Of a stretch of DNA of 64,000 nt, positions 1 to 64,000 are shown piece after piece (position 1 is the stretch's first letter; every line of letters begins with the position of its first letter). This DNA comes from Bolinopsis microptera (lineage: Eukaryota; Ctenophora; Tentaculata; Lobata; Bolinopsidae), in the NCBI RefSeq assembly GCF_026151205.1, contig NC_087083.1, positions 9,979,460 to 10,043,459 of the forward strand, given 5' to 3'. Position numbers and translations under genes: made by a program. Under the pieces are notes generated by a model. That model was not told the origin of the DNA. It ran no database searches and was given only the letters and a program-made list of their open reading frames with translations.

Positions 1-555
1 TTCCTTTTCACCCTTTTGAAAAAAGGCAATAGTGAAAGGTTACGAATGGTCGTTTTTGCAGAAAAACGTGGATTTTGGAGATTGCAGTAGGTGGGTCTGA
101 GTATGTCGTGTTCCTTACTTCCGTCCGTTACCAAGCAACGAAAAAGTTGCGCGCGCGCGAGGATTGCTTGCGGAGATGTGATGTATAGATAGCCTGTGAT
201 CTATGAATGCGCGGCGCGACTGTGTTTTAATGTATATGATGCATGTAATGTATAAATATAATATTACTATTAGGTAATACGCCCAATTTGTACGTGGCAC
301 GCGTAGTGTATTGATTTGTACACGAGTATAGTTTACCTTTGCTGATCATTTCTTGAATTACAGATACAAGTTAAGTTCTACGGCAATTGAACTGAATTTT
401 TTCCCGTATTTGATGCATAATTTATCAATATTATTAATATTATGAAGATTGAAGTGAGCTGATTGGAGCTTATACTTAAATTTATAGTAAATGTGAAATG
501 GAAATCTAGCGTCCGCCAAAACGAAACAACGGGCGCAATTCTTGTTGGAACAGGT
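1..555. other. Sequence upstream of the DSL-repeat gene; no exon identified
   Basis: The Delta-like coding region that follows lacks a signal peptide, so a first exon is expected upstream. I looked for an ATG followed by a hydrophobic stretch and a GT donor on the plus strand and found none here. The signal-peptide exon is therefore either left of the window or lost. The stretch is AT-rich with a short GCGCGCGCG run near 151-160. Confidence 0.5.
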
Positions 556-2790
556 ACAGTGCAGCGGACGAGGACAAATTCAATTTTTGTGGTACAATGA
601 TACGAGGAACATGGATTCCCAGGGTCATCCGAGTGGCGGAGGTGGATTCAGTGATTTCTTCTTCCGTCCTGTGAACATATTAGATGAAGACGAAAATATC
701 CTCTACGGCATAACAGAAGCAAGGACCGAAGAACAGTACTCGAACACACAAACCCTCGATTTATCTACGATAGAAGTACTGAAAAATCCATTAGAGATAG
801 CCTTGCCTACCGATAAAACTGTCTATCTTTACATCAGCGTTTATGATGAAGACGGAGCGACAGACGCATTCACAAGAACCATAAAAAGATGTGGGTTCCA
901 TTTGGGAGCATACATGCCGGAACGGGATGGACTAACAAATCATATTCCTCTTCTGATTGGGAAGCCACTCTCTTCTTCAAGTACAGATTACTTCAATGTG
1001 ATATTAATTTCACCGGAAACGGCTGTAATTCCTGCAGAACCAACTATTACCCAAAACGGGAGTGCACTGTTCTCTGCGATGAAACCTCTAGCTATACCTG
1101 CAATGAAGAAGGAGGAAAAGACTGCAAAGCCAACTATTATCCAGAAAATGAGTGTACGGTATTCTGTAATGAAACCTCTAGCTATACCTGCAATGAAGAA
1201 GGAGGAAACGTCTGCAAAGCCAACTATTATCCAGAAAATGAGTGTACGGTATTCTGTAATGAAACCTCTAGCTATACCTGCAATGAAGAAGGAGGAAAAG
1301 TCTGCAAACCAAACTATTATCCAGAAAATGAGTGTACGGTATTCTGCAATGAAACCTCTAGCTATACCTGCAATAATGAAGGAGGAAAAGTCTGCAAAGC
1401 CAACTACTATCCAGAAAATGAGTGCACTGTTCTCTGTGAAGAAACATCTAGCTATACCTGCAATGAAGAAGGAGGAAAAGTCTGCAAACCAAACTATTAT
1501 CCAGAAAATGAGTGTACGGTATTCTGCAATGAAACCTCTAGCTATACCTGCAATAATGAAGGAGGAAAAGTCTGCAAAGCCAACTATTATCCAGAAAATG
1601 AGTGCACTGTTCTCTGCGAAGAAACATCTAGCTATACCTGCAATGAAGAAGGAGGAAAAGTCTGCAAAGCCAACTATTATCCACAAAATGAGTGTACGGT
1701 ATTCTGTAATGAAACCTCTAGCTATACCTGCAATAATGAAGGAGGAAAAGTCTGCAAACCAAACTATTATCCACGAAATGAGTGTACGGTATTCTGTAAT
1801 GAAACCTCTAGCTATACCTGCAATAATGAAGGAGGAAAAGTCTGCAAAGCCAACTATTATCCAGAAAATGAGTGCACTGTTCTCTGCGAAGAAACATCTA
1901 GCTATACCTGCAATGAAGAAGGAGGAAAAGTCTGCAAAGCCAACTATAATCCAGAAAATGAGTGTACGGTATTCTGTAATGAAACCTCTAGCTATACCTG
2001 CAATGAAGAAGGAGGAAAAGTCTGCAAACCAAACTATTATCCAGAAAATGAGTGTACGGTATTCTGCAATGAAACCTCTAGCTATACCTGCAATGAAGAA
2101 GGAGGAAAAGTCTGCAAAACCAACTATTATCCAGAAAATGAGTGTACAGTATTCTGTAATGAAACCTCTAGCTAAACCTGCAATAATGAAGGAGGGAAAG
2201 TCTGCAGAACCAACTATTACCCAAAAGGAGAGTGCAATGGTTTCTGTGATGAAACCTCTAGCTATACCTGCAATGAAGAAGGAGGAAAAGTCTGCAAAAC
2301 CGATTACTACCCAGAAAATGATTGCAGAACATACTGCAGCCCAGTAGAAGGAAATTACACCTGTAACCAAGTCACTGGGCACAAAATATGCGCGGAAAGG
2401 AGAACCGGAGAAGAATGTGATGAGTGTGTGGAACATCATTTCGGCGAGACCTGCTCCAACTTCTGTAAGGTTAATGAGGACTACATTTGCTCTGAAATAG
2501 GCGAAATAGTCTGCAATGATCCAGGAAAAGATTGCAAGAAAAGTAACATTCCAATTATACTTATAGCAGGGATCGGAGCTGGAGTGGCTGTGTTTTTAGT
2601 TGTGACCTTGCTCGGTGTCTGCAGATACTACAAGAAAGATGTGATCGATGAAGAGGGCAACACCTTGGACTTAACCCCACATAAGGTAATGCCACCTGCT
2701 GAAGTAGTTACCAGCCCAGAAGATGAGGATCATATCTACATGGATCAATTGGATTGTCTGTACTCTGGAGATGACCCAAGTGCTCTCTAG
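556..2790 (+). CDS. Delta/Serrate-like transmembrane protein with a tandem array of DSL-like modules
   Basis: Probable single-pass membrane protein of the DSL (Notch-ligand) type. The first part, in frame 2 and starting after a candidate acceptor at about 555, resembles the MNNL/C2 domain of Delta and Jagged (GQIQFLWYNDT, then PLEIALPTDKTVYLYISVYD). Near 875-890 the reading frame changes to frame 1, where SIHAGTGW and KYRLLQCDINFTG match the MNNL-DSL junction. Fifteen units of about 90 bp follow (1033-2388), with the pattern C-x9-C-x3-C-x7-C-x7-C and the NYY signature of DSL domains. A last diverged DSL-like unit (HHFGETCSNFC) follows. Then come a membrane segment (about 2545-2620), basic stop-transfer residues and a tail of about 50 residues ending PSAL. 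A TAA at 2173-2175 replaces the TAT Tyr codon in the thirteenth unit. The frame change and this stop mean the locus is a pseudogene, carries sequence errors, or is spliced around them. No EGF repeats are seen. A poly(A) signal AATAAA lies at 2853. Confidence 0.7.
1033..2388 (+). repeat. 90-bp coding tandem repeat (15 units, DSL-like module)
   Basis: Conserved Cys codons starting at 1033 recur every 90 bp through 2293; only the last unit is longer (96 bp). Each unit encodes about 30 residues containing five cysteines and NYYPENEC or a close variant. Units alternate between a TVFCNETSS type and a TVLCEETSS type, as expected from unequal crossing-over of higher-order blocks. The antisense strand is also open over most of the array; that long open frame is a by-product of the repeat and not a gene. 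Confidence 0.95.
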
Positions 2791-3444
2791 ATTCTGCCCC
2801 AGTCGAGTATTCAGGTAGAGTACAGAAGATGACGTTGATTCAGGAAACGTTGAATAAACTGTAGTTAATTGACAGTCAGGCTATAATTTTGAGTTATTTT
2901 GTTTGTTTATCTTTTCATTTTGATTGCATTATTAAGATTTCTTTCAACCACTGTCTGTCTTAGGACTCAGATGGGCAAAACCTTTTCTCAATGCAATTTA
3001 ATTCACAGTTACAATGATTTTTCTAAACGCCCTTTTGAACTTAATTTCGAATCATTTCTTTTACATTTGAATTAGGAGCAAGAGAGGACGTTCACTCTGC
3101 CCTTCATTCATGCGATTTTCGTATAATTGGTGTACCGTTTTTTTTTCAGCGTTAATGGACATTTTTATAATTGATTTTTGAATTTGGTTTCTCTTGGAAG
3201 AATGATTATTCTTTTTAACAAAAAAATAAATAGCTTTGGCTATAAATCTTAGACTTTACAACATACAACAAAATTCTATTCACGAAAAATTCAGTAACTT
3301 TTAACATAATAGGAAAACTATTTTGTTGAAAATAGTACTCTAAACTTTCTTCTAGAATTTTGAGTCTTTCATCAGAAGTCCGTCAAAGTTGTAAACGGGA
3401 CTCCACGTGTCACACCACTTGTCACACAGCATGACGTCACCAAC
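2791..3444. other. Convergent intergenic region
   Basis: This region separates the plus-strand DSL-repeat gene from the minus-strand lectin gene, so both genes end here. It holds AATAAA at 2853-2858 for the plus-strand gene and AT-rich sequence after that. I looked for missing 3' exons of the minus-strand tripeptidyl-peptidase gene and saw none. Confidence 0.6.
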
Positions 3445-4644
3445 CTAAGTACCAGGACACTGGCATGCGAAAGCTCTGTGTCTACTCCTATGATCAAACG
3501 AATCATCAAACTGACCATCCCTGGAGATAGCCAGATAGTGTTGAGCCTGGTTCTTGATATACTCAGCGTTGTCAGGGTTAGGGTTCCTCCAGTTCATGTT
3601 CTTGTAGTACTCAATAGGACTTCCATCCACCCACTTCCACTCACCCTCCTCCTCTTCATCAGTTCCACCCAGCCAGATCCAGTTCTCCTTATCCCACAGT
3701 TTCAAACCGTCAGCTTTACTCCCGAGGAAGTAATCCGCAGATTTAATAATCTCTTTAACCTCAGCATCAGATCTCACTTTAGCTAGCTCCAATCCTGCAG
3801 CCTCACACGAAGCTTTAGCCTGGCTCCAGGTTTCAGAGCTCGCGGAGATGATGTACTTACCTTGGTAATCACAAGCGTAGGGATGGGTCTTGTACTTGAA
3901 GGTATCATCCCAGATACCTTGGTGGTTGATTCTCATTTGGTTCTGGAGATACTTCACTCCGTTTTTCTTGTCGGTTCGCTGATCTGGCTGGTGCTTCATC
4001 CATTTGTGGAACTCCTTGGGGCTTGATCCGTCAGCAGCCCAGGACCAGTCCTCTGCGTTGTATTTCTTGCTCTTTTTGCTTCCATCGTTGTTCTTTGTCT
4101 TCCTGAGTCCAGCCCAAACCCAATGGTCAGCAGCCCATTTTTGTGACTTCCCCTTGTAAGGATAAGCCATTTGCAGAAGGAGTTTTAGGTCGGAGTTTTT
4201 GCCATCGTCGTTTACTGTGGCCAGGTGGCCCTTTTGTGCGTCTCCCATACCAATGTCGAAATTCTGCAGGTTGAGGTGAGATCAAACTTTGAAATTAAAT
4301 TTTATCTGATCAACAAGTCGTTTTGTAAGTTCACACTGTTCAGTGTGAACTTACAATTTTAAACATCGTCTCAATCCGATATAACTATATAAACTTTATC
4401 TTCAATCTACAACTATCACAATTCATTTAAATTTGAGATAAAATATTGGACAGTAAAATATTCGACAGACCTGACAGTTCTTCTCAGCAGTATCATAGTC
4501 GACCATTTCACTGAACAAGACCAGTTGACACGTGGGGAACACTCCAGAGTCCAGGTTCTTCAGCAGTTTTTTCAACCCGCCCAACTGGACTTTGTTAAGA
4601 GCCAGCGAGGTGCCAACCAGGCAAAATAACAGAAAACACTTCAT
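3445..4644 (-). CDS. Secreted protein with two C-type lectin domains
   Basis: Two exons. Exon 1 (4471-4644) carries the ATG, a signal peptide (MKCFLLFCLVGTSLA) and the start of the first lectin domain, ending in phase 0 at NCQ before a GT donor. Exon 2 (3445-4263) follows a cctgcag acceptor and runs to the TAG. The product is about 330 residues. Domain 1 (about residues 40-190) shows WVWAGLRK, DWSWADGS-like sequence, HQPD, IWDD and the final YACDYQ. Domain 2 (about 195-330) shows SWSQAKASCEAAG-like sequence, WIWLGGTDEEEEGEWKWVDGS and FACQC. In C-type lectins QPD goes with galactose-type and EPN with mannose-type binding. Domain 1 has QPD, whereas domain 2 has NPD, so sugar preference is uncertain. 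Likely role: secreted carbohydrate recognition or immune recognition. Confidence 0.9.
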
Positions 4645-5705
4645 TATGCTTCTAGAATATGCTTGCCGCTGCTTCTAATGAGTTTAACTGATAAATGAAC
4701 AAGGCAAACGAAAGGTGTGGTGAGTTTTTGAAGCGGTTTCTGTGAGGGGCAGTTCTAACCCCCTTGAAATTTACAGTTCATCATGGAAAGTTGTCGGGTT
4801 ATATTTTTTACGGTCAGGCTGAAACGTGGTGTTGGACGAATGATTTGTAGTAAGGGTGGATTGAGTTGGTCAATCTGATGCTGTAGAGTGGAGCTAATTC
4901 TTAGAACTGTAAACAATAAGGCAACTGTAAAAACTATATAGTTGTTTGTAAAGGCAACTGTAAAAATTATATAGTTTCTAGGAAAAATAGGGGGCTCGTT
5001 GAGCATCAAGTTTCACATGGAATCAAAATATTTTTTATTGGACAAGGTTTTTAGTCTGAAGTTTTACTAATGGAACTGAAAAGTTATATACGCAAATAAT
5101 ATTATAAAAAAATATTATTGGTGATATTATTTTTAGCAAAACAAGGGCTCAAATGTAAATACGGAGTCTGGAGTTTGTACTAAAGAGTTACTAATTCACG
5201 GGGGTTATAACTTTTAGTTGGAAACTAGCGTTAGTTTCGCTTTTTTACTCTTTGGGCGAGTTTTAAATCTTTGGCGGCTCAAATATTGTTGGCTTTAAGT
5301 TCTGTTTCCTCTCAAAATGAAACCAAACATATTAAAACAGGAAAACTTAGGCGGTATTGCAAAAATCTAAAAATCCTCAGCGTTTTTGTCAAAAGCTCCG
5401 TCAAGGATCCTAATCATTCGGAAAGTTCAAAAATAAAGTTAACTTTTTTTCACAATAATTGGACTTGGACAGATTGTGTAGGAAAGAACTAATGAAGAGA
5501 ATTAATAGTTATACATCATATTTCACACAACTTTAGATCAACTCATTGACTTTCTAGCCATGATGTTTTGAGGCAATAAGTCGAGGACTAATAAAGGCTA
5601 ATGAATGGATGAAATTTAATTCATAATTTTCGCTAAGTCAGTAAGTCCGCCATGGCTAAAAATATTAATTTTTCATTATTGGGGGGGGGGGGGGGGGGTA
5701 TTCAC
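4645..5705. other. Gap between the lectin gene and the last visible TPP1-like exon
   Basis: AT-rich DNA with a partial direct repeat at about 4915-4980 (aaggcaactgtaaaaa-tatatagt, twice) and an 18-base G run at 5681-5698. The missing 3' exons of the TPP1-like gene should lie here if that gene were intact. On the minus strand I see no stretch resembling the catalytic Ser region of sedolisins. Confidence 0.55.
5681..5698. repeat. G homopolymer, 18 bases
   Basis: An uninterrupted run of 18 G lies just beyond the donor of the last visible TPP1-like exon. Such runs are common breakpoints in assemblies and may mark where the 3' exons were lost. Confidence 0.95.
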
Positions 5706-8700
5706 CTGAATATGTGAGGTATTTGAGAGGTGTTACTGAGGTCCAACAGCCACTCCAGAAACGGTTCCTGGCCTTTATTTAACCTGCAAAAGATTACTAT
5801 CCGTTACTCATGTTCTCAGAACATTATCATAATCATCAAACTTTAATCAAATGTTAATCAAATGTTAATAATTAATTAAATGTTAATAGGGTTTCTGCAA
5901 CACATATTTCAGCATTTCGTTGATATTAAGACCTTTTTATTTGCTGCGTTATTTGACTTATTTAAATTATTAAAAATAGCAACTTATAGCTAGTTACGTG
6001 ATAATTTTACACCACGTGCAACATGACGTCACACCACGTGCAACATGACGTCACACCACGTGCAACATGACGTCACACCACGTGCAACATGATGTCACAC
6101 CACGTGCAACATGACGTCACACCACGTGCAACATGACGTCACACCACGTGCAACATGACGTCACACCACGTGCAACATGATGTCACACCACGTGCCACTT
6201 TACACTTACCCGCCGGTGCTCCAGAAAGTAGTAGAAACATTAGCACCCAGTGACATAATGTACTGAACATCCAGATTAGCTTCAAGTCCTGCTTTACCAC
6301 TGTTAGGTCCAACTTCGTGAGAGATCTGGGGAAATTACGTCACAAATTACGTCACAAATTACGTCACATTTACGTAACAAATTACGTCACATTGTTCCAC
6401 TTGTCAAATTGAAATAAGATTTGGAGTTATGAAAATTAGTATTATTATTTAATATGGCGGTAGAAATTACTTGTAGATTGTAGATCAATTGACATTAAAT
6501 TGACCTACATTATCACATTATAAATTGGAATTTTGAATAATAACAAAAAACTAAATCAATATTTTCCAATAAGTGAAAATAAAAAGAAAGTGAAAATGGA
6601 AAATAAAAGAAAGTGAAATAAAAGAAAAGGCAAAGCTACGTAATTGCGGCAAGAAACCAGAAAGCTACTCCAGTCACCAACCTTATTCAAATGGGGGAAA
6701 CCCTTGCCAAAATGGCTCATAAACTTTGTCAGGTCCCCAGCGGAGTAGAACTGTTTAAGGAACTGGGCGGTAGCCTGGTATAGTAGGGTTATTGGTTCAA
6801 AATATTCTATAATCGATAACTTTTTAGGAATTATCGAGATATTATCGGTTATCGGCGATATTACCTGGCATCCCAATGCGCGACCTTCTTTCCGAGCTTC
6901 TCGCATTGAGACTGAGACTACGTGAGAGTAGCGAGCAATAGACTAGCAAGCTGGTAATCGGCGATAATATGGTCATAAAATTTAATTGAGCTCATAATAG
7001 ATATAATATCTCGTTGCAAACACTACCTGGGAGTTGTTAGCGTTTGTAGCCACGTTGTCACTGACGTTGTAACGCTTGCGGAGTGTGTCGGGGTGGACCC
7101 CGTAACGGAACGCGGAGAGGTCGTCCGGTAACGGCATCCTGGAGTTGGGATGAGTTACAGGAGCATGTTAAGCGCTGTTGCTACCTTACTGTTGCTACGT
7201 ACTGTTGCTACGTACTTTACAGTGAATACTTAACTCAGACACCACTTGGACGGACTTTGAAATTAACACTCGAGGGCCATCTCTTAAGTCGTCCGCCAAA
7301 ATGTAAACAGATATTAAAATGACCGGACATTAAAATGAACGCTATAAGGGCCTCTATCGTCCAATTAATGTCCGTTCAAATAAAGTCCGATAAGATATAC
7401 TCACGTCTGTTTTATCTTGAGTTTGCTCTCCACGTTAGGAAGCCTGTGAACTCCTCCTATGAAGTCTAGTTTACTTGCTATTCTCTTAGGAACTGTGTAC
7501 TCCTGAGATACAGGTTACAATTCTGCAGTCCGCTCAGAGAGGGATTATGCGCGCTCAGCCAACAAACTTTGTTAAATGTATATTTATTTATCGAATTATC
7601 TGATATATAATATATTATGAAGGAGTAAGAGATTTATACCGCCATTATACATCATTTTGACTGTGTAAACTGCCCCAAAATACTCACAAACCGCTCTTGT
7701 ATTTACCTGAGTTGCTCTGATGATGACGTTATCCTTTTGTACGCTATGTTGAAAATAACCGAAGTTAGTTTCCAGCAGTTGTTCTGCCACACCAACAGTG
7801 ACCCTGTGAAGTCACAACATGAACTTACAACCTTTTGTTACCTGTTTTCAGGATTTATTTCGGTGTTGAATTTGAAACATTTCCGAAACTGGGACTTTGT
7901 TGGTGGTGAGATATGTACATTGTACACTGTACATTGTACATAGTACATTGTACACTGTACATTGTACACTGTACATTGTACATTGTACATTGTACACTGT
8001 ACATTGTACACTGTACATTGTACATTGTACATTGTACAGTCATATTCAACTACTTATTAAGTTATTATAGTGTTGTTCAACTACTACATGACATGGTTAA
8101 CTGAGAACAAACCTGCACTTGAGGAAATCTCGGGTTTCAATAAGAGAGCACGAGTCCACATTGTAGTGGTGTAACCAAACCATTATATCCTGAGAAACAT
8201 AACACGTGACGTCATACCACGTGACATGACGTCACACCACGTGACATTACGTCACACCACGTGACATTACGTCACACTAGAGACATAACACACGTAACAC
8301 ATGGAATATGTTTGGTGCGGTTTGAGAAATTGACAATCGTGGTTACACCACGTGATGTGACGTCATATTATTCAATTGACGTCAATTGACCAATTTACGT
8401 GACGTCATACCACGTGACGAACATCATTACCTTGATATCCTGAGGATGCGGCTGAACAATCTCCTTAACCTCCTCTAAACTCAGAAACTTGCCGTATCGA
8501 GCTGACAGAGGATCAGATACACTCCAGAACAGCTGTGTGAGGTCGTCTGTGTTCCTTTGTTTCAGGGCCAATACCAGGGTTGTTAGGTCCGACTTCAGGG
8601 CGTGTCTGATGGGGGATTGTGAGGTAATGTGATTATGTGGACTCGTGAAGTCACGTGTTGGACTCGTGAAGTCACGTGTTGGACTCGTGACCTCACGTGT

Positions 8701-10026
8701 TGGACTCGTGACCTCACGTGTTGGACTCGTGAAGTCACGAGTTGTACTCGTGACGTCATGTGTTGGACTCGTGAAGTCACGTGTTGTACTCGTGACGTCA
8801 TGTGTTGGACTCGTGACGTCATGTGTTGAACTCGTGAAGTCACGTGTTGGACTCGTGACGTCATGTGTTGGACTCGTGAAGTCACGTGTTGGACTCGTGA
8901 AGTCACGTGTTGGACTCGTGAAGTCACGAGTTGTACTCGTGACGTCACGAGTTGTACTCGTGACGTCATGTGTTGGACTCGTGAAGTCACGTGTTGTACT
9001 CGTGACGTCATGTGTTGGACTCGTGACGTCATGTGTTGGACTCGTGAAGTCACGTGTTGGACTCGTGAAGTCACGTGTTGGACTCGTGACGTCACGTGTT
9101 GGACTCGTGACCTCACGTGGTATGCATAAACAACTGTGTGAGGTGGTCTGTGTTACTTTGTTTCAGGGCCAATACCAGGGTTGTTAGGTATAACTTTAGA
9201 GTTTAGATCTTGTCTGAGGGGGAATTGATGAGTGACGTCATGGGATTAGCTGTGATCTTATGTCACGTACTGGGCTTGTTATGTCACGTGTTGGCAGGTG
9301 TTAGGCTTTTAATGTCACTTGAAAATAATAGGACGCTGCTGCAGCAAGCCCATTGGTTCCTCGAAGTCACGTGTTAAATCAGATGTTCATGCTGAGTTAG
9401 TTTACTACTACGTAGCACTATTCACTACAGACAGGAGTTGTTCTGTTCTAGTTTTCTAATGAGTTCTCATTTTCCAAAGACGAGTGCTCAACTGACATGC
9501 AGGAACATTTAAACACTTTTACAAAGACAACCTAAATTAACAAGCAAACGAATCGTATCGTAATATCGATAAAATAATAATGCACCATTGATTGTATTTG
9601 CTTTATCGATATCATGAAACGGAATTCGTTAATTGCCAACTGATTTGAAATGTTTGATTTGTTATGTCACTACATGGCACGTCACGTGGCACGTGGTCAC
9701 AGTTAAGGGGTCGTTAACAATTAACATATTACGTAATCACTGAGGGGGTTCCAAATATGTAATATTAACACAATAGCTGTGTGTAAACGTTTTCAACTAC
9801 AACGAAACGCAGTATGTCAATGTGAACGACCTCTAACGTGCGCGTGACATTTAGTCAATTAATAATTAATTATGAGCTGATCTTACCCGACAAAGTCCCA
9901 GTTGTCTCTACCAGGTAGAAGTTGTTTCCCCTCTACCCGAGCCCTGCCTCTGTTCACAGTAGATACCATCTCCACTCCCCCCACACACAGTGCCAGTGTC
10001 AGCACTGCCAGAACGTACTGTTTCAT
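5706..10026 (-). CDS. TPP1: Tripeptidyl-peptidase 1-like serine protease (sedolisin, S53), 3' part missing
   Basis: Nine exons in consistent phase: 9887-10026 (signal peptide [14 protein letters not shown]), 8431-8605, 8113-8189, 7707-7803, 7405-7502, 7027-7138, 6682-6774, 6210-6325 and 5706-5783. They encode about 328 residues. The inhibitory pro-domain is recognisable ([37 protein letters not shown]), as is the start of the peptidase domain ([48 protein letters not shown]). In TPP1 the catalytic Glu and Asp sit in the E-x3-D of this region; here they are about E279 and D283. The last visible exon ends in phase 2 with a good donor. The exons for the oxyanion Asp and catalytic Ser are not found before the lectin gene. 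TPP1 is a lysosomal exopeptidase releasing tripeptides. This copy is either truncated, misassembled next to the poly-G run, or continues beyond position 1 around the two genes to its left. Confidence 0.88.
6003..6200. repeat. 22-bp satellite with E-box and CRE palindromes (TPP1-like intron)
   Basis: About nine copies of a unit reading acaccacgtgcaacatgacg-tc, each with CACGTG and usually TGACGTCA (some units TGATGTCA). It lies in the intron between the exons at 6210-6325 and 5706-5783, ending only about 10 bases from a donor site. A short acgtcacaaatt series follows at about 6335-6390. Confidence 0.9.
7913..8038. repeat. TGTACATTGTACACTG short-period repeat
   Basis: An array built from TGTACATT and TGTACACT octamers. 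TGTACA is palindromic, so both strands give open frames (the tyrosine- or cysteine-rich reading frames here are spurious). It lies in the intron between the TPP1-like exons at 7707-7803 and 8113-8189. Confidence 0.9.
8200..8420. repeat. Degenerate CACGTG/TGACGTCA repeats (TPP1-like intron)
   Basis: Several copies of cacgtgacattacgtcacac and related forms, interrupted by unique sequence, lie between the exons at 8113-8189 and 8431-8605. They belong to the same E-box/CRE repeat type as the arrays at 6003, 8640, 10798 and 14380. Confidence 0.75.
8640..9120. repeat. 21-bp satellite gtgttggactcgtgaagtca-c, about 23 copies
   Basis: Units of 21 bp vary mainly at the centre (gtgaagtcac, gtgacgtcat, gtgacctcac), so some units contain TGACGTCA and most contain CACGTG at the junction. 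Because 21 is divisible by three, frames on both strands stay open (TSRVQHV and similar); these are not genes. The array lies in intron 1 of the TPP1-like gene, close to exon 2. Confidence 0.95.
9130..9222 (-). pseudogene. Partial duplicate of TPP1-like exon 2
   Basis: The stretch from ctgtgtgaggtggtctgtg to ttgtctgaggggg matches the 5' half of exon 2 and its acceptor (8527-8615) with scattered differences, including tgtttcagggccaataccag, which is identical. It lacks the 3' half of the exon and its diverged end no longer reads in frame, so it is a dead exon copy. The 21-bp satellite lies exactly between the real exon and this copy. Confidence 0.8.
9707..9833. mobile_element. PIF/Harbinger-like MITE, copy 3 (127 bp)
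   Basis: Starts ggggtcgtt and ends aacgacctc, with inverted ends and an internal acatattacgtaatcac. It is flanked by TAA on both sides (9704-9706 and 9834-9836), a TWA duplication typical of PIF/Harbinger. It shares ends with the copies at 12329 and 19491. Confidence 0.7.
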
Positions 10027-10089
10027 AGCTATAACACACCTGCGCTTGTTGCTGTTAGTGTTATAAATTAACGGTGCTTATTTTGTTAG

Positions 10090-10587
10090 GGGGGGCCAAG
10101 TGGATATTTGTAGATATTTGTAGATTAATGTAGAATGGATAATCCACGAAAAAAGTGGATGACATTCTACAAATTTATACATTTATCTCCAAAAATTCAG
10201 TAGAATTTCTGGGCACATATTTGAGATTACATTTTTTGTAGATAAATGTAGATATTTGTAGATTATTGTCAATGGATAATTCACGAATATTCTACAAATT
10301 CTACAAATTTATACATTTATCTCCATATTTGAGATTACATTTTTTGTAGATAAATGTAGATATTTGTAGATTATTGTCAATGGATAATTCACGAAAATTC
10401 TACAAATTTATACATTTATCTCCAAAAATTCAGTAGAATTTCTGAGCAAATATTTGAGATATACATTTTTGTAGATAAATGTAGATATTTGTAGATTATT
10501 GTCAATGGATAATTCACGAAAAAAGTGGATGACATTATCCAAATATCTACAAATATCCACTTGGCCCCCCCCCCCCCCCCCCCCCCC
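10090..10587. mobile_element. Foldback element with G-run and C-run ends (about 500 bp)
   Basis: Begins with a G run followed by ccaagtggatatttgtag and ends with the inverse ctacaaatatccacttgg followed by a 23-base C run. The seven bases ttgttag flank both ends (10083-10089 and 10588-10594), consistent with a target duplication. The interior holds three to four tandem copies of a unit of about 110-130 bp containing gtagataaatgtagatattt and tctacaaatttatac-type inverted stretches. No coding capacity. Confidence 0.75.
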
Positions 10588-10621
10588 TTGTTAGTTATGA
10601 TTATCATAAGTTAGTTCGGAC

Positions 10622-10769
10622 CAGGGACAAAAGGATTTCGCGATTATTTTGGCCAAAATTCGCGATACCGCGATTTCTAACGACTATACATTAAACTATA
10701 GATAAAATTTGTCGCAAATAATGGAAAAGATCGCGATTCCGTACATGCCGCGATTTCCTTTTGTCCCTG
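10622..10769. mobile_element. hAT-type MITE, copy 1 (148 bp)
   Basis: Terminal inverted repeats cagggacaaaagga / tccttttgtccctg, with inner arms rich in cgcgat. The 8-bp direct repeat gttcggac lies immediately outside both ends (10614-10621 and 10770-10777), as expected of hAT insertion. A second copy in inverted orientation is at 56764-56921. Confidence 0.9.
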
Positions 10770-10797
10770 GTTCGGACGATAGAATACGATAACATCA

Positions 10798-11012
10798 CGT
10801 GACATGACGTCATATCACGTGACATGATTACATCACACCAGGTGACATGACGTCACATCACGTGACATGATTACATCACACCAGGTGACATGACGTCACA
10901 TCACGTGACATGATTACATCACACCAGGTGACATGACGTCACATCACGTGACATGATTACATCACACCAGGTGACATGACGTCACATCACGTGACATGAC
11001 GTCACATCACGT
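10798..11012. repeat. 43-bp satellite with CACGTG and TGACGTCA, upstream of the TPP1-like gene
   Basis: About five units of cacgtgacatgattacatca followed by caccaggtgacatgacgtca-cat. It lies about 0.8 kb upstream of the minus-strand ATG at 10026. Units contain ATCACGTGAC, close to the GTCACGTGAC element bound by TFEB-family factors at lysosomal genes, which would suit a TPP1 homologue; that link is inference. Confidence 0.85.
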
Positions 11013-12328
11013 GAATAGAATAACGGCACTTGTCAGTCTGTGGGTTATTTAAGAGCGGGGCCAGGTTTTCAGTCGTATTTAATCATATTGTAAATATTAG
11101 TGAGTAAATAAATTTTTCATTGGGCCATTTTTGTGTAGAAATCGGACTATTATTGATACAAAACAAAAAAGTTACTTTAATTGGTAGGTACTGCTATCTT
11201 GTTTTGATACACGTTGTATTCCTCTTTTTACAGGCCTTTGCTGCGATAATAGGTATGCAACGTTTATCAAGTACAACGTGCAGTGGAATCAATTCAACTC
11301 TATATTTTACAATAAGCGATGTTTAGTTGTTCTGTTGTTAAGTAAGACAGAAGAGTGATCAAAGACAGAACTATGAACTTGAAATGAACTGGCGCTCAAA
11401 ATAACTTAGGTCCTACAAACAAACAGCAAAATATCAAGGGATTCTCTCAAATACTACACCAAAGAATCACCTCAATATTGCTGATGTTAAACTTACTAAA
11501 AACGCTGATGTTCTCCTAAAGGTAATTGATAAAGGCAGACGAATACGAACAGTGAGACGAGTACTGAAGATATCTTATCTCAGCAAGCTCACGTACAAGA
11601 CATACCTCCGGTATTGTATTACGAGGAGAAACATAAGAATAATATTTCAATTATGTGAATTTATGCAATATTGCACGAGGTATTAGGTAAGCTTAGAAAT
11701 TCAATTTCTACTTTAACCCTCGTGTCGTAAGATATATCTTTTTTAAGCTTAAAAAACCTAATTTATAAATCAGATTTCTTAAGCTTAAAAAAGAAGCTTA
11801 CTCTTTATATGTCTAAGCAAAAAATAACATAAATTGATGAGATTGCAATCTACATTTTTTTTTCTGAAAACACTAATATGAACTAACCACTTGATTCAAT
11901 TCCTAAAGATTGTATCAAAATTTGGGCATATTTGAGGGTAAGTATCTATATCGGTGGAACACGGAGATCAGTAAAAACGCGTTATTTCAATCAATTAAGG
12001 TAAATAAAACACTTGAAATGAAATCAATCAGCGAAAAAAAGGTCGATCAAAATATTCATCCAGATTAAACAAAAACAAAATATTCTACTAGAATATTTTA
12101 CAGAATCTCTAGTCATTTCACAGAAGTTAAAACGAATAGTTACAATTTTATCATTGATATCACCTGTATAGTTAGATATCTTTCTTAATATAATATACCA
12201 TATATTCACTTAAAACAATTATTACATATCTTATTTAAGAAAACAAAGTGCGTCATCGTCACCTCCGCAGTCATTTTATAAACTGAAATTTTAACTAACC
12301 AAAGAAACATGCCCGATGTTTTCTGTTA
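11013..12328. other. AT-rich intergenic DNA
   Basis: No gene or clear element recognised. Contains short inverted stretches around aagcttaaaaaa (11740-11800). Open frames here are short and unsupported. Confidence 0.5.
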
Positions 12329-12490
12329 GGGGTCGTATACATATTACATAATCAGCCGAGGGGGAGGGGGTTTTCAAATGATTACACTAGTGTAATTTTG
12401 GCACCAAAGCTATGTGTAAAACTGATTACGGAGGGGGGAGGGGGGTTACAAATTGTCCAAAAAGTGATTACGTAATATGTAAACGACCTC
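12329..12490. mobile_element. PIF/Harbinger-like MITE, copy 1 (162 bp)
   Basis: Ends ggggtcgtatacatattac and gtaatatgtaaacgacctc are imperfect inverted repeats. TTA flanks both sides (12326-12328, 12491-12493). The interior carries cagccgagggggaggggg and ggaggggggaggggggtta, shared with the copy at 19491. Confidence 0.8.
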
Positions 12491-12572
12491 TTACAAGCAC
12501 AAAGTCTTTAATGACATCGCAGAAAAAGAACCAATAGCACAGTCGTCCCGTTGTAACGTCGAGATACGCTGA

Positions 12573-12795
12573 CCAATCAGAACGCACGATTTCTGTGACG
12601 TCACAGTTTGCTGGTCAATCAGAACGCACGATTTCTGTGACATCACAGTTTGCTGGCCAATCAGAACGCAGCATAGCTATGACGTCATCATACACTGGCC
12701 AATCAGAACGTACGATGGTTGTAACCTCACAATACCATGACCAATCAGAACACCGCATGATCGTGACGTCACAACGAGACAGCTCTCTGATTGGT
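12573..12795. promoter_or_regulatory. Array of CCAAT boxes spaced exactly 42 bp, with CRE-like sites
   Basis: CCAATCAG or a one-base variant occurs at 12573, 12615, 12657, 12699 and 12741, a strict 42-bp period. Each unit also holds a TGACGTCA-type site or its decayed form. An inverted box (ctgattgg) follows near 12787. The array sits just beyond the 3' end of RAB2. It may be a remote regulatory module or a satellite that happens to carry these sites; no adjacent coding start was recognised. Confidence 0.7.
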
Positions 12796-12835
12796 GGATG
12801 ACGTCACGTGTGTAGAATAGGACGGTGTGATTGGT

Positions 12836-20384
<7,549 letters not shown>

Positions 20385-20530
20385 TTAATAATTAATTAAC
20401 TTAATTGTTATTAATTTAAAAATTAATTAGATGACTTATTGCTTATTGTTTATTGCTATATTGATTTAATGATTAATTTTTAACTTAAAATTATTATTAA
20501 TTTAATAAAAGTTGTTACGTATCTTTTTTG

Positions 20531-20687
20531 GGGCAGAGACCGAGAGTGCCCATTTTCCCATGGTTTGTCACATATTGTCAATCTTGTCGTATAGTGTCAT
20601 ATATTGTCGTATATTGTCACATATTGTCAAGTATTGTCATATTTTGTCGTATATTGTCGTGACAATGGGCACTCTCGGTCCCTGCCC
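20531..20687. mobile_element. Short inverted-repeat element (157 bp) upstream of RAB2
   Basis: Inverted ends gggcagagaccgagagtgcc / ggcactctcggtccctgccc with a one-base length difference, flanked by tttttg on each side. The centre is a tandem run of tgtcatatattgtcgtat. Located about 200 bases upstream of the RAB2 ATG. Confidence 0.8.
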
Positions 20688-22068
20688 TTTTTGTGGTTAT
20701 TTAGCAAATGTGATGATTCTTCAATCAATGAGTGTGTTGTTTTTTTTTAATTTCAGATAAAATTTGCAGATATCACGGATTAATAAAACACGAATGATTT
20801 ATTAACAGAAAATTAAACCGATTGTATTGAATAATATTATATAAACGCGTTTTACAGTAATTATAATGTAGAAAATTTCAAATATGAACTGTACAGAGAA
20901 AATATAAATGAATTTCTGATATTACAGTATATTAGTAAGTTTATCAACTGTTTTATAATCAAGAATATTAATTAAGAATATACGCTCGGTCGTGATTAAC
21001 CGAAACAATGGATCTGTTGAAGCTTTTCCCCTAAAATGCACAAACGTTGAAATACGTCGAAATACGTCGAAAAACGCTGAAATACGTTGAAAAACGCTGA
21101 AATACGTTGAAAAACGCTGAAATAGGTAAAAATTCAAACACACCTAAAATTTTAAGAACTCATATTGAATAACTATTCATTCCATCAGCAACAACTGATG
21201 AGACGAGCTAGGAAAATAAGTTATATTAAAAATTTAATCATTACAGATCAAGGAAACACAATAGTATATATTACACTTAACAGCACACAGAACATTGGAA
21301 TTCGACTAATAGTAGGAAGGCGACATAATTGACAAAAATATCAACAGGGTTTGGAAAAAGTTTGTAAATTTAAATTATTATGTTTCAATTATAATAATGA
21401 TTTAAACTTTTATATTTATTATGTATTCCAGTGTAAAATTTGATTATATTCTAACTTTTTCTACCAAAAATCTACGTCACCTACCACTAGTCGAGTACAG
21501 CCTATTGCAGTATTGCACTAATAACATTCTAACAGTAGGATTCAACCTAGGACTCGATGAAATTAGGCTTTATTTGTATCAACCTTTCAGCGATAGAATC
21601 GCTTAGAATACTATTACTTTATTAATATAAATTATCAAACGGTATAAAGCCAAGAAAAGTTACATAGTTTAAATTACAAAGCGTAATTTTCTGGAGTTAT
21701 CCCATCATACCCCTGATAATTGTCGAACGTTGCTTCAAACAATATATATAAACCCATTATACCACGAATAATTGACAAATACTGATTAAATAATATGAAG
21801 TAGAAAGTGAATCAACCACTTTTGCTGAGAGTAGATAGAATGGAATGTACAGCAGGGTTGGGTGGTATAATTATTGGCACGTAAACAATTTTCCGTGAAT
21901 TTTAGGCTTACCCAAGCTTTCAAAAACGACCATTACTTGACTTCTGATGGTAAATCTTTTATACAAGTAAAGTTATGACCCGTTGAAAAACATTGATTTC
22001 GCCATAAAGTACACATAACAATTCAAACACGCCAATAATTCAGACACCCTGCTTTTATTGGTGGATCA
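20688..22068. other. Intergenic DNA between RAB2 and ICMT
   Basis: AT-rich. Holds a 10-20 bp repeat of cgctgaaatacgttgaaaaa at about 21045-21125. No exon recognised. The minus-strand ICMT ends at 22069, with AATAAA (complement of 22054-22059) only about ten bases after its stop. Confidence 0.6.
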
Positions 22069-25000
22069 TCACTCATTCTTAACTTGGTTAAGGAATTCGT
22101 TGAATTCAGGAGAAATAGTGTAACCCTTGATTCCAGGTATTCCAATGCCAACTTGCTCTTTGTAGTCCCTGTATTCCGAACCAAAGAAGCGCAGCAGGTA
22201 GCACTCTTCTTCTTCGATCCTGCGATATTAGAGTTCGGGTCAGACGCTGTATGAATAAGAAGATATGGGACATAGGTATTCGAATTTCAGCTTTCCGCAA
22301 CCTAAATTTCACTGTTTTTACTGCATTTTTCTTGAATGACCATCTTACAGGGTCACTGAGGATGGCACAAGACACGATTGAAGTACTCAAAGTTCTATTC
22401 CCAAAGAAAGCTTTCATATTTAACGGAAAATCATCAGAATATAAAAAGAAATTTTGGAAGATTTTGAAGAGGAGCTTTTCTGCCGTCCCCTTGACCGAGA
22501 TTTCGCGGTTTTTACTGAAATTTTGACCAGTGACAAATCAGTGAGGTCGGCGAGCGTGACACAAGTCGCCATCAAGGTACTGGAAGCAGTATATCCGGAG
22601 AAAACTTTGATGCAATGGAAATTTTAAATATGTCCTCTAGAATGTATGTAGGGTGTTTCATAAATAATGTCCTGATTTTTTTAATTAGGAAATTTAAGGA
22701 GCAAAAAGCACGTACATGTGATTACACAGTCTTTATTACATAGCAATATTCAATAATTATATCCAGGTAAAGGTATTCACAAACAGTTTTGTTTTGACAC
22801 GTGATTCTACTGGACTTGAATGGTCAGTGTTATTGAAGCTCATGCGTTAATCTCAATTCCCATGTCATAAATAACTTGGACACCCTCAACAACCTTTTCC
22901 ATCGACAAAAAATAATGATAATAATCAATTTAATGACACCACTTTTAACATTTACTCAGCAGTGTTTAAACTATTCATCCCATAAATTACGTCGTCAAAC
23001 AAGAAGGAGGGAGGTTTCCGATATTATGACTTTCATTTCAATACTTAAGGCGACGATGGGGAGAAAAGGAGAAAGGGGTTGGAAATATGTCCAAATTAAT
23101 TTGATTTATAGATAGCCCCTAAGTCTCACCTCTCCTCGAAGAATTTCCAAGAAGCGTAAGCATATCCAATACTACAGACAGGATTACAAAGGAGGAGCTG
23201 TGTTCCAATGCTCCAGTAGAACCAGCCCGCGTAGGAAGGGTGCCGGGACAGGGAGTATATACCGCTTCTTACCAGCTGACGGGGTTAATTAGTTAATTAG
23301 TTAATTAGTTAATAATATTATGTTAATTAGTAGTGATTTTGATTTGAAACTTTTACAAAATATATAGGATCAATTAGTAATAACATAACGTTAATGAGTG
23401 ATTGATTGATTATTAATTACATAGCATCAATAATGATTTTAAAATATCAATTAGTAGCTAAAAAACAATTAATTACTAATTTCATAACATAACCTAAATA
23501 ACACTGTCATGATTGTAATTCTTAATAAAATATTCGTGTACCGGTGATATACCACTTGTAACCGGTAAGATATAAATACCTCAATCTACAGAGATAAAAG
23601 AAATTACATTACATTGTATTGCACGCTTAAATATCTGCCCAACCTTGATTTATCTTTTTTAAATCATTCGAGGTCTATTTTCACTTTGATAATAATAAAT
23701 TGAAGTTTAATAACACTACTTTTAAGATAAAACTTTATATTTTTATATACTCAGCAGTGTTTAATCTAAACATCCCAGAAAAGTGAATAGGATAAGGACT
23801 GGTAACCGTGGTAACGTATGCCATAAAATCACGTACCTTGTGATCAGCTGCCTTCTTAGACTGAACCAGGTGGTCAAAGTTCTCCGCAGCAGTAATAATA
23901 GCTATCTTCCTTGTGAGATCCCCTGCAATTATCATCACTCCTCCAACATAACTCATGACCTGTCACGTGTTTGTAGTTTATAATGAGTTAATTAATTAAT
24001 TAATTCGTACCAGACCTCAGTGATGATGTTTAAAATACATAATATATCTTCCCCATATTTTCACAAAACGCTCGGCTGAATTATATCTGAACTGACGAAT
24101 ACCGCAATTAATATCTTGATAACCACACTAATAATACTATTATAAATTGAAGAAAGCTGATAGCTTATTTGGATTACATTATATTTATAGGGAACTAACC
24201 GGGTAGAACTTGTCCTCCTCCAAGTTAACATACTCAATTAAGTATTCCACCATCCCTGCTGTTAGGGCTAGATGGTAAGCGGTTGAGTGGTTCAACAAGA
24301 ATGAGTCCAAGGAGAGTTTGTTTTCTTTAAACAGAGCTGAAAAAAAGTTTAGATTAGTCAATGTCTGAGCCAAGAAAAATTTGAATTCGTGGATAAGATT
24401 TGACATGCATAAGGAAGAATTGATATTTTAAAAGCCCAGTTGCAGTTAGATGAACAATTTGATATATATTTTATAGAAAGGTCAACATTGAGGACAGAAA
24501 AATCAAGTAGTCACCTGTCAAGAGGTATTCCGTAATATGGAAAACAGAGAGACCGATGAAATATACTCCAAGTTGAGTGTGGAAGCTATATCTGCATAGC
24601 ACAATACCTGGAATTTTATCATAATTTTAAATTAAACCTGGAAAAATTTAGGACGAAATGCTGAGATGAGAGTTCAATTATTTATCAATTAAAGGTTCTA
24701 TGGATACAAATTGATCCGTTATTTCTTCAGAACAGGTAAAATATGTCGTTCAGCTCTTTACAGTAAGTAAGAGGTAAAATAAAACATGGTTTTATTTTAT
24801 ATTACATATTTAATATTATATTATATATTTAAAAACTACGACACTGTACCTGCAGAAGCTACAGCTCCAATAAAGTACGCTCTGTAGAGAACAGGGTGAG
24901 AAGGCTGGTTCACTAACAGGAACAGAGGCGCTACTGTGAAGATTATCCCAAATGTGTACCATAATACGTGTGCCTGAAAATTAACTTTTGGTGAGGTTCA

Positions 25001-25184
25001 GGTTACTTAATACATGAATATTTAAGTTACCAGTTCCTGGTTAGCGATTTGAAGTAAATTTCTATTATCAAGACAAATTTTCATGCAGCATATATCAACT
25101 TACCTCTGTTAATATAAGAAGGAGAGTACACAGTATAGGGTTCACATAAGAGATAAGAGCTATTGAAAACTGCTTACAAACCAT
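22069..25184 (-). CDS. ICMT: Protein-S-isoprenylcysteine O-methyltransferase, complete, seven exons
   Basis: Exons 25104-25184, 24850-24973, 24515-24607, 24200-24336, 23837-23959, 23130-23275 and 22069-22219 join in phase to 284 residues, the same length as the human enzyme. Several hydrophobic segments in the N-terminal half fit a polytopic ER membrane protein. Family signatures include SLDSFLLNHS, HLVQSKKAADH, LVRSGIYSLSRHPSYAGWFY, WSIGTQLLLCNP and the C-terminal RIEEEECYLLRFFG. The RHPSY motif and the C-terminal RxEEEE region belong to the S-adenosylmethionine-binding part of ICMT. It methylates the carboxyl group of farnesylated or geranylgeranylated C-terminal cysteines in the ER membrane. 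No lesion seen. Confidence 0.97.
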
Positions 25185-27828
25185 TCTAGATAAAAGCAGA
25201 TGTTTTGTTTTTGTTATATACACCACCATTTAGTTGACACAAGAAAGAAGCTAACCTCAAATATTTTTGGGAGTGTGAGTGGAAATGAGAATAAATGTGA
25301 ATGGCAGTAGAGTAAGTGAAACCGTGATTTACTTTAGAATTTGGGGGATAAGAGGTTAGCAAATTATTGGGCCTTGGAGCTCAGCATATCAGGGTCTTAA
25401 TGTAATCACAAGTAAATTGAAATTAAACAGTGTTCCTTTTAAGGTATCTGGTGACTAGACCCTCCCTATATGGCCATCACAAAAATACAAATGACTACGG
25501 CATAAGTGAATTATACAGTAATAATAATAGGCTGAAAAAATCAGCCTAAGTAACAGAGAATAACGTTGTGATACTTAATACTTACGATTGAGTTAAATAA
25601 ATCAAATCGAATAATAATCACACTAATGTCATCACACATCATCATGCATGTTTCTGCACACATCATTTAATTTATATAAAATTGTAAGTTCAAAGATACA
25701 GTCCAAATCAAACTTTAGGAAACCAAGGCCCTTTTAATAGAAAGACTCACTAATTACAATATTTTTGGCTCAAAATTCTAACAATGTAATCAGAACTGTT
25801 CAAACTTTTTGATGATCACATAGATGCTACACGAGTAGATACAAGTAGATACTTAGAGATCCATTAAAATAATTTCAGTATCGAACAACAAAGCATATTG
25901 AATCGATAAAGAACAATGCTGAATGTAGCTACTGAAGGATAAAATGTAATAAGTACGATGGAAATTAGTATAAATTCCCTCTTCAGTGAGGATGTAAGAT
26001 ATAAAGATCGTTAGAAATCAGATTAGGCAACAACACAAAAATTACATATAGTGTAGTAGCTGTTCTTACGTGAAAAATGTAGCGCTCGATGTTTGTACTA
26101 CGATTTAAATTTAATATGCAAAACATGCGCGGCGCAACTAAAATTTAAATTTCATTTTAAAATTTAATTTGTACATTTAGACCTTTTAATAATATTGAAA
26201 AAAATGTTCACAATGCATGCATCAAAAAACAAATAAAATTTTGCCTCAATTATTTTGGTCAATAAATATTTATATTTTTTGCATTTTATTTGGGAAAATA
26301 ATCCGGTAATAGCAAATTTAATAATTAAGTCAAGATCAAGTCATACTAAATAATTTATTTCCATTTTATATATATATATTATTATTATTCATGTATTCAT
26401 GTTGTCCATTGTTAATAAACTAACCCGGCGCGCGCTACTTCGTATAGCACTTGCCTCGGGCCATTTCGAGAAAAAAAGCAGCGCGCTACTTTGAACAAAT
26501 TTAGACGAGTAACATCCGTCAAGTATTATATTTATGTATTTATGTAATTATGTATTCATGGAGGATTATGATATATCATAAATATTGTTTTCCATTATTG
26601 AATATACCTATACTAGTTAAGTTTTTATTGTTAAATGCTATTTATACTAATAATTTTGGAGAATTTCGATACTTTGACGCGCCGCGCGAACTATCATTCT
26701 TGCCTTGCATTGAAAATCGTAAATCGTTCTGCTTTGCAAAAATGATCCTAAAAGGTTGACGGACATCGTCAATCAATAATCAAGCTATAATCAAATTTTA
26801 AATTCGATTAATAAGCTGTAAAACTTGAATAATGATTACTTGACTGTCCAGTGACTTTTTTAAAACTATAACCTATGTACGGTATCCATTTTTTAATTTG
26901 GGCAGCGGTGATTGAATTTTCGAAACCCTAACCCTATAATTTGATCCCAATCCTAACCCTAATCCAATTCCTGACAAAAGCATTCGCTGAAACCCCGATT
27001 TGGAATCAGCGTCCGAAAATAAATTGGTTTATGTTGGTTTCAACTGACGCGACGGGGGCCCTTTTAAAAGAATATCGTAGATCGACTGAAAACTGATTTA
27101 GCACGCTCGGTAGGACTTAGTTGATTCGAGTTCTTTTTGGAGAAATTAGAGAAGCTCCCATCCCCTATACTTTTTCAGCTCATTGGCTTGATTAAATGCC
27201 ACATTGCGTACTTATAAAAGTACCGGAACAGTGGTTAATTGCAGGGTCCAGTGATCCTCCCTCATTGAGATGGTGTCATCCCCATCATGTTCAAACATCC
27301 ATTTGAGGTCAAAAATAAGTTATGTTTATTTCGTAAACAATACTTGGTATTGTTAACAGTGCATGGTACTGTATTTACACTATTTACACTGTAGGGTACA
27401 CTAAAAAGGTTCAATAATGAAAACAACATTTTCGCCTGAGTTCACCGGCCACCAGTGTAGCATAGGCCTAATGTAATCCTTATGCTGGTGTTTGTGTCAT
27501 GAGTAGGATTGAACTGATTTTAAGGAAGCTTTGTCCACAGTTGACAGACAGTGAGCCAATGCCCAATGACCCCCTTGGCCATTTTAGTACACCAACTTTT
27601 CCAATTCAAATCGCATGTTGAACAAATTGTGAATATATAGTCATTAAATTTGAGCGTGAAAAATTTCAAGCTTTAATTATGATGGTAGTTATGGGTACAA
27701 TGATTGACAGAGCTCTTTTTGTGGCTTCCTCTCACTCAACAAAATCTAACTATTACATATAATAATATTAATGTTCATTTGTCTTCATATCTTTAAGCTA
27801 AAGAGGATGCTCCATACAAGCGAAGATA
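25185..27828. other. Intergenic DNA between ICMT and the orphan gene
   Basis: Mostly AT-rich. Contains two GC-rich patches with ggcgcgcgctacttc and gacgcgccgcgcgaac in inverted relation around 26425-26700, and telomere-like ccctaaccctat / cctaaccctaatcc near 26925-26965. No coding exon is supported. Confidence 0.5.
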
Positions 27829-30800
27829 ATGTCTGATGTTAGAAGGTTCTGCACTGATCTTACTCGTCTTCCATCCCCTGTTTACAAACCAATAAGTAAG
27901 CCTTTGTTAGATTTATTTGTTTAATTTAGCTTAATTATGAGATATAATCAAATGAATGTATATTTTTGAATTTTTAACATTTAATTTGATAATGCAGTAT
28001 AAAGAAATTTTTAATTAGCACTGTATAGTTTAAGATATTTATATTAGCTTATTATAACCATTGATACAACGACCATAATTTTTCAACAGCTCTCCAATAT
28101 CCATCTTTAAGTTGCATCTTATATCCTCAAACTACACAATTTAAACTTAGGCATATATATAGTGTAGACTTTCTGTCACAACAAGACTGTAACCCATAGT
28201 AACAAACACAAACAGAACCCCTAACGTCTGCTAACAATTTTCTTCTGATCCTCATATGAGCCCTGTCTCTAAAAACTCAACTGAACTAGCGTTTTGGTGT
28301 GTGCAAAAGCTTTCAGGCACGCACATTCCCTGCCCCGTTAGTTGCCTGTCCCTTCAAAATCAAACTTACAGTCAAGGACAAAAAGTCATACACCAAATGA
28401 GCATTATATTTTTATAAATTGTTTTACATCTCTTTACTCTGTAAAATGTGCTAAAAATTAAATTTGTTTCCTTGAAATTTGGCATGATCTATCGCTTATC
28501 AATTATAGTCCTGTTTAAAGAATTCTTTTAAGAAAGCATTTTAAAATTCGATTTAAAAAGCATGTTTTGCTTTGAATTATCGCTAATATATGCATATTAA
28601 TGTTTAAAAACACCACTACAATTCCATGGACTTCCATTGCAAATTTGATTTAAACAATCTCTTATTTTTCAGATACAAATCAAGGAGTTTATGCAAGAGC
28701 AGTTCTTAAGGAAAATGCCAAATTTATGCTTGTCATGGAGAATGGCTCCAAGGAAGGCAAGGATCAGAATATAAAGCGTGCATTTTCTGCACAACCTGGT
28801 TAGAAGCAAACTTTTCTGTATTCTAAACAATTCACAGTTACCTGAATTTGAATAACAAGTTTATCAGTGTGAGGTTCTGATTATCTTGTTGAGTTCAATG
28901 AAACTGATATATCAGTTTATGTAGTACACTTGAAGTACAATTCTGGGATGTAATTTTGAACATGAAAAACACTATCTCTTCTATCTTAATATGAGAATTT
29001 AGAGATAACCAATAACGTTGACTTCCCCGATTAATAAATCCTACAACCAACCCTCTTAAATTGTTCTATGTAACAGATGAACCTCACAGGTAAGCATCGA
29101 GGAGTACGTCCAATGCACATGAGCACCCTTTGTTTGGAACATGATAATCCACCTCTTGCTGAGGTACCCTCTTACAGCAGACATTTTAACAGCAAGAAGG
29201 GACTACGCCCAGCTGCCAGATCGAGCCAGTATCCTTCACAGTTTATCAGGTTTGTTACTGATAACCGACAATCTGTTCTAACAACTTTACAATTAATATT
29301 AATTAATTATTATTATTAGATTTGATTAATTAATATTAAAACCTTTTAATGTATCAGTTCCAACTACTTTCACTTAAGATTAATCCATTACTCACCACAC
29401 AGCCAGATATCGTTGGAACACAGTCCTAAAGGTAAGATAGAGTGCTCGGAGAACACAACCAACAAATCTACTTTCCAGCATTGGCCGGAGCCACATGTCC
29501 GGAGTTGCTCAAGAGAGGTTTTTCGAATAAATTTTCAAAATTTTTTATATTTTTTTGTAATATTGCCTCTTTCAAGAAAAATTATGACCTGATTGCTCGG
29601 AACTTTTTCCGATTTCTGTCACCGGGGAAATGTCTGAGACCAACTTGATCTGACTGTCGTATCAGCTTCTAATGATAGTGACGTATTATTTTATCCATGT
29701 TCATGTTATAAGTTTGCACAGTTTAGTTTTATGGCGATAAAAAATCAACTTTTTGTACCGCTGTATTGTATGCATGGTAACTGTAACCATTTTGACTCTA
29801 TTTTCAATTTTATAGACTGTGATCATGTTGCTTGTTGGTGGTTATTAACAACTATAGAGATCACTGAAATCAATCTATCAAGATGATTTATTATATATAG
29901 AGAGATTCAAATGATTACCAATTTTCACAATGTATTCATATTTCTGGTGACAGAAAGTCTACTTTTTTTAAATTGAGTTACTTGTGTCTATAGAATAAAA
30001 GTCTTTATTAAATCTGTAAAATCTGTAAATAATATCATGCTACGATATTGTCTACATGCTGAGAAGAAAGTTAAAATTTACTGTCAGAGAGATTTAAATT
30101 CTTTATAACTCGAGCAATTTCAGTTAATCTATTTATATTTTGAATGGTATGTTGGTATTGGTATGGTTTCTTCATGGGATCAAATAGGCATATTCCACAC
30201 ACATGTAATGCTCGATAACAATTTTAATTTTTTGGATTTATAAAATATTTTGTTGGCATTTCTTGCTTCACAAATTTCAGTACTGTTGAGTAAATCCTTC
30301 TGGTTTATGTCAAGCAAAGATTTACCACGTATAGCTATATCGGGAGTCCGTTAATCTGATCGACTATGAGGTGTTAATGATAAGTTAATAATTAATTTAA
30401 ATAACGTTGATAATTTAATATAATAGCGGTGGATACAAAGGAACTACATTTTACAATTATCTACTTTAAAATCGAGTGTGTATCAGCTTGAATAGTTCTC
30501 CCACGTAACTATTTAGTGTAACTGGATAGCTCAATTGAGCACAGAGGTATTTGCAAAGTTATTTCCGAAGGTATTGAATGAAAAATTAAATGAGTTGCTA
30601 TATAATTGAAATGAAGTTTGACCTATTAAAATTAAATATTTTATTTAAAAAAGGCCGGAGTGATAAAATGTTAACCTACTCTTCGTGCAAATCCTGTAAT
30701 ATCACTGCAATATAAGGCCTGTAACTGCTAATATGGTGGCTACTTATTAGTAACTGCTTACTCGATAACACCTGTAAATTATTATACAGTGAGATGAACA

Positions 30801-32541
30801 CCTGTAACTTATTATACAGTGAGATGAACACCTGTAACCACTCATTACTGATAGCGCCTGTAACTAACCAGTAACCATGATATAATAAGTTTAATATTAA
30901 GTGTAACGTACGTGTATTTCAGAGGAACAAGGAGAATATAAGGAGTATAATAATTAATAACACGTGTGTATTTCAGAGGAACAAGGAGAATATAAGGAGT
31001 ATAATAACACGTGTGTATTCCAGAGGAACAAGGAGAATATAAGAAGTATAATAACACGTGTGTATTTCAGAGGAACAAGGAGAATATAAGGAGTATAATA
31101 ACAAGTGTGTATTTCAGAGGAACAAGGAGAATATAAGGAGTATAATAACACGTGTGTATTCCAGAGGAACAAGGAGAATATAAGGAGTATAATAACACGT
31201 GTGTATTTCAGAGGAACAAGGAGAATATGAGCCGTATAATAACACGTGTGTATTTCAGAGGAACAAGGAGAATATAAGGAGTATAATAACACGTGTGTAT
31301 TTCAGAGGAACAAGGAGAATATAAGGAGTATAATAACACGTGTGTATTTCAGAGGAACAAGGAGAATATAAGGAGTATAATAACACGTGTGTATTTCAGA
31401 GGAACAAGGAGAATATGAGGAGTATAATAACACGTGTGTATTTCAGATGAACAAGGAGAATATAAGGAGAATAATAACACGTGTGTATTTCAGAGGAACA
31501 AGGAGAATATAAGGAGTATAATAACACCTGTGTATTTCTGAGGAACAAGGAGAATATAAGAAGTATAATAACACGTGTGTATTTCAGAGGAACAAGGATA
31601 ATATAAGGAGTATAATAACACGTGTGTATTTCAGAGGAACAAGGATAATATAAGGAGTATAATAACACGTGTGTATTTCTGAGGAACAAGGAGAATATGA
31701 GCCGTATAATAACACGTGTGTATTTCAGAGGAACAAGGAGAATATAAGGAGTATAATAACACGTGTGTATTTCAGAGGAACAAGGAGAATATAAGGAGTA
31801 TAATAACACGTGTGTATTTCAGAGGAACAAGGAGAATATAAGGAGTATAATAACACGTGTGTATTTCAGAGGAACAAGGAGAATATAAGGAGTATAATAA
31901 CACGTGTGTATTTCAGAAGAACAAGGAGAATATAAGGAGTATAATAACACGTGTGTATTTCAGAGGAACAAGGAGAATATAAGGAGTATAATAACACGTG
32001 TGTATTTCAGAGGAACAAGGAGAATATAAGGAGTATAATGACACGTGTGTATTTCAGAGGAACAAGGAGAATATAAGGAGTATAATAACACGTGTGTATT
32101 TCAGAAGAACAAGGAGAATATAAGGAGTATAATAACACGTGTGTATTTCAGAGGAACAAGGAGAATATAAGGAGTATAATAACACGTGTGTATTTCAGAG
32201 GAACAAGGAGAATATAAGGAGTATAATAACACGTGTGTATTTCAGAGGAACAAGGAGAATATAAGGAGTATAATAACACGTGTGTATTTCAGAGGAAGAA
32301 GGAGAATATAAGGAGTATAATAACACGTGTGTATTTCAGAGGAACAAGGAGAATATGAGGAGTATAATAACACGTGTGTATTTCAGAGGAACAAGGAGAA
32401 TATAAGGAGTATAATAACACGTGTGTATTTCAGAGGAACAAGGAGAATATGAGGAGTGGAGTGGATGGAGCAGAGGTTGTTTATGAAACTCTCTTTCCCA
32501 CAATGTACTCCAGCACCTACGATAAGAGCTTTCATCAGTAG
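27829..32541 (+). CDS. Five-exon gene of unknown function (about 191 residues)
   Basis: Exons 27829-27895, 28673-28798, 29090-29249, 29403-29517 and 32434-32541 join in phase. The product begins MSDVRRFCTDLTRLPSPVYK and ends TLFPTMYSSTYDKSFHQ. It has no signal peptide, no membrane segment and no domain I recognise; it is basic and rich in Ser, Pro, Tyr and His. Pro- and Tyr-rich C-termini of this kind occur in small axonemal microtubule inner proteins, a weak hint only. Exon 3 uses the inner acceptor (cctcacag), because the outer one gives a stop. An alternative ending exists: a donor at 29431 joined to an acceptor at 29478 would run to a stop at 29648. I prefer the form ending at 32541, because its last exon has a well-formed end. 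Its acceptor is the last copy of the 47-bp satellite. Confidence 0.6.
30913..32458 (+). repeat. 47-bp satellite containing a 3' splice site, about 33 copies
   Basis: The unit reads gtgtgtatttcagaggaaca followed by aggagaatataaggagtata-ataacac. Each copy has a pyrimidine tract and AG identical to the acceptor used by the last exon at 32434. The first 25 bases or so of that exon form part of the unit. The antisense strand has no stops in most units, giving long LYSPCSSEIHTCYY-type frames that are not genes. Confidence 0.95.
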
Positions 32542-32830
32542 CTTGTTGTTTAGTCACGTGATCCCCCGGCTCACGTGATCTCTCCTGATGAATAGGACTG
32601 TTGAACGGGTATTGGGGAAATAGGCTAAAATTTGTAACGGGACTGTTTTAAAATTAGGATGTAGCTTTCAACCAAAATTGTTGTATTTTGTAAAATCTGG
32701 AGCTCTATAATAATATTGCTTTTTTCAGTGAGATGCTGTTATAACCCACATTTAGTCACAACATTATAACATTCCCACTTTTAGTACGAGTCAATATGAT
32801 TACAGGATCTCATCTAATATGAGCTAATAT

Positions 32831-34429
32831 GGACACGTTCATAAAAAGGTGGCACTAGAGATTGATTTTTCACTGCCAAAATTGTGTGAAGCATTTTAAA
32901 ATACTTGTATCTCAAGGAGTATGCTATGAAAGTTAACCAAATTTTAATATGTGGTCCAAAAAGATTCAAATGTCACATAATTAAGTCATTCATCTCTTTA
33001 TATCTGTTAATTGTGCAGATATGAGCCAGAAATCACAAAATATTCATTTCTTGCACCTCTAATGATGAATTTACATTCTGTGAGTGTGTCCTGCTTCTCA
33101 ATGCGATTATTGAACCTTTTTGAGATAGTTGAGTGTTAAAAGTGCAAAGAGTCACCGGTTAAATGTGGAGTTACGATGCAATTATCACACACAGGGTTAA
33201 TTCTGACTAATTATTTTAGAATGATGAATGTGATATGAATATCAACGGAATGATTGTAATAATGAACTCTATCGATCACAATTATAGCATGCTAACTAAT
33301 ATTTAGAGAATTTAGATGGTTAAAAGTGCCATAATGAGTCAAAAATCACATAAATGAGCATGTATTGAAATTATGCTGTATCAGGGGAATGAATCACTTT
33401 TTGGCTCTATATCAGGTTGGTATTCATAGTAAATCTGCAGTGATTTGTTGTGACACTTGTTTATGGTCATGGAGAAGTTCGTTATTAGAGTAATAGTGGA
33501 ATCAATAATCACAAAACACTGATTTTAAACTGAGTAAACTAGGCAAGTACTTTTACTACTCAAGCCATGATAATTTTGTCTCCATAATGTGAGAAATGAA
33601 TCAATCAGTAACGTATAATACTTAATTGAATTTTTGAAATGTGATTTTCGATTCATTACCTTTCCTTTCAAAATGTCATTACAACTTGAACATTACATAT
33701 GATTCAATTGTCACACTTTAAAGAAAATTACATATTTGGTAGCTCGATTTATGTGATTTTTGAATCATTTAGCACCAAGATCAAAAATTATCGCTCAAAG
33801 ACCTTCAATATGGTATAAGCTTAGACATAGATTCAAAAATCACATAATAAGAATCATAGAATGGACATAAATTGTCATATCGTGCACTTAATTTAAGGCT
33901 TACTATAGTGTGACTTAATAGCGCACCTTTAACGAAAATGTGACTTTTGAATCATATTAACTGGTTTTAATACTATTTAATACTATTTTGTACCCTAAAA
34001 AATGATAGAAAGCCAATAAAAACGTTAGATGATTCAATAATCACTGCTCAAAATAGGCTCATTTCCAACGTTTAAGTTGTGATTTTTGACTCATTTTGGC
34101 ACCAATAACAATTTCAGATAAGACATTCCATTCCTTACATGCATTATAGTCACCATATCAATTTTGGCTTCTTTGTGAATAGTACTTTTCAGATTATCTA
34201 GTGTTGATTCATCTTGCATTTCTAATTGTGTGACTTTTGACTCATTGGCACACTAATAACGATAACTCCTGTGACATATGCACTAGAGACTCCGTGATTT
34301 CAGGATCATGAAATTTAATCGAATTTCTAAAGGTATAGATAGATATATCAACCAACAAAGAGCAATGACTATTTTTAAAACGCATTTAAAAAAATCAATC
34401 TCTAGTGCCACCTTTTTTTGAACGTGTCC
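32831..34429. mobile_element. 1.6-kb non-autonomous DNA transposon with 40-bp inverted ends
   Basis: Ends ggacacgttcataaaaaggt... at 32831-32870 and its complement at 34390-34429 match over 40 bases with one difference. The flanks allow either an ATAT duplication or, if one base is added at each end, TA. The interior has no open frame of size. It carries at least ten copies, in both orientations, of a motif close to gattcaaaaatcacat (for example 33336-33350, 33751-33768, 33830-33845, 33940-33955, 34030-34044). Confidence 0.85.
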
Positions 34430-36017
34430 ATATAATAATGTCACCTGTAAGACTTGATTACCCTGCACGGTGATTCTGCTAAAAGTTACATGCAACAATC
34501 ATTGCTAGTGCTGGAAGTGCATCCTAGATTCGATCATGTTGTAAGCAGAATTATGCAGGGGAGTCAGGGGGCTGAGAGATTATAATCTAACGTATATATA
34601 CGTTATATAATAGGTTAGGTACTTACGGAGATGCCATTATGATGTGGCTGCTGAGCTTACGATATTTGGGTATTGTCCATAATTTGTATCTTAAGTTTCA
34701 TCTTAAGATTTAAATGGATGATTTGTTTTAGATAAGATTTTATAAGAGGCATAATGTATTTATATGAAAATTACACCTTGAATCAAAATATGTCATATCT
34801 ATCATGTAGCATACATATCACGTGACAAATATTTTTGTCGAATAGACAAATTTGTTAAGATTTAAAGATTTTTGATTATTATTATTTGGTGGTTGTGGAT
34901 AGTTAATAAAGTCAGATTTTTTCCCGATCCATGACTCGTGCCGAAGGCACAAAAGAGTCAAGGACAAGGGTTAGCGATCGAGGTTTTTTTTGTATATGGT
35001 AGCTTTGCGACCGAGCGTGCGTGCGTGCGTGCGTGCGTACGTGCCTGCGAGCAATGTTATCGCCCACGTGACTACCTGCGCAAAGTTATTTTGCGTGATA
35101 ATCTGAATTATATAATTGTTGGCGCGCGGCGCTGAACCAACCAAGTACATTATTAATTTCATCATGTACGTATCCCACTAGGCACTAATTGATAGCATAT
35201 TATTATTATTTTGAGTTAGTATTACTATTTTGCACAGATCCGTGTCAGGTTGCATAAACAATAAACATATGGTTACATAGAAGTATACACGATTTTCAAA
35301 TTCAATATAGAATTATATTAACTGGGCGGCGCTCGGCAGTCGGCATGTCACTTCGCCATATTTGCATGTTTATATAAACAGTAAAGACTGGGCCGTCCCC
35401 AGGTTGTATGGAATATGATAAATACGCCATCACGGATCGGGAAATTGAGCGGCCATCCACAAAAGAAAAGCGGCCGCATTTCTTGTTAGCTTAAAGGATT
35501 GTTATTTTCTACTTTCCAGTATATTGATTCTATCGATGAAATGCATTTTATTTTGATCTCATCAATATTTATCCCTTATTTTATGAGCTGTTAATAGGGT
35601 GTGTACAAACTTTTGTAACAAGTTGAAAGGTTTTTGTTTATAAAATTGCTGTAGATTTTATACCGGATATATCAATAATTATGCCATTTAGAGTTTTTTA
35701 TTCATTAGTTGTTTTATTTCAGCAGTGTTTAAAATTGAGTTTACAACAACAAATAATTTAATCGAAATACAAAAAAAACAGGTCTTTCTGTATCTAGAGA
35801 TTCTGAGGAACTCAACAATCCAATGATAGGCAGATAAGCTTAATTCAGCCTAAAGAGCTAAAGGACGCAACTGCCGATGTAAATAAATCGCATACAATCA
35901 AAATTATGCAATCAAAATCACTATATAGTATACACCCACGATCATATTATATGATCAAAACACAAAGCTTTGAAATATACTTTTTCTGTTTGAGATTTGA
36001 ATAACGTGGTAACACGA
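34430..36017. other. Gene-free DNA
   Basis: AT-rich, with a short GCGT tandem repeat at about 35017-35040 and no credible exon. Confidence 0.5.
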
Positions 36018-36440
36018 CATCTGTCCGACAGCGACATCTGTCCGACAGCACTATTTTCTTGTGTTTGAAGTGATATCTCAAATTTGGCACATAGAAATTC
36101 ACCCAAACTTAGAAACTTGCACTAATTATTATTTGTCTTATTTGTCTTATATAGCTATCTTACTATCTAGAGAATTTCAATAAAATCGTATCGTTGGGTC
36201 TCCAGATATATGCCTTGGAACCACTGCAAAACACCGAATTGGAGATATTTTGTGTGTTTAAGGTGATATCTCAAATTTGGCACATAGAAACTCGCTCAAA
36301 CTTACACAGATTATCCGTCCTATAACCACCATACTTAATGGAAAGTTTCAAAAAATCGTACGGTAGGATCCGACATAAACTATTGTCCGAATAACCTATT
36401 TTCTGAGTCGGACAGATGTCGCTGTCGGACAGATCTCGCC
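36018..36440. mobile_element. MITE-like element of about 420 bp
   Basis: The left end carries gacatctgtccgacag twice in tandem, and the right end carries the inverse (gtcggacagatgtcgctgtc). Inside, a block with gatatctcaaatttggcaca followed by tagaaa is directly repeated at about 36070-36125 and 36264-36315. The nonamer gaataacgt lies on both sides (35998 and 36436) and may be a target duplication. Confidence 0.65.
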
Positions 36441-36693
36441 CAATCGAATAACGTTACTGTAATGTTCCAAATTATATTTTAAATGTTCAAAATGTTCACA
36501 CATTATTCTCAAATGAAGCAATGATAGCTTTAATCATCAAGATAAAGATAAAATAGTTTTATTTGAAGAGCTATCACGGGAGAGAAACCCTTAACATTGC
36601 ACCCTGATCTTGCATGATGTGATTTACTATCTCCCAATAGAAACAGAATGCTCCAACACGACTGATGAAACATTACCAATTTTATGGTGTGCT

Positions 36694-36945
36694 TTAAAGT
36701 TCTGATGGTCCAGAACTCTCCTCGCAATCTTCAGCACTTTCCTCAGCACTTTCCTCAGCACACTCTTCAGCACACTCTTCAGCACTTTCAGCACTCTGAT
36801 CGTCTAGACAGTCTAGAGGGAGTCTCGTAGCATTAGGTTTGCGCTGTTTTTGTTTGTTTGTTCGTGTGTTAGTTGCTCTTATGGTGAGTTTTTGTGTGAT
36901 TATTGAATGTTCTACATTGGGTATTATTATGTGGCTTTTCATCAA
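36694..36945 (-). other. Open frame with acidic Cys/Ser repeat tail; possible terminal exon
   Basis: The minus-strand frame ends ESSGPSEL after a run of AEE[SC] units encoded by a tcagcactttcc-type 12-bp repeat. An AATAAA complement lies near 36556, so this could be the last exon of a minus-strand gene, conceivably the lectin gene whose known exons begin at 41420. No good acceptor with the right phase was found, so it may equally be a repeat-derived open frame. Confidence 0.25.
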
Positions 36946-37654
36946 GATGAATTAATACCCCACTTATTATAATTGGCGGTTTAAAACCTTTGTTATCTTA
37001 ATATTTAATCAATTAATATCGCGATATTGAAAGTATTAATTACATGAAAATTACACATGTCTGAAACATCACACAGTATATCCAACATCCATTATATAAT
37101 CTAAACTATAATATCCTCTGTTCACAACAATATTCACTCCATTCATAACATGATGGCTTTATCTGTACGGGATGTCTGTTGATAAAACATATCTGTTAAA
37201 TTCTCCTAAACTTTTTAAAGACTGTGTCAGTAAGTCGGTAACAAGTGCAATTGAGTCAAGATTGGTAACTTTAAAACGTATGGTGTATCTATCTTACTCA
37301 GTTACTTAACTTTTAAACTTCTAACATATCTTTAAAACTTACTTAAGATATATCTTGTTGTTTTGACTAGGTTTTCTTGTAACCGTGCTCTGTGGTAAAA
37401 CTGATAGCATGTATCAGATAGCAAGGTAACAATGGAGTTTATTGTGCGGTGATATTTAGATGCTAGAAACTATCCCGAGATATAGAATTTTTCCAGATTT
37501 GTGAGGTTTGCGAGCGCGGTTGTCATGGAAACGGCACACCTAAATTTTCGAATCTTTCAAAAAAATTTGTTGGTTACTATTTACGTCTATGGGGATGTAC
37601 AAAAAACTTTCCAAGATGATCGGACGAAAAAGTGAAAATTCAGGTTAGTGCGGT

Positions 37655-38020
37655 GATATTTAGATGCAGCGAAACTATCGGACTGCGATGAATGAGGACT
37701 TACCTCCCCATGGCAACATTAAATATATCGACTCCGGTACATCGCTTAAAACTCTTGTAACAAAATGAACTGGGATATTGTATTCAAGATTGACAAAGTA
37801 GTAAAAGTGATGTGCTAGGTAATATTATATTGAACCAATCGAATTATTTGCATTGGTTTTCAAATATTTTGTATCGTGTTTTTCTTAAATTTGGGGAACG
37901 ACAATTAACTTTACGGGCAGTATATTAGGACGCAATGAAACTATCGGACTACGATATATGGGCCATGGGGACTTGCTACCCCATGGCAACATTAAAATAT
38001 ATTGATTCTGTTACATCGTT
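37655..38020. repeat. Dispersed repeat with gaaactatcggac, two direct copies
   Basis: Copies around 37664-37735 and 37930-38010 share gaaactatcggact, gaggactt- or ggggacttgct-like sequence and ccccatggcaacattaaa. A third copy in inverse orientation is at about 44390-44465 (gccatggggtggcaag ... gtccgatagtttcactgcgtc). The family is not recognised. Confidence 0.7.
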
Positions 38021-41000
38021 TCCTCAAATTATTTGTTATATAGTAGTGTTGAAAGTATTAAATACTTATATAATGGAGGCAGGGGCATAATGAATGAAAT
38101 ATGTTTCTAAAATTATTTGAATTTTCAGTTTTCTTGTGCGATTTCCAGCCAATGCGTGTCATCAAAACTGATTAGCATTTCGTATTTGTTGCAATTTATC
38201 GTACTTGAATTTTCATTATTTCACTTTCCATTCCAACGAGCTTGAAGGCCTAGAACAATCACTGTGCAATGAACATAATGTGGAAGATTTAAACGTAATA
38301 GTGATAATAGCAAGTATCATTCTTGTCAAACAATTTTGTGATTTAAAAACGCGAGCTCAAGCGTGCAGGAGATACGGATAGAATTGTCAGCATTCTTAAA
38401 ATTGTTAAGATTCTTAACATTGTTAGCATTCTTAACATTATCAGCATTCTGATCATGCGATATGCACATGTTTTAAATTTTGAACTGCTCAGATTAATGA
38501 TGATATTTTGATCATGGTTGATCGTGGAATGGTTGGCATGGGAAACCACAATTGTGTTTAGAGAGCGTTCACATATTACGTCAGCAAGTTGCTGGCCATT
38601 TTTACCCCTCCCGATCCCCCCTCCGTCAGCAATCATCAGCATTAACCGAAATGGCCGCAATAAATCGGGGTTTGCGGTAAATCGGGGCAGGTTAAATTAG
38701 GGTTTTACTGTAACAGTGTACCAAACAATTTAAACAGACGAATTCCACTAGGAGTAAGGGTCGGTATTGTAATAACAATTACGTTGCTACGAAGATACTT
38801 ACCGTTACATGTAATCATTTAGCATTTGTCACTTTGTTTAAATCATCCAGATTATCATTTATCCTATTATCTTTGATTTAACTGCATTTTAACTAGGATA
38901 TCAAAACGGAATGAATATTCAAAATTCAATTTTAATGTATACCAATGCATGATTCATATTCGATCATACACTTCAGTTCATTAAGGCATTAAGTGTTATG
39001 CAGCTGCAATATAAATAGATAAATACACTGCTATACAGGTAGCTAAGGATGACCTTTTAGTATTCCAAATCGTCATGGCAACCTATACCAGTATTACCGT
39101 CGCATTTAATTTCATTTAATATACATGACTCTAAGTGCGTAACTAAATCTAGAAGAAAAGTACGTGATGGTGAACATTAGTATTTTGAAGTTGACTGTTT
39201 CGTGGTGAAAGTCGTGCAGTGGCGATGAATTATGGAATAATTTAACCAATTTTGGGGCTGGATAATTTGTTTAATTTATTGACTTAGTTCCCTTGGTGAA
39301 ATGGAGACGCCAATGTCTTTTGGAAGTACTAGATCGGAGGTTAATTTTGGCAATGTCCAATTGAAATGTTTAGGTATTGGAAGGCGCAATGCGTAATTAA
39401 TGGCTAAAATACTTTATTTTAACATCCACCATGACATGCGCGGCGGATCGATCGATCCACGCGCGCGCATGGGTGCAAGCAAATTGCAGTTTCAAAAAGT
39501 TAGCTACTCATTTCGGAAGAACGTACCACTACCAATCACCGGAAATTGTATGTAAGTTTGAAACGGAGAAAATATGAGAGTAGAACATAAAATTTGCAAA
39601 AACATAATTTTACTGGCGATGTCAAAACAAGGCAAGTTTCTATTCGGTACACAATATATTTACAATTACAAACCTGGCCTAAATGTAAAAAACTAATTCA
39701 GCTTACATGTTATACCATCAAAAGGAGTAACCCAGAGAGCTCGAGATCACAGTCTGATCATGGACATTGAATATGAGAGTAAAATATCAAATTCATAACA
39801 TAAATTTTAGTGGTAGTTTCAAAACAAAAAACATGGCAAAATATCTTTCGGGAACACAATAGAATTACCGGATTCGGCTTCAACTTTCGCTGGCTTGGAG
39901 AATAAAATAGTTTAGTTTGGTTAGTTTACAATAAAATGCGGTGGTTAGGTTGAATAGTGCGTTTTGAAACTATTATATAAGGAATCGGTATAACGTAGAT
40001 TGAATATTAAAATTTGCGTTTACGCTTTATGGATGTTTAAAAGGTTTTAATTAGTGATTGATACTTGGGGGTTTTGTTACTGTAGGTTTGCAGGGCTTTT
40101 GCTGAGACTCCTTGCGTCGGGCAGTGATTGTGGGGAAAGTTATTCTTACTGTAAATAAACGGGGTTAGTTCGGCCGGTAGCCGTCCGATAATGGCGCTGA
40201 TAGATGTGAGTAGTTTTTCTCTAATTTGAGGGAAGCTTCGGTTGTCTTGTAGCTTTGTAGGGCACATTATTGGAAGGCAACCGTGGGTTAGCTAATTATT
40301 TGACATAACAAACAATAATGTAAATCACCCTGTGCGTGGCACAATTGTAACTGTAAGTCTCGGCTGGGTTATTGTGTTTGAAACTGGAAAGTACCGTGAT
40401 TTAATATAGATTTTAACTTGGCAAAGCCGGGCCTAGGCACTTACATCTCCAATAATACTAATAGGGACTTTACGCCCCAGTAAAGTTATGTGTTTGTGAG
40501 CTGGTGAGAACTGAGCTATTTCGATGCCTGGGGCACTTACATATATTGTGACTGTTACACACTGCTATCATATTATCAGTGTTACCACATCTCGTTCAGT
40601 AGGCCCGAAAAAGTATTTGAGTACAATTAGCTTCGGGAGGGGGAGTGGGGGCGCCGAAAAATTTATACGGAGCAGGGAACCAGATGTTAACGTTACGCCA
40701 CTACTAACCTGACCTTGCTATTCAATGGATAATGAAAGATGTGTGTATAATCATTATTACAATTATGTTACGTTTTGCTTTTAAAGCACATGAAATTGAT
40801 CTGTTCTCCGTAAATTGAGCATATTTACCACGTAAGACACACACGGTAACCACAGTAACACGGTAACCACAGTAACCACAGTCCACAGTAGCTCTGCCAC
40901 AATTACCCGATTGATGTGACTTGACAGGCTGATTGATTGATTATCATCGAAGGTTCGAGAATTCGTTCTCTTTTGTACACAGAGTTGTTTGCATTTCGCA

Positions 41001-41261
41001 CCTGTGCCTGTTTATGGCTAGCTTTTATAACATTTGTTAGTTTGGGTTACATTAATGTTTGTTTGTTTGTTTGTTTGGGGACTGGTTTATTAGCATATAA
41101 ATACTTTATTACATAATCATAAATATATAACATAAATAGATCAAATCTTAACAGAATATTTGCACGCAATTGATAAATAAAAAATGAAAAGGATAATTTA
41201 TTGATTTAAACAAAATATAAAGCACACTGTGCTTCCAACAACTTTTAATAATAACGTGATA
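38021..41261. other. Gene-poor stretch left of the lectin gene
   Basis: Contains a partial MITE end (gcgttcacatattacgtcagc near 38564, like the Harbinger-type family), a gattcttaacattgttagca short repeat (38390-38450), and cgttacgccact (40692), like the ends of the hAT MITE at 45537. I searched the minus strand for further Sushi or membrane exons of the lectin gene and did not find a convincing one. Confidence 0.45.
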
Positions 41262-44200
41262 TTATAAGTATAACCATGCAGTTGTGTGGTTAATACCTTT
41301 ACCAAACATTACCCTACAATGTTTGTTAAAGCTGCTAACCACACTCTTAAATATAACAATATCGCGTGATTTAAAAATAATATCACGTGGTTTAAAAATA
41401 ATATCACGTGGTTTATCACCTGTAATTGCCACGCAGCGGAGTTGAGGTGACCATTCCCCTGTCCAGGTACACTTGACCGTCTTATCACCACCCATCACGA
41501 AATGATCCGCCTTACACTGTATCTCCACCGTTGCTTCCTCCGCATACTTTTGAGATGCAGTGTACGAGGTATGCGAGGCTGAATTTTCTATGATAGGCTC
41601 CGAGCATGTAACTGAAATATAATAGGAGGACACATGATAATCACATGATAATCACATGATAATCACACGATAATGCGTCAAAAAAGAATATATAGATCGT
41701 AGCTTTAATACAAATACTTTAGGTCAACTGAAAAGCTGGAAGTGCATGTGCAAACATTGCAGAAGTATCCGGTATCATGGTTCATTATTTTAAAATTACA
41801 TTGACAATTTGCTATCATTCACAATCACAGTTTTGAAAAAAAAGTTTAACAATTTAAGATTTTTTAAAGAATTTAAGAATGTTTAAGAATATTCTCAAAA
41901 ATCCGTGACAGCAGCACGCTGAAGGTTTTAGCGATTACCGGTTTTTCTGCAAAAAGCGTAGTCAAGATATCCCTGGAGTTGACTAGGCATCGCTTCTTTG
42001 TTGAGATTACATAATTTGTCAGTGTTGCTATGTTCAAAGGAGAGACAGAGAGGCAGAGCGTCGCATTCCTTAGCACATTCCTCTCTCAAACCTATTGCCA
42101 ACTTACCTCCCAGTTCAGTGCCCCAGCCTACAATATGCCCGACTTCTTCGGAGTATCCCACTGGGCAAACCTCTGAAATTTTGATGGATGAAATATCTAA
42201 AAATCAGTCACAAAATTGCAAGTTCGGGGAATATTGCCTTTTGGGGTTTAATTTCTCTCCACCGCACCATGTTAATCAATGGAAAACGTGGCATTATGCT
42301 TTTATGAATATGCGAGAAATCGTTAGTTTCAAAATTGAGGCTATTTAATTGTGAGTGAAAGTTGTTGCATAACAGTCGAATACCCACTGCACAGCAAAGT
42401 ATCAAACAGAAATATTTTAAAATTCATTGGCGTACCTTAAGATTTGAATGTTTCTCACTCATGGTACTGGTAGTAGATGTTGTGAAAGGTGTGCCGTGTG
42501 GAAGCTTGTTTCAAAACGAATGTAGTAGCGATGTAACGTAATAATGGCGTGATTATGGCAATCGGTTACTGTGGAAATATAATACCGCGCAACACTGGTC
42601 CGCGCGAAATGACCCAAATTACTCAACTGCACCAAAAACTGGTTGTTATACGTGTAATTGATTAACACATAACTGGCGTCGCGCGCAGCACAACAAACAT
42701 CTCATACACGCAGAATTATAGGGGAGTGGTCTATATTGCGAAGGAGCAGACTTTTGTCGTCAGCGTAGTAAGTCCACCTCATATATCCAAACCCGATTAC
42801 TTATTCCCTACGATCTTTTGCCTTCGGCAAGAGCAGGGGAAAAAATTACGGAGAGTTTGAGTTATAACGTGTGAGCTGCATGACTTTTTAAGCAACCAAA
42901 TTCTGCTAACCTATGTCTCGATAGACTTGAACCTCTGCAAGTTGTACAACTTCACTCCCTCCCTGAATCTGAACACTTGATCCTTCTTGTTTCAAATCGG
43001 AGAAGATGTAAATATTCGTTCCTGCCACGTATCGAATAGTCCGGACGTTAACAGCTTCCTCGTAGTTTCCTCCCGTCATCCCGACACCTACCCAAACTGT
43101 CACTCCATGGATCTTATGGGCAAATTTGGGATTCACTCTGTTGTGTACCTTAGTTGGACGTTTTCTGTTAGATGTATTCATTCGGTGAGTTCTTGAAGGG
43201 CTATGACGTAAAGATGATATACAAGGTGTACCACATGAAGTAGAGGCGTGAGCTAGCCGGCTAAGCCGGCTTAGCCAGCCGATTGAAATTGCCGGCTTAG
43301 CCAGCCGATTGCCATCGGCTAGCCGATCGGCTAACACATTTTCAGCAGTTATCACTTATCTCTACTTCAGGCCGGGAATCTAGACGGCATGTAACAAATT
43401 ATACCATGATCGACTTTAGAGATAAATTTCATAAATTTCAGAACCGTCAGACGGATCGTCTTAAAGACGAAATTAAAGTATATGAGGCCTTGCAGTGCCC
43501 TAAAAACTTTCTGTCCAAGATGGACACTCTTAGATTTTGGAAATGTCGTAGTGATACATTGCCCCTTCTTTCAAATTTAGCATGCGCTATATTTTCGGTT
43601 CCTGCATCCGCTGCTGATGTGGAAAGAACATGGTCAGCAGCAGGGCTGACTGTAAACAAGAGGAGATCAAAGATCTCATCAGACAATTTAAAAGCCATTA
43701 TGCTCATCAATCGTAACAGAGATCTTTTGTTAAGTTTTATAAGTAAATTAGAGATTGACTCTGACCAGTGAGAATTTCCTAACTTATTATTGACTAACTT
43801 ATTGTTATTGAAGTTATGAAATTGTATCACTTGCTACCTTCCATTTCAAGTTTTGCCCTTAAAATCGACATAAAGTATAAAGAAACATAAAGTATAAGCC
43901 AATCAATTTTAATACAAAATAGTAATATTAGCAAAATAAAAATGTTTGGTACAATATCTGATATTAGGATCTGGTAATCCCATTCCCATTTTTAGCCGGC
44001 TTAGCCGGCTAGCCAGCCGATTTTTTCTCTTAGCCAGCCGATTGCCGTCAGCTAGCCGGCTCACGGCTCTAACATGAAGTGTTACTTTCTTGATAAATAA
44101 TGAACAATTTCATGAAAAAAAATTAATTAATTAAATTAAGTATCAAATTAAGTATCAAACGCAGTTGATTCCATATTTTACCTTAATCTCACGAATGACA

Positions 44201-44976
44201 ATGACTCTAGGAAGTGTTAAAAGCCACCACGCATCTTTTCCTGCTGTGGCCGTTCTGCTAAAATCCCAATCTGGGTCGTCTCTGAAAAATGCAATATAAA
44301 CAACATTATATCTCTTCCTTACGTAACGATTTTACATTTTTTTTGTAACGGAGTTTTATATTAACAGGAAACGATGTAACAGAGTCAATATACTTTAATG
44401 TCGCCATGGGGTGGCAAGTGAGCAAGTCCCCATACATCGTGGTCCGATAGTTTCACTGCGTCATAATATATTCAAATTATAAGGACATGTAGTAGAAATG
44501 AAGTCAGTAAATGACATCGAAACTTATTTCGATTATTCTCTGATATTTAAAATGGTTAATTCAACGACCGTTCGAATACTGGAAACTGTTTACCGTCCAT
44601 TTGAGATTCCATCAATAGCTTTCGAAGCTGTTAAATTGAACTGGTCAAAGGTATTGATTTGCTCAGCTGTACCTTCACGAGCAAAGTTCCTCAGATCTAT
44701 AAGCAGAAATGTTTATTGTTTTTTTTCTTTCAATTTACAGTTCAAATTCCTGTTAGATAGATCCGTATTGTGAGGACGTATTATTTTATTATTTTTCAAT
44801 CTTAAACCCTCAATAATTGTATCACATTAGCATTTAATTGTATTTAATTGTATCACCTTAGCATATAGTTTAACTGATATGTTAATCTGTTAATTTAAAC
44901 TGTACTATTTGCAACCAATCTCACCTGTTGCTATAACAAAGGGTATCCGCAATGTCAATAGTAGGAAAGGGACCAT
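41262..44976 (-). CDS. Secreted fucolectin-PAN/Apple-Sushi protein; 3' end unresolved
   Basis: Six exons in phase: 44925-44976 (ATG and signal peptide MVPFLLLTLRIPFVIA), 44594-44696, 44182-44281, 42911-43148, 41939-42172 and 41420-41611. Exons 2-4 encode one F-type lectin (fucolectin) fold: NFAREGTAEQI, SKAIDGISNGRDDPDW, DAWWLLTLPRVIVIREI, NPKFAHKIHGVTVWVG and ending LAEVQVYRD. Exon 5 is a Cys-containing PAN/Apple-like module (CPVGYSEEVGH, REECAKECDALPLCLSFEH). Exon 6 is a Sushi/CCP module (VTCSEPIIENS, CKADHFVMGGDKTVKCTWTG, WSPQLRCVAI). The PAN-like and Sushi exons are symmetric 1-1, fitting exon shuffling. After exon 6 either the donor at 41419 joins an exon not found, or the frame reads through to a stop at 41262, with an AATAAA complement near 41105. 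Likely role: secreted recognition of fucosylated glycans. The span start is the read-through stop. Confidence 0.85.
41636..41672. repeat. atcacatgat short repeat
   Basis: Four units just upstream (minus sense) of the Sushi exon's acceptor. Confidence 0.85.
43241..44071 (+). mobile_element. hAT DNA transposon, internally shortened (831 bp)
   Basis: Inverted ends tagaggcgtgagc / gctcacggctcta (one mismatch in 13), exactly flanked by the 8-bp duplication acatgaag (43233-43240 and 44072-44079). Subterminal regions hold several copies of tagccggct and agccagccgattg in both orientations. It lies in the intron between exons 3 and 4 of the fucolectin gene and leaves both exons intact. Confidence 0.95.
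43406..43771 (+). CDS. hAT transposase fragment (C-terminal dimerisation domain)
   Basis: An open frame of 121 residues inside the 831-bp element. It contains LRFWKCRSDTLPLLSNLACA, SVPASAADVERTWSAAGLTV and RRSKISSDNLKAIMLINRNR, the conserved hAT dimerisation block. The RNase H-like catalytic core and the BED zinc finger of a complete transposase (usually over 600 residues) are absent. The fragment therefore cannot catalyse transposition; it may be translated or simply be a relic of internal deletion. Confidence 0.9.
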   Translation: MIDFRDKFHKFQNRQTDRLKDEIKVYEALQCPKNFLSKMDTLRFWKCRSDTLPLLSNLACAIFSVPASAADVERTWSAAGLTVNKRRSKISSDNLKAIMLINRNRDLLLSFISKLEIDSDQ

Positions 44977-45536
44977 TTTTCAGCGACCGTTCATTCCTTT
45001 GTTGACTAACAAATATACTGGTTAAACTTTAGTTTTTAATTGGCAGAAACTAAAGAATAGCAACTTTGTCGGAAAATAAAAACCCAGACTTGATAGCTTG
45101 ATTAAGTTTTCATGCCAAAACGTGGAATCAGATAGTAATAACAGAGAACATAAAAATATAGAATAAAATTTATAATTATGATCCAAAACACGAATGACAA
45201 AGTTCTGACCGTGAAAATATGTACATTAATTCTTTCTTAACAATAAAACATAATGCAATTTATTGCATTAATAAACTCTGCATTTGGGTATAACCCATCT
45301 AGGTTAGTTTCTGAAACCTCTTTCAAAAGATTAAAACTACACTGAAAACTCTGGATATCATTTCGAAAAGCAGATTTTTTCACATTATACGTTAGTTATA
45401 GTATAACTTGTCTCTTTAATTTAAGAGCTTAAGTACAAATAACTTAAGTAAAGTAACTTCGTTCAAGATAATGTGTTAATAATTCGTACATTTCTGGAAT
45501 TAGCTGGCAGTTTGTACTTTGAATAGCGACCATATG
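44977..45536. other. Upstream region of the fucolectin gene
   Basis: AT-rich DNA upstream of the minus-strand ATG at 44976. No further exon or clear TATA box assigned. Confidence 0.45.
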
Positions 45537-45825
45537 CAGTGGCGTAACGTTGCCTGTTGGCGCCCCCCTGCCGAAAAGGCGCCCCCCTGTTGGCGCCCCC
45601 TCCCCTTTTGGTGCCCCTCCCTAAAATTGAACAAATTAGGTGATTTTAGAGGATACCCCGGTAAAAATCTCTAAAAAAGTGTGTATCTAGAGCAAAACGC
45701 GCAGTTTTGCTAGTACTTTAGTTAAGTTTTCGAAATTGTCCCACATTCAAACGACGATTTGGCGCCCCCCTAAGACGGCGCCCCCCTGCACAGCGGGGTC
45801 AGCGGGGCCCTTCGTTACGCCACTG
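45537..45825. mobile_element. hAT-type MITE with GC-rich interior (289 bp)
   Basis: Ends cagtggcgtaacg and cgttacgccactg are perfect inverted repeats of 13 bases. The 8-bp duplication accatatg flanks both sides (45529-45536, 45826-45833). The interior is rich in ggcgcccccct units, which occur five times. Confidence 0.93.
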
Positions 45826-45902
45826 ACCATATGTCAGCCGTCAAACACTGGCAGCAAATATTTCAAAATAGCTGTAGAATAACACTTACTAATGCTATAT
45901 AC

Positions 45903-46663
45903 TTATAAACCCCTCCGGGATAGAACAAGATTCTGATAATCCCGGCTCCCGCTAAATAGATTCTGATAATCCCGGCTCCCGCTGTTAGTTTTTTCCCGCT
46001 GAATAAATAACCCCGGCACAGCTTTTATAATCCCGCCCCGCTAATTTGGCTCAACAAGATTTGTTTTGTTTTGATATTCCATGAGAATTTCAACCGCGTA
46101 CTGTCACGTGTTTTGATGACGTGTATCACGTGACTAACTACTACGACGCGCATTGGTAAAAAATGTCACGTGACCTATGGCTTAACGTAAGAACTATAAA
46201 TACACTCGATCTACGTATCGGTCTAATTGCAGGCGCTGGCAAAACTCCAGCACACTACATTACTTAAACTCTTACATTAATTGGACCAGTTCCAAAACTT
46301 GTCTCGACGGTTACATTTGATTTTGTCCGGTTCGGTTAATTTTGTCGAGTTTGATATAAGCCATGTATTATAGTCGTCTACTTTGATGAACTTCATGACA
46401 CGATTAGATATCATTATTAGCTTTTATCGCTTGCCAGGCTTAACTCGACGCCGGCCCTTATCGATATTCATATTCATTCAACGTTCTGACTGAGGAATAG
46501 TGTTTAGATATAACGCCAATTTCAAAAGTCATAGTACCTTAGTTGTATTTATTTGGAAGTCCCCAATTCCATTTCATATTTTCCATAATGATCTCATATA
46601 GCTAGAATTAAGAGTAAAATGTCAAATTTGTTGGTCCTAGCACTAACCCGGAGGGGTTTATAA
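45903..46663. mobile_element. Inverted-repeat element with promoter-like interior (761 bp)
   Basis: A 17-base perfect inverted repeat, ttataaacccctccggg / cccggaggggtttataa, at 45903-45919 and 46647-46663. Inside, gattctgataatcccggctc is repeated. A perfect GTCACGTGAC lies at 46165-46174 and TATAAATA at 46195-46202. No open frame of note. Confidence 0.65.
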
Positions 46664-46843
46664 CACATAACACCGGCACGCTTAAGTTATATTAAAATAA
46701 CCCCTCGTGCTAAAGCACGTCGGGGTTATTTTCATAATAATCCCTCGTGCTTCGCACTCGAAATTATTATAAATTTTTCCCGCGCGTCGCGGGAAAAATT
46801 GAAATATAATCCCTGCGCATGCCGGGGTTATGTGTGTTATAAT
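46657..46843. mobile_element. Small foldback element with nested hairpins
   Basis: Outer arms ttataacacataacaccggc / gccggggttatgtgtgttataa. Inner hairpins: aacccctcgtgctaaagcac with gtcggggtt, and tttttcccgcgcgtcgcggg with aaaaa. It overlaps the right end of the 761-bp element by a few bases. Confidence 0.65.
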
Positions 46844-47673
46844 AGGCCAGCTTTCAGAATAAGCAGCCGTGTTCTACTGCACCCAAGAGCATGTTATGAG
46901 TTAATACTAATTGGAATTTCCTGGTCCCCATAAGTTATTGAGAACTAATGTTATTGAAAACTTAATACGTTATTCAAGTTATTTTCAATAACCAGTGAGA
47001 GTAGACAGGAAACTTGAACGTGCAAGTGGTGGCCACGGCCATTAGCACGTGTATACTGTAATTGCGCAAACTGTGTCCTGTTCCAATGCGAATAGAGCTT
47101 TAATCCAAAATATTTCGAGATAGCAGTTGACCAACAAACTAGGACCAGTGACCAAACTTTTGAGGGGGTCCCGGACCCCAACCGCCAAACGGTACCCGCG
47201 GGGCAGCCACGCCCATATTTGGTCCAAATTAGGCCCAATTTAGCCAAATACCCTGAACATGCCCAAAACCCAATATTACTTTATAGTTGCTGAACAGAGA
47301 ATATTGTGAAGCAGGTGAGTTAGGTTTTAGCTGACATCTAATTATAGACCTCATTATAGATATGGAGCCTATCACACAAAATATGGAGTCAAATCTATTG
47401 TCCTGTTAAAATAATGTTTTTAAAAGTATTTTTAACAAGATTTTTCAAGTTTATTGTTTAAGTATGAAGCTTATTCTAACTTGACTTGCCAGTGATTTAG
47501 TCTTATGGAGGCGGTTATCTGGGGTAGATTGGACTTAGCTCCGACATAGTAGTAGTCTAGTCAAATAAGGATTCGTGTTGACGTCATGGTGTCAAAAAAC
47601 CCCAAAAAACAAATACTTAAAATAGCTACATATGAGTGACTGATAAGTGACAAGCTAAGTGGCTAACTAAGAG
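46844..47673. other. Gene-free DNA
   Basis: Two overlapping minus-strand open frames (46951-47247) show no family signature, and the DNA around 47040-47240 looks like old repeat. Nothing else is supported. Confidence 0.4.
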
Positions 47674-47892
47674 AAGAAACCCCGAGAAGGAACCCCGAGA
47701 AGGAACCCCGAGAAGGAACCCCGAGAAGGAACCCCGAGAAGGAACCCCGAGAAGGAACCCCGAGAAGGAACTCCAAGAAGTAACCCCGAGAAGGAACCCC
47801 GAAAAGGAACCCCAGGAAGTAACCCCGAGAAGGAATCCCGAGAAGGAACCCCGAGAAGGAATCCCGAGAAGGAACCCCGAGAAGGAACCCCA
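47674..47892. repeat. 13-bp satellite aaccccgagaagg
   Basis: About sixteen units with few variants. The minus strand stays open (GVPSRGSFSGFLL-type frame) as a by-product. Confidence 0.95.
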
Positions 47893-48447
47893 TCATCTCC
47901 TGATTTTATAACCTTCGCTTTTTACTTATTATGATCATTCTGGTATCAATGTTTGTCGTATTGCTTACAAACTGTATTTTCTCTACGCTGCTTATCAACA
48001 CTTAACATTTTTATATTCTCGGCGGATTTCCAAATACCCATCGAAAAAACCCCGATTGTTTCACTGAACAGCAAATAATTTTGAAAGTAAGGACATGGAT
48101 CATTTATCTTTAAATTGATGATTTCTCAGCCAAGACGAAAAATACTCTTTAAGAATAATTACTTCACGCCAGTTCAGACGATAACATTACTTACGACAAG
48201 TATGCTAGACCTCTAATAATAGATGTGGTATTCTGGGTCTATAAGTACTGGGGAGTAGTTGTGATTCCTGAACCTGTTCGAAGTGTCAGGCGAACTGTTT
48301 CCGGTAGTTTACCGGCCTCTATAAATAGTAAGTTGGGAAACTTTAGAAGTATTTCGTGGCTCGGCGCGCGCCCTACAGGTCGTGAAGCCGTTAAAAAACT
48401 TTTTTAAACGCTTGTGATACGCTGGTATTTAAAATTATATTGTGCAA

Positions 48448-48515
48448 TCGTTTTGGATGTTATGTTGAATGTTATGTTGGATGTTATGTTGGATGTTAGG
48501 TTTTGATGTTTTGCT
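48448..48515. repeat. atgttatgttgg 12-bp repeat
   Basis: Four to five units. Confidence 0.85.
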
Positions 48516-48644
48516 TGTTCTGGGCTTCAACAAATATATAAATCATTTTTTATTGCATCAACTGTTATAAAACACAATCATAACCTCATCTAAAAGCTCA
48601 CTTATTAGGCTTTTTCTTTCGAAGACATAGATTGCTTTGCTACT

Positions 48645-48875
48645 AGACGAAGTTCAATAACAATCCACTAGAAGTTCTACTTCTGTCTCGAAAAATTGTA
48701 CGTTTGCGAACTGTAAAAAAAGATTTCGTAGCTGAGGATTGATGTGAACTCTCCAAACACACAAACAAACAAGACGAAGTTCGATAATAATCCACTAGAA
48801 GTAGAAGTTCTACTTCTGTCTAGAAAGATAAAGGTTGTTAAAACAACAAGATTTCGTAGCTGAGGATTGATGCCA
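48645..48875. repeat. Direct duplication of about 110-125 bp
   Basis: Both copies run from agacgaagttc(a/g)ataa through aatccactagaag and ttctacttctgtct to agatttcgtagctgaggatt-gatg. Confidence 0.9.
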
Positions 48876-49002
48876 TATATATCGGTTAAAAGATCAGTTA
48901 CTAGGTTACATTTAATATACACGTGGATATTAGGAGTAATAATTACACTTTATTTCATGGTCACATCATGCATATTTCAGATTTTACCCAATAACGTTTT
49001 AA

Positions 49003-49530
49003 TAAAGCCATAATTACAACATCATAATTACAACATCATAATTACAACATCATAATTTAATAATTCTCCTCTCCACTTTCTTCTCGTTACTTCTCCAGTT
49101 CGAACTTGATTGTTAAACTTTAAAAACTGGCATGTAAGTCATTTAGACACGCCCTCCACAGTAATGAATGGTCTGAATTCAGATCACGTGTTGATTTACC
49201 ACGTTTACCACCTCGTATATATAATTATAATTATGAAGTTGGATCATGTGGGTTTTTTCAACATTTTCCGATCGCATGTTAAGTTGTTAAACTGCACTTT
49301 AGCAGTTACAGTAGACACGCACTTGGCAATAATTAATGGCGTGATTCTACAAAGATTATAGTTATCACGTTATCGTTGTTAAGACTTTTGCCACCAAGTA
49401 TATATAAAGAATTTGTCATTTATTGAACGTCATATTATATTAGTCATATATTAGTCATTTATTTGTCATTTATTTATCGTTTATTTTTCATTTAATTGTC
49501 ATTTAATTGCCATTTATTTGTCATATTTAT
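49003..49530. repeat. Short AT-rich repeats
   Basis: Four copies of ataattacaacatc at 49009-49055 and a run of catttatttgt-type units at 49435-49530. A diverged repeat of attaatggcgtgattct occurs at 49331 and 49530. Confidence 0.75.
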
Positions 49531-49854
49531 TGAATGGTGTGATTCTGTGCAGATAATTATTATCCCGTTGTTAAGACAAGTACAACTTCTTCTCGCAAGC
49601 AGAATCGTCCAACTATAACTGTAACGTATTACTGTAACGTATTACAGCAGTATAGAGTTATATATAGTATATAGAGTTGTTATTGTGCGCACTGCATCTT
49701 GTTTATTAATTGAGATGTTGCGAGCGACGCTAGACGGTGTTGTAGATTACTTTTTCGTGTGTTTTTGTAGTTTGTTTTTGATAGTTTTATGTTAAAAGTG
49801 CTGTTTTTTATTGATTGAAGATTTAAAATTTTATGTAATTGGTAACTGTTGGTT

Positions 49855-50515
49855 GAGGCACTGTACTGGCCCTGTACTGGCCCTGTGCTGGCCCTGTGCT
49901 GGCCCTGTGCTGGCCCTGTGCTGGCCCTGTGCTGGCCCTGTACTGGCCCTGTACTGGCCCTGTGCTGGCCCTGTGTTGGCCCTGTGCTGGCCCTGTGCTG
50001 GCCCTGTACTGGCCCTGTACTGGCCCTGTGCTGGCCCTGTACTGGCCCTGGACTGGCCCTGTGCTGGCCCTGTACTGGCCCTGTACTGGCCCTGTGCTGG
50101 CCCTGTACTGGCCCTGTACTGGCCCTGTACTGGCCCTGTGCTGGTCCTGTACTGGCCCTGTACTGGCCCTGTGCTGGCCCTGTACTGGCCCTGTACTGGC
50201 CCTGTACTGGCCCTGTGGCCTGTACTGGCCCTGTACTGGCCCTGTACTGGCCCTGTATTGGCCCTGTACTGGCCCTGTGGCCTGTACTGGCCCTGTGGCC
50301 TGTACTGGCCCTGTGGCCTGTACTGGCCCTGTGGCCTGTACTGGCCCTGTACTGGCCCTATACTGGCCCTGTGGCCTGTACTGGCCCTGTACTGGCCCTG
50401 TACTGGCCCTGTACTGGCCTGTACTGGCCCTGTACTGGCCCTGTGGCCTGTACTGGCCCTGTACTGACCCTGTACTGGCCCTGTGCTGGCCCTGTACTGG
50501 CCCTGTACTGGCTGA
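49855..50515. repeat. 12-bp satellite ccctgtactggc, about 54 units
   Basis: The unit alternates between ccctgtactggc and ccctgtgctggc, with some gcctgtactggccctgtg irregularities in the second half. All three plus-strand frames are open over most of the array (YWPC, TGPV, LAL peptides) because the unit has no stop in any frame. Not a gene. Confidence 0.95.
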
Positions 50516-52127
50516 ACTGTTTCATTTCGGTCGTTTGCTGCTTTTTTCCAGAAGACAGGAGCAATAACTGAAAGTAGTTACGAGGTACGAGTTATGAGTT
50601 ACCAGGCTGCAATGCTGAAATTAACTTGTTAGTAAATTCGACTGTACTCATCACTGTAAATTAAGTTACCAACTCAGTAAAAATTATAAAAAGATGAAAG
50701 GGATGTAAAAAGTAAAGCCAGGAGCTGTTATTGACGTTGAGAGAGGCGGTGAAAAATTCAAATTGATAAATTTCATAGAAATAAAACTTTTCACTTCTTG
50801 GTAGTGACTTCTCACCGATGAAAGACTTGCGACGGTTGTCTTACTCTTATTTTCTTAGTACTTTAGTAATGAAAAAAAGGAGAGAAAAATGTATCTGCTA
50901 TTTATAGTTCAAAGCATTTTATTAATTAGTTGCCACATAATAATTTTTACCCATAGCTGCGGGGTACTGTACAAAAATGTCGGTCTAAATAGTTTACCTT
51001 TTTCTGATTCTATAAATAAACTTGTCAAATTAGGGCTTATCGAAAGTATCAAAAGTTGAAGCAACGCCGGCTGGCGATGATTTTCACTCCCACAGAACTT
51101 AACCCCACCTGCCAATACCCTGAACTTTACCTTTGACATTCTCCAGATACCCTGTTGACATATATATTGGTTCTAATTCAGTGCAAGATTTTCCAGTTAT
51201 CTGTATCTAGTTCTACGTTGTTACAGACGGAGTTAAGAAACGTCCGAATCAGTCAGAAACAGCCGAAATCGAACTGGAATATCGGATGTTTCCCAGACTG
51301 AATTACGAGCAAGGCTAGTCTGATTTGTGTTATTTAACCTGACAGATGAATCAGTTGAAGCTTCGCCTTCCTGCCTTTCTAGCAACATCTTGTATCAAGG
51401 CTAGCCGGATCAGGGGAGATAAGCTGTAAACATTTTTTTCAATATTTTAATCTTTCGTTCCATGAACTAAAAGATTAAGCCATATTGCAATTGTTATCAT
51501 CTTCAGTATCTACTTATTCAAAGTTAAAACCGTTTGAAGCCGTGTAGCCAGTTGGAGTCACCTAAACATTTTATTTCATATCCGTCCTATGTTATTTCCA
51601 ATAGGAGGTTAAACTTCATGTTATATTTCAAAAACTCATGATACAATAACCAATATATCTAGTCAGCAGTTCCCTTTGGTCTCATCAAAGGTTTTCTCCG
51701 TTTATCATAACCGACAAGGGAGGTGTATTCGCACTTGGTACTTACTAATACTACTTAACGTAGTAAATCGTTCCTTACTTAATTGTCGGCCTGTAAAAAG
51801 AGTTCCTCAGATTATAGCGATTTATCGTTTTATCGTTTTATATACCACCTTTTTTTCTATTATATTTATATCAGAAATTGAGATAGCACCAGGAATATAC
51901 TCCTTTCTGAGTTATGAGTTTATTGATTACCAGATCCTATTTCCTTAGAATCGATCTGGATTGTAGAATTAATCTGTAATTTGATATTTCAATGAAGTTA
52001 ATTGACAGTTTCGTTTGATCAGATAACATTGATATCAAGGATTAATGATTGGGCCTCACTTTCTGAGGTGTTCATTTGCATCCAGAATTCTGAATTAGTC
52101 TTCATCTTGTGCAGTGAAAGCCCGATT
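50516..52127. other. Gene-free DNA
   Basis: No exon or element recognised on either strand. Confidence 0.4.
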
Positions 52128-52285
52128 TATCGCAGTTTGCGGTAAATCGGGACGCAGTAAATCGGTGTATGTGGTAAATCTGTGTTTGTGGTAAATCAGT
52201 GTATGTGGTAAATCGGTGTATGTGGTAAATCGGTGTATGCAGCAAATCGGTGTTTGTGGTAAATCGCGACGCAGTAAATTGGGGT
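52128..52285. repeat. gtaaatcggtgtatgtg 17-bp repeat
   Basis: About eight imperfect units. Confidence 0.85.
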
Positions 52286-53800
52286 GTTACTGTATTACAA
52301 GCGTTGCGAGATGAGTTCAAGAACACCCCTAGCCTGTCAGAATAACTGCAGCATAATTTTTAGTCTATCCCTGTGCTGGCCCAACAATCAAAGAATCAAG
52401 TCTGTGACCTAATCAAGCTAACACTCTAATATTAATAAGAGTTTGCCAGGCTTTGGGAAGGACTCCTAGAACTAATCAAGATGAGACCCAGCTCCTTTTT
52501 TTATTTATATTTCAAAACAATCACAGTTTGTTCGTTTTGTTCGTTCTGTTTGTTTTGTTTTGATCAGTTTGTTCGTCGTTGAAAGTTGTAGTTTGTACAG
52601 TAATTACACCACACGAGATGGTAACTGCAACCACTTTATCTGCGCCCCATTATTATATACTGTAACTGTGTATCGTGTGATGTTTTAAACTTACCCATGA
52701 CTGTACACAACTGGCGCCAGGTATACCTTGTACACCAGTAAATTGACATAGAGAGACCTATATCAGAGTTTGAAACTTTGTTGTACTGTACAGGCTCCAG
52801 TTTTCTACCACATGAACTAAACTAATTGGCAACGACTAGAGTCCAGGGGTCGACCGAGTCCTCGGCCTCGGTCAAAATCGTCTATTCATGGTTGACCCTG
52901 CTAGAGACTAAGGACCTATATCCAAGTTGTACAATGTACACTGACCACACTCCTTGGGAGTTGTTACAGAACCCCAATGAGCAGCAGCTATCAACACAGG
53001 TACCAACAATGTGTCATACTGTTGAGTGCAGACACCCCGACAATACGGCTAACTGGCAGCACAGTGTCCACACTTTCTGCACACTGCACACTGCACAGGG
53101 TTCTGGGTTCTCTGTTCATAGCGCCACAATTTTGTAGGTTTATTGTTTAAAGTAACGTTTATTCTCGTATTTTTTCTCCGAATCTGCAGGATCGTATCAA
53201 AGTATTTGTTTGTTTCACACTTCAGACTTACCCCGACAATATTACTTACCAGGGGAACATGTAGTATAATGTCCGGGAACTTTCTCTAGTTTGTATCAGG
53301 TTAGGGTGTATTGTAAAGGTGTAAAATTTATAGGGTATAATGCATATTGTGCAGGGGTAGAGTTAGGGTTTATAATTATTGTATTGTTCAGAAAGTGCAT
53401 CATAAAAGCAGAGATTTGTAGGTTTGAGGTTGGTTGATTATAAACCCGGTTGCATTGTTTATTCTGATTGATCGGAGTATTGTTCTTTTAATTCGGGTTA
53501 ACTTTTAAACCAACGCTGATTTTTGTATGTGTCTTATTTTTCTCTAAATCTACAGGATGAGGATGTGCAATGAGGATGTGTAATGAGGATGTGCAATCGC
53601 TGATTAGATCGTTTTTTTGTGTGATAATTTTACTGTTTTGTCGCTTGCAAATTTATATTGTTACTAGTTCTGAGGAGTAAAACTAAAATATTAGTGAGGT
53701 TTTATCTGCATCCCATTAGCTCAAGACTCAGCCGCATATTTACATTCATAATCTTGCAAGTAAATATTATTCGGCATAGCATAATCAGGAGATTCTATTT
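52286..53800. other. Gene-free DNA
   Basis: One 103-residue plus-strand frame (52826-53137) has no recognisable motif, no clear splice partners and no conserved Cys or hydrophobic pattern. I do not call it a gene. Confidence 0.4.
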
Positions 53801-53807
53801 TGAGAAA

Positions 53808-53905
53808 GTAACACCATTGTAACACCATTGTAACACCATTGTAACACCATTGTAACACTATTGTAACACTATTGTAACACTATTGTAACACTATTGTAAC
53901 ACCAT
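53808..53905. repeat. taacaccattg 11-bp repeat
   Basis: Nine units, four with taacaccattg followed by four with taacactattg and one final taacaccattc. Confidence 0.95.
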
Positions 53906-54349
53906 TCTGCATTCTATTATATTCACCCTGGTCGGTAATAATTACATAGTTCAGTTCGTTTTCAATTTTTAATTTTAATTTTCAGTACGTTTTACCTAAC
54001 AATATCATTTTTTAGCTAGCAGAATGGTTTTCAGAGGGCATTAATGAAATTTACTATGAGCTGGTCCTAAGTCCAGACGCCATTTTATTCTTTGTAATTT
54101 TCAATAACCCTGTCTAGTCATTGACTACTGATAGGTAATTATTACGTAGGTAATTATTACATAGGTAATACCACTCGCACTATATTCAGTAGTCACCAGC
54201 TGTTGCGAGTCATCCTAATCAGCGTGAATGCCCGTCCTTTGGACGAGGTTACATTATAACGTGGTATGTGATAGTTGATGTAGTATGTTTTAAGGTTTTA
54301 GAACCTCATGGAACTTTAAACAACGAAGTAATAATTCAAAACCAACACT

Positions 54350-54830
54350 CATATATCTGATATCGGTTACTATTAGTATTCCTTGATATCGGTTACTATT
54401 AGTATTCCTACATATCGGGTACTATTAGTACCTATTCCTTGTGCATATCGGGTACTATTAGTATTCCTAGTACATATCGGGTACTATTAGTATTCCTAGT
54501 ACATATCGGTTACTATAATTAGTATTCCTTCATATCGGTTACTATTAGTATTCCTTCATATCGGTTACTATAATTAGTATTCCTTCATATCGGTTACTAT
54601 TAGTATTCCTTCATATCGGTTACTATAATTAGTATTCCTTCATATCGGTTACTATTAGTATTCCTTCATATCGGTTACTATAATTAGTATTCCTTCATAT
54701 CGGTTACTATAATTAGTATTCCTTCATATCGGTTACTATTAGTATTCCTTCATATCGGTTACTATAATTAGCATTCCTTCATTATATCGGTTACTATAAT
54801 TAGTATTCCTTCATATCGGTTACTTTTTGC
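54350..54830. repeat. 26-28-bp satellite catatcggttactattagta-ttcctt
   Basis: About eighteen units. Two length classes, tactattag and tactataattag, alternate, pointing to higher-order duplication. Confidence 0.95.
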
Positions 54831-56763
54831 TGACTCTAGGATAAGATTTTCGTATTTATACCTACAATTTGTACCATTCACCATAATACTATCTAGAAGC
54901 TATGTATCAAAGTTTGAGAATATCCACGCATGAGTGAAAGAACCTGGGAGTCCATAACCTCCCACCTTACTTCTCTCACCGTACAAGCAGAAGTATCAGC
55001 TTAATTAATTAATCAATTAATTAGCAGCTTTAATTAATTGAGTATGACAAGGGACGGCACCCCTCGCTCTATCGGTATATCTCAGTATATCTACATATTA
55101 TTAACCTTGACCGTAACACACAGTACACCATGTATAGTACATGATAGTATTCCAACTATTTCGCGTACTAATACTGTCGTTGTACTACGGGGGTGCGTGT
55201 TGTATTCTTTAGGTGTGTACATTATGTGGCAGTGCGTTTGATACCTTGATAGGGTTTGTCCGTTTTTATTTATTGTTGAGGTTAGTTTGAATGGGGAACG
55301 TTCGTGATTGTTCAAAATTATATTGTTACACGCTGGTTACAGATGCCGTATGAAACAAGTACCTGTGGTGAAAAATGACAATTTCTTGGCCGATCAGCTA
55401 CCTTTTTTGACACTTCTCCAAAATATTTCGTGACTCTAAATTTAATGCTCGTTCTCAAAGTATACTTGTCTGTTTAAAATCATCTTTTATTGATTGATAA
55501 ACTCGACCTAGGCTCCAACTCCTTTACAAATCTTCCAGCCAAATGACAAGACTGGAAAGTTTCCAATTTACAATTTTTACTGCAGATTTACTTTTCCTTC
55601 TCTATCTCTTTATCCATCAGTGTTGACGTGATGAACTCTAAATCTTCGTCTAACCGCCTCACTCTTCACATTTGCAAATTTCCTACAAAATATTCGCTTG
55701 TATTAATAAAAATTGTTGCAAAATTCCGGCAACAAGGATCCAAAAATCTTAAAATGATTAAAACGTCCTGCTTTTCACCAGGAACGCAGTGATTAATCAG
55801 CGCGCACAACCATTAATAATATTACAGAAAGACAAAAAATACCCTGAATAAATAGTGAAGTCCTCAGTTAAATACCTTGCATGCATAACATAGTCTCCAA
55901 TAAAATGCACGGCATTGCGCCCATCTCACGTTATATCGACAAAATTAGGCATGGTAAGTGGTGCACTAGTGTGTTGGTTATAATGTCTTGATGTGTTGAT
56001 AGGGGTAGAAGTGACAGAAGGAAAATGAAAAAAGAAAGTTCGGGGTATGTGAGGCCAGAGCGACTGATAAGTTGGTGTTAGGCTCTGTTTCGATTCGGTA
56101 AATAGTTTTCATTCCTGAATCCTGGTTTTGGATAGTTATTGAATGCTTGTGTTGTTGCAGAGAATTCAATCAACCAGTTGGTTGATTTGACTGCTAGAAA
56201 AGTGTGCTTATTCCCGTAACGTCTGAGTTTAAATTTTGATTTCCATAATGTGAGCTCCATTAATATAATGCAGCCACTCATCTGAATACATGTTTTTTGA
56301 AAGCTCCTGCTACCACAATCTTTTGTATCACTTATATCATGTGTGTAATTTTGATTAATTACCTGTAGATCAATTAATTAATTGTCCTTGGTGTGGTGAA
56401 ACTTTAGTTGACATGTGAAGCCACAATGTACATCCATTAACGCCAAGGTTATTCGTGCCAAGAATTAATTTTGGCACAAACAAATTACGCTCTATCACTT
56501 TATCAAACCTTATATTCACAAGCTGTTTAATTTCTATTTGTATTGATGATTGATATTTTTCATTGATATTTTTCATTGGTACATTTTATCTGAAAGTTTC
56601 TTTTCCAAATACCAGCTGTTTCTCCGCCTCCCTTCCATTTCAGTAAAGTCCATTCATTTTCAAGTGTGGTTTATATGGGTTTAATTCACGTGGGAAGCCC
56701 TGAAAATTGAGGCGTGTCTATAAAAGTGTCTGAGCTTCCGAATTTCGATATTTCAGTAGCTTA
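54831..56763. other. Gene-free DNA
   Basis: AT-rich with short unsupported open frames; nothing recognised. Confidence 0.4.
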
Positions 56764-56921
56764 CAGGGACAAAAGGAAATCGCGGCATGTACGGAATCGC
56801 GATTTTCCCATTATTTGCGACAAATTTTATGTATAGTTTAATGTATTATACTGTATAGTCTGTTAATATTCGCGGTATCGCGATTTTTTGCCAAAATAAT
56901 CGCGAAATCCTTTTGTCCCTG
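56764..56921. mobile_element. hAT-type MITE, copy 2 (158 bp)
   Basis: Same family as 10622-10769, in inverted orientation: cagggacaaaaggaaatcgc ... ccttttgtccctg. The 8-bp duplication gtagctta flanks both ends (56756-56763, 56922-56929). Confidence 0.93.
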
Positions 56922-57231
56922 GTAGCTTACCTTAATGTGGATGATAGGATTGATATTTCTTCTTCCATAAATATTAATTTATTGAATTTTAAGCAATAAC
57001 CATGTAATATTCATCATTAAATTACTCTGTAATTTGTTAGTGTACATAACATTGCGTAATAGTTTTATTAGATCCACCTAGGGAAGCAGCAAATGCCACC
57101 CCAATCTAGCAATCTATCAACACGCCCTCTCATTGTTACCATAGTTACCTGAAGTGTTACCTTGGGTACTGTATACTCGCTATCTAGCCCTGTACTGTTA
57201 CATCGGGTACTGTTCAATGTTCATGTTGAGA

Positions 57232-57305
57232 AAAGTGTGCAGACAACATAAAATTCTGTGCAGATAGGATTCATTTCAGTTTGTTTGCCAAAAATATGGA
57301 TGTGC
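57232..57305. repeat. Dispersed repeat shared with 19060-19145
   Basis: Carries gtgtgcagacaac, gcagataggattcat and aaaaatatggatgtg in the same order as the copy in RAB2 intron 3. Confidence 0.8.
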
Positions 57306-57509
57306 AGTTATAATCGCTCTCGTGCGAGCAGCAAGGTTACCAGGTTAAGGTTTTTCCTACCCATGAACTGTATAATCTTGCAGCCCTACATGTTACATAG
57401 GGCTGGGTGTTAGTCAGTCAGGGAACTCTTACAGTTGGTATGTCATCTTAATGTCATCATACATCGTGCTGTGTTATTGAAGAGCTGATGAAGTTTAATC
57501 TTTTAGTGT

Positions 57510-57935
57510 TTGTTCTAGAACCTGAGGGTTTTGTTCTAGAACCTGGGGGTTTTGTTCTAGAACTCGGGGGTTTGTTTTAGAACCTGGGGGTTTGTTCTAG
57601 AACCTGGGGGTTTGTTCTAGAACCTGGGGGTTTGTTCTAGAACCTGGGGGTTTGTTCTAGAACCTGGGGGTTTGTTCTAGAACCTGGGGGTTTGTTCTAT
57701 AAGCTGGGGGTTTTGTTCTAGAACCTGGGGGTTTTGTTCTAGAACCTGGGGTTTTGTTCTAGAACCTGGGGGTTTGTTCTAGAACCTGGGGATTTTGTTC
57801 TAGAACCTGGGGGTTTGTTCTAGAACCTGGGGGTTTGTTCTAGAACCTGGGGGTTTGTTCTAGAACCTGGGGGTTTGTTCTAGAACCTGGGGGTTTGTTC
57901 TATAAGCTGGGGGTTTTGTTTTTGAACCTGAGGGT
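57510..57935. repeat. 20-bp satellite gggggtttgttctagaacct
   Basis: About twenty units of 20 or 21 bp; a few have tctataagct instead of tctagaacct, at regular distance, which indicates block duplication. Confidence 0.95.
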
Positions 57936-60900
57936 TGCGCGGTCCCACATCCAGAAATACAGCTGATTGGCAGGTGATTATGCGTGTAAATATTAGATTT
58001 TGGAGGAAATTTTGGTGCTAAATCTTTAGTGGGGGGGGGGGACATTAATCTGCGAGGAAATTTAAAACGTTTTGGATGTGGAAGTGAAGTTCTACCCTGT
58101 TATTAGTTGAGCTGTGTTGTGGGGTGTTCAGATCTGTATCATTATCAAATTTAGATTTTATATTTTACAATTTTATCGGCACATGGTACTTTCGACCTTA
58201 TATATTAATTTTTGAAAACGAACTCGTAGGAAATTTTCAAAGGTTTCATGATTACTTTATTTTCAACATTGTAACTCTTGAAGTTCATAACAACTTTTCC
58301 AAATATTTGAAACAGCTCCATCCCTACCAATGTAAGATTAGTTTAGTCAGTATTCTTTCACAGAAGCCAGCCAAGTGGGTAAGTATAATGGGTAAGTAAG
58401 AAGCACTAAGTAAGTAAGAAATCGCATCGACTGCATCAGGTACTATTATAATTTATACTTGTATAACGTATACCACTGGTGCGATACAGTAGTTTCCATG
58501 GAAACACTCATAATTACCACCCTCAAATATTAGAGATGAACTCCAATTTTTTCCCGGACTCACACGACCCAATGCACTTTTTGTAAGGTTAAGCAATTAT
58601 TATAGAGAATAGTTATTTAAATAGTATTTTGATGCACCACACGCACCAGGCACATATTATATACACCAACAATGGTATCAGTAATCAGTACACACTGCAA
58701 TACAATAATGAGTACCACTCAAACCGTAACTACTCCGATAAGGGTGTTACACACATTGGTACAATATGGGCCCCGACTTACATAAGTATACATAGTTGTA
58801 CACTGCATGTGTGCGTGTAAATCGTAATTCGATTTTACATTTTAGGACTTCATACCACGGTATTTACGCTCAAAGTTGTTGCAAATTTTGGGAGTGTGGA
58901 TTTTTTTTCCTGCACTGCCCGGTAGTTTAAAGTGTGTTGGATGTTGATATTATTAACAGGTGAAACTGCTAATAATTGTTTAGTTGGTTTTTTGCGAGTT
59001 TTAACATTTTGCTGCAAAGTTATACCAAGTTCACTTCACTTATTGAAAGTTTGTACAGATTACTTTTAGTACCCCCGCGGTTTTAAAAGTTACGGCCCTT
59101 TATACTACTGTTTATGACTACTTCTGACAATTTCGTATTTGTTGAATAATTCTCTTTGTGCTATTTTTCTGCGACTATCAAGCTGCCGTATAAGATCTTG
59201 GGAGTTCGTTAGGCGGACGCTATAATATTTCCATCCACTGCCTTTTTAAGTATCTTATTCATAATATCAATGCCTTTTAAATCTTGATTTATGATTCTGT
59301 TCTGCTGAGGCCGAATAGCATCCTCAAGATATTGTATTATTAGATATTATATTATCAGAACACCAAATTCTCGACCAGCGTCCAGGTAATCCAGAACCAA
59401 ATTAGAATCGGCCCACCTAAATTCCAGACGCGCTCAGAGCTGACGACAAAATAATCACAGTAATTCCTAGGGCATCCAATTCTAAACATATTCCTGGCCG
59501 GAATTTGACATTTGGAGTGTCAAACTGGTCCCAATTTTAAGGTTTCGATGTACCATTACTTATACGATACGTATCTATATATAATATATACCTGATATTT
59601 ATCTATTCGTATCTTATGTTATAGTTATACAATATACGTATCCGCTGAGCAACTTTTGAGCAACTTTTGAGGCAAGCTTTTTCTGCCTTGAGAAACAACG
59701 TACAACTCTTGAAGTTGCTGGGAAAACTTGGCTCAGCTCAGAGAATCGTGATACGCTGACAGTCTCAACTGTTTTAGTTACTGAAATTAATTATAATTTA
59801 ATTAGTCTTAGTAACTTGTTAAATCAGTAATAGTTCACGATGTCTGCCTCTTTTTAGATGCGCTTGTTAGTTACTAGATAAAATCATCGTGATCTGTTAA
59901 CTTAGTAATCGGTGGAATGCATGGACCAAGGCACTATTATACCTAGTATTTTATTATCTGACTTTGCAGTCTTGATTCGGACAAGAATCTAAAATATTAA
60001 AATCCTGTTTTGTCAACCAGTATCTCAGTATCTGTATCACTGTGTTCATTATGTTAAGGTGGTTATAGATTCGTTTACAAAGCCCTGCAGAGTTGGTCTG
60101 TGAATTTGGAGTTTTAAATATTATTAGTATTGCACTGCAATTTTGAGCTTTTAGTACCAAACTTTTCGTGGCTGTGCTACAGTCTATCTACTGGATTTTT
60201 ATTAAAATCATTCCAATCACGGTTACTTTCTGTTATGTACCACACTTCAAAATTTTAATTCCGCTATGAGGTGCCCAATTTTTTTCCAAAGTTGAAAGCT
60301 TTACTCGTTGCATCACCTGATCTTTAATATAACCTCGACCAGGAACAAATGTAACGCGAATTTATGTGCATCATATCTGATTAATATCAGATACTAAGAG
60401 ATACTAGCATGTGCAACATCTTTATTGTCCTGGAATGTGGTCAAAAATTCTCACAGTTTAAAACACTGTGACATGACATGAGAAAATTCTGCTTGTTATT
60501 TAATCAATAAGTTGAGGCAGTGCTGAAATTTCCGACATCAATGTCACGTTTTTATTCCAGGTATTTTTGAGTCGGTTTCGATACCTTGCTTATAGAAATA
60601 ATTTTAATGTTGAACGTGACAAACTTCTTAAAAAAAACGTAGGATATTCGATAAACTGTTTTTTTGTCCATGTTTCTATTTTCCAATATCTATTTCATAA
60701 ACCAATTATCTCACCTAGAAATAATGTGTCTCTTTATTAATTGTGCTATATTTAACAGTTTTTGATTAGAAATTGATTATTGACTTTGATCAGGAAGCTT
60801 CACTAATTGGATTGATTAGATCACCCAATTATATCACCCAATTAGACCACCCAATTAGATCACCCTATCACGTTATATCTTGATTGTGGAGATCTTATCC

Positions 60901-63400
60901 TTTGGTTAAACCATTAACACTTCGATTGAAGTTCATGGCATACAATCATTGTTTAAAAACAGTTATTTCTTCAGTCACGTCCACGGAGTTCCTTCATTCT
61001 TTCATTTCACGAGAAAGCTTCCAGTTTGTCTATCTGTTTAATTCAAATGATCTTTTTTGCTACATAATTAAAATTTATTGTTGGACACTCACCGGGCGCA
61101 GGCGTAATTTCACGGGAGGGAGAGCAGGGTATTGTTGAGTCATCATCGTTGGGATCGCTACAAAGAGTACAGTGCTTCTTTGCTTGATTAATTTCCGTAT
61201 GAATCACCGTTTAAGCAACACATCCGATATTCACCGTGAATTACTTTTCTGATGCTCATCTGATTATTTCAGTTGAAGGTGTAATTGTGTGATTATGTAA
61301 TCACATAATTGCATATAACAAGCACAAGCGTCTTTGTAGAATGTAGTTGGATGCTTCTTCTCGATTCTTCTTTTTTGTTTGTTATATAGATACAGTTTCT
61401 CTTCTTTTTCTCGATTTTTCTTTTTGTTACTTCATACAGTTTCTCGTTGTTTTATTACATCTCTTTAGCACCTCTTGTTAAAAATGATGTGGGAAGCTGA
61501 TTAATAAAGTCGTGTAGTATTAATGAGTCTCATTTGATGTTTCTTTCAATAACATTTCTGATTTTTTCTGAATAGAGGCATTGACGACAGTTTCTAATAA
61601 TGAAGGTAAATAGTTAGATGTGGGAAGCATTGAAACAATCTAATTGATGTAATTTCCCGGTGTTCCCGTGCTGTTAGAAATGTAGAGCTTTTAGGGTCAA
61701 GGTTGGGTTAATCTATGGCTTGATCAGGGTTCCGGTTGGGTTGAGTTTGGATGTAACTTTGAGGGAAACCCCTTGAAAAGCCGTGACCTTCCAGAAAAAA
61801 AAGCCACCAAGTGAGAAGCCAAAAAGTATAATAGTACATAATATTATAATATAATAATGCCTTCGACTCTTCGGGCTCCGCTTGATAATTCCCGACAGCT
61901 TGCTGGAGGGAATTTGCGGCCCGAAGAACCGGAGGTATTATGTATTATAATATTTTCCGGTTCCGAATTGGAAGGGGTGTAATCCGATACGTGCGCATGA
62001 TACAATATAGTGTCTAATATATAGAACGCCAGTGTTATTTGTTTTACAACTTGCCGCCAGCCAGTCTGAGGTCTATGCTGATAATACCTTGGCTTCCCTT
62101 GCGGGATATATCGGCAAATTATCAGCTCTCAGTGTCCGAGACTTTTAGTGGATATAATTCCCGGAAGGTATTATAACACATAGCTAACCCAATCCACGGT
62201 AACAATAAGTTTAAAGTTCTTTGCGATTGCTCGATATTCAAATCCTGAGATTCAGTGATCAGAATCTTTTTAGATGATAATTCTGGATCATTCTCGAACC
62301 CGATATTGATAAGTTAATTATTTTAAGTGCTTAAAATGTGGCATTGTGGCGTACAAAATAAAATCATTCGATAATTGTCTTCGTTATCTTTTGTTTGGTT
62401 GAGTGTGCTACTTAATGAAACCAACTGGTGTCTCGAAATAATAAATCATGTTAAGTTCAACCAGTGAGGCAATCTATCAAATTGTTGATTTAACAAGGAC
62501 CTCCCTATCTTCATACTCTCATACTTGACACCCCACGTGAGTGCTGCACGCGTCAAGTAGTCCCGGCAGACGTCCGACCCTGAGGGGCTCCCGGGCTGTC
62601 ATAGCAGCTGATTGGGACCACTCTTAGATCGCTCACCTGGCCTTATCTTATTCCGATAAGATTACATTGTTTTATTCGAGAGATAATCTTGAACATTCGT
62701 CAGTAGAATAAACTAGGATTCGGTTTATATTCACTCTTTTTTCACATATCTTCAATCTTCATACATGGTAAATAGTATTAGTAAGTACCGGTCTTGGTAA
62801 GCACATGTCTTGTTTATTCGTCCTGATCAGTTTGTCCTCGTTCATTACCAGTTGATTGGTTTCCCCTCTGTCGATGATTTTATGGATACCAAGCTCGCGT
62901 GGCCCTGTAGTTGGTGACAACATTTTTAAAGTGTCTGGTTATTAAAATTTACAACGGAGATATTATATGAGTTATTGTTCAAATAGCATTTCAACAGTTT
63001 CTCAGAATAAATCTGGCTAAATGCTTGAGAGTCTATTACTTAGCAGACATGTGTGGTTTTGGCTGAATTTTGAGTTTTTTTGGACATATTTTTTCAATTT
63101 ATGATCACTGTTCAGAATTTTGTAATGTAACGTTACACTTAACGTGACTATTATGAAATCACCTAGATCAATAGATAATTATTTGTATTTTGTCCATTGA
63201 AGTTTTAAAATTGACAAGTTCCAAAACTAAATAGATCACAATATATTGCCCTATATTGATAGAATTAGACCAGCGACGTAGCTACCCTCCTCCCCTCCTC
63301 CTCTTCCCAATTTACACAATGAGTCACGACAGGCTGCACACTGTACATGGTGCTCCACTCACATAGTGTCTACTTGCTTACTGCTGCTTCCAGGAAGCTA
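57936..63400. other. Gene-free DNA with short repeats and a foldback region
   Basis: Contains a 10-base G run (58031-58040), tcacccaattag repeats (60823-60870) and, at about 61825-62180, paired tattataat and ggtattat arms around GC-rich hairpins (cggcccgaagaaccgg), reminiscent of the foldback at 46657. No exon is supported on either strand. Confidence 0.4.
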
Positions 63401-63424
63401 CTTAAATCATCCTCCAATCACCAC

Positions 63425-63660
63425 CCTTCTCCAATCGCCATTAACCAATCAGAGAGCCCCGTCAAACCCTCCCAGCCAATCAGAACGCTGCATCTCTAAT
63501 CAACTCCCTCCCCGTGCTCCTATCTGCTCCGGATTTCAATTAACTGACGTAATTAACAGCCCTTCATTCTACTCTGTCACGTGTTTCATCTCCACCAATG
63601 AAACGGAAGTATTGCAGTCACGTGACATGGATCTGACTAATCAGAGAGCGAGTTGGCTTG
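63425..63660 (+). promoter_or_regulatory. CCAAT/E-box promoter region
   Basis: CCAATCAG at 63445-63452 and 63476-63483, further CCAAT at 63431 and 63595, and taatcagagagcg at about 63637. A perfect GTCACGTGAC lies at 63617-63626, a second tcacgtg at about 63578, and an ETS-like cggaagt near 63604. The cluster lies 150-400 bases upstream of the ATG at 63813. The open frame across it is a by-product. Confidence 0.6.
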
Positions 63661-63812
63661 TGCTCGTGCAAGATTATGATTTGTGGCTACTATTCTCTTG
63701 GTTTAACTTGATGGGTCTCGCTCCTTGGCTTGTTTTATCTCATCTATTACGTGATCTTTAAGAAGTGCGCACGCTTTTGTTCTGAGTTGATTTCGTTGTT
63801 CCAAAACTTCCA

Positions 63813-63872
63813 ATGGAGTCGCTGAGGGAGGTGATGAATGGAAAGTCATGGGTCAGCGCCTGGAAAACAAAG
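63813..63872 (+). CDS. Putative first coding exon of a gene extending beyond the window
   Basis: The ATG in ttccaATGG starts 20 codons (MESLREVMNGKSWVSAWKTK) ending in phase 0 at an AAAG/gtaact donor. The protein is not recognised from this piece. Support comes from the promoter-like sequence upstream, the absence of an upstream stop-free alternative and the good donor. Confidence 0.45.
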
Positions 63873-64000
63873 GTAACTTTCTACTTGAACATTCGTCAGT
63901 TATTTTACCGATGAACCATGCACCTCCCCTCTTAATAAGTAGTAAGTACTCTTTATTCTGATGAAACACTGTTTTATAATCCTGATTCTATGGTCTAAAT

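Follow-up and report, generated by a model that had tools for sequence, protein, structure and literature searches.

Why would a gene carry about fifteen DSL modules in a row, and is the protein that it describes a Notch ligand? This question arises from a locus near the start of the window, the stretch of 64,000 nucleotides that was analysed as a whole (C12:9979460-10043459 in the 264.65-Mb genome of the ctenophore Bolinopsis microptera). A preliminary description had proposed a single protein in frame 1 with an MNNL/C2-like head, a roughly 15-fold array of DSL-like units, a membrane segment and a short tail, and had seen in it a new architecture, perhaps a multivalent Notch ligand. The parts of the locus, with the evidence for each, are as follows.

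545..885, plus strand: first part of the C2/MNNL-like head domain, frame 2 (translation, homology limit, matches to two sister genes)
886..996, plus strand: remainder of the head domain, frame 1 (the frame-1 ORF 850-2175 picks up the sister-gene sequence again)
997..1035, plus strand: initial half DSL module fused to the head, CDINFTGNGCNSC (translation, 25-head alignment A1)
1033..2418, plus strand: 15 chained DSL units (tandem-repeat detection, cysteine positions, Pfam DSL)
2173..2175, plus strand: in-frame TAA within unit 13 (frame-1 translation)
2425..2535, plus strand: final DSL module with six cysteines (strongest Pfam DSL stretch of the ORF 2176-2787, at residues 84-121; cysteine positions)
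2548..2619, plus strand: predicted membrane segment (hydrophobic stretch in the translation, homologous segments in relatives' ORFs)
2620..2790, plus strand: shortened cytoplasmic tail; the YST(L/P) series that the second sister gene has is absent (translations compared by eye)

The repeats are DSL modules. The tandem DSL array as a whole covers 997-2535; tandem-repeat detection finds a period of 90 bases between 1032 and 2321, with 14.3 copies and 89% matches. The Pfam DSL model (PF01414) scores 66.4 bits on the ORF 850-2172 (11 stretches) and 33.6 bits on the ORF 2176-2787 (three stretches), and up to 243.5 bits in relatives of the gene. EGF_laminin, where it is listed in the window and in five scanned relatives, reaches 14.7-25.8 bits compared to 33.6-243.5 bits for DSL, and we therefore reject a laminin-EGF array; EGF_laminin exceeds its own cut-off only in L031 (25.8 bits), and each of the five relatives has a much higher DSL score. 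Among 25 stretches consisting of a head and its first module, 22 give a DSL hit with E<=1 (the best at 2.3e-7), and each of two laminin-EGF models weakly matches six (the best at 2.3e-4). The reported absence of EGF repeats also holds: the window ORFs have no Pfam EGF match except EGF_laminin at 14.7 bits, below its cut-off, and none follows the arrays of the five relatives scanned.

The count of about 15 units stands, but the five cysteines ascribed to each do not. Units 1-14 are compact, with four cysteines per 30 residues (spacings 10, 4, 8, 8), and unit 15 has spacings 10, 4, 9, 9 and a sixth cysteine of its own. Units 4 and 6 are identical, as are units 7 and 10. Across units 2-13 the mean dN is 0.053 and the mean dS 0.231, hence the divergence among units is constrained on average. 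Chance repeats are rejected by this constraint together with the DSL score. Predicted structures of window sequences have a mean pLDDT too low for use, 34.3 for the array (alignment A2, nine rows) and 40.8 for the head fragment (single sequence).

As a single frame-1 protein the window copy survives only in part. The array and the tail do lie in frame 1, but the head is in frame 2 up to about 885, the reading frame shifts from 2 to 1 near 886, and the TAA interrupts unit 13. Immediately upstream are two sister genes in a better state, and the window head matches them at 81% and 80%. Both read without interruption across the site that corresponds to the frame break. Hence an intron as the cause of the break is rejected. 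Sister gene A (L027 5276-6706) has a signal-peptide exon with a donor site (by eye), a 192-base intron and then the main exon, and itself seems imperfect, with the remainder of its tail series in a different frame (L027 6637-7056). The second sister gene (L027 9280 to L028 1430) encodes 717 aa, including a tail with a YST(L/P) series. A signal peptide was recognised by eye in one of the two genes only. We place the start of the window head at 545, approximately where homology to the second exon of the sister genes begins (only at about 547). Upstream, homology to the second sister gene ends at L028:2119, and a signal-peptide exon homologous to that of sister gene A was not found upstream of the window copy.

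The frame break, the TAA, the missing homologous first exon and the shortened tail all point to a pseudogene with an expanded repeat that is now functionless, and we consider this the likely state of the feature. Against this reading, divergence among the units of the array is constrained on average, so that the expansion came before function or overlapped with it. Furthermore, a pseudogene in the window says nothing about relatives with long open frames, so that this reading is compatible with a functional receptor family elsewhere in the genome. The window copy is then probably a decaying member of its family, although the frame break and the TAA could possibly also reflect a null allele or an error in the assembly.

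The surroundings of the locus contain several other features. Just downstream of the array, on the minus strand (3445-4281 and 4423-4674), lies a gene with an intron whose translation, judged by eye, resembles a secreted protein that has two C-type-lectin-like domains. An intronless frame of 504 aa on the plus strand (14521-16035) has a BTB/BACK-type look by eye. A 47-base tandem repeat occupies 30955-32457 (32 copies, 96% matches), and further tandem arrays lie at 8638-9119, 49857-50512, 54360-54824 and 57508-57936. Upstream of sister gene A, a long repeat (L027 3400-3870) reads as runs of QL or NC dipeptides on the two strands.

The stacked DSL modules are real, but the proposed new architecture is no single oddity. 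With the window head as query, this one genome yields 33 matches, of which 29 have E<0.001; they fall in about 28 places, the window among them, and many stand in tandem on C7, C12, C4, C2 and C3. The end of the array finds 135 matches, and at least 72 matches in the genome code for DSL (150 of 214 candidates were scored). Long uninterrupted relatives exist, for example of 1103 aa (L029 4565-7873) and 1096 aa. The former has 14 DSL stretches (243.5 bits), and its sole match in the PDB at E<0.01 is Jagged-2 (E 0.0049). For a profile of the family the best six PDB matches are all Notch ligands; the DSL part accounts for these matches, whose E-values are weak (0.0022 to 0.075). We found no relevant report of arrays of DSL domains among the open-access papers searched.

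As described for the window, a hydrophobic segment and a tail follow the array at about 2548-2790. Homologous segments score as membrane segments, followed by a tail, in 16 of 27 parsed ORFs of relatives. The other 11 end without a membrane segment, and the family may therefore include secreted, incomplete or broken proteins. Two loci on C7 have a structure of their own. In a relative of the 1103-aa gene, about 1 kb of extra, insertion-like sequence divides a DSL unit (L030 2579-3581, C7:6235079-6236081). At C7:1726518-1734164 four copies of one DSL-family fragment interrupted by stops have equal scores and a spacing of 2,425 bases, a recent tandem duplication.

Do these modules look as if they bind Notch? 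In JAG1 the binding face includes R201, R203 and F207, carried by the loop between the third and fourth cysteine, as described in PMC3415683, and the exchange F207A is reported to cut Notch binding to background (PMC3415683, PMC3888931). This loop has 11 residues in JAG1, JAG2, Serrate and Delta. We measured it in 141 units from 27 ORFs of at least 180 aa with at least two units and at least 3.5% cysteine, outside the window and L056-L058. It has 7 residues in 45 units, 8 in 93, 9 in two and 11 in one, and RxR follows the third cysteine in none of the 141. All 16 units of the window have a loop of 7 or 8 residues, and so do 29 units of L004-L006 and L056-L058; the latter loci and L001-L006 were parsed separately from the 141 units. 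An N-glycosylation sequon stands in the loop region of 81 of the 141. The arrays of the family thus lack the canonical Notch-binding loop, and of all the observations this one speaks most strongly against a canonical Notch ligand.

The loop does have 11 residues in L001-L003. Two of these loci, L002 and L003 (C3:3444652-3453753), are possible Notch-ligand candidates, and L003 has sushi/CCP-like exons beside its DSL (by eye), another unusual DSL architecture.

The spacing of the cysteines suggests how the modules are chained. According to PMC3415683, the disulfides of DSL domains pair consecutive cysteines, and the loop between cysteines 1 and 2 superimposes on that between cysteines 5 and 6. 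The fifth cysteine doubles as the first cysteine of the next unit in units 1-14 of the window and in 39 of the 141 units of relatives. Since the last cysteine is common to adjoining units, one loop can serve two modules, and two neighbouring modules may well have such a loop in common.

The Pfam MNNL model (PF07657) does not match the window ORFs, any of the 25 family heads or the whole genome; control genomes are equally without a match, so that the genome result is not evidence of absence. The 25 heads of alignment A1, which excludes the window head as well as head matches that are broken or partial, have the rough consensus G.GEI.F..Y.D..NC...CDFYFK, VWDED and YRLLSC. By eye, CDFYFK resembles CDTYFK of JAG1, VWDED resembles AWDSSND and YRLLSC resembles IRVTC. 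With the DSL part cut away, we compared the head profile over 130 aligned columns with seven Notch-ligand chains of known structure. No shuffle reaches the global score, among 500 of columns and 400 of blocks, and the local score is reached by 0 of 500 and 3 of 400, respectively; the hhalign probability is just 15-18%. Against only three Notch ligands the same profile gives a weak result (hhalign), with the score reached by 3 of 200 shuffles locally and 27 of 200 globally. The profiles hence support a probable relationship between the family head and the C2/MNNL domain of Notch ligands, and for the claimed MNNL/C2-like head the support comes from this comparison, not from Pfam.

The tails carry a second signature. 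Sixteen tails contain 159 tyrosines and 87 YxxL/I/V motifs, compared to 24.3 +/- 4.5 after shuffling (maximum 42 among 1000 shuffles). Because some genes are near-duplicates, the test was rerun with 10 non-duplicate tails, which have 62 motifs compared to 17.7 +/- 3.8 (maximum 30 among 2000). A single tail has up to 12. Adjacent motifs are 5 residues apart in several tails (e.g. YSTI-x5-YATV), and VYSRLDR, MYADVAFV and ATYITV are found again in the tails of different genes. The tail of L054 contains two YVPM motifs, which look like PI3-kinase sites. The window copy's own tail is without the YxxL/I/V series. A simple pattern for the catalytic and activation loops of kinases finds nothing in any locus examined, and a Pfam scan of five relatives finds no kinase domain.

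Head and tail evolve at different rates. In four pairs of paralogues pN/pS is 1.02 in the head and 0.38 in the tail (g1/g3), 0.79 and 0.44 (A/B), 0.98 and 0.45 (L029b/L030), and 0.82 and 0.22 (L029a/L030c, where the head begins inside the domain and the L030 sequence is incomplete at its end). In all four the head evolves faster than the tail, and the summed counts differ (Fisher p = 0.001). Since L029b/L030 and L029a/L030c share one segmental duplication on C7, the independence of the pairs is incomplete. A fifth pair, L044/L047, provides a head value only (0.69). A pN/pS near 1 in the head could reflect relaxed constraint instead of diversification.

The DSL part can follow yet another course. 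Genes 1 and 3 of the cluster at C7:1.71 Mb have a dS of 0.022 in the DSL part compared to 0.116 in the heads and 0.145 in the tails. A nearly identical DSL part between more diverged heads and tails suggests an exchange of DSL cassettes. Their DSL part has a dN/dS of 1.08 on 17 changes, which counts against a uniform constraint on DSL modules.

We propose, with a probability of roughly 0.55, that these genes form a ctenophore family of surface receptors with tyrosine motifs, made from Notch-ligand modules, and that the window member is decaying. A family protein would begin with a signal peptide and a C2 head, continue with 2 to about 15 DSL modules that form a rod, and end with a single membrane segment and a tail of repeated YxxL/I/V motifs; it would most likely serve as a recognition receptor on the cell surface. 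The variable head would touch a partner or a membrane surface, and the disulfide-rich rod would determine the reach. Within the rod the last loop of one module would be the first loop of the next, and unequal exchange of 30-residue units would lengthen and shorten it. After phosphorylation by tyrosine kinases, the motifs of the tail would recruit SH2 proteins. What the sequences show is the identity of the modules, the size of the family in one genome, the loss of the Notch-binding loop, the excess of tail motifs, the faster evolution of the heads and the broken state of the window copy; the location at the cell surface, the binding of partners, the phosphorylation and the signalling we infer.

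The order of the parts, a probable C2 domain and then DSL, is that of Delta and Jagged, and the family could instead be the Notch ligands of ctenophores, with the head and the first DSL modules binding Notch and the arrays making the protein multivalent. A receptor for such ligands is likely present, since LNR repeats occur on C9 together with EGF repeats and ankyrin-like exons; an LNR gene on C2 we take to be GNPTAB-like. A survey of two ctenophores reports Notch and neither Delta nor Jagged (PMC8166818), which would leave the place of the ligand vacant. A review finds no diagnostic domains in Mnemiopsis but names a Delta orthologue in Pleurobrachia bachei (PMC4810162), so that a ligand may be there after all. 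The multivalent ligand of the preliminary description fares badly because the modules of the arrays have no Notch-binding loop: the loop that carries R201, R203 and F207 in JAG1 (PMC3415683) is shortened in 140 of 141 units. The five scanned relatives have no EGF repeats after their arrays, tails rich in YxxL/I/V point to receiving instead of sending a signal, and the window gene is broken. With their 11-residue loop, L001, L002 and L003 are better candidates. Ergo we consider it quite improbable that the family consists of Notch ligands.

The same anatomy would also suit adhesive or endocytic surface proteins, in which DSL rods adhere cells or particles and the YxxL/I/V motifs are AP-2 uptake signals, for example in engulfment or feeding. 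YxxL/I/V can also act as an endocytic sorting motif, and YxxPhi fits sorting signals. But up to 12 motifs in a tail exceed what sorting needs, and the two YVPM of L054 look like PI3-kinase sites. The head lends this alternative some weight: the head domain of JAG1, and Jagged-type C2 domains in general, are described as binding phospholipid in a calcium-dependent manner (PMC3888931), and many of the 25 aligned heads retain the acidic VWDED-type loop. All in all, an adhesive or endocytic role is unlikely, and we prefer a family of recognition receptors.

How would such receptors compare to known proteins? With Delta, Serrate and Jagged they share a probable C2/MNNL-type head, DSL after it and a single membrane segment. 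Unlike these ligands, they have 2-15 DSL modules instead of one, tails rich in YxxL/I/V, no RxR/F Notch-binding loop and, in the five relatives scanned, no EGF repeats. Receptors of the ITAM/ITIM type (Draper/MEGF10, immunoreceptors) also combine extracellular modules, a single membrane segment and repeated YxxL/I motifs in the tail; they use EGF or Ig modules whereas the family uses DSL, and the 5-residue spacing in several family tails is shorter than the usual ITAM spacing. A Delta-like receptor tyrosine kinase of Capsaspora owczarzaki likewise has more than one DSL domain (two) and is a presumed receptor tied to tyrosine signalling, but it is described with EGF repeats and a kinase domain of its own (PMC4810162), and a simple kinase pattern finds nothing in the loci examined here.

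For the question of how the Notch pathway arose in early animals, on which the reports on ctenophores conflict (PMC8166818 vs PMC4810162), L001-L003 are concrete ligand candidates with the canonical loop length. DSL and MNNL domains are also reported from choanoflagellates (PMC6040629), and therefore the modules are older than animals. The short loop in the 141 family units, with one exception, and in 29 others shows large-scale reuse of Notch-ligand modules, apparently for another job. A chained four-cysteine unit, in which one loop would serve two modules, is a simple way to make a rod.

More tentatively, and with less than even odds, the C2-DSL part of a Notch ligand may have given rise to a ctenophore repertoire of variable recognition receptors, akin to immune or self-recognition systems, with fast-evolving heads, with DSL cassettes that grow in number and pass from one tandem gene to another, and with tails that carry tyrosine motifs. 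If true, a variable receptor repertoire would exist in a lineage that is possibly sister to all other animals.
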